This document shows positions 1 through 45,753 of a stretch of DNA of 45,753 bases, piece by piece. The position numbers and the translations under genes were made by a program. Source of the DNA: Ectocarpus siliculosus. Taxonomy: Eukaryota; Sar; Phaeophyceae; Ectocarpales; Ectocarpaceae. Position 1 is the first letter of the stretch. The number at the start of each line of letters is the position of its first letter. The stretch covers positions 2,628,856-2,674,608 of the forward strand of contig FN649729.1 of NCBI GenBank assembly GCA_000310025.1, in the 5' to 3' direction. The notes below the pieces were generated by a model. It was not told where the DNA came from, made no database searches, and worked only from the letters and a program-made list of their open reading frames with translations.

Positions 1-425
1 GTGAGGAGGGGAAGGGGTTCAGCCACAAGGAAAGTGAGCGGTTTATAACGTATCACAATATGGGTCGAATGTGTCACGTGTAGGCGGGCGCTCCCACGAA
101 AGAGAATAAAACCCGAAGTAGAAGCTTCGTCCAGTATATTTTCGTGTGTGGTGCTGGCCGTGGTCATGGTCAGCAGCCACGACCACCAGCCATGCGAGCA
201 GCATCGACGACGAGAGGGCTGGGCGTCACTATACCCGCCAACAATCAATCCACCAATCAAATACCACCACCAGTTAAACAAAAACCAAGAGAGTGACTGA
301 CTGCCGCGTGCCTTCACAGCACAAGCGCATCAAGCCGCCAGCCAAACATGAAAACCAGTGTCTCGAACGAGCGAGAAAAACAAAAAAAGAAAAAAGTACC
401 GAAACAATACCAATTGCACCCGTAC
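1..425. other. No recognisable exon; probably intron or 3' flank of the peroxidase fusion gene
   Basis: Both strands were read for a further b561 helix in the phase required after the donor at 425 (phase 0). None was found. An A-rich stretch (about 370-395) follows the exon. The rest holds no recognisable motif. Confidence 0.4.
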
Positions 426-2625
426 CCGGTGAAAGAGGCAAAAGTTGGCGTTCTTTCCTCCCAGCCCCTTCACTCGCAGCCAGCCCGACAGCACTTGGGC
501 GATAACCGCGGCGATCATGTAGTAGCCCCAGTGTGCGTGCTCGTTCTGGTGCTCTCCACCCGACGCAAAAATAGCTCTGGGGGTTACGGGAGACCCGTGC
601 GACGGCAAGGGGTCGATGCCACAGAGGAAACAGACAGGGGCGCGGAAGCCGCTTGAGCCGTGTCTTCTTCGCTTTTCGTTACAATATTTAAGCAGGACGC
701 AGCACATTGGAGTTGGGTAGACGTATTGGCTCCTCTGGAAAGAGACTGGAATCGAGCACGGACTCTTAAGATTGTTCTTGGAGTTTGATTGGACGGACGA
801 ACTAACCAAATCAGTGATGGTCGCCACCACATGCACGAGACGTGCACCCTTGGAGAGGCTGCCGTGTTGGCACCGAAGGGATCGTGCTGTGTGTTCGTCG
901 GACCCGCGGAAGCTAACACAACTAGATAATCGGGGTATTAAACAGGGCACCAACAAAGGGCAAACATATATAAAAAACGCTACAGCAGTAGCAGCACTCT
1001 CAACACCATGACTTGCTTGGAGCGGGGACCGAGCAACATGACGCGTACTATGAGCCTTTGGGGGTAACCTTCAATTCTCCCCTCGGGACTGCAAAGGAAA
1101 CACGGTGGGGAGGGGGTTCAGTATTGCCGGTACTTGCTCGGCGAATCGACTGGCGCCATTCAGAGGGAGCGGCGACATTCAACTGGTGCCCCGGAGGCCC
1201 CCACAGGGGCGCGTGGTCATGTTTTGCATGCTTTAGCTGTTTGGCCACGTGTCATCGAGAGAACGGAGCACAGGGGGGGAGGGGAGAATAAAAAAAAAAC
1301 AAAGCAAGGCACGTGGCACAAATTCGTAATTGGTCGTTGGTCGTACTCACGTGATGCCGAGGGGCAAAACTGCCTCCGAGGCTACGATCATGATCTCCTC
1401 GTGCATCTCCCACCACTGGTAGCGCCAGATGAAGTCGATCTCCTCGCCCTTGCGGTACCTGTACAGACGAGAGGGGCGCAAGGGACGGGAGGCAAGCGCC
1501 AGAGGTGAACGTATAGTTATACTATGAAAAAACAGGGATGAGTAAACATTAAGGCTATGGGAACATTACCAAAAAGTCTGAGTGAATTCAAACGCCAAGT
1601 GAAAACGACTGAGTGAAAAGCGGTCGAGTGAATACGAAGGCTGAGTGAATTCAGAGGTCGAGTGAAGGAAAAGGCGATGTGAACGAAAAGGTTGAGGGAC
1701 TACGAGGGCAAGAGAATCAAAAAGACAACAGGTAGACGCAAAACATGTTCCGCGTCCACTCGGTGAAATATTCAAACAAGAGGGTCGTCGACGCGGGATA
1801 TTTGAATGCAAGACTCTGCCGCAGCCGCCCCCTTGACCAACTACATCCGTCCGGGTCTTGGCCGCTGGCTGCGGAAGAGGCCGTCAAAATACGCCGCGCT
1901 GCACCGAGGGTACTGCACAGACAACGGACTAGGGTTGCGTGTGTTTGAACGAGCCATAAAAAAGTGACACCCGTGCTAAAAACACCGGGGAATCAATCCG
2001 GCCATGGACGCGGAGATCACCGTCCGTTCGTGAATCCTCTCCGCATCAATGGTACTGTTTTATTGCGGGACGAAGCGAAACTCCCTCAATATTTCTCGAG
2101 GATGACAACGACAACAGCCACGGCAGCGTCGAGGGCGGCCAAGACGACAACAACAAAAACAACAACAACAACAACAACAACACGCTATTACGACCCAAAT
2201 AAACCGGTGCCCGAGAAACGACTTACCTGACGTAGTAGATGCCCCACGGTGCCAGGACCATCCACGCGATGAGCATGAGCGCCCCGTGTATGGACACGAA
2301 GTTGTTCTCGTCGCACTCGTTCTCGACGTCTCCCGTGGCAAAGTTGACGGTGCTAGCGCCTCGATTGGCGTTCGGGTGCTGGCCCACCCCGGCCCCCTCT
2401 CGGAAGGAGTAGATGACTTCTGTGTCTTCCTCGTTGTCGAGGTCCTGCCACACAGACAGGAGGTAGAGGCCACACGGTCGGTCAGCCCCTTCACGCTGAT
2501 TACTGTACGCGGTAGGTAGACCACGCGTACGCACATGCAACAAGGAGATGACGACGACGAAAGGAACAAAAAGAACAACGAGGACTGCAAGAGCGACACG
2601 CACAAACCAACGGCGAGAGACATCA

Positions 2626-2707
<82 letters not shown>

Positions 2708-5026
2708 CGAGGACGAGGAAGACGACAAGAACAGCAACAAACGGCAACGACAACACAAACCCGAGCACCAACACGAGTACCTCCCCCTCCTTCCACAACC
2801 AAAACCAGCTCTTCTTTTTCCGCGTTTTGCCGTCGACACGGTTGTTGCGTTATGGGTCTCTTGATTTGTTTCGGCGGGCGACACACACACAAAGATCATG
2901 GCCTTCAAAAGCATTTTGTGTCGCCAAAGGCACTGCGACGGACGTATTTTCGTTGGTTAGCGTGGTCGATGCCCGAAACAAAGACAAACAAAAACACCAA
3001 AAAGGGCCGAGACGCAACACCTACTCGCGTCGTGCGTGCTCTGCGTGCACGAGCACACGCGCGCAGAAGTCACGATCTCCACTCGTCGTCGAGCGAACAA
3101 AAAAAAAAAAAACTTGCCTGGGAGAGGTCGTAGTCCTGATCGTCCAGGGTGGCGAACGACCTCAAGAACTGCACCGTCGTCCAGTCGCCCTCCACCTCCA
3201 CGCTCAAGACCTCGAGGTAAGGGTCGTCCTCGTCGTCCGGGTCCGGGAGGGACCGCCCACCCGTCGCCTGCCGGTCGATGCACTCCGCCTCGGTCGACGA
3301 GAGCACCTCGCAGATCACGTAATCCTTACGGTTTTTTCGGTATGATGGGGCACGGGGGACGGCACAATGTGTTAAAGGGGACGGGGGGTGCCGATCGATG
3401 CACTCCTCCTCATCCGTCGCGATCACGAGACCCACCTCCCGGGTCACGAAATGAATTCATCTCGTCGATAACAACGAGGGAGGGGCTGACAACCCAACTG
3501 GCCCGAGGAGCGAAGAGCGCCGCGCAGCCGTGGGGGCGTTGGGGGCACGCAAGCCGACGATCTACTGCATGAGTGCTTGATTCGGAGACCACCACAGCAA
3601 CTGTTGCGCCCCCCACAGCTTTGCTCCTGTACGGACGCCTCCTTGCTTTCAACTGACTCGGCGGCGCCACGCTCGTCAGATGTGGAAGTGAAATTCAGGT
3701 CCGCTCCTACCGTGAGGGCTTGAGAAAGCGGAGGTCCTGTTGCTTTCATATACACAAGCGTTGAATCGACTATGCCGCGGCGCATCCGTCAGATCTGGCA
3801 GTGAAAACAGGGTCCTCGTCCTTATCTCAACAGCTTGAGATAGCGGAGGCCTCGATGCATTCATACGTAGATCTGTTAAATCGATTCGGCGGCTCAAAGC
3901 TTGTCGAATCTGGAAGTGAAATTCGGGTCCACGTATATCACAAGAGCTTGAGATATCGGAGGCGTCGTGATGTCCTGCATAAATCCGTTCAACTGATTAT
4001 GTTGGCGCCACGCTTGTCAGATCTGGGAGTGAAATTGGGGCTTGGTCCGCGTTCATCTGGAGAGTTTACAAAAGCGGAGGTCTGCATCAATGCGTTCAAT
4101 TGATTCTACGGCGCCACGCTCGTCAGATCTGGAAGTGAAAATCGGGCCCGCGTGTATCTAAAGCTTGAGAAAGCGGGGGGCTAGTTGCGTTTCATAAGAA
4201 GATCCGTTGAATTGATACAATTCTGCTAGCGCCACGCTCGTCAGACCTGATAAATGAAATTCTGGTCGGAGGTTTTGCCTGGACGGTTGCAACGTGCGAA
4301 CAAACGACAGCAACAACGGCCCGGTAAATGCTAGGACTTGGCAACCAGCGCAGGCGCCAAGCGTACCAGGCTTGAGGCGGCAAACAAAGAGGACAGGGAT
4401 ATCTCGAGTACGGCTTTGTTTTTTTTGGGCCATCATATTGGGTGGAGACATACCTGGGCATCGCTCATGGTGAGTCCTCCCCAGCCGATCCCCAGCATCC
4501 CGGTGTCGCCGATGCCCTTCGCGCTGAGCGACATCGTCATGGTGTTGTCTTCAACCATCTGTTGTTATGGTCATCGTCGCCGTTATCGTTGCTGGTATCA
4601 CCACTATCGACTTCGTGAGATTCGACAAACTCATCATCCAGGCTGTCGATTCACCCACCCCATTCAAAATAACGAGAAATATCGAGTATGCTATCTGTGA
4701 CAAGAAACGTTTATCCACCGAATGCACTCCCTACCACATGAAAATTCACTCGCCCAAGTGGTGACGTGATTTCATGACCATCATGTACCACCAATCAACA
4801 CGCAGGATAGGAGGTATTGGGGTGGGTGTGGGGCGTCGACGAGGTAAGGCGCTCTCGTTTTGATTCCCGCTTACATTAGTTCACGTCATATATAGGTGTA
4901 CACGTGAGTAGGTCCGCGCCGCCGACCCCAGATGGCACAAGAGGCAACACCCACCAGCCACGCGCCCTTGCGTCAACATTTTTTTACCGACCGCAGCACT
5001 CCCGCTTGCTCGTGCCTGCCCAACGT

Positions 5027-5090
<64 letters not shown>

Positions 5091-8000
5091 CGCGCCCCCC
5101 TCTCTCGTCCAACCGCATCTTTCACTTCCATGCCTGCTTCAAAGAAGTACACATCCTCCAAGCGTTGTGCAAAGCGCAAGGCACACACTCACTCACACAA
5201 GGAGGCCCCCTCCTCCTCCCGAGGATACATGCAACAGAGGTATCGCTCTGAGCGCTCGAGCTGAGCGAGCTGGGCTTTCAAATGACCGATAAGTTGAAAT
5301 ATTCAAATAAGCATGAGTGCATACATACAAGTGTTCCGCACCGGAGTGGGCTCATAAGAGTAGAGAGTCACCAAGTGGGTGACGCAAGATGAACCATAAA
5401 AGGAGGCAGCAGCACCAACCCCCGGCTGAGTGCCAGCCTCGGTGCGACGTTTCCGGAGCTCAACAGCTCGCACAGCGGACCTGTTTCTGACTCCGACAGC
5501 CCAGCGAACTAAAACAGAAAAATCTCCAATTTTGCATACACAGCCACACAAGCATAATAGGTCTGGCTTGAATTTCATTTCACCTCCCAAGCGACCGAGT
5601 AGCTGTCCGAAAGGTCGGCCTCCGACACCCCGATCGACGAGCAGTCCGCGCCGCACACCTCCACGGCGGCTGCCACGAAGGCCGACAGCGGGATGTCGGC
5701 GGCACCGGTCGTCCGGTTGATCAGGTCCGAGATGGTGGTCAGGGAGGCGTCCTCGATGTCCCTAGAGTGGAGATGGTGGAACCGGTCGCCCTGGAAGGCT
5801 CTGCCAGATTGGTCGATTGATTGGCCAACCAGCGGGGGGGGGGGGGGGGGGTCGTTGCTGGTTGTTGTTGTCTTCACATGAGCAACCGTTCCGGTCTCCG
5901 CTCACTACCTTATATTGTCCGTACTTGGTCAGACTGGCTCCCGTGGTGTGTGGCTCGCGCGGGGCTTGGTGAAAAACACGCCCAGAAGAATACACGGCGG
6001 TGTCAGCAACAGCATCAATGGCAACACAGCAACATCATCCTCGACAGCAACAACCATCAAGGCTCAACAACGATGACGGCGACGGCGAAAAAGGAACCAG
6101 AAGCTCGAACCTCGACCTCGTGCAAAATATAGGGAGAAAAACGAAAAACATTTCACAATGCCTTCATACAAGACTCTATCGGAGCTTCCCTTCACTCCCC
6201 AACACCCTTCAAACAACGTCCCCTTTTACATGTCTGCCGGGCGGGTCGGCTCCTCTGCCCCGTGTGCCACGCCACCAAAACGCACCTTTTCATGGCCAAT
6301 CGGGTAGCGCCGTCGACGCTTACCAACATCATCCCCCCCACGTGCGCGCACACAAACGCACGCGTCTTTTCATCGGCCAGCCGGTTAGCGTGGCCGATGC
6401 GAAATACCAGTATACATACCCACATACACACACACAAACACACACTCCCCCTCACGGGGTCCCAGACGGCCTTTAGAAGCATTTCCTGTTTTCAGCCGGT
6501 CTGAGACTGACGTCTTGTTCAGTGGTCAGCCGGTTAGGTAGCGCACTTCAACCACACGCACACCCAGCTGGCTAGCACGGCCGATAAATACACCCACCCA
6601 CACACACACACACACACATGATGCTCCCTCACGGGGGCCCAGATCGTGGACTTTAGAAGCACATTGCGTTTTCAACCGCGCCGGGACTGACGTCTTTTCA
6701 CTGGTCAGCCGGTTAGCGCGGTCGATGCTACTTCAAGATACAAACACAAACACACAGCCGGGGATAGCGCGGCCGACAAAAGATACACAAAACACAAACG
6801 AAAGATACACACACGTGCACACACCTGTACATCTGCTCAAGCCAGGCGGCGTGCAGGAGCTCCCCGAAGACGCCCCCGGAGCTCGCCATCGTCGGCTCGG
6901 CCAGGGCCCCCGTCACGGCGTCGAGGGTCGACACGTTGCCCCCGTACGCGGTCGAGAGGATGTCCGCCACCTCCTCGTCGGCGTCGGAGCCGGAAGATGA
7001 CGTCGTGCTCGTCGTCGTCGTCGATGATGACGTCGACGACGACGACGTAGTGACGTCTGTGAAAGTGGTCGCCTCCGAGAGACCGAACGCCTGTGTGTGT
7101 GTGTGTGTGTGTTTTTAGTGTGTTGAATTTTGTTTTTCATCCCCGCGGTGGGATTTTGGTCGGAGAGGAAGATAGTGGGGGCGGACTAGCACAACAACCG
7201 CAGCCCAATACTCTCTCAATCCCCGTCCACTATCGCTCTCAAGGTGCTAAAAGTAAACGAAAAACGTTGCTGTTTTTTTTTTCCATGTCACACAGGGTAG
7301 CGGATCAACTTCAACAACAACAACAAGGATAACAACAACAACAACAACAAAAATCATTCTCTTGTCTCACCGCCCGAGCATCGTTGTAGGTCGGCAGCCC
7401 GTGGTCCCTCCCCCGCTGCACCGAGTCCACCGGGAGCTTGAACAGCGGAGACCCGTTCGAGACCGCCGCGGTGTAGTGAGTGTCGGCCGCATACACCGGG
7501 GACAACACCGCCCCTCGCAACACGTCCACAACCTGGAGAACAGAGAGCGGGAGAGAGAGAGAGAGAGGGAAGAGAGCGAGGGAGAGAGAGAGAGAGAGAG
7601 TGAGACAGATAGAGAGATAGAGAGAAGATGTTGGGAAAAACTGAGGTGCCAGGTACTTCGGCGGCGTTCGGTGATGCCCTTCCCCCCCGCTCGCTCACGC
7701 GGTCTCCAGATCATGGTCGCCTTTAGAAGCGATTTCCCTTTTGTTTCTACATATGTAGCCGCACTGACGAGAGACTGACGGATGTTCATTGGTCAGTGGG
7801 GTAGCGCGGTCGACGTCAATGAAAGAGCGAACCCGCATTCCCCTGCACATTCTACTTTAACGTCATTTATCCCGGACACTGCTGTAGATGGAAATGGAAT
7901 CGTTATGATAAATGAAAAAACAAATTGCTCCCCTTCGGGAGTTAGGTGGCTTGCCTCCCGGGGGCGACGCATGAGGACATGGCCTATGGCATCGCGGTTG

Positions 8001-11000
8001 CATCGTTGAATCTCAACGTCATGGCGTTCGTGGTGAGTGCAGGTTTGGCGAACAGCCTGCAGAATTTTCCTGGAAATTGCAATCAACATGTGAGGGGTAT
8101 TTTTGTTCCTCGCCGTGACTTTTCGGGTGTCCGTAAATGTGTGCATTTTTTTCAATGCTAGTGGCGTCTTTGTTGCACGCCCTACTGCTGCAATCCGCTG
8201 CGTTTGATTGCTCGCTCTTACGTATCCGTGTTGCCCATGGTCTGGGATTTCTGTGAGTTGCGAGGAACCAAAATGTCCTGTTAAATCAAGCACACGTTTC
8301 GTGTATTTCTTGCGGTGGCTTTCTTCGCGCGGAACACGTCCCCGGGGAATGGAGCCAATTTTTTCAATTTTGGGCGACTAGCACAAGTGCCACGGGTGGC
8401 TGGCGGTCCTCCGGCGTGCGCGGTAATGTACGATCTCCCTGCTTGCCCCTGAGAAGGAAGCGTGAGAAAAGATTCTCCTCAGCAAGCGGAATATGTCGCG
8501 AAGCACCAACCAGGCGAAATGTTACGTATGTATGTATGCATACGAAAAATATATGGTTATTTATATACACACGCACACACCGGACACATTTACACTGTTG
8601 AATAAGGGAAAAAATACGCAATTCGTACTCCCAACAAAGAAAAAGACGCGCACACACAAACACCGCACACACACACACCTTCACGTTGTTGAAGAAGGAC
8701 ACGAGGCCGTCGGCCCCGACGGCCGCCGCGAGCTCGATGTTGTCGTACCGCGTCGACTCGTAGCCCTCCCCGACCACCCGCACGGTGGACGGCAGGGCCG
8801 ACTCGAAGGCCGCCACCCCCGCCGTCAAGGTGAAGGTATCGGCGCCCGGGTTAGTGTTCTCGTCGTAGTCCGTGGTCAGCCACAGGCCCCTCCTGCTCTG
8901 CCGCCCGGGCACCGGATGCTCGCGTCCGTCTTCATCTGAACGGTTGCGATTGAGGTCGTTGAAGGACATTCTTCGATTTCTTAGAAAAAACACATGCAGG
9001 CCATCACAGAAAAGACCAAATGCCCTTTGTTCGAGAAAAAATCCACTACTGTCTAAGAAGGAGATGTACTGAGCTCTTGACTGTTAGTGAGCGAAAGGAC
9101 ATTTGATATTTGTTTGGTTGGTTTCGTTTTTGGCCGCCCTGCGGAACGGAGTGTTGGCATGCAAGCAAGTGGGTCTGAAATGGTGTTTGAACGTGTCTAA
9201 GTTGCGTCTACAACCCCCACTCGTCTCCCGTCGTTCGTGGAGGCGTCGGTGGTACCGACAGTCTTCCCCGTCTAACAAACACTCGCGGTTGGTGCAACTA
9301 ACAAAGTGGGGGAACGCGACCTGAAACCATACCCATTCCGACATTGATTTTCACTTGAAGAGGAGAGAGCAACAAGAACGACAGCGGCAACCCGATTTTC
9401 AAACACGTATGCACCCCTCCCTCCCGCCGCTCGTCCTGCACTCCACCTGGTGGTTCCCCTCTCATTTCCTGTAGCCCCCTCCTCCTAATTCTTCTCCGTT
9501 CTTCTCCCCTGCCACCGGCGCTACCATCACCGCTGTCTCCAGGTGGTGTTGTCGCTTCCGCAGGTGGTGTTGTCGCTTCCACCGGCGCTGTTGTCGCTTC
9601 CACTGGCGCTGTCGTCGCTTCCGCAGGTGGTGTTGTTGCTTCCGTTGGCGCTGTTGTTGCTTCCGTTGGCGCTGTTGTTGCTTCCGTTGGCGCTGTTGTT
9701 GCTTCCGTTGGCGCTGTTGTAGCTTCCGTTGGCGCTGTTGTTGCTTCCGTTGTCGTTGTTGTTGACGAAGACGACGACGACAACGACGACAACGACGACG
9801 ACGACGACATGCTCTCGCCGAGGTCCTGGATGTTACCCCCCAGGAGGCGGATCAGAAAGTCGTTCTCCGTGACGTGCTGGAAAACGGCTATGGTCCATCC
9901 CCGGCATGCCTGGTAGATGTCCTGCGCGTTTGCAAAAAAAGGCGGGATTTCCCGTCAAACCGGAATTCCGGGTGCCAGCTCATACCCGCCAGTGGGGGGA
10001 CGAAGACGACACCGGAACCGCAAATGGACGACATAATTAACGGGACACCCGATACTTCCGACCACCACTACCTCAGAGTCGTCTCAGGTAGCACGTACAC
10101 TGGCACAGCAGTTCGCGCGACACCTCTCCATCGATTGATGTGGTCTCCAAAATATTCCGCATCACACGGGTGGATGCGTCCTTCACGGAAAGAGGCAGAA
10201 AAAAACCCGTACCACCGTACAACCGACGGTGGCACACTCACGGTTCATTCGAAACATTCAACCCCTCAAACTACAGCCGAAAAAACTAAAAAGATGGTAC
10301 GCTTGGGTGAACCCTCCCGCCCCCGCCCCCGCCCCCCCCCCTCCCCCCCGGCACTCGAAGGATATTGCGTTAACTGACCTCGTCGCCCTCGAAGCCCTCG
10401 CTGGGCGCGATGTCCATGCAGCAGCGATTGTGCTCGAGGAGAAGCATGACGTGCAGGGCAAACGTGACCGGGAATTGGGCCGATCGCTGGTCCGCGATCT
10501 GGCGGAGGGCGTCGCCGTCGTTCGTCGGTTTTCGAGCACGTAGTAAGCGAAACAACAGCATCAACAGACACACAGACAGACACCAGAGGTAAGCTGCGCT
10601 AAACCACTAACCAATCATGAACAACAACAAAAAATCAGACACGTGAGGGAAAAGGCTTCCTTCGACGGCAATGTCACAAACCACGTAGAAAAAACAACAA
10701 ACATTGCGGCATGTGCGAAACAACGGAAAAAAGAAATTCAACATACTTGCTGCTGTCTTCCCCGCTCTCGAGTACACAAACTGGGTTCAATACGCAGCAG
10801 CCAGACGGAAAACACACATCGACTACAGGGTAACACAGGCTACTAGCTGGGGGCGCGGGAGCGGGGGGGACACACACACAACACACGGAACATGTAACCT
10901 CTCAGCAACTATTCCGCGGGAAACGAACGACTCGACTGACCAGCCAAGTCCCGTCATCGTTCACGTAGGGCAAGCCGTTCTCCGTGAGGGCCATGAAACC

Positions 11001-12558
11001 GTCGCCGTCCGCGGACGACCGCAGGGCAGCGGCCTCGTCCTCGCTCCGCCCGTACACGAAGTCGAGGTCCACGAACGCGGTGGCGTAGTTGACGGGGCTC
11101 CTCGTCTCCTCGCCCAGGGCTCCGTCGTCGTCCGACAGCGCCGCGTCCGACCTGTAGAAAGGGATGGGGTCCGACTCCGCCCCCAGGGGACACCACACGT
11201 CGACCCCCCCGGCCCCGGTCCCTTCAGAAATTACGTGCGCGAGTGATTGAGCGAAAGAACATGAACGGGTTAGAAAACGGGCGAGAGGATCAAGCGCTGT
11301 ATGGGTGCAAACAGAGGAACGTGGTATTTTGTTGTCGCGGGGGAAGACGCCCGCCCCCTGCGCCGCAAGCGTCAACTCCCCCCGAGCGTTCGACGTCATC
11401 TATCTCGACTTCGTAGGGATGCGAGGTCCACGGCCGAAAGCCTGCCGCGGGATACGCACCCCCCCCCCTGGTCCTGCCCTTCACAGCATGACTCCTTCCT
11501 ACCGCTCTCACCGTCGTTGCACTCGATGTCCAAGGGTTCGGAAGAGTTGTCGCTGGTGAGAGACAGGTCGAAAGCCAGCAGCTGCCCCCAACCGATGAAG
11601 AGAGCGCTCATGGTGGACAGCGCCGGCGGCGACTCCAGAAACACGTCGGTCATCACCTCCCTGGACAACAAAGTGCAACACAACAAAAAATCACGTGAAC
11701 AACAACAAAAAAAATCCAACACGCCACGCCAATGGAAAATTATATACTGCTGTGGGTGTTCGTCCCGTTTATTGTGATGCAGAACGTTCGGTGTGCGTGC
11801 TTTGCGTTCCAACCGGAGTCTCACACAGGAGGAAGGGCACACAAATTTTCACCATAATCCACTCTTTAACACAGAGTCTCCCTCTGCTCTCTGAATAAAA
11901 AAAAAAAAGGAGAACGGAAACTCAGAGGAGTGTTGTTGCTCGCGGAGGAACTGAGCACTTGCCTCGCAGTCGGTCTTGTCAGGTCCCCCGGTGGAGTGAA
12001 GTCCGCGTCGGCGTAGTAGGCCCCGGCCACCGAACGGAGCTGCCGCCGCAACGACACACACACGCGAAGAGTCACTACAAATTGGAGCGAAAAAGTGTGT
12101 ACGTTTGTATGCCTTTCTTACTACTAGCATCGACGGTGATAACCGGCTGACAAATGAAAACACGTCAGCGCCGGAGGAAAAAAACAACGTCCCTGGTGTG
12201 CGTGCGTGTGCGGAGGTATGTTTTCAAACAACCACAACAACAAAAACAAAACACAGCATACAACCAAACCCACCTGCGTTGCCCCGACCGCTCCCCAGGA
12301 CGGAAACGCCTCGTTGTTGCCGACCCCATCGAAGCTCCTGGGGGTGAACTCTTCCAGGTCCAAGTCGTCCGCCAGTACCGTCTGCCCCACTAGCAACGCA
12401 GAAGCGGCGACAGCGGCGGCGCCGCAGCAGCCGCAAAAGGAACGGAGAAGCGGGCGGCGGCGGCGGCGGCGGCGGCCGCGGAGAGGGGGGCGTCGCCGCC
12501 GCCGTGGTCCGCCGTCAGCGGCGCCGGAGGCGCCGGGTTCGTGTCTGCGAGCCGCCAT
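426..12558 (-). CDS. Haem peroxidase - DOMON - cytochrome b561 fusion protein (15 exons, 3' end outside window)
   Basis: Exons in coding order: 12558-12274, 12039-11963, 11660-11512, 11221-10941, 10498-10379, 9921-9531, 8935-8679, 7532-7371, 7090-6825, 5800-5584, 4558-4454, 3324-3118, 2444-2227, 1458-1351, 576-426. Phases fit at every junction and give 998 residues with no stop. Residues 1-62 hold an Arg-rich start and a hydrophobic signal segment ending VLA. Peroxidase hallmarks follow: RSFDGVGNN (70s), WGQLLAFD (145-152), RSPVN (211-215), FVDLDFVYG (220-228), LEHNRCC (285-291, proximal His287), QRGRDHGLP (559-567). DOMON lies at about 728-860. The b561 core has His892, His931, His963 and His997. 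ATG at 12558 is chosen for its good context (ACCGCCATGG); an in-frame ATG at 12624 is possible. Exon 10 spans the peroxidase/DOMON boundary, so this is one gene. Expected site is a secretory or plasma membrane with the peroxidase outside. The b561 C-terminus is missing. Confidence 0.88.
1206..1270 (+). repeat. Dispersed repeat family B, copy 1
   Basis: Shares GTCATGTTTTGCATGC, then TTAGCTGTT and CGAGAG-ACGGA, with four other copies at 39893-39996, 43002-43045, 44018-44075 and 45172-45276. This copy lies in an intron of the peroxidase fusion gene, about 80 bp past a 5' splice site. Confidence 0.65.
1570..1725. repeat. Degenerate 17-bp minisatellite
   Basis: About eight or nine diverged units of roughly 15-18 bp share the core GAGTGAA followed by an A/G-rich tail (e.g. 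CTGAGTGAATTCA, TCGAGTGAAGG). It sits in an intron. Confidence 0.6.
2625..2708. repeat. (GAC/GTC)n microsatellite
   Basis: Almost uninterrupted GAC triplets lie in an intron. They create long one-residue reading frames on both strands that are not genes. Confidence 0.9.
2892..2973 (+). repeat. Dispersed repeat family A, copy
   Basis: AGATCATGGCCTTCAAAAGC near the start and GGTTAGCGTGGTCGATGC at the end match the family described at 6623-6728. It is intronic. Confidence 0.55.
3112..3117 (-). other. GC-type 5' splice site (intron 12 of the peroxidase fusion gene)
   Basis: CTCTCCCAG is followed by GCAAGT and a run of T. Cutting before GCAAGT keeps phase 0 and joins DYDLSQ to DLDNEEDTEV. This is a second GC-AG intron in the same gene. 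Confidence 0.78.
3663..4250. repeat. ~113-bp minisatellite, about five units
   Basis: Units begin at 3663, 3779, 3891, 4004, 4110 and 4229 (spacings 116, 112, 113, 106, 119). Each starts GGCGCCACGCTCGTCAGATC or a variant, continues with GGAAGTGAAATTCGGG, then AGCTTGAGA-AGCGGAGG and CGTTCAATTGAT. It lies in the intron between exons 11 and 12 of the fusion gene. Confidence 0.85.
5029..5088. repeat. (CT)n microsatellite
   Basis: About 30 uninterrupted CT dinucleotides lie in the intron between exons 10 and 11. Confidence 0.95.
5834..5851. repeat. Poly-G/poly-C run next to the exon 10 acceptor
   Basis: Eighteen G on the plus strand give a C tract about 35 bases before the acceptor TGGCAG at 5801 on the coding strand. 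It may serve as the pyrimidine tract. Confidence 0.7.
6294..6780 (+). repeat. Cluster of dispersed repeat family A (two long and four short copies)
   Basis: The long copies 6447-6543 and 6623-6728 share CCCTCACGGGG-CCCAGA, CTTTAGAAGCA, GACTGACGTCTT and GGTCAGCCGGTTAG. Short copies retaining only the last block occur at 6294-6320, 6374-6400, 6564-6590 and about 6756-6780. (AC)n tracts separate them. The last block reads like a tRNA D arm (GGTCAGCCGGTTAGCGC), so the family may be a tRNA-derived SINE; that is inference. Confidence 0.7.
7551..7625. repeat. (GA)n-rich microsatellite
   Basis: Imperfect GAGAGA run in the intron upstream of exon 8. Confidence 0.85.
7690..7815 (+). repeat. Dispersed repeat family A, diverged long copy
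   Basis: Contains CTCACGCGGTCTCCAGATC, CTTTAGAAGC, GAGACTGACG and GGTCAGTGGGGTAGCGCGGT in the family order. Confidence 0.6.
9516..9531 (-). other. Three tandem candidate 5' splice sites at the end of exon 6
   Basis: The exon 6 tail contains G|GTGATG, G|GTAGCG and G|GTGGCA a few bases apart, all in phase 1. Each joins to the exon 7 acceptor (TTCAG|AT at 8936/8935) to recreate GAT. I used the first (last exon base 9531). The others would add two or five residues. Confidence 0.5.
9541..9812 (-). repeat. Coding 21-bp minisatellite: Ser-run plus ten EATT-x-P units inside the peroxidase domain
   Basis: Within exon 6, after LIRLLGGNIQDLGES, the protein runs into a Ser/Thr stretch and then ten copies of a seven-residue unit (EATTAPT, with EATTPPA and EATTAPV variants). 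The DNA period is 21 bp and the frame is kept. This looks like an O-glycosylated, mucin-like spacer placed between two helical parts of the peroxidase fold. Length is likely to vary between individuals. Confidence 0.85.
11957..11962 (-). other. GC-type 5' splice site (intron 2 of the peroxidase fusion gene)
   Basis: The exon ends GCGAG and the intron begins GCAAGT, the consensus of rare GC-AG introns. Only this cut joins in phase to the next acceptor (TTGTCCAG|G at 11661/11660), giving RPTAREVMTDV as the family requires. The nearby GT (CAA|GTGCTC) would break the frame. Confidence 0.82.
12124..12171 (-). repeat. Dispersed repeat family A, short minus-strand copy
   Basis: The reverse complement reads GCTGACGTGTTTTCATTTG then TCAGCCGGTTATCACCGTCG. 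It is intronic, between exons 1 and 2 of the fusion gene. Confidence 0.5.
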
Positions 12559-12624
12559 GGCGGTGCGCTCTTGATTGAGCGGTTGGCCAGTCGATCCCTC
12601 AGCCCCTGCTGGTGATGGGAGCAA

Positions 12625-15600
12625 GAGGGGGTTAGCACGGGAGTAGGTGCGTGTACTTCGATAGCATCGTGCATGGCCGCTGTCTTCCTACCGTCCAGGG
12701 CACCTCGGCACCCGTATAGAGCGGGGATGGATTGCTGTAGCGTACTTTTTCGCCCAACGAGCAGCCCGGGCGAGAACGCTCGTGGGGTTCTTTCCTGAAC
12801 GAACGACAATATAGCAGGTTGGCAGGGCCCACACTCCACTTTCGTACGAGGGCATCCCCGTACTCGATGGACGCTCCTTTCGGTTCTGCCAACGTGCTTG
12901 CCTATTGATCGTTCCTGTCTGCTTCGCGTTGTGTGGCCTCCCATCACCTCTTACGAATAGTCCCAACCATCGCCAAGCTGCTGTGTTTAACACGCCCAAG
13001 GCGTAACAAACACAAGGTAACACCCATATGTGCTTCCATTGCCCCCCTTCTTGAGGGCGGCCGTTTTCTCCCCCGGAAAATGCCCAGCCTTAAGCTGCGT
13101 GAGAGCTCCGTTCTCTTTTCGTCTTCGCGACAATGGAACGTCTTCGCACCCTTTGTCCGCCATGGCCCACGTCACCCTCAACGGTTGGCAAGCCCCGCCC
13201 CCCTACTCCAAGACTCTGTTTCAGCCTGTCTTCCTATAGCTATGTAGTCCATCAGGCAATGGCCTCCTTCTATTGGAAACCATGTGATGAGAGAGACTCG
13301 TACTAGCAAGAAAAGCGTGCAACGGCCTGTGACGTTCAAAACTGCATATTAATATTTACCAATCAAGAGATATAAAGTGCCATCTCGTAAGAACAGGCAG
13401 CATGCTGTTGTAGACTACATGTTCGCCGAGCGGCCGCCTCATAGTGCTCCCGTGCAACATACACGTTCGAGAAGAGAAAGAGGTGGCAGCAGTGAGGAAG
13501 TCACCTCGCGCTTGTGTCGATTTAATAATTCGCGACAGATTTTGGCCGCCTGACACAGAACGTCGGAGAGAACGGCTTTTCCCTTACTCACTGACAGCGT
13601 TGTGATCCCGTTGAAAGAAATCTACGTAAATCGGGTAAACACGGACCGCGTTGGCGTGATTGGGGTAGGCTGGTACTTGTGACATGTCCAACGTAGTGCA
13701 TACGTCGACCTTTTTATTATGGATGGGTATGATCAAATAATGCACGCGAGAAATTCTGACATGACATCATGACATCCCCTCGTGATAAAAAGAGTTCAAG
13801 CCAGGACCAAGAGCAGTTGGATGTTGATATTTGGGGCTGCTCAGCCTGGGAACAGTTAAATGAAGTATGTACGTACGAAGCGCGTAAACAACAGCAGGTT
13901 GGTGTCTCGGTAGTGGGCCATTGGGCTAGGATGCCATCTGGGCGGGTACATGTCTTGGTAGAGAGACGTGGACGCCGACCACGCGCCCAGACTTCTAGTA
14001 TCCCGCGATAGGACGGAACAGCAACGGTTGATACATTGCTATTTAGCGGCAACAAGTGGTGTTGACGCGTTCCCTCTCGATCAGCGTTGGCTCGGAGTGA
14101 GCCATAGAGAGCGGCTGACTGAAAGAGAAATAGGAGGCAAAAAGGAGGAATCGGACTGGAACGGAACAGCGCTGAACACAGCAGCTCCATACTGCAATCT
14201 CGTCACAACAATCCTCCCCTGATTCGGGCGGGTGCCAGGTGCAGTTGATTGCTCAACGACTGCTGTGCTGGTGATACCGGGAAAATTCATACCACAATTT
14301 TCTGGGGTCATGTATCCGAGTTCCCTCTTTTGAACTGTTGGAGGGGATGACAGGTACAAATATTAATAAATGTTGTGCTGCTTGTGGTAGAGAAGCGGTT
14401 CCGGGGGGATGGTCAGTAAACATTCCCGAATATTGCTACATCCCCGATTACCCGTTACAGCGTTGTACAATTGTAGTACATTGCCTTGACTGGAACATGC
14501 ACACATACGGTCGGCACATGTATGTATGCACAGTCGTATCGGCGTTCATCATTGCAAGAGAACCAGTCCAGCCAGCGGCAATCGACATCTTTTGCAAATA
14601 CCCCGCCACAGCAGTGCTTTTAGAGGGGCAGGCGAGGAGAAAAAAACATGTTGTTGCCATGTGTCGAGACATCGAGACCAACCCAAGATATTTAGATACA
14701 TGTAGATGTACGATAGACTGCCTGCATCCGAAACATTTCAGATACAGCAGCAGTGCCTTCCGGACACACGCCTTGCCTAGCGGTGTACGCAAACGTCCTG
14801 ATTTCAACGCCGGGCGTACGAGAGTACGAGAGACATACTCAAAGCACAAGAGGCGGGCGCAACTGGCATGCCAAAAGGCAACTGGTTCGGCAAAAAGAAG
14901 GGGCAGTCACCAACGGCAGGCGAACATTCGAGGTTGGTGACCAGAAACAAAAAAACGCGGGGCAATGTCACCATCTTCCGTCGGTCCGTGGGTGTCGCCA
15001 ATAATCATCAAACCATCAGCCACGATCAAAGAGACCACGTGCTGTTGCCGTCGCAAGATCGCTCGAGAAACACGACGCTCAAGGCCAGCGGGGGGGACTT
15101 GATTCCCCGTGGGAACCACGTGCCGCTGTTATACATGAGTCGCGCGTGAGACAAAGCCAGCTGGTGATGTGTTGGCAACAGGTTTGGGAACCACATGGTT
15201 CGATCGATGTTCAGGGCCCGGTGTGTGCGAGGGTTGATGAATTAACTCGCTGTTTCCTTCCCTCTCTCCCCTCGGATCGCACAAACTGATGCACTTACCT
15301 TGTGTGGTTTGCAATGGCGTGCCTTTGGAGTTCGGCTCCGCCTGGCCTTTTTCGTGTCACACAAGCCACAGTTGGGCTTTTGAGGAAAGCGCGAACACAG
15401 GACACAGGCCAGGTTCACGTCGCCAGAAAAAAAAAAAAAAATGGTTTTCCTTCTGAAAAAAAATCGAGGAAAGTTTCCCGTGGTGGAAGGAGAGGAGGTG
15501 GGCGGCGCTGTGGTGCTGGTGCTGGTGCTGTTGCTGGTGCTGGTGCTGCTGTTGCTGCTCCTGCTGCTGCTGTTGCTGCTGTAGCAGCGACAAGAGTTCG

Positions 15601-15718
15601 CACGGATGAGTGAAGGTACAAATCTTATAATCTCAATCTTCCGGAAACCACCTGCCGCTCCAGTACGGAGCTGATGAACGTATGCATGCATACATGCACC
15701 AGTATCATCGTATGCATA
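12625..15718. other. Intergenic; presumed 5' flank of the peroxidase fusion gene, then unannotated sequence
   Basis: No exon with family-like content, RNA gene or clear TATA element was found on either strand. Open frames here (the longest 200 codons at 14338-14940, plus strand) have no domain-like composition and no splice partners. A (CAGCAC/GCTGGT)n stretch lies at about 15508-15590. Confidence 0.5.
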
Positions 15719-17523
15719 TACAGTGGGGGGCCCTCTATAGTGCCGGTACGTGCGCAGGGCGTTCACCGGCACTATAGCGGGCACCGGCACAACTGGGAAT
15801 AGTGCCTCAATAGTGCCAAACGGCACTATTCGGGTGATCGATATCCCTCAGTAGTGCCGGTCTGGCACTACTGAGGCACTGCTGTTTGAGTTCATGGTGT
15901 ATCGCTTACCATTTGCGAGGCCAACAGAGTAGCATGTGGATCGAGTGTGGTGAATATACTTTGTGGGCGGCAGGGGCAGCCTTTTCTGAGACAAATGTGG
16001 GTTCCACTCTGATAGCTGAGTTTGCCGCGAAACCATTCCCGCATGCACGCGCAGAATTCACCTTCGGAGCCAAACCCCGTGTACAGCTCCTGTCCGTGCA
16101 ACTTAGTATACTTGAAAAAATATCACGTTCCTCGCTGCCTCCCTACGATGTTGCGTGATGAGACACGCCAACAAAACCAATAAACGCGCCAGCAACGAAG
16201 CGGACAAAAATAAAACAAAACAAAAAGAAAAAAACTGCGGTATAGCTGTCCCCCCCTCACTCATCAACAAACTCTCTCATGTCTGTCTGGCGCACGCCCT
16301 TAGCGGCATGCGCCGCGATCATCGCCATCTTCGCTTTCGATAGGTGGAACGCAGCGTCCCCGTTTCCACTCTCCCGCGCGGCCACCTCCAGGACGCCGAA
16401 GTGAGAAGACAGTTCACCGTAAGCCGGTGGGGCGCGGCGGCCGCCCCCCGTGTCCTCATGATCACTGTCCGCCTGCTTGTTTGTTTTGAAAAAAAAGCGG
16501 GTGCGAATATGTACACAACAGTGCTCTTTCAATTTCAAGGACAAATAATCCGGAAGGTCTATGAGTGTGGACATCGAGGACCTCAAAGGCCAAAGACATA
16601 ACAAAAAAAGGAGGTGACATGAAAAAAAAAAACACCATATGATACATACGAAAAGACGAAAAGGGAAAGGCAAAGAAACAAGGAAGGGCAAAAAAAAAAA
16701 GGTACAGCAGTAGAAATCGGCGACATGAGGGCATTTTTGAAAAATGGCGGGGAAAAACAACGTTCGAGAGGAAATTGCCAGGCATGTCGTGTACTCTACC
16801 TACCTCCGGAAAGTCTCCTCTGCGTGCGGTTTTCTGGCTTCCGTCGCCTGCAGCTGCCTTAGCCTCCACTTCCTTCCGTTCAGCGTTCACCTTGCAGACC
16901 AGCCGTTCCGAGCACTTAAAGCGATCTGCTATCTGCTCATGAGAAATCTTGGCATCCAGCAGCTTGAGGACCTCAACCTTGTCAGCGTTGCTCAGCCGCG
17001 CGCGAGAAGCCTTCTTCCCCCCCCCTTTCTCTGTCGGACGTTTAGATGGTCCCGCCCCAGCATCAACCCCAGCTGCGGTCGCTTTGCGCTTGCCAGTCTT
17101 AGCAGCGACGCAAGAACTGCAGATGCGGGATGTTTCGAAGTCACCCTCCACGCTGCCGCAAGTGCCATGGAGCCGCCCGCCACATCCTCCCTTGCAGACG
17201 TGGCCATGAGGGGCCTTCGGCGTTCTGTTCTGTTGAAGGCACAGTTCACCTTCCGCACACGGCATGGTGCGCCTCTGCGTAGAGCTGTGTTGGACTGCAG
17301 CAGCACGGTGTCTGTATTTTGGGAGTGTGGTGGTGTGTGTGCGTGCGTGTGTGAACCGGCACTATTGCGGGCTGACGTGGTGCCCAACCGGCACTATACC
17401 AGGCCCGCCCTCAATAGTGCCGTTTGGCACTATTGAGGGCGCTTTCTGTGTGGAGAGATTTTACCGGCACTATACCGGCAGTTGGCACTATTCAACCGGC
17501 ACTATAGAGGGCCCCCCACTGTA
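15719..17523. mobile_element. Complete TA-flanked DNA transposon, pogo/Tigger-like, with perfect 27-bp terminal inverted repeats
   Basis: The left end 15721-15747 starts CAGTGGGGGGCCCTC and ends TAGTGCCGGT. The right end 17495-17521 is its exact reverse complement over all 27 bases. Both ends abut TA (15719-15720 and 17522-17523), the target duplication of the Tc1/mariner-pogo superfamily. Subterminal zones hold many AGTGCC/GGCACT motifs, some as perfect hairpins (15809-15829, 15847-15878, 17411-17438). The only gene inside encodes an N-terminal helix-turn-helix protein without a DDE catalytic domain. The element therefore looks intact but non-autonomous. Confidence 0.9.
16257..17265 (-). CDS. 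Transposon-borne zinc-finger plus helix-turn-helix protein, no catalytic domain (2 exons)
   Basis: Exon 1 is 17265-16804 and exon 2 is 16472-16257. The intron runs from GTAGGT to AAGCAG and joins in phase 0, giving 225 residues. Residues 3-52 are a Cys/His cluster (C3, C9, H22, C24, C28, H33, C36, C49, C52) like a PHD or ribbon zinc finger. A basic linker follows (GPSKRP, GGGKKASR). Then comes a CENP-B/Psq-type helix-turn-helix, ARLSNADKVEVLKLLDAK plus ISHEQIADRFKCSERLV, as at the N-terminus of pogo/Tigger transposases. The C-terminus is short and ends REFVDE. There is no DDE/DDD domain. It could bind the element's own ends as a repressor or accessory factor, or be a deletion product. It lies wholly inside the inverted repeats. 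Confidence 0.7.
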
Positions 17524-17536
17524 CGACACAGCGTAA

Positions 17537-17717
17537 CACACCCCCTGGACCGATTTTCAAAGCTGGGTTATCAACAGCAGAAAGAGTGGGGGGTGCCAAA
17601 AACGGCGGCGTTGAAGCTGCCTAATCGAGAGCTCTCCGAAAACGTATCGTTTCGATTATGCATCCTCCTTAACGTGGAGTAATCGAGCTTTAAAATCGGT
17701 CCAGGGGTGAGGTATCT
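17537..17717. mobile_element. MITE family D, copy 1 (~180 bp)
   Basis: The left end ACCCCCTGGACCGATTTTCA and the right end read backwards (CACCCCTGGACCGATTTTAA) match. AAAGCT follows at both ends, with CTCGATTACTCC on the right. No coding capacity. It lies 14 bp from the right end of the pogo-like element. Confidence 0.75.
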
Positions 17718-18520
17718 CGTGTTGTTACGTTACTACTACTGCTGCATCTATGTACGTACCCAATACCGTAGTGTATGTACATGTAAGATTTGGTCACTTT
17801 TCATGCTTCGGCGTTTCTTTCTCTCGCGGCAGCGAGCCTTTTATCGCAATTCCTTCTCAGGGGCACGCAGGAGGCTCGTCGGTACATTAACCGCGCCCGG
17901 AGCTCGGTAGGCCTCCGTGGCGCGTGTGGTTGACGGCCAAAGTTGCGAAAACTGGCTCGAAACCCCGGGGACGCGTTCCGCGCTGACAAAGCCTGGCGAA
18001 CCAATTCTGAAACCTATCAAACCCATCAAGTACGACGGTTTGAAATATTTGCCTCTTGCTTCTTATCCACTTTCATTCGTACATTCATTCATTCATTCTT
18101 ACGATGATTCATGGCTGTGACTCTCTTCGTGTCATCGCATTTTGTCCAACAACAGCAGTACCTACGTTTACTTACACTTCGCAGCGGGCGAAGTTTAGAC
18201 AAGTCTGAGAGCATGCATGCATCCAGCCGCAGTGTTGAACATGTCCCATTTGTGGTGTTGTTTCCGCTTCAAATGCGGTTCCAATCGGAAATCTGCCATC
18301 ATCAATCAAAGACATCATGGAAGTCTGAGTTTTCGCTGCCAAAATATTGTCCACTCGAGCTGGCTCCAGTCAATGTCGAATATAACAACAACGTGTGGGA
18401 TGTTTTGTGCGGAAATACAAGCGTTGTAAGACATACCTCTTCGGGCAATGCGTATGTGGTCTTGCGTCACCTGAGGGAGGGTAGACACCCACTTCCCGAA
18501 GGGAAACCTTGTATGACAGA
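17718..18520. other. Intergenic, nothing recognised
   Basis: No exon, RNA gene or repeat family was recognised on either strand. Short ATTC repeats occur near 18085. Confidence 0.4.
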
Positions 18521-18724
18521 AGATATCACACTCCCTGGCCCGGATTTTCCAAGGACTCGATTACTCCAACGGCAGAGAGAGTGGCCGTGCAGACAATCGC
18601 GGCGTTGGTACCGGCTGGTTGGTACCGCCTTATCCAGACTTTTCCTAAACGTATCGTTTGATTTATCCATCCTCTTCCGTCGTGGAGGAATCGAGCCTTG
18701 CAACGCGGCCCACATGGGGTGTGG
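18521..18724. mobile_element. MITE family D, copy 2
   Basis: The left end is GATATCACACTCCCTGGCCC and continues GGATTTTCCAAGG-CTCGATTACTCC. The right end, reversed, is CCACACCCCATGTGGGCCGC then GCAAGGCTCGATT. Internal sequence (CGGCGTTG, AAACGTATCGTTTGAT, ATCCTC) matches copy 1 in the same orientation. Confidence 0.7.
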
Positions 18725-19367
18725 TGGACGTCGTCGTCACCCGTGGCGGCACAGAATACCTACAGCAGACTAGTAGACTGCGGAGTGTGTACAGATATGT
18801 GCCAATACATCTATGTCTGGAGAGAGAGAACGACAAAACGTCCAAGCTGTTCGACTTGACAGGGCGCAAGCGATATGTACTCCTTGAAGGAAGTGGGCGC
18901 GACGTTCTTGCCACCGCTTTCTTGGATGGAAGCGATGGAAGCGCCTGACCGGGGACCGGGGACCAAACATCTCCGTGGGGTGCGAGGCTTTGGCGAGGCG
19001 AATAATCAATTGGAATGAAAAGCACTCCGACCGCCCAAGGCTGTGCGTAAACAACAAGTTTGACTGGACACCCGACATACTGGATGGACGACAAACTTTG
19101 CTTCCAAGTGATGCAAATAACTGAATGTCGTTGCGTTGGGGACAAGATATACGCTTCAGTACGTCATGAATTGCTGCTGAGAGAGCCTCCGCCCTAACCG
19201 ATACCGGACTGTCGGTCCGTCTTGGGCTGCTTCGGGGGCCCCCGTCTTCGGGTATTGTTTTCCCCTTCCGGTGGTGGCTGGGTACACTGTACAGCACCTG
19301 CTGCTGAATCGTAATGCCGGGCACGTGCCGTGTCGTCGTTGTCCAGGCGCAATGTAAATAAATGCCG

Positions 19368-19720
19368 TACAGCAGTCGAGGGACCTTCGTAGTGAAGGTA
19401 CGTGCACAGAACATTCACCGGTACTAAACTGGGCATCCGACGCTATTGAGGACGTGTTTAGGAAACATATATAGTTTGTGGTGTGGCGCTCACGCTTGCT
19501 TGCGGGGCCAACATAATACGAAATGGATCGACATTATTTATTGAATTTCTAGCGTGGGGGGGGGCAAACTTTCTCCACACTGTCGAACCCTCAAGAGTTT
19601 GTTGAACAATAAAATAATTGCATTTCGGGCTACAGTACCTCACTAGCATTATGCTTGAGTCGACGGCGAAAGTAAGACACGCGCCATGCACCCGATTAAC
19701 CGGTGACGGAAAAACTGCTT
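19368..19720. mobile_element. Eroded second copy of the pogo-like element (left part only)
   Basis: From TACAG at 19368 the sequence aligns with the left end of the complete element: GGTACGTGC-CAG, TTCACCGG-ACT, then GTTTG--GTTCATGGTGT as GTTTGTGGTGTGG, GCGAGGCCAACA as GCGGGGCCAACA, and ATGTGGATCGA as AAATGGATCGA. The match fades by about 19720. No right end was found. Confidence 0.65.
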
Positions 19721-20106
19721 GAAAAGCTCCCGTTCGTGCTAAGCGTTTCGGGTCTTCAGTAGCACGTGTACCCTATTTCTCTGTGGGGCCTGTCTTCTGC
19801 CTGTTCGTGTGTGTGTGTGTTTTTTTCCAAGTACCATTTATTCGATATACTCGTAGCATAGCATGGGGGTGGTATATTGCGTATACATATGCGGGAATTG
19901 CAGTGACGAACTGCGGAGGAACAGGAAGCTTCTTTGTGTTTTCCTTGGGAGTATGATAGATTGGTGGAGATTCATGGACATTCGTTCTGGGTATTAAAGC
20001 GTTATGCATGACTTGATGCCGTGATGGAATGACGAGCTCAATCACGCCCCCGATGAATACAACACGTTTTTCAACACGTCTACACGTCTTTACCTACCCT
20101 TACGGC

Positions 20107-21086
20107 CCGTCATGGCCGAGCTGCTCTACGCTCCCATCACACACAACTGAGCCACCCGAATTATCGATTACGCTAGCGTACGACACGTCGTCTACGAGAT
20201 TCGGGTCGAGCTTAGTTTGGAGTATCGCTTTGCGGCGATCAGCAGCAGCCACCGATGAGCGACACCGAGCAAGATCGAGTGAGCGCCCGACTAGCAGAGG
20301 AGGACGCCCGGATCAACGACTTGGTCAACCAGAGGGTAGAAGCAAGACTGGCCGAGATTTCGAGGCAACGAGCCGAGGAGCGGAGGACAGATGACGTCCG
20401 GACCGGAAGAGAGCACGAGGATCGCCACCAGCAACACGCGGGGCGGCCATCGGCCAACCCGACGACCGACGAAATCGCCCGCACACTCGCCGACGCCCTC
20501 ACCGGTCGACTTCACGTCTCATCAGGGGACATGGGTAGAGTACCCATTAACGCAGCGACGGTTAGAATGACTGAGACTAAGCGCCTAGCGCCTTGGGATG
20601 GTGTATTTAAGCAAGGGGAGGATGAGCAGGCTAAGTTTTTGATTTTTCGACGAACATGGTAGCTATGTTTGCCCAGGAAGGAGTGCGTGACGTGGTGCTG
20701 ACTGAAGAAAAGATTCCAGTCGGAAAAGAAGGCGTGAGCATGGAAGAGATGCGTAGGGTGCATTCGAGTGAAAGAGTAGAAAAGGCAATAACGGTGTGGA
20801 ACCTGCTGATCACGACTGTGACATACATGCCAATCCTGACCCAGATCATCGCCGATGGTAGTCCAAGTGGAGGTTGGAAGATATTCCTTGACTATTACGA
20901 GCCGCGTGCAAGGGCCGAAAAAGAAAGGCTGTCATTTCAATATCACGCTCTTGAGATGAAAGTAGGAGAGACCCCGCAAGAATACTTTGGGAGATTTGCT
21001 GTTTTGCGCAGTAGGCTAGCCTCCGTCATGGCCGAGCTGCTCTACGCTCCCATCACACACAACTGAGCCACCCGAATTATCGATTA
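20107..21086 (+). mobile_element. Truncated LTR-retrotransposon remnant bounded by 64-bp direct repeats
   Basis: The 64 bases at 20107-20170 (starting CCGTCATGGCCGAGCTGC, ending TTATCGATTA) recur exactly at 21023-21086. Between them are a leader and a gag-like frame. The second repeat interrupts gag, so the element looks like a deletion derivative in which gag is joined directly to a piece of the 3' LTR. No protease, integrase or reverse transcriptase is present. The right repeat is followed directly by a family A repeat. LTR ends with TG..CA were not identified. Confidence 0.65.
20255..21066 (+). pseudogene. Copia-type gag fragment with frameshift and truncated end
   Basis: Frame one (20255-20662) starts MSDTEQDRVSARLAEED and has a charged, coiled-coil-like head, then LAPWDGVFKQGEDEQAKF. 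Frame two (20656-21066) continues with MVAMFAQEGVRDVVLTEEK and the gag helix region WKIFLDYYEPRARAEKERLS, HALEMKVGETPQEYFGRF. This is the pattern of Ty1/copia gag (UBN2). The two frames meet at a T-rich tract near 20637-20655, where one frame change occurs. The end is cut by the 64-bp repeat. Not a functional capsid gene as it stands. Confidence 0.65.
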
Positions 21087-21195
21087 GCATTGACCGCGCT
21101 AACCGGCTGGCCAAAGAAAAGACGTCAGTCTCAGTGCGGTTGATAACACAAACACTTATAAATGCCATTAACTGGGACCCCGCGATGGGGCGGCA
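21087..21195 (-). repeat. Dispersed repeat family A, long minus-strand copy
   Basis: The reverse complement has GCGGGGTCCCAGTTAATGG, ATCAACCGCACTGAGACTGA, CGTCTTTTC and GGCCAGCCGGTTAGCGCGGT, collinear with the copies at 6447 and 6623. Confidence 0.65.
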
Positions 21196-21559
21196 TGGGG
21201 GAGGCTAAGCTATTCTCCGGATTAAAGACAGAAATGGCAGCAACAGAGGAAAGCTGCACGTATCTACCAAGGCTGCTACCTTGCACTCCAGTTCGTTTTG
21301 GAGTGCTTCCACCATCCTCCTTGTTTTCGCTACCGCCACTCTCATCATCATTATTACAGCTATTTCTCGGCAGTTCTTCTCTGCCCCTGTACCGTCTGTT
21401 GTGAGGAAGGTCCTCTTGCTCGAAGCTCTTGCTCTCTTCCACTCCATGATTCCCTCCTCGATTGCTGTCTTGGTTATTCTCTTGTCCTCCCGTTCCCTCT
21501 CCTCCTCCTTCATCGCTACCAAATGATGTCCCCTCATTGCCATCATATTCTACCTGCAC

Positions 21560-22123
21560 TAGCTACTGAGTTTACGACAGAGCAGCAGCAGCAACAACAC
21601 CACCAACAACAACCGCATCAGCAACGACAACAGCGAAATCGGTGTTGTCAACACTCCTAACAGCAACAACGCGAACGAGGACGACACCAGAAACATCACC
21701 ATCAGCACGAACACCGCCGCCAACAACACCAACAACACCAACAACACGGACAACCACCATGGACCCTCGCCAGAAACCTTCTTCTCTTACCGTCAGAATA
21801 ACAACAACAACACCACCGACAACAGCACCACCAACAACATCAACGACAACACCGACCCTTACCGAAGATCTTCTTTCTTCTCTCACCGTCAGGGTATTCG
21901 CCGCGGCTATCTCGGCCAACAAGGTCCGCCAACGAAATACGCCATCGACCAATGTTCTGGAAGATTATCTCCACCCCTCGCCCCAAGTTGGTGGCGTTCT
22001 GAAGGTTCGCGGAAAATCTCGGACCCTCCGAATCAACGTCGCCGCCTCCTGGTGCTTGCCCTCCAGGAGCAGCTCTTCCAACTGCAGGAAATCAGAGAGA
22101 GAATAGAAAACGTGAGTGTTGCT
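21560..22123 (+). other. Possible Asn/Thr-rich coding segment, function unknown
   Basis: One plus-strand frame is open for about 560 bases, rich in Asn, Thr and Ser (AAC/ACC triplets). It ends RRRLLVLALQEQLFQLQEIR then IEN before GTGAGTG, a good 5' splice site at 22112. The first half is low complexity and could equally be an (ACC/AAC)n repeat. No family was recognised and no partner exon was found. Confidence 0.2.
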
Positions 22124-22625
22124 GCTCCCTGGTGCTTTCGCTTCCGTGACAGCTCTGCCAACTTGCAGGACACGTCATCAGAAAGAGAACGTGCATGTCG
22201 TTGCTTCATTGTGATTTTGCTCCAGCTACAGCTCTTCCAACTGTCGGAAACGTCGCTTCAGGACGAGAATAGAAACGTCTCAGAAAAGAGAACAGCAACG
22301 TGCAATGTTGCTGCTTTTGTGGTGTTCTCGCTTCGGGTGCAGCTCGTCCCATCTGCAGGAAACGTTGTCATCAGAAAGAGAATAGAAAACGTGCGTGTCG
22401 CTGCTTTTCTGGTGCTCTTGCTTCGCGAACAGCTCTTCCAACTGAAGGGAACGCCATCAGGAAGAGGTTAGAAACGTGCATGTCGCTGCTTTCTGGTGCT
22501 TTCGCTTCGTCAACAGTTCTTCCAACTGCAGGAAACGTCGTCATCAGAAAGCGAATAGAAAACGTGCAACGTCGTGGATTCCTGGTGCTTAGCGCTAGCA
22601 ACAGCTCTTCCAGCTCTTTCAACTA
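22010..22625. repeat. 80-110-bp tandem minisatellite, seven units
   Basis: The marker CAGCTCTTCCAACTGCAGG or a variant starts at 22070, 22150, 22229, 22340, 22430, 22514 and 22600. Between markers recur GAAACGTCATCAGAAAGAGA, AATAGAAAACGTG and GTCGCTGCTTTCTGGTGCTT. Units differ by substitutions and short indels. Confidence 0.85.
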
Positions 22626-22958
22626 CAGAATGTGTTGTGTGTTTTCGCCCTATTTGTTATGGCGACAGTCAGTCCCATCATGGTGAACGTGTTTCAGTGT
22701 ATGTAGAGTACCACACTTTGCAGTGCATTTTTTCGTACAACTACAATCATCCAGGGTAAGTAAACACGGGGGCTTTTTTATTCTGTTTCGTTGATTTTCG
22801 TGCCCCGCCTTCCTCCTGCGGTGCGTGCTGTATTTCTATTTTGTTATCGCGAGAAGGGTCCGGCCGCCCCTTTCCACGTCAACGGTGCTAACGTCGAAGT
22901 TTGGTACTCACGAGCTTTTCAGCCTTTTCCGCATTCACCCGCAAATTTGAAAAAAAAA

Positions 22959-23035
22959 TCACCCCATGGGGATTCGAAACTCACGACTTTGCCACTATAG
23001 GCACGGTTTCGAGGTTACCACTACCACCGGGGCGA
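22959..23035 (-). tRNA. tRNA-like sequence with Pol III-type boxes (probable pseudo-tRNA or SINE head)
   Basis: Seventy-seven bases on the minus strand start TCGCCCC and end GGGGTGA, which pair as a seven-base acceptor stem with one G-T. An A-box-like GGTGGTAGTGGTAAC follows the 5' stem. GAGTTTCGAATCCCC resembles a B box/T arm, though the T loop is one base too long. A TGCC/GGCA stem occupies the anticodon position but has a six-base loop. Nine T follow at once (22950-22958), as in a Pol III terminator. The defects argue against a working tRNA; no anticodon can be assigned. Confidence 0.4.
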
Positions 23036-23216
23036 CCGGTCAAAGGGTAAGCAAAAAGAGAATAGAAACGTACCCATGTTACATGTCAGGTCAACACTAC
23101 CGAGATTGCGCTCAACGCTGGGCAATAAAAAAAAAAAAAGGGGACAAAAAAATAACACAATGCATGAATATCTACGGCAGCAGACAAGGTGTACATACCG
23201 AATGCATACGTGACAT

Positions 23217-23407
23217 AAGATATTACACCCCGTGGACCGATTTTCAAAGCTCGAGTACTTTCACGACGAAGAGAACGCATGCTTCAAACGATACTTTTTC
23301 GGAAAGCTCTCGACGAGACGGTCCCAACGCCGCCTTTTCCGACGCTGCAACTCGAACGCTGTGGAGAAATCGAGCTTTGAAAGTCGGTCCCGGGGATGTG
23401 GTATCTT
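23217..23407. mobile_element. MITE family D, copy 3 (inverted relative to copies 1 and 2)
   Basis: The left end AAGATATTACACCCCGTGGA then CCGATTTTCAAAGCTCGA, and the right end reversed AAGATACCACATCCCCGGGA then CCGACTTTCAAAGCTCGA, give inverted repeats of about 38 bases. The inner sequence matches copy 1 reversed (AAACGATAC, TTTTCGGAAAGCTCTCGA). Confidence 0.8.
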
Positions 23408-25980
23408 GCGTCATGTCACCTGCGGTATGTTTCGCTGCTGCTGTTGACGACATTACCGGGAGAGATTCTTCTCTGTCCGTGTGGTTGTACGACGTAGGGT
23501 GTCTCAGCGACTGGTCTATTGCTGTCGTTGTGCCTTCCTCCTTCCCCCCCCCTCTCTCTCGCTTCGCACCTGTGTGCTACGTGACTAGCCTGGCGTTGCT
23601 CGAAGAAGCCCTTGGCACACTCTCCCGCATCGAACTGAGAGTCTTCGAAGAAGCTCCCCTATGTACCTGCTACATGTAAAAGTCCGGATCGGCCACGGAC
23701 TTGGGCCAACGCTTGTCTTTTCTGCCGGACGACATCTCCTTCTTTTTGCACCTGCTGCTGCTGTCTTCGTTTCAAAACGAGGACGAGTGTGTGCTTCGTG
23801 CAACAACTACCGCATCGGCGGGGACGGTGAACGCTACAAGGCAAAGCAGCAGGGCACAGCAAGGGCAAGGTGATGCAGGCCCCTCATTTGAGATCACGCA
23901 AGTACGTGGGGACGGGCATCTCATTGGTTCCCCCGAGCGGGAACAAAAAAACCCGTTCAGCCACGCCGGGACCACGCGACATGCATTTTGCGGCATCTGC
24001 TGGCACACACACGAGAGACGACGGAGGGAGCGGGCAGGTGCGACGAGTAAAATTTGCTGGATCGAAACGCCGTTCTGAATATTGCACCAGCATGTTGATA
24101 TGATGCGGCGAACTACCCTGCTGCCGTGGTACTTATAGCGTTCAGCAGCTGTAGAGCAGTAGTTTGTAGTACGTGCTGGGTCCGCTCGGATGAACCATTC
24201 TTACCACCTGCGAATGGACGCAGAACGCAAACGACCGGTCGGGCATTGGTCAAGTCTAGAAGAGATTACCTTTGGGCTGACATCGTGCACGGAGTATGCA
24301 GCTATGCACATAGACTAAGGATCTCTTGGGCTTGCTCTCTCACGCTCCAGCCTAAGAGAACTCGACTTTTTTGCTCTTCTGACTTGCTTCTGTCAAGAAG
24401 GCCACAGCGTGCAAGAGGATACACGTTCAGCAGTAGTAGGACTGCTGTAGACGAGACGTATTCCTCTTGGAACCTGCTACAGCAGTAGTCTATCCACCAA
24501 CCAATGGTGCGGCTATAGGTTACGATAGTCCAAACCGACGAGAGGTTTGACTCTCAATCGTCGAGAGACTTGCGTACACACCGCCCGTGGTAATTGAAGG
24601 ATCTCGATCACCTCTTCTACCACGATGCAGTACTGCTGTAGTTGGTGAACGGCACAACTTTTGTTCATCCGTGCTTCAAGTATCGGATTAATTTTTTCGT
24701 TGCCCTTTGTTGAGAATACAACCAACCCATGAGTTCTTCCACAGGACCACAGCGCCCTGAAACCCATTACGCCATCGGATATGTTAGACTACTACAGCAG
24801 TAGTAGAGAAATCCTGGAAACAACCCATTGTCATGCAGCAGTGCAGTGCGAACCAGGTGCGGGATTCTTGAGAGTCAGAAAAATTACCCCGAAGAAAGTT
24901 CTGTTGGCTTGTGTGAAGAGGAGGTGAAATCCTGTGTATGTGGGTAATATTGGAGCTAACCCAGCTAATGAAAGACAACTCTGATACCGATCAAGATGGA
25001 AGCTCTTCTGGAACATCGCGTTCCACCCCGGGATGTCCTAGACCTGAACGGTCCCCACTCATAATTCCGAATGTTGGCAGTGATGGACAGACTCGTCGTG
25101 CACGCACAGGGCCTACTGCAATCTGTGGAAGTGTAGCGTGGCAATCAACAAAATCCACCGTCAACCAATCTCGGTCGCCGTCTCGGGACCGTCCGTTTCG
25201 CCCAGTCATCAACCACGAGAAGAGCGAATTCGAAGCATCTTACAGCACCGACATGTGTCGTGACAGCGCTTGGGTAGACGTGTAGGTAGATCCCTGTTGT
25301 CCACAAGAAAATGAATCGAACATCACTGCAAGTGCCACAACGATAAGAAAGACGATGCGAGCGAACAATTGCTCGACCGGCCATCTCAATCGAACGCACG
25401 CCCACACGCTTTACCTTTCTTAGAAAATATACCTACAATACAAAGTCTCCCCGTTCGAGATTAGACCACAGCAGTCAAAGGGGATGCCTTGCTTACCACA
25501 ATATAATTCCTCGCAATATCATCGTGTGTGATCAAACATGGATTTTCCGAGGACACACCCAACAGCGCTCTCACCCACCAGCTCACTCACGCTCTCCTTC
25601 TTCTTGCCCTGTCTGCACTCCCGAGCAGCATAAGATATCTTCAAGCCTCCAATAACGCACTGCTGTGTGTGAGTGCTATCCCGTGTCTATAATTAATAAG
25701 TCATGGTAGCATGTAACCTTGTGGAGCGACCGACCGACAACCACCGTCATGCATCCGGAAGACATGACCGTAGGGAGAATTTCCGGGGTAATCGGCACAC
25801 ACAAACGTATGGTGAAACTATTGTTACCACCGCCTTTACAACAAACGGTATACTGTAGGACATGGATGAACGAAAGCCAATGAACGACGAACTACGTGAA
25901 ACACAGCTAGCATACGGTTGACCCCTGTAACCATCTCCCGTGCGCGGGGCGTGTGATGGTCGTTAACCTTTCAGGCATCA
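23408..25980. other. Intergenic, mostly unannotated; upstream flank of the WSC gene
   Basis: No gene was recognised. At 24441-24803 four alternately oriented copies of CTACAGCAGTA-type motifs occur (24441, 24477, 24631, 24792). They may be ends of short inverted-repeat elements of about 165 bp. A plus-strand frame at 24938-25285 (115 codons) has no domain-like content. Confidence 0.4.
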
Positions 25981-26005
25981 GCTTTCCGACAATCTCACGG
26001 TCAAG

Positions 26006-29000
26006 ATGCATCTTCTTTCGCTGGCGCTACCGACGCTCTTCCTCGGGGTCGTCATTGGTGAGAGAGAGGTGTACCCTCAGAACGAGCGGACGGATATCGA
26101 AGACACCACCTGAAGAAATATACTCTTCAGCGCGCACGAGGCGAATTTCATAGTTCTTTGATTGTGCGTGAGACCTCCGGACAACTAACGCGCGCATGTT
26201 GCTCGACAAGTATCGGGCAGTAGCAGCGAAGCTGGTTTCTCACCGCTCGTAGAAGCGGCTTCGATGCTCTCATGAGGCTGAGGGGGCTGGATCGTGCTCT
26301 ACCCGCAGCTGAGACCATGTCCGATACATGAGTCAAAATTCGCTTCACAACCGTGGTGATCGTTGTGGTCCCTCAACCACCTTGCGCTAACTACGGTAGT
26401 AAGTAGCCAGAGGCCTGGGGTTCCAAATACTATTCAGTTCGTGAGGGGTTAGAGCATCACGGGGGATCACCTGCCATGTTAGCAAACGTTGCTCGCGTCC
26501 GTTGTTCTTCATAAGTACAACCGCAGCCCTCACACATGAAACGCACCTATATTCCTCCTGCGAGATTGGTACTTAGAACGCTTCATCCAACTCCATTCTT
26601 CTCAGTTACTGAGATATCCGCATCCTCTGACTGATGTCGGAGCAGGTCAGTCCGACAATGCAGCTTACCTCGGGTGCTTCTCGGACCCTGCTGACAGCCG
26701 CGTCTTCGAGTTCGGGTCTTCTGACTCTGCAATGACCGCAGAGGTTAGTGACCAATCGATGGCCGGAAGCGCGCGTGGATGTGTGTGTGTGTGTATTTGG
26801 TTGCTCGCTGTTATGAACGAGTGGTTTGTGCAAGATGTACTGTACTCCATGCGTTGCCTGGTGATTGTGGCAGTCGTTGTTGTTGCTGATGTCGGGTGCC
26901 AATTGCACGGGAGCTGTCCACGTTGGGAAACTCGAATTGTGACCCACCACACCCAGCGTTTCCATCTTTGATACTGTCTACGCACATGCCCGTCACTGCT
27001 CCCCCCGCCGCCCAATGCGGACTATGGACCGCTTTGCTTGCATGTGCACACGACCATTCGACTACAGGTCTGCTCCGGTCTCTGCTCCGGCTCGACCTTC
27101 TATGGCACCCAGTACGGGACTGAGGTAAGAATCCCTAGATTTGGAAAGAACGGGGTCGAACACCGGTCAACAGAGTTTAGGACGTGACGTACAAGATCGT
27201 GATAAACAAACATTGGATGGTGCCGATATTTGGGATGGGTTTACGGGACTACGTGAAGAGTTCCAGTTTTTGGTGATTGTGTCTTCTCTGCTGTACCTGC
27301 GATCAACGAATAAACGGTTTCATCCTTTCCACCATTCTACTTTGGCTTTCTCACAGTCAAAGGTATCGAGTTTGATAGATCCCAGCAATATTCTTTTCTA
27401 GACTATTGTTCGCCTCTTGAAACACTAACCTTGTTTCCGGGGGCTAGTCTACACATCATTGGGCGAATGTGTCTCTCTTTAGACTAACGACACAACAGAG
27501 TGAAATAGACGAAAACAAGCGATCGGTGGAACGGTTGCCTCAGGATCGGAGCGCGTCTACATCGTGATTTCGTATCAGTTCACGGTTTTCTCAGCCGTTG
27601 CCTGGCGGTATCGCCGCCGTTCTCATCCCATTCTTCGTCGTAGAACAAAATCGCTCTATTCTCACGACCCCGGCACAAGAACCCTTGACGTCCTCCCTTC
27701 CGCGCCATGAATTTGCGCCCCAAATGCCCGCCGTTCATTTCGAAACAGTGCTGGTGCGGCAACAACGAGGACTACGACGCCAACGGTGACGGCATCTGTG
27801 ACATATCCTGCTCCGGCGACCCTGATGAGTTCTGTGGAGGATTCTACAGCATGACTGTCTACGAGAACCCAGAGTCCGACTACCTTGGATGTTACTCCGA
27901 CCCGGCCGACGACCGCGTTTTCGAGCGAATAACTTCCTCTGACGACATGACTGCGGAGGTGAGTGAGCAAGAGAGCAAGTCAGATTTGGTACGTCTCGGG
28001 TCGTGGGTTGAGATGTGAATGATGCCATCTTGTGTCGACAGTCACATGGCTTGTACTCCCGTGTGCGGTACTGCTGCTGCTTATTCGTGGTTTGTCCTCG
28101 CACCGCCATTGTCACCAGCGTTCGAAATAGTCGTTAGATTAACCAGCCACCGCCATCCAACAAGCGTCCACGTTGTTCCCTATTCACTTGTCTCTCTACC
28201 TTCGACCGACCATCGAATCCCCTCCAACACGAAATAACGGCCACAGGTCTGCTTGGGGCACTGCGGCGCGTACCAATACTACGGAACTCAGTATTCAACA
28301 GAGGTGAGTCTTCTAGCATATATACACATGCGCATAGAGCCCGTGGTATTTGTAGATGGCGGGGTGCCAAAGTTGCGCTAACGTGTTGTCGGAACGGCAT
28401 AATCGCGGGCGTTGCAATGGACGTTCAACATTCTCGCCGGTGGCCTCATTTCGGTGCATTTCCAAGTCACCAACGTGCCTCGGATCATGCCGGTCTGGTA
28501 CGTCATCATTCGCTGCTCGGTGCAGCGGCTGGAAATCCATTCATCCCTCATGGGAGTCGTGGCTTGTGCGCAAGCGGTCTGCCACGTATTCTGAAGCCCG
28601 ATAGCGATTCAGTTTCTGTCAGGATTTTGACACCACTTTTTCCGACCCCACTGAAAAAGTGACCCCACTCTCCGCATTTCACTTCGTTTCAGAGTAGGCG
28701 ATCTCCGGTCTCCTCTATAATAGCAAGTTGTTTTTCTTCGGTTGACGTTTCTCGAGATTCCGTTTACAGATTTTCGTGTGGGTTGGAAGAGGTGTCCCTC
28801 CTGGCCTCTTTCCGCCCCTCCTTCCAAGTTTGATGCACAGGCTTGGGTCAGTTTTTCAGAACGCGCCCGTTGTTGTAAATATGTCTTAATTCGTAAATCT
28901 CCCCCGTGCGAATGAATGCGAACAACCGAACCCTCCCTCTCCTCTTTTTTTTGCCCCCACTGGTCGGAACTACCGCCACACCTACGACGGGAAGGATGCA

Positions 29001-30642
29001 CGTCCACGGCTGGTTGAGAACATGCAGGAAGCGGACAGAAGTTTGTTTGTTTCTCGAGATCATGGTCTGACTCATTATGCCTGCTTGTTTGCACGCCAGA
29101 TCTTCCCGTCTCCGGCTCTGCTGCTACTGTGATCACCTCTCCCCGACGACGCCACCGTACCTTCCGTACGTTACGGCGCTAGCTCTGCATGCCAATTGGT
29201 CTGACGATGAACTCACCCCTGCCGTCTCGGTGATGTTACCCCCGTCTCTCTATACTGCCGAAAACAACAGTGCTGGTGCGGCAACAACGCCAACTACGGC
29301 GCCAACGGTGACGGTGTCTGTGACATGTCCTGCTCCGGCAACTCCGGCGAGGTCTGCGGCGGCTCCTACAGCATGAGCGTCTACGAGAACCCCGACTACG
29401 TGTTTTCTTCGGAGAACAACTACCGTGGCTGCTACTCCGACCCAGCCGACTGGCGCGATTGGGTGACACGCGGTTTCGTGCAGAGCGATTCCTCTAGCGC
29501 CATGACCACAGAGGTGAGAGGGAGAAGAGCGAGAGAGGCGTGAATAGCGCTGGTTTTCTAGCTTTGGCTACGTGAATATTCATCTCGGGCATTCTCTTCA
29601 AGTTGCTGGATGGCATGCATGCTGTTTGCACAGGATTTAGCCGGTGTGCTGCACGCTTTCTGCTTTCCGATGCCGATCACGTCATGTCATTGCCAGTGAA
29701 TTGTCAAGAGGCTCCTCGAAGTCGACACGAACACCATCTCGCCGTTAGTTGAACCGGTGCTCCTATACTCTCTCTCAGTTGGCGAGCCCCTAACTACTCT
29801 TCCCCCCTCGTCCCGATGATCGATCACTGCGGTGGACGGACACATTCCCGATTGACCACAGCTCTGTGCATCACAATGCAGCGACTCGGCCTTCTACGGA
29901 ACGCAGTACTCCAATGAGGTGAGGCCGTTGTGACAGTCCCATCCAGTCTCAGAACCATACCATTCGAATGAGTTCGGGTCTGTCTGTTGTGATCCTAAGG
30001 CGTTCAGACACTCATCGCCGCGAGGTATCGTGTTGGTTCGGAGTACCCCATGGTAGTTTGTATCGTGGCCATTGATCGCCCATTTAGCCGCCGTTTGATG
30101 CACCCAGTCACCGAATGGTGCTTTAAAACATGGTTGGTTGGGCACGGAGGGACGACACCGACGTTGGCAAGGACCGGCTCCACATTGTGCGAACCACTCT
30201 AATGTACCCATTGACCCGACGAACCCCCCTGTCCTCTGATTGCACCGCACCCTTATAACGCCTCGCGGTATCTACCATCCCTGCGAAAACAGTGCTGGTG
30301 CGGTGACTACAATGCCCAATACTCCTCCCACGGCGAAGGAGTCTGTGACATGCCCTGCTCGGGTGACCCCGATGAAACCTGTGGGGGGTACTACAGCATG
30401 GATGTGTACGCCAGTGACCCCGCGTACATTGGATGCGCCCAAGACTCCATGGACCGAATGTTCGACACGCAATTCATTTCTGACGACATGACCGCTGAGG
30501 TGAGCAGCAATTCTCAAACCAAACCCCTTGGGCTGGTGGTTTTTCGCAATGTTCGTTTTCGCCAACATGTTCACCTTTTTGGAAGAATTCGGTTTCGTTT
30601 GAAATGGCCACCCTGCCTTGCTGCCGTGGGTGGTGGTGTTGT

Positions 30643-30677
<35 letters not shown>

Positions 30678-31277
30678 TGCCCGATATCGACATCATGTTG
30701 TGTTGGCACAGGAAGGGTCAGCCACGGTCGCCATGTCGAATGATACAAAACCCGCTACCAACACAACCTTCTCCTCCATGTATCAATCTTGCTTTACATT
30801 ATGATCCTGGCTATGTCTGACAATCCATACCCGGACAATCAACCAGTATCGTGCACACTAAACCTAACCCTAAAAACCTAACGCTACATGACCCAACGAC
30901 CAGACCTGCGCCGGCCTATGCAGCGGACTGTCGGGCTACTATGGAACCCAGTATTCTGAAGAGGTAAGACTTCTTGAATGCATCTCCAAAGAGTGTAGTC
31001 GTGCTCTGTGGGACAGTGTCGTACAAGGAGCTTACCAAACACATCTGGGTTATTTAGTGAAACACCGAACATCATGCATGTCATCCTCAACATGATGAGA
31101 TCTGTGCCCTCCGGCTGTGCACGCCCCCGCACGTACTAATGCCGCCGCATGAAACAGTGCTGGTGCGGCGAAATCGACGGCGACCTCAATCCTGGCGTCT
31201 GCGGCACGCCCTGCACGGGCGACTCTGACGAGATTTGCGGTGGCTCGTACGCTATGTCGGTGTACCAATACATCTAA
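26006..31277 (+). CDS. Secreted protein with four WSC domains (10 exons)
   Basis: Exons: 26006-26057, 26646-26743, 27068-27124, 27749-27958, 28247-28303, 29271-29513, 29862-29918, 30293-30499, 30904-30963, 31158-31277. They join to 386 residues. MHLLSLALPTLFLGVVIG is a signal peptide, and the start has A at -3. Four WSC domains lie at about 25-109, 114-198, 209-299 and 303-386. Each has Y-x-GC at its start, C-x3-C, YYGTQYSTE, CWCG and CGG-YSM-VY. The first intron is phase 1; all others are phase 0 and cut every WSC domain at the same points. WSC domains bind glucan-type or other wall polysaccharides and are common in brown algal wall enzymes. There is no catalytic domain, membrane helix or GPI-like tail, so a soluble wall-binding protein is likely. 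The exon 2 acceptor (GGAGCAG|GT) is the least certain. Confidence 0.88.
30643..30676. repeat. (GTT)n microsatellite
   Basis: About eleven GTT triplets in an intron of the WSC gene. Confidence 0.85.
30857..30882. repeat. Short telomere-like motif inside an intron
   Basis: CTAAACCTAACCCTAAA followed by AACCTAACG resembles two or three diverged CCCTAAA units, between exons 8 and 9 of the WSC gene. Too short to mean more than chance or a repair scar. Confidence 0.35.
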
Positions 31278-34200
31278 CGTGCCGTGCACATCGTTGCTTC
31301 GTCAAGGTAAGCAGCCGCCACCTCTTTTTCCATTCGGAAATGGACTTGACGGGCAAGAGGCCATCACTTACTCCAAGTATGGAAGATGACAGGGCAGAGC
31401 AGCGTCCAACATGCGGAGTCGTACGTTCTTCTTCGTCTCAAGCAGGACACGTGGTCAGCGGTCCACGCGACTCGCGAAAACCCACTCTTGAGTACATACC
31501 CCTCCGCGAGTGTGCGTGGGGCGCTCGATTGGGTACACGTGTAGAGCTTTGGTTTGTTAGAGACCTTGAGTGGGAAGAAAGCAATAGTTGAGGAACCGGA
31601 AACTCCACACGGATCTAGCACGGCAGCTTGTTCGTCTATGAGGCGACAATCTGGTCGCAGGACAATATAATGGCGATACTTTCTCAAGTCCTTTTCCCCG
31701 GGCGACATTCCGTCGACGTTTCCCTAGGGGTAACGCGTGTGCCGTGAACCTCTCCGGTTTGCCAGTCAACATTACGAAGAAATCGGCCGTGACGTGCTGG
31801 TGAACGTACGTCCAACATATTGGGCGAAGTGGCTTACGCTGTGCAGCGAAGGACGCTGTCCTCTCGAGCTGCTGGCGTTGTTCATGCGAGGTGTAGGTAG
31901 GGTAAACACAGAGTGATTTATTATCCACACTCAGACGCCCAAGCTGTCTTCACCTGACGGTTACAGACTTGGAAACACGCCTTCAGAATACTGCACAGAA
32001 CCCATGCAGTAGAACCAGTCGTTCTTGTACACAAATACTCCAACACAACACACAACTCTGGTGTTGGGGGATAGTGCCGTGACTATGGCAGCATTGCTGC
32101 GGTGGCCTCTATGACAGTGGTGTTGCGAATACCGCCGCTTTCTCAGGTGTGGCCTGTTCACGTGTTCGCTATCCCTTGATGCTGCCATGTGGACCATCTC
32201 TGTTTCGGCAGACACGTCGCCGACACAACACGAGCGAAGCGGTATTCAGTCCGTGTACGTCATTCGACATTTACAAGGACTATGAGTGCACTGCACCAGT
32301 GGAGGCGGGGGGACAAGTTTCCAAGCCATATCTGCAATGTACGTCGGGTCTTCGTTCGAAGAAATATCCAACGCAAACGCGGAGGCGGGAGTGATTGGAT
32401 AGTCTACACTTTGAACAGTGCCGTTGCTTTTGTTGAAAGTTCGGTTGTTCCTATGTAAATGTAGTGGGCTCGGGATAAGAGAAGGACGGATGAAGTTAGA
32501 TAGACAGTACAGTAGGCCACATAAACAGAAGTTGGAAGCTGCGTGATAGACTGAGAGGGAGAATAAACACCATGAGGAGGACACAACATGATAGACTATT
32601 GAGTGGACGTGTACATGGCTGTTGGATGTACTCACAGCATCAACAGATTATTGCGAGCAAGAATTTCCCGAGCAGATGGAGCGGGGAGTTTGGGGGTTCA
32701 ATGGTTGCTATGGATTAGATTTGGTGGTACCAACTTTATCACATATTGCAGGTTTGAGGGTATGGGTGTCTACAACGGAATTTGTGTGCGTGGCTTGTGG
32801 TTCCTCACTTCCTTTTTCTGTGTATAATCAAGTCCTTTTTCCGGCTCTCACGCCAACCCCGGCTTCCACGCCCATACTCCGGCTATCACGCCAACCCGGC
32901 TTCCACGCCTTCAGGACTCCCACGTCCCTACATATACCTTTACATCAGGGCCACCACGCCACCCGGCTTCCACGCCACAACTATATTATACACGAGCTTC
33001 CACGCTCCACCACGTAGAAGGGCTTTCACGCCCGCGGATAGTTTCTACATTTTGACCGTTGGCAGTACCCAGCTGCTGGCACCTTTTGTTTCCCACTACG
33101 GGACCCCGCGCCGAGGCACCCACGCACAAAGCTACTCAACAATGGCAGAGGCAGGGGGCAACAGCGTGTAGAAATACTGAGGATTCGGACTGTGATTGGC
33201 AGAGGCTTTCCCAATCGCCACTCTACTTGTTCGTGCCGGTCAGGTTGTCACCGAGCGCCACCAGCAGGGGTATCTCGCATTTTGGCTGTACCTGGCCCGG
33301 CTTTCATGTTGAGAGTGTAGACAACGTGTCAAACGTGTATGTTCGGATTTTGGAGTTGGGCCTACGCAGCTCCTATACAGTCGTCTGTACGGGTGTAGGT
33401 GACAGTTGGAGTTGCGGTAGCGTCGAGTACGCGGGCAGGTGGAAACTGGGAGCAGGAGAGATCTCCAGGCTATCCGAGCTACTGCTGCTCCTTTTGCTGC
33501 AGGCGGAGGTTCATCGAGTTTTCCATCGGGTGGGGACTGATACTGTAGTGTTGCGCGTTTTGAAGCTGGCGATACAACATCGCTTCGCCTAGTATGTGGT
33601 GTCCCGTTGCCATCGGGCGCTGCAAACGCGGAATTTGAGTTGACCGTAACGTTAGAAGTTATTAGTCGTTACCCGTGCTGCAGGTGTGAGGACGAGGCGG
33701 AACAAACTCGGTGCGATAGCATTCACTGGCGACGCCATGAACAAACTCCCGTAGATGGGCGAATCGCGTTGTAAGTTTTAACGCGGTGTCGCTCGCTAAC
33801 CCTAAGTGATATCATGTGTCGGGGTTTGGCCGTGCCCAACTTACTTAACCAATGCTTTTCATCTCTGTGTGTGACATGACGCAAAGAAGCATGGTCGATC
33901 ATGTGAGTTGCTGCCAACGGGCATGAGGCCACGGGCAAGAAATTAAGGCAAAGAACACAACAGCCGAGTATCCTCTGGACGTGGCAAGGCTTTTACGTCT
34001 GCAGACGGTCTATCGGACAAAAGGTGTTACATAGTTTCTCTTCCCGCCTAAAGTACACCAATGCAGATAGATGATGTTTCGTGATATCGCTGTGATTTTA
34101 TCAATGGTGGTCCCAAAGCTGACCTGCAGAAGGGGCTTTTCCACAAACCACCGCGTTAAATCAACACTAGCAACGAGCAATGCCGCAACATCACGCGAAA

Positions 34201-35106
34201 GGCGCTCCTCTCTTTCAAAGCTTGGCCTACCGTTTCTATGTCCATGGGTGCCATAGCAACCTCAAGGTCTCTCAACCCGGCCGTCTAAATGATACACACT
34301 AGATATACAATATGTCGGAGACGAGAGCACGCATTACCCCGCCACCGAATTCCCTGAAGGCAAAGATTGTCGAAGGAGGCCCATCAGCCACTGAGAGCAG
34401 TTAGTTGGTGGTGCATCTGAGAACAAAAGGCATGGGAGGAAGACGAAAAAGATGAAAAATATGAGCCGGATGCACTCCGAGGAGGACATTTGAGATTAGA
34501 GAGTATCATCAATCAAGCTGTCAAGTTGTAAAAAGCACCGCGCAAAAATTGCGGTGGAACATACTTCCGCGTCGGGAGGTTGTAGCGGTGTGATCCGAAC
34601 CTCTGATTGGCAGATAAATTGGTAGATACCAGTACACAGCTATTCCAGGGCATACTTCCGCATCGGGAGGCTGCAGCGGTGTGGCTCGAATCGCTTTCAT
34701 CCCTGGCCGCCAGGATAAGAGAGTCACCACCTACCGGCATTCCGCCCGGTCATGCAGGCGTCGAAGCTGAACTCTAGTGGCTCTTGTTCAGGGCGAAGTC
34801 TACTCCCATGGGGCCCTCCACACGGTCTGCGAATCGACGTTGAGGGGCACGCGTTCAGTAGACAGTATGGTCGGCCAACGGAAAAAAACGCGAAATAGGA
34901 TCTTGGGCGATAGCAAAGTCGTCCCTGGACCTGCGCCCACGCAGACACTCCCTTGCTTCATTCTGGAAAAGGCTATCGTCTCATGCATGCGAAACAGATT
35001 TAAGAACACATCACTTTTTTAACCTTGCACTTGGCACGAACTATCCGTCCACCACGCTGGGGCAGTGGCACTGCCCTCTCCTTCTCTCATAATCGTACGG
35101 ACATTT
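31278..35106. other. Intergenic between WSC gene (3') and root-cap-like locus (3')
   Basis: No exon was recognised. A plus-strand frame at 33059-33592 (177 codons) lacks family features. At 34560-34600 and 34651-34690 the block ATACTTCCGCGTCGGGAGG then TG-AGCGGTGTG is duplicated about 91 bp apart. The genes on either side converge here. Confidence 0.45.
32839..33034. repeat. Irregular CGGCTTCCACGCC repeat
   Basis: Seven to nine spaced copies of CCGGCTTCCACGCC or close variants (CGGCTATCACGCC, GGCTTTCACGCC, GAGCTTCCACGCT) occur in about 195 bases. Confidence 0.6.
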
Positions 35107-38100
35107 CTACCGACGGAAGTGCTTGCGGAGTTTCAATATTGCCATTCGGTCGGCGCCGCCCATCCCCAGCCGCACGGTACTGTTGTGCGCCGACTCACAT
35201 TCTTCCTGGGTCCCGCGAATGGACTCCATACCATGCATGATATACTCCCCGTTAGCGTCACGAGTTGGTACCAGTGTCTCTCCCAGGACGCCCTGTGCGC
35301 CGACGCCGACGCTATCGCTATCAATTGCCAGGTTCATCTGCCAAGTTGAGTGGTCCGGCAGGCCGTATTTCGCGATCTGGTGGAGCCTTCCGTGGCTGAG
35401 ACGGACGGTGGCGGTCGGCATGACGACCTGGAAGGAAGCGTGCTCGGACTGGTGGGCGAACAAGCCCCCATCGCCTCCCACCGCGAAGTGACGAGCCACG
35501 TACTCCGTGCACTCCGCCATGTTGGTCGCGGTGGGGTCCCCGTTGATCCAGTCGCCCATGTCCTGATCTTTCCTAGACAGCCTGCGACCGCCGGCCTGCG
35601 CGTACTCGAGCTTCTTCCGCTCCCAGTACTTCTCGAACCCGAACGATCGGCAGGCGCGCGGAAGGTTGACCGCAGAGACCTTCATGTCCGCAGCCATCTC
35701 GACCGCGCCGGGGGCGAATAGGGCCTCTTTTCCATCGAGAGCTACGCTCAACGCGCCGTCCGCGAGGCAGGGAGTCACTCCGGCCGGGCAGCTACTTTCC
35801 AACTGTACGGGTCCTTGACCGTGATGACGACGCTGTGGTCAAGGCCATTTCCATCCGTAGTGATGAGGGAGATCCCGGTGATACAGGTAATGTCCGGTCT
35901 GGAAGGGACCGGCAACGTCACACGCATGTTGAGGTTCATGGACGGCAGGTCTGAGATTAGGCAGTAAGTACCATTCCCCATCGTCCCCAGTGAAGTCGAA
36001 CTTCTGGCCGTGGAAACCGGTCATGTGCGGGTCACCTGTGTTTGTTCGGAGGCGCGGCAGAATGTTACAGTAGTAAACGCGTGCATGGTAGGGTACTGGG
36101 CCAATGACAGGAGCGAGACACATCGTATGTCCATGTCTCTTCCCTCAACACGTACAGCCGTGTCCTATTCATCAAGACTCAGTGGATTAGTACTCCAACA
36201 ACCAGCGTACGGATGACACATGCACGTACCAAACAGCAGGTAGGGCTCTCGGGATGTGTCGTGAACATTTACGGAATTCTTGACGGTCGCGCTACCCGGT
36301 CACTACTGCTGCTTGTGCTATATCTACGTCGACTAGATTCGAAACCGTTTCTGGTTGATGATGATGTGTACGACGACGTCGACAGAGCTCACCGCAAGCC
36401 ATGGGGTCGGTGACCAAGGGTAACTCGCAGACCTTCTTCACCGGACAGCAAATCTCCGGGGAGGTGCAGTCGAAGTTGGTTTCGCAACCTGGCGCTCAGA
36501 AGCGAGGGTGACGAAACACTTGGTCAGTAAAAGCTGAGTGCATTCGAGAGGAACGCCATTAGACAATATATTACCTTGGCATCGTAAACCCTCAACCAGC
36601 ATCGAACACTGTGCGCGAAACTGCATATGTCGAGACCAAGCCACGCACACTGTACCGTAGGTCTGTACCGAATGCAGCGAGTGGCGCTGGAGGCTGGATT
36701 CATGTACCTGGACACTTAACACCAACCGGTCATGCAGGATGGTGTCCAAGATAAAGAAAGGTGGAATATCGTGCAAGGTAGAGGCGAACAGGTAAGCGGG
36801 ACAGCAACTGTTTCTCTCTAGATTCATACGTTCATTGCCCAGTGTCCCTCTCGTCACAAGATAGGTACAAACGCGAAGCGGTTGTTCGATGGCAGACGAC
36901 GATATATATCATGATGTGTGAGGGAGATTTTGACGTGTCGTTCCCATCAGATATTGGCTATCGCATGGTATACACACGAACTCACAATAGTAGCGTACGC
37001 TACATATTCACCCTCATACGTACAGTGGCCTTTGCACCATGAATTGTGTTGTACTTTTTTCAGTCATCCCATCCACTACCGTCGCCCCCATTGCCTGTCT
37101 TCTTTACTCTGCGAGAACTCACTTCTGGGCACTTGCTTGCCTTCGACTTTGTCGCGAGATCTGTCTACCAACGCCCTTTTCCCTTATCAATAGTGACTCC
37201 GATTATGGTATGTGGCATGTGGCGCTGCTGTTTCCATCGTTGTTGTGGGCGTTTCTGTCTGTTTCTACGTGGTATCGCGGAACGTTCTGCCAATGGCACT
37301 GCTGAGTGAGTTCCTTCTTTTTTTCCCTTGAAAAGGCTGTGCCTTGTTTCGATCCTGTGGCCAACTGAACGCAGAATTTGCCAGCACGATCACCAATAAG
37401 GTATCCCGGGAAGGTTAACTCCACACGCGGGCATATCGGCGCCAGAATACAAGGGGTATTAACCCAGATGATACGCCCTTCTGATGCCTGCCATGGCCTC
37501 AAGATACACCGATGTGTCATGGACCGATTCATCCAGTGTCTCCTTGGCTGCGGTAAGAGAAAAAGCGACCGAACCCAGGGCGTCAAGTATTCAGCATTCG
37601 CTTGTCAGGCCCTGTTCCCACGTTGAACAACGCACGCTAACGCAGAACACGGCAAAGAACATGGTATGTAGATGACGTATGTACTCACCGCAGGCCGAGG
37701 CCGGATCGACACAGTCGCATCCAGTTCCGGTACCACATACGGTGTAGGCAGGGACGGCCTCTCGGCAGAAGCAGCTGCATACCTGCCGATCACCGAAGTT
37801 GCCGAAGAAGTCGCAGTCGCCCAAGTCGGCTAAACGACAACGATAGATCACGTACGAAACGAAACGTGTTACTGTAGAACACACATATTAGCTTTGAGCC
37901 AAACACACAGCTTTGGACTGAAGAGGGGATGCATTAGGCCAAACATGTTACAAAGAACAGCAGGCGCTCGCACTCGCTCAGCACTAATAGCGGGGTGCAC
38001 TTCATATTCTCAACACAACCGAACAATAGCCGTATGTACTGCGAACCTCGTGGTCGCGGGGTCGAGGAGAAGCTGTCGCTAATGAGCCGAAACACACGGA

Positions 38101-38235
38101 CTTGTCCCAAGTTATCGATGCAGGTCAATTCTATTAGGGTAGTCGACACCCGGTGCGTACTACCTGCTACCGGATCGCTGCAGCCTTGTCCATAAATGTA
38201 AACGAGTTCGGGGTCGATTGTACGAGTTTCGTCAT
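35107..38235 (-). pseudogene. Root-cap-like (GDPH) cysteine-rich secreted protein gene with two compensating indels
   Basis: Exons in coding order: 38235-38164, 37829-37689, 36488-36393, 36035-35107, all joined in phase 1. The first three encode Cys-rich segments (DFFGNFGDRQVCSCFCREAV; FDCTSPEICCPVKKVCEL). The last starts GDPHMTGFHGQKFDFTGDDG and later has SVVITVKDP and GVGAQGVLGETLVP. This order (GDPH.tG.DG..F.F.G ... GVLGQT) is that of the root-cap family PF06830. Near 35961-35970 an extra TTAC in TACTTACTGC moves the frame, and near 35801-35810 a base seems missing from CCGTACAGTT. The frame returns, but a stop at 35839-35841 lies between. Homology is continuous across the frames. No signal-peptide exon was found upstream, another sign of decay, though it may simply be unrecognised. 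Sequencing error is the alternative. Confidence 0.65.
36489..37688. other. Long intron of the root-cap-like locus
   Basis: Lies between the second and third coding segments. No other gene or repeat was recognised. Confidence 0.5.
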
Positions 38236-39607
38236 CTGCATGATGCCGCGGGGTGTGAGGCGGAAGGGTGGGGGGGGGGGGGGTGAGATGGCATGAAGCC
38301 GGCGCATTCATGTGATGATGAGCACCACCACCCCTCTCTGTATCAAATGACGCCCCCACGCCCCCACAACTCTCAACACTGCTGCTACTGTGTGGTAAAT
38401 GAACCAATGGTAACAACGTGCGTATCTAACAACAACGCACGAGCCTACTATCCGAATTCCAACTCCCGCCCCCCCAATATTTCCTAAATAAGCAAACGAA
38501 GGGAAAGCGAAAAAAATGTGCGCGCCAACAACAGATGTTAGAACTTGTGAAACTTCTGATGACATGGCGGACGTGGCGAACATGTGAAAATCACGCACAC
38601 AAGATGATCAAGTCGATTGACTCGCCGTCAGCCGGTCGGTCGGGTTCCGGATATGTGATACCCTAGACCCCATTCCTTCTTGCCCCTAGCAACCAAGAGA
38701 TACAAAGAGAGGAAGGCGGGCATGTTGAAATAGATCCCCTGTACACAGGGTAGAACCTCCCCGTCTGTCGAGGACGCTTCCCTCCTACCATACAGTTTCA
38801 CCTGTTTCGTGATACATTTTATCCTACCGTATTACCACAAGGAAAGGTGCACCATGCTCAAGCGTACGAAGGCAGCCAGCAACACCCTCCACCCAACATG
38901 TTGTCTGTAAGTAGCTCTCGCTACGATGGCGGGGAATACAGTAGATGGCACGTTCGTTCACGTAATGCAAGTACCTTCGCACTGTTCTTGTGGGCTCTCG
39001 ATTTTCTCGGGCGGGTTTCCCTTCGTCGTTGATAGTATGGCGGCCGTAGATGTCTCGTCCGTAGCTCATCCCGTACGAGAGGGGCAGTTCACCCGGATAC
39101 ACGACGCCGTTGGAATCACGCCGGGCATCAATCGAAACGTTCAAAATTGACCCCGATCACGACAGAGCGCTACAACCACCGACACGACCACTACGCCGTC
39201 ACCACGTTTTTGGCTAACCCCACCCTCAAAAACATGAAAACACAAAACACCACTCACTCGTCGTATCCTCGCTCGCCCCCAAGCCCCCCCCCCCCCGCGC
39301 CTCGGCTGTATTCCCTGCCTCATTATGGGCAACAACTAGCTGACCAGATCCAGGTCACAAGCCCCACAAGCCCTACCCTGCACTCGTCATGCACATCACG
39401 CCCAGAGGATCCGAAAAAAAACTTCACATCTCAACTCGGCCCAAGTGCCACTGACCAGGTGGTACAGACTTGTCGCGGGTGCGTGCGACAAAATCACACC
39501 TACGTCCAAGCGTAAACGACCACGACCACAATCACGATTACGAACCAACCCCCAGAACAAATCGACCGAAAATATATCAAGTCACCCAAAAAGGCAGCCC
39601 ATTCCAA
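38236..39607. other. Region between the root-cap-like locus (5') and the ABCF gene (3')
   Basis: Should hold the missing 5' exon(s) of the root-cap-like locus. A minus-strand frame at 38824-39144 contains ARRDSNGVVYPGELPLSYGM and looks protein-like, but it has no acceptor upstream and the wrong donor phase. A 13-base G run lies at 38271-38283. Confidence 0.35.
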
Positions 39608-42600
39608 TCAATCTCCCCGGCCACCCGCCTGCTTCGAGTACTCGCCGTGATTCCCCTGAAACACCACTACCCTGCTCTCCCCCTTCACGGCCCCGCCACC
39701 CCCGCCCCCACCGTCCTCGAACGCTATCGTGTGCGAGCAGACCCGATCGAGAAACCACCGGTCGTGTGACACGATCAGCACGCTGCCGGCGAAGCCATTG
39801 ATGGCCTCCTCGAGGCTCCTGAGGGTGTCGACGTCGAGATCATTCGTCGGCTCATCTGTAGGACAGACATGGGGGGGGGGGGGGGGAGGGAGGGCGTGTT
39901 CATGTTTTGCATGCTTCTAGCGAGTAGACCACTGAACACGCGCCCTCGAGAGGACGGAGTATTGATCCCACTGGACCGATCACCGATGGCCAAAAGAGGG
40001 GCTTTAAAGTCATGCGTGCGGTAGGTAGTCATGTGGTCATTGTGCACATCTCGTCTCCCGAGACAGAGACCAGAGCAGCCCGTCAGGTTCTCGACCACCA
40101 CGACCGCATGGAACCGCGAGCGCGGAGGGACTACAGCCAAACGCTCCTACCCTTGCGATTACTATTTTACCACCAACTATCACTTAACTACACCATATCG
40201 TAGTCAGACCAGTGTCCCAGCGAAACGAATACCTCACGTTCCTCCCCATCTTGGTATGTCCGAAGAGGAGGTTGTTGCCTTCACATGGCACCAACGCAAG
40301 GAAAACACCAGCATGCGTGTTGGGGCAGGCTGCGCCCCCGAGAAGCAAGCGGGCTCGAACCCCTATCTATCTGCCGCTCATTGCTGCTTGAGTTGCCGTT
40401 CTCCGCGAAACGGTGAAGTGGAATCACTCGTTACTCCCAGCAGAATCCTCTGATTCGAGAGCCAATCCGGCGCCTTCCTTCGACCTCCTCTTCAGTCTCC
40501 TTGTCCTCCACCCTCCCCCCGGTGTCCGAAGCAAACCGAACACGTTCATGATATGATACGATGTTTGGGAGGAGTCTCCCCACACTGCGACCCTTGGCCA
40601 AAAGGTAAGAAACATCACAGAAAAAAAGACCAAGTTCTGGCGCAACCACTGGCTTCCGCCGCAGGAGTCCTCTCTCACCAAACCAAGCACATAGCATACA
40701 CAGAATGATCCGCGCTGAGAAAAGACGCAAGCACAGCAGTAGAGAACACGGACAAAAACTCTCCCCAACTAAGGGCGTCACCCGAAGTGTTAGAAGCAGC
40801 AAACTACCAACACGTCACTTGAAGGCGTGACCCGAAGTTCTTGAAGCTAAAAAAAAACAAAAATCCACTGGTGCTCTCACCCAGTAGCAAGACGTTGTGC
40901 CCCTGCTTGAGGACCTTGGCAAGGTGCACCCTGTTTCGCTCGCCCCCGCTCATCGTGCCCACCAACTTGTCCTGCGACGCGCCCCTAAGGTTGAACGCGG
41001 CCGTGTACGCCCTGACGTTGACTTGTCTGTCCCCGATCTGCTCTCGAAACCAACGACACAGAAGGGCAACACGACAGATGGCATGCAGGAAGTGCTGTTG
41101 TGTAAGCAGTCAAAGAGCGACGAAACAAAAAAAAACGCCACCCACAAATCCATCGAGAGCCAAGATGTTGCGAAAGGCTCTACTCGTGAGAAGTGAATTC
41201 GCTTGAGAGATCACTAACAACGCGCGTGCGTGCGCGCGCCCACTGCGCGTGCGACATATGTACAGAATCCCATGCAATCTGAGACACGCTGTGCCGTCGC
41301 CACCCTAAAAGCTGCCTCGCGAGCCCTCCTTTTCCCACCCTCCACCACATCTTCCCTACCTCCAGCCTACCTGTATGGTGTCCCCTCCCTCAGAAATCTC
41401 TTCGATCGCCGACTTGTCGGGGTCCAGACCCGACCTCCCCTGGCTCACCAACCCCACCTTTGTATTTTATTATATTTATTTTTTTGCAATCACGAAGGTA
41501 GTTCCAAGGTGGACAGCAACCAGGAGCAGGAGCAGAGGCAGGAGCCAAATCGAAATCAAAGCATGCAACGGGCAAGACAACACAAGAGGCACCAAGTTTT
41601 GTGACAGTTAAGCAACAACAGAAGAAACGGCACCGCCGCTAAGCACATGTCTACTCGACGTAAGTCTAACCCCACGCCAACACCCTCGCCTTCTTGGGGT
41701 GCGTTCCACAGAAGGTACATCGAAGAAGCGACTCATGAAAAACGTCAGAACAGATGAGACCAAGCAAACGCCTGTTCCATCACTAACACAGAAACGACAG
41801 TCACTTTACAAACAGCCGAATCCTTCCTTCAGTAGATACCCCAAGGAGCGACTCGCCCACGCCCAAATCTCGCGGACAACTTATCCCTGGTGTTTCCGGA
41901 ACACCTCTCCCTTCATCTAGGGGGTCCAAACGTATCCAAAAACTCAGCAGCGCCGCTTTTGAAGGGGTGCACGAATCAATGCGCCGAGTTTGTCTTGGCG
42001 AAGCGTTGGTGCCTTCAGCGCAATAAAACCGCCCCGTAGCTGTATGTTACCACGCACCTTTGCTAGCCGTCCCCACTCCACGGTGCCCCCGTCGGCCTCT
42101 TCGACCCCCGCGATGAGGTTGAACAGCGTCGTCTTCCCCGACCCGTTCGGTCCCACCTGCGAATGAACCAGAGCGGGACACCGTTAACGCCAACATTCAA
42201 GAGAGAGAGAGACAGAGAGAGACAGAGAGAGACAGAGAGAGACAGAGAGGGATTGCGGCCTGGTGCACCGATCCTTTTTTTTCGAGGGACGTTCAACAGG
42301 CTCAATCTCGTCCGTTTTTCGGGAGATGCCACCGAACCTTACACCGAAGCGAGACCTCCACGCCCCACCCTTCAGAACCGTAACGGGCTAGCGAGCCCTT
42401 TATCATCAACTATTGGGCTCTTCATCCTCAAATGGCTTGTATGACGCATACATCAAGATCGTGAGCGTTGACAGCCCGACACAGTAGTGTTTCCTCCAAA
42501 ATCGTCCGGTCCCCCACAGCAGCCGCGAAGACAACTAACTTCAGCTTCAGCTGGAACGTGGACAGCAAACCAAGAATGATGGAAAGACTGATGTGACTGA

Positions 42601-45115
42601 CGACTACACCTCATCTCACCACGCCAACCACGGACCCTGGATCGACCGTGAAGTTGACCCCGCTGAATAGGGTTCGGTCCCCGTACTTCTTGGAAAGGTC
42701 CTTCACGGTCAGCCCGCTGCGGCCCAACCGCGGTCCCGGCGGGATCACGATCTTCCTGCAAAAGCAAACAGGAAAAACGGGTGTGGCGTGTGGTGAGGTT
42801 GTGTGGGGTAGGAAGGGGTTGCGTTGTGCTTGTTGGGGATGGAAAGGGGGCTGTGCGGTGTAGTGTGTATCGTGCAGAATAGAAGGGGATCGTGTGGTGT
42901 GGCGTGTTCTTGTGGGAGTGGGTTATGTGGGGGGGGCAGCGTAGCAAACGTTTCGAGAACGCCGAGAGGAGGAGCACATGGGTACGCGGGGGGGGGGGGG
43001 GATACTCATAGTCGTGCATGCCGTAGTCGTTAGACCATTGACCTCGCATCCCTGCAAAGCCGGGACGGAGCACGCCGGGTTCTCACCGGACCAGGCTCTC
43101 ACATCACCAAGCGCGAAGCGCCGTGAGGTATTTGGCGAGTCGCATCAAGGGTGAGCTGCATCCTGCTATAGGTGTTCGAAATCTTGTGCTTACTTGCTTG
43201 CGTACGGATGACAGCTGCGTATGACTTAATTTATTTTCTGGTGCTTTCACCTCCAGAGACAGTTGTAAGCACTGTGTAACTGCCTCGAGGATGCTTGACC
43301 ATTCTAACACAACGCGGTGCGATCATCCCCCGTTGCGCGGAGTGAGGGTTCTCCACCCCGCACAACATGATCTACTCGACCACCATTATGGTTACCGCCA
43401 AAAACAAAAACAGAGGCAAAGAAATAAAAAAAAAACGGTGACCTGGTTGCCGAGTTCACGAAGTGAATTGACTTGTTTTACAACGTCGTTGCCAAGCGAC
43501 GAAAACTCAACCCCGATGGCAAACCCCGAGGGGGGGGCTTGTTTTACAACGTTGCCACGCGACGAAAACCCAACCCCTATGGCAAACACCGGGGGAGGGG
43601 GGGAGAAAAAAAATGGAGCGCGTTCTTCCGCCCGTTGACTAATTCGGATTTTCTGCAATACCGCCATCGCTATCACACCCTCCTGATGACCATCACAACA
43701 CCAACACCAACGCCAACATCAACACCACCAACACCGACACCAACGCCAACGCCAACACCAACACCGCCGCCGTCAAGATATGCATCACTTCCACCTCCAG
43801 CCACAGCGACACCACCACCATCACCACCACCACGTCTCACGTCTCACCCCTCCGACAACTGCTGCAGCTTGGCGGCACCCTCCTTGCGCTCGGCGACGGC
43901 TTTCTCGTACTTGTTGGCCCTCGCCTTGCTCACGCTCGCCCTGCCTGTCCTTATCCATTCCAGTTCCGACTCGAGCCGCTTCGCCACTTGGGCCTGAACG
44001 ACGTTCGACGGAGGGGAGCGTACTCATGTCTTGCATGCATGCCTTAGCTGTTAGACCATTGACTACATGTATTGGCAAATTCCAAAAACACTTTGCTATC
44101 AGGCGCTGAATAGAGCGACGTGGAAAATTCTAGATGGGATGGGATGGTACGATTATCCGATGGGATGGTGATGGGATGGCAATCGCGATAAACGTGATGA
44201 GATCCCAAACCGCCTATTGTACCATCCCACTACCATCCCATTACCATAAAATACCATCCCTTCGAACCCCACGTGTACAATTGTAGCCCTAGAATTTTCT
44301 GGCAGGGAAAAACACCGCCAATAAAAAAAAAAACGGATATCTCTCTGCCTGGCCCTGTACGCCGCCCGTTTCCTTCCGGTGCGCGCGCGGGGGGGGTGGT
44401 TTACTCCGTTGACCCCGACGCAAGCAGTAGAGTGGATGAGGAACAAAGCAAGAGGGCGGGAAAAAGGTCGGCGATGTGGGTACAAGCCGCAAGCTACCCC
44501 CATGGGATGTCATCCCATTCTGCTTCTGTTTTTGTTACGTGCTGCCCGGCCTGCCTGTCGTCTCAAAGGCATATTGTATACCAACACAATTGACACAAAA
44601 ATCTGGAGCCAAACCTGCTTGGAGTGCTCCCTGTCGAGGCGGTTTTGCTTTTGCACCAGCCACGCCGAGTAGTTGCCCTTGAACGGCAGCAGCGAGCCCC
44701 GGTCCACCTCGAGAATCCAGCCGGCCACGTTGTCCAAGAAGTACCTACACACCCAAGTCATTGTTGTTGTTGTTGTTGTTGTTTTTGTTTTTGTTGTTGC
44801 TGCTGCTGCTGCTGTCGCTGCTGTTACTGCTGCTGCCCCTTCTGTTGTTTCGCCTCCACTCGGGGCCTTATCTACAGGCTTTCAGTCCGACAACAGGTCG
44901 GTCCCAAGTCCAAAAAATCACATCTTAAACACACACACTTCCTTCACATCTTTCACATACAGCGTTTGATCCCAAAGTGAGGATAACTTAGCCCATGCAC
45001 GCCGTTGATCACACATCCTTTGGGCACAGGCTGTGGCACAGCCCACCTGTCGTGAGTGATGCTGATCACGGTGCCCTTGAACGCCCGCAGGTAGTCTTCC
45101 AGCCATCGCACCGAC
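39608..45115 (-). CDS. EttA-type ABCF translation-factor ATPase, C-terminal eight exons (5' end outside window)
   Basis: Exons in coding order: 45115-45047, 44744-44615, 43993-43848, 42755-42620, 42156-42058, 41457-41371, 41037-40881, 39855-39608. Phases agree, giving 356 residues to a TGA at 39608. Visible in order: the end of ABC domain 1 (SVRWLEDYL, switch [20 protein letters not shown]), the interdomain linker ([20 protein letters not shown]), then ABC domain 2 with Walker [11 protein letters not shown]-loop LVSQGRS, signature MSGGERNR, Walker [14 protein letters not shown] and switch [10 protein letters not shown]. The tail is [11 protein letters not shown]. Bacterial EttA binds the ribosomal E site and gates elongation by ATP level. 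A eukaryotic EttA-type copy would most likely serve plastid or mitochondrial ribosomes, but its targeting peptide is outside the window. Domain 1 Walker A is also outside. Confidence 0.9.
39893..39996. repeat. Dispersed repeat family B, copy 2
   Basis: Contains CATGTTTTGCATGC, CGCGCCCTCGAGAGGACGGA and GGACCGATCACCGATGGCCA. A G-rich run (39870-39888) joins it to the acceptor of the last ABCF exon at 39855, where it reads as a C tract on the coding strand. Confidence 0.75.
42199..42250. repeat. (GACAGAGA)n microsatellite
   Basis: Regular GAGAGACA units in an ABCF intron. Confidence 0.85.
43002..43045. repeat. Dispersed repeat family B, copy 3 (short)
   Basis: A G run, then ACTCATAGTCGTGCATGCCG then TAGTCGTTAGACCATTGAC. 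Confidence 0.6.
43296..43598 (+). repeat. Dispersed repeat family C, copy 1
   Basis: Starts TGACCATTCTAACACAACG, has GCGCGGAGTGAGGGTTCTCC, ACCCCGCACAACATGATCTA, GGTTGCCGAG and CAAGCGACGAAAAC with GATGGCAAAC. The last block is doubled in this copy (43494-43530 and 43556-43590). The second copy is reversed at 45518-45753. Confidence 0.8.
43690..43795. repeat. (ACCAAC/ACC)n low-complexity tract
   Basis: Irregular ACC AAC CCA units in an ABCF intron. Pro/Thr-rich frames here are artefacts. Confidence 0.75.
44018..44075. repeat. Dispersed repeat family B, copy 4
   Basis: GTACTCATGTCTTGCATGC, then GCCTTAGCTGTTAGACCATT and GACTAC. It ends 25 bases from the acceptor of the ABCF exon at 43993. Confidence 0.7.
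44118..44301. mobile_element. Foldback element with GAAAATTCTAG ends
   Basis: The left end GGAAAATTCTAG (44120) and the right end CTAGAATTTTCTGGC (44289) are inverted. Inside, GATGGGATGG units on the left arm are mirrored by CCATCCC-ACCATCCCA on the right arm, so most of the element can fold on itself. No coding capacity. In an ABCF intron. Confidence 0.65.
44760..44835. repeat. (GTT)n / (GCT)n microsatellite
   Basis: GTT triplets run into GCTGCT triplets just upstream of an ABCF exon acceptor at 44744. Confidence 0.85.
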
Positions 45116-45171
45116 CTTCGGGTTCAAAGTAGAACGGAGAATAACAGCGCGCGGGCGCGATGGGTGGGGGG

Positions 45172-45276
45172 GCGTACTAATGTTATGCATGCCTTAGCTG
45201 TTCGACCTTTGACCACGCGCCCTCGAGAGGACGGACCATTGTTATTGTTCGCACAGGACCGATCACCGGTGGCCAA
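45172..45276. repeat. Dispersed repeat family B, copy 5 (long)
   Basis: GTACTAATGTTATGCATGCC, TTAGCTGTTCGACC, GCGCCCTCGAGAGGACGGAC and GGACCGATCACCGGTGGCCA. About 57 bases upstream of the acceptor of the ABCF exon at 45115. Confidence 0.75.
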
Positions 45277-45517
45277 TTGTTCCTTCCTACGTTGCCAAAG
45301 GTGACTCAAAGTAGTTTTACGCAGACGCGGGGAAATCTCAGAGGGGGCTCCGTGGCGATCAACGGGGGCACCGTGGTGAGACGGGGTCCGTGGATCATTT
45401 TTGGTCAAAAATGGCGTAGTTTCTCAATATGAACGAACTCTGCTGCAGCGTTGCGCCATGGACCATGAAATACGGATAAATAGCTTCCACCACACCACAC
45501 AAAGACCTATGCTTAGA

Positions 45518-45753
45518 CCCCCCCCCCCGCGTTTGCCATCGGGGTAGGGTTTTCGTCGCTTGGCAGCGATGTTGAAAAACAAGCCGATCACATCGTGAGC
45601 TCGGCAACCACGTTATCGCTTCTTTTTTTTCTGCCTTTGTTGTTTTTTTTCCGGTGACCATGAATGGTGGTCCAGTAGATCATGTTGTGCGGGGTGGAGA
45701 ACCCTCACTCCGCGCAAAGGGGATAATCGCACCACGTTGTGTTAAAATGGTCA
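45518..45753 (-). repeat. Dispersed repeat family C, copy 2 (inverted, reaches window edge)
   Basis: The reverse complement starts TGACCATTTTAACACAACG and follows copy 1 through GCGCGGAGTGAGGGTTCTCC to CAAGCGACGAAAACCCTACC and a G run. It may extend beyond 45753. It lies in the intron upstream of the first visible ABCF exon. Confidence 0.8.

Follow-up and report, generated by a model that had tools for sequence, protein, structure and literature searches.

The minus strand of the window, by which is meant the whole stretch of 45,753 nucleotides analysed here (C4:2628856-2674608 of the Ectocarpus siliculosus assembly, C4 being the window's own contig), carries a gene whose product is probably a trans-plasma-membrane NAD(P)H reductase in a single polypeptide, laid out on the plan of DUOX, built around a CYBDOM-like (DOMON-b561) core and capped by a dead peroxidase. 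Fifteen exons between positions 12558 and 426 are spliced in consistent phase, as a predicted single transcript, into 1026 amino acids with no internal stops. The encoded order is a signal segment, an animal-type peroxidase domain, a DOMON domain and the first part of a b561-like core. All 14 acceptors of the model are AG, and the donors are GT except for two GCs, one following 12039-11963 and the other 3324-3118. The gene is incomplete at its 3′ end, the remaining part lying in and past the run of Ns that abuts window position 1. Exons are numbered across the gene family as E1-E16 without E11, E12-E16 being exons 11-15 of the window model. The omitted E11 is an extra candidate exon at 5508-5419, which was rejected: in tblastn searches against the same-genome loci its peptide matches the window alone, and exon 10 is joined directly to E12 in the three modelled paralogues (C18, C15a and C15b).

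These paralogues repeat the exon series of the window gene in the same order at one locus on contig C18 and two on C15 (tblastn, same genome). At a further locus, C1, the order is the same around a gap of Ns, E9, E10 and E12 not being seen there. Because the paralogues show the same module order, chance juxtaposition is excluded. The C18 model has 27 exons and 1473 amino acids with no stops, E28 being its last exon, and matches An_peroxidase (4.7e-74), Cyt-b5 (6.7e-11) and NAD_binding_1 (8.8e-6) in Pfam. The C15a and C15b models (22 and 21 exons, no internal stops in either) contain fewer introns: each of the groups 3-4, 6-8 and 9-10 is a single open exon. GC-AG introns with the donor GCAAGT recur in the family: twice in the window gene, at E2 of both C15a and C15b, at E14 of C18 and at E21 of C15b. 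A genome search with PF03098 gave 11 matches and one with the C18 peroxidase protein 30, every one of them within the five peroxidase-DOMON-b561 loci; no stand-alone animal-type peroxidase turned up in these genome searches, which can miss weak exons. On C26, a diverged further copy has peroxidase pieces that match weakly (E 0.006 to 5e-5) and are visible with exon queries only. Partial or diverged relatives lie at C18:250147-255667 (minus strand; next to the full-length C18 copy and inverted relative to it), C15:5733768-5740727, C26:6835298-6840909, C3:3195566 and C313:23031, and carry b5/reductase or b561 pieces, that on C26 also the weak peroxidase pieces. The claim of an earlier sequence-only reading, that a single gene fuses these domains, is thus borne out by 15 in-phase exons, the lack of stops and paralogues of the same order.

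The peroxidase-like domain extends over the first ten exons of the splice model. Exon 1 (12274-12558), for which hydropathy and the paralogue exons were also used, contains the start codon, an Arg-rich stretch, a hydrophobic segment (residues 40-58) and the start of the domain. Exon 2 (11963-12039, also seen in the paralogues) has the first GC-AG donor. Exon 3 (11512-11660) encodes WGQLLAFDL, where the profile alignment places Ala-Phe in the position of the distal Asp-His pair, and exon 4 (10941-11221) retains the calcium-site loop TAFVDLD, a site compared with that described in the available part of PMC7794343. The catalytic Arg is replaced in exon 5 (10379-10498; LEHNR vs REHNR). Exon 6 (9447-9921) carries a Ser/Thr/Pro repeat insert (EATTAP) found by the tandem repeat scan. 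Here a 21-base unit at 9547-9764 is present in 10.4 copies and encodes the EATTAP repeats; the insert is absent from C15a and C15b. Exon 7 (8679-8935) covers the proximal-histidine region, without a histidine in the profile alignment, and is followed by exon 8 (7371-7532; VQRGRDHGLPTYND) and exon 9 (6825-7090). Exon 10 (5584-5800, residues 691-763) carries the peroxidase end together with the first DOMON strand, and is merged with exon 9 in C15a and C15b. That this exon covers the peroxidase/DOMON junction had been read from the DNA before, and Pfam agrees, placing the DOMON start at residue 756 inside the same exon. A domain search of the joined protein, which the same reading had called for, matches both An_peroxidase (1e-69, 235.9 bits) and DOMON (4.8e-10, 40.2 bits against a cut-off of 32.7).

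Elsewhere in the window, an open frame at 30215-30814 (plus strand) encodes the end of a WSC domain (1.1e-7, above cut-off) and possibly belongs to a gene for a cell-surface protein. A 299-residue open frame at 16465-17361 (minus strand) weakly matches HTH_23 (4.7e-4, below cut-off) and is perhaps transposase-like, and a tandem repeat at 22280-22612 has a unit of about 90 bases in 3.8 copies. An Rfam scan of the window gave no matches.

Judged by sequence profile, the animal haem peroxidase fold is conserved. A profile of four copies, trimmed of low-complexity inserts (around exons 6-7 and within exon 9) in the rows of the window and C18, aligns over positions 3-500 of 501 with the lactoperoxidase-like structure 8s6c (2.7e-46), and also matches peroxinectin A (6erc, 1.6e-33), myeloperoxidase (1.3e-26) and DUOX1 (6wxr, 2.1e-20) in the PDB. 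The residues of haem binding are lost. The distal Asp-His pair reads AF in the window, TY in C18, LL in C15a and C15b and GY in C1, so that the distal His position is F, Y, L, L and Y and is a histidine in none of the five copies. Histidine is likewise missing from the proximal region of all five; here the exact column is uncertain (HMMER assigns F against 8s6c or A against 2ikc, hand alignment L), the absence being certain. The Arg of REHNR is retained in two of the five copies (C18 and C1) and lost in three, and all five preserve the loop of the calcium site, as TAFVDLD or a variant of it. The domain is therefore, on sequence criteria, a pseudo-peroxidase that should not bind haem in the usual way. 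Likewise, the peroxidase domain of human DUOX1 is reported to be homologous to PoxA, to miss the haem His, to show no haem density and to hold a cation site at D109, T170, D174 and S176 (PMC7794343, available part); we take the residues of the TAFVDLD loop to correspond to this site. In the profile search DUOX1 comes far behind 8s6c and PoxA, a ranking that hints at an origin of the domain apart from that of DUOX. The sequence-only reading had placed an outer haem in the peroxidase part, where the loss of both histidines in all five copies contradicts it. Peroxide handling or halide chemistry by this domain, which it had also proposed, is unlikely because the distal and proximal haem histidines are gone. 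Any outer haem would sit in the DOMON domain.

The DOMON domain continues through exon 11 (E12, 4454-4558), which has the candidate haem Met, and exon 12 (E13, 3118-3324), which was also found by the DOMON search and has the second GC-AG donor. The Pfam match ends at residue 868, the start of exon 13 (E14, 2227-2444), where the candidate DOMON haem His is followed by the first b561-like helix with the candidate ligand H1. The second helix, with H2, is encoded in exon 14 (E15, 1351-1458) and the third, with H3, in exon 15 (E16, 426-576), which runs on into the N run. DOMON is matched by all four trimmed members of the family; the whole C18 model scores 32.0 and its trimmed form 34.7, the cut-off being 32.7. 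The haem ligands of DOMON, assigned by pattern and spacing, are a Met (GGLTM) and a His (GQHP) that lie 93-96 residues apart and are conserved in all four aligned copies (C1, with its N gap, and the partial copies on C26, at C15c and near 250 kb on C18 were left out of the alignments). From this His to H1 there are 30-31 residues, from H1 to H2 38-39 and from H2 to H3 30, H1-H3 being invariant in the four copies; residue numbers of insect CG8399 give 93, 30, 41 and 30 (PMC10691727, available part). Two candidates exist for the fourth histidine: FHR, 36 residues after H3 as in the accessible description of CG8399, and HIxAG, 43 after H3 with a Gly at +4 and outside the window.

By family profile the core is only faintly recognizable as b561. 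The Pfam b561 family matches three of the four trimmed copies at E<=1, all below cut-off (13.7 and 17.4 bits vs 23), and DUF420 matches the same stretch in all four about as weakly (best 0.011). The PF03188 search of the genome found two places, neither of them at the peroxidase-DOMON-b561 loci, and the DOMON-b561 profile found no b561, CDH or DOMON structure in the PDB, its sole match being the unrelated 2e7c (E 0.16). Hydropathy (19-residue windows, threshold 1.25) detects the N-terminal segment in three of the four models (the exception is C15b), and core segments numbering four in C18 but three in either C15 model, with none at the HIxAG region; it also peaks inside the outer domains, and simple hydropathy gives no clean helix count. 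The DOMON domain thus appears to stand directly before a b561-like core, an assignment based on spacing and sub-cut-off matches. Of the four-histidine core proposed from the sequence alone, three candidate ligands and the FHR histidine at the window end can be recognized; the second candidate for the fourth falls in exon 17, within the N run, and the 1026-residue window model has no Pfam b561 match. By analogy with the layout of CYBDOMs, five helices, an odd number, would place a following reductase inside the cell. The DOMON search of the genome gave 14 matches, one in the window gene and 13 elsewhere. Other DOMON-like exons lie at C29:38402-252685, C48:85973-101238, C23:3799283-3801386, C8:2504438 and C4:5524471, and are not near the b561 exons of the family.

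The gene probably does not stop after b561. The N run (C4:2621824-2628855, 7,032 bases) presumably contains exons 17-23 with the last b561 part, the cytochrome b5 and the start of a reductase. Past E16, the paralogues encode the last b561-like helices (E17, E18), a cytochrome b5 with HPGG (E19-E21) and a reductase (E22 onward) that carries RxYN, GAMS, AAGTGxNP and SGP, which we take to be reductase motifs. Pfam finds Cyt-b5 and NAD_binding_1 (best 3.6e-8) in all three paralogues and FAD_binding_6 in two (best 0.17). FNR-type reductase families of NCBIfam match far below their curated cut-offs (PaaE 5.5e-8 in two of three, BenC 3e-7 in all three), and PDB matches include cytochrome b5 (1.7e-4) and NADH-cytochrome b5 reductase 2eix (0.0045). 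In the reductase alignment, the pieces after E28 were joined by hand across the exons between E28 and E31, and the end of E28 in the C15a model is 1 base short of a GT donor, the residues used here not being altered. Beyond the N run and on the strand of the window gene, C4:2615538-2621278 contains reductase exons E24-E28, E31 and E32, which share 67-87% identity with C18 and are taken to belong to the same gene. The full order in the window gene would then be signal, peroxidase-like domain, DOMON, b561, b5 and FAD/NAD(P)H reductase. NAD_binding_6 matches the spliced C18 model weakly (0.0038, below cut-off) and gives no match in the search of the genome itself, which shows that exon-by-exon searches miss things.

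Single exons tie most of these modules together, three of the four domain junctions lying inside one: exon 10, E14 with the DOMON His and H1, and exon 18-19 in C15a and C15b, which is shared by the last b561-like helix and the b5 start. In C18, C15a and C15b alike, a phase-0 intron marks the b5-reductase junction. Selection on the modules was assessed by a simple Nei-Gojobori count over exons up to E27 without C1 (N gap), the pairs C15a/C15b and C18/C15a serving for b5 and reductase. The modules compared have dN/dS ratios of 0.03-0.40 and the pseudo-peroxidase domain 0.22-0.24, dS in distant pairs being 1.06-1.92, near saturation. By these ratios, purifying selection acts on the modules compared, and the pseudo-peroxidase domain is not decaying.

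The predicted electron path runs outward, as the sequence-only reading had suggested. NAD(P)H would deliver electrons to FAD in the C-terminal FNR-type domain, from which they may pass to cytochrome b5 and then to two b561 haems, the inner before the outer. The outer b561 haem could pass them to the haem of the extracellular DOMON, ligated by Met and His, and this haem in turn would serve an acceptor outside the cell. The N-terminal peroxidase domain may cap the DOMON, with a role in structure, regulation or binding. Ascorbate, named earlier as a frequent electron source of DOMON-b561 proteins, need not be the donor, since the NAD(P)H reductase that is attached, with b5, in the paralogues would make it unnecessary. 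As to the acceptor, Fe(III) or Cu(II) is tentatively favoured by analogy with the plant CYBDOM HYP1, O2 being the less likely candidate.

With O2 as acceptor, the protein would be an NAD(P)H-dependent oxidase that releases superoxide or H2O2 at the cell surface. It would count as a second enzyme of the DUOX type, serving defence, the cross-linking of the wall or the supply of haloperoxidases, and would share the DUOX plan of an outer pseudo-peroxidase, a membrane haem core and an inner NAD(P)H domain, and the peroxidase domain of hDUOX1 is likewise without its haem His (PMC7794343, available part). This reading is nonetheless rather unlikely: the C18 model has neither a NOX core nor an EF-hand, ferric-reductase/NOX-core exons elsewhere in the genome (8 matches) could supply reactive oxygen, and HYP1, a CYBDOM of described activity, is a metal reductase (PMC10784544, available part). 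The PF01794 exons lie, among other places, at C488:56637, C13:3146401, C8:4474543, C352:7320 and C328:4822. Far less probable is the version of the sequence-only reading, in which the b561 chain supplies electrons to a peroxidase domain that has stayed a haem enzyme, its ligands being unusual. The fold is conserved under purifying selection and C18 and C1 keep the REHNR Arg, but distal His and Asp are gone and the proximal region has no His in all five copies, and three of them have lost the Arg. Haem peroxidase activity was rejected on the absence of these ligands.

Nor does the gene look like two or three neighbours (peroxidase; DOMON-b561-b5; reductase) misread as one whose exons are in phase by chance. 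The introns are long and one of them falls at the b5-reductase junction, yet the peroxidase/DOMON (exon 10, or 9-10 in C15a and C15b), DOMON His-H1 (E14) and b561/b5 (18-19 in C15a and C15b) boundaries are each spanned by a single exon, and C18, C15a and C15b share order, strand and phases; such a misreading is very improbable. Slightest of all is the likelihood that the family is decaying and its copies largely pseudogenes. Partial or diverged copies do exist (C15:5733768-5740727, C18:250147-255667 and on C26), against which stand four modelled copies with no internal stops and dN/dS well below 1 in the modules compared. The single-polypeptide NAD(P)H reductase with a CYBDOM-like core and a dead-peroxidase cap thus stays the preferred reading.

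If so, the DUOX plan may have been invented twice, a possibility put forward tentatively: a haem-less peroxidase would sit over an NAD(P)H-driven haem relay with a NOX core in animals and a CYBDOM-like core here, and the second type would be, in its lineage, a major oxidase or metal reductase of the cell surface. Dead peroxidases would on this view recur as caps in such machines and be no leftovers. To our knowledge, the reason why DUOX retains a peroxidase domain unable to bind haem is not settled. A second lineage with the same fold inactivated on an unrelated core would offer a comparative test of the purpose of this domain, and features conserved in both, such as the calcium site or the interface with the membrane core, would show its role. 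Furthermore, these genes are candidates for algal surface redox activity, that is, iron reduction or the oxidative burst. As an NAD(P)H-driven b561 protein, the product would be self-sufficient, in contrast to the ascorbate-fed HYP1 of the available description.

The order peroxidase-DOMON-b561 was found described nowhere in the open-access literature, to the extent of the texts available there, most subscription journals being outside that scope. Pattern searches with the DOMON-b561 alignment against viral contigs (30 matches) and with the peroxidase alignment against prokaryote contigs (95) gave no confirmed case. Compared with animal-type haem peroxidases (8s6c, 6erc, MPO, LPO), the fusion matches over the full length and retains the calcium-site residues, and differs in having no haem ligands and in being part of a membrane electron chain. 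A peroxidase-like domain is given as the mark of DUOX in the accessible text of PMC3591440. With DUOX, the fusion shares an N-terminal peroxidase-homology domain (An_peroxidase 1e-69; DUOX1 6wxr 2.1e-20) and a C-terminal FAD/NAD(P)H domain, NAD_binding_1 being found in three of three paralogues and the FAD half weakly (two of three, 0.17). The core is DOMON-b561-like and not a NOX ferric reductase, and DOMON and cytochrome b5 are extra; up to E28, the C18 model has no Pfam match at E<=1 to a NOX/ferric reductase core (PF01794) or to any EF-hand family. The idea of a differently built DUOX analogue therefore holds, with a DUOX-like plan, a CYBDOM-like core and neither NOX core nor EF-hand found. 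The DOMON-FRE proteins of Naegleria, Albugo and Phytophthora, also found in stramenopiles, resemble the fusion in having an extracellular DOMON on a transmembrane reductase; their core is a ferric reductase domain, and the part of PMC3591440 that describes them mentions no peroxidase domain. CYBDOMs (insect CG8399/FRRS1, Arabidopsis HYP1/CRR) come closer: DOMON is followed by b561, DOMON has the Met/His pair, and the His spacing of the fusion is near that reported for CG8399. In the available parts of PMC10691727 and PMC10784544, the CYBDOMs are described without peroxidase, cytochrome b5 or reductase domains, and HYP1 as carrying ascorbate-dependent electron transport across the membrane and reducing ferric and cupric substrates. 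By its sequence, then, the fusion is not a DUOX, although it may work on a DUOX-like plan, and is nearest to an extended CYBDOM.
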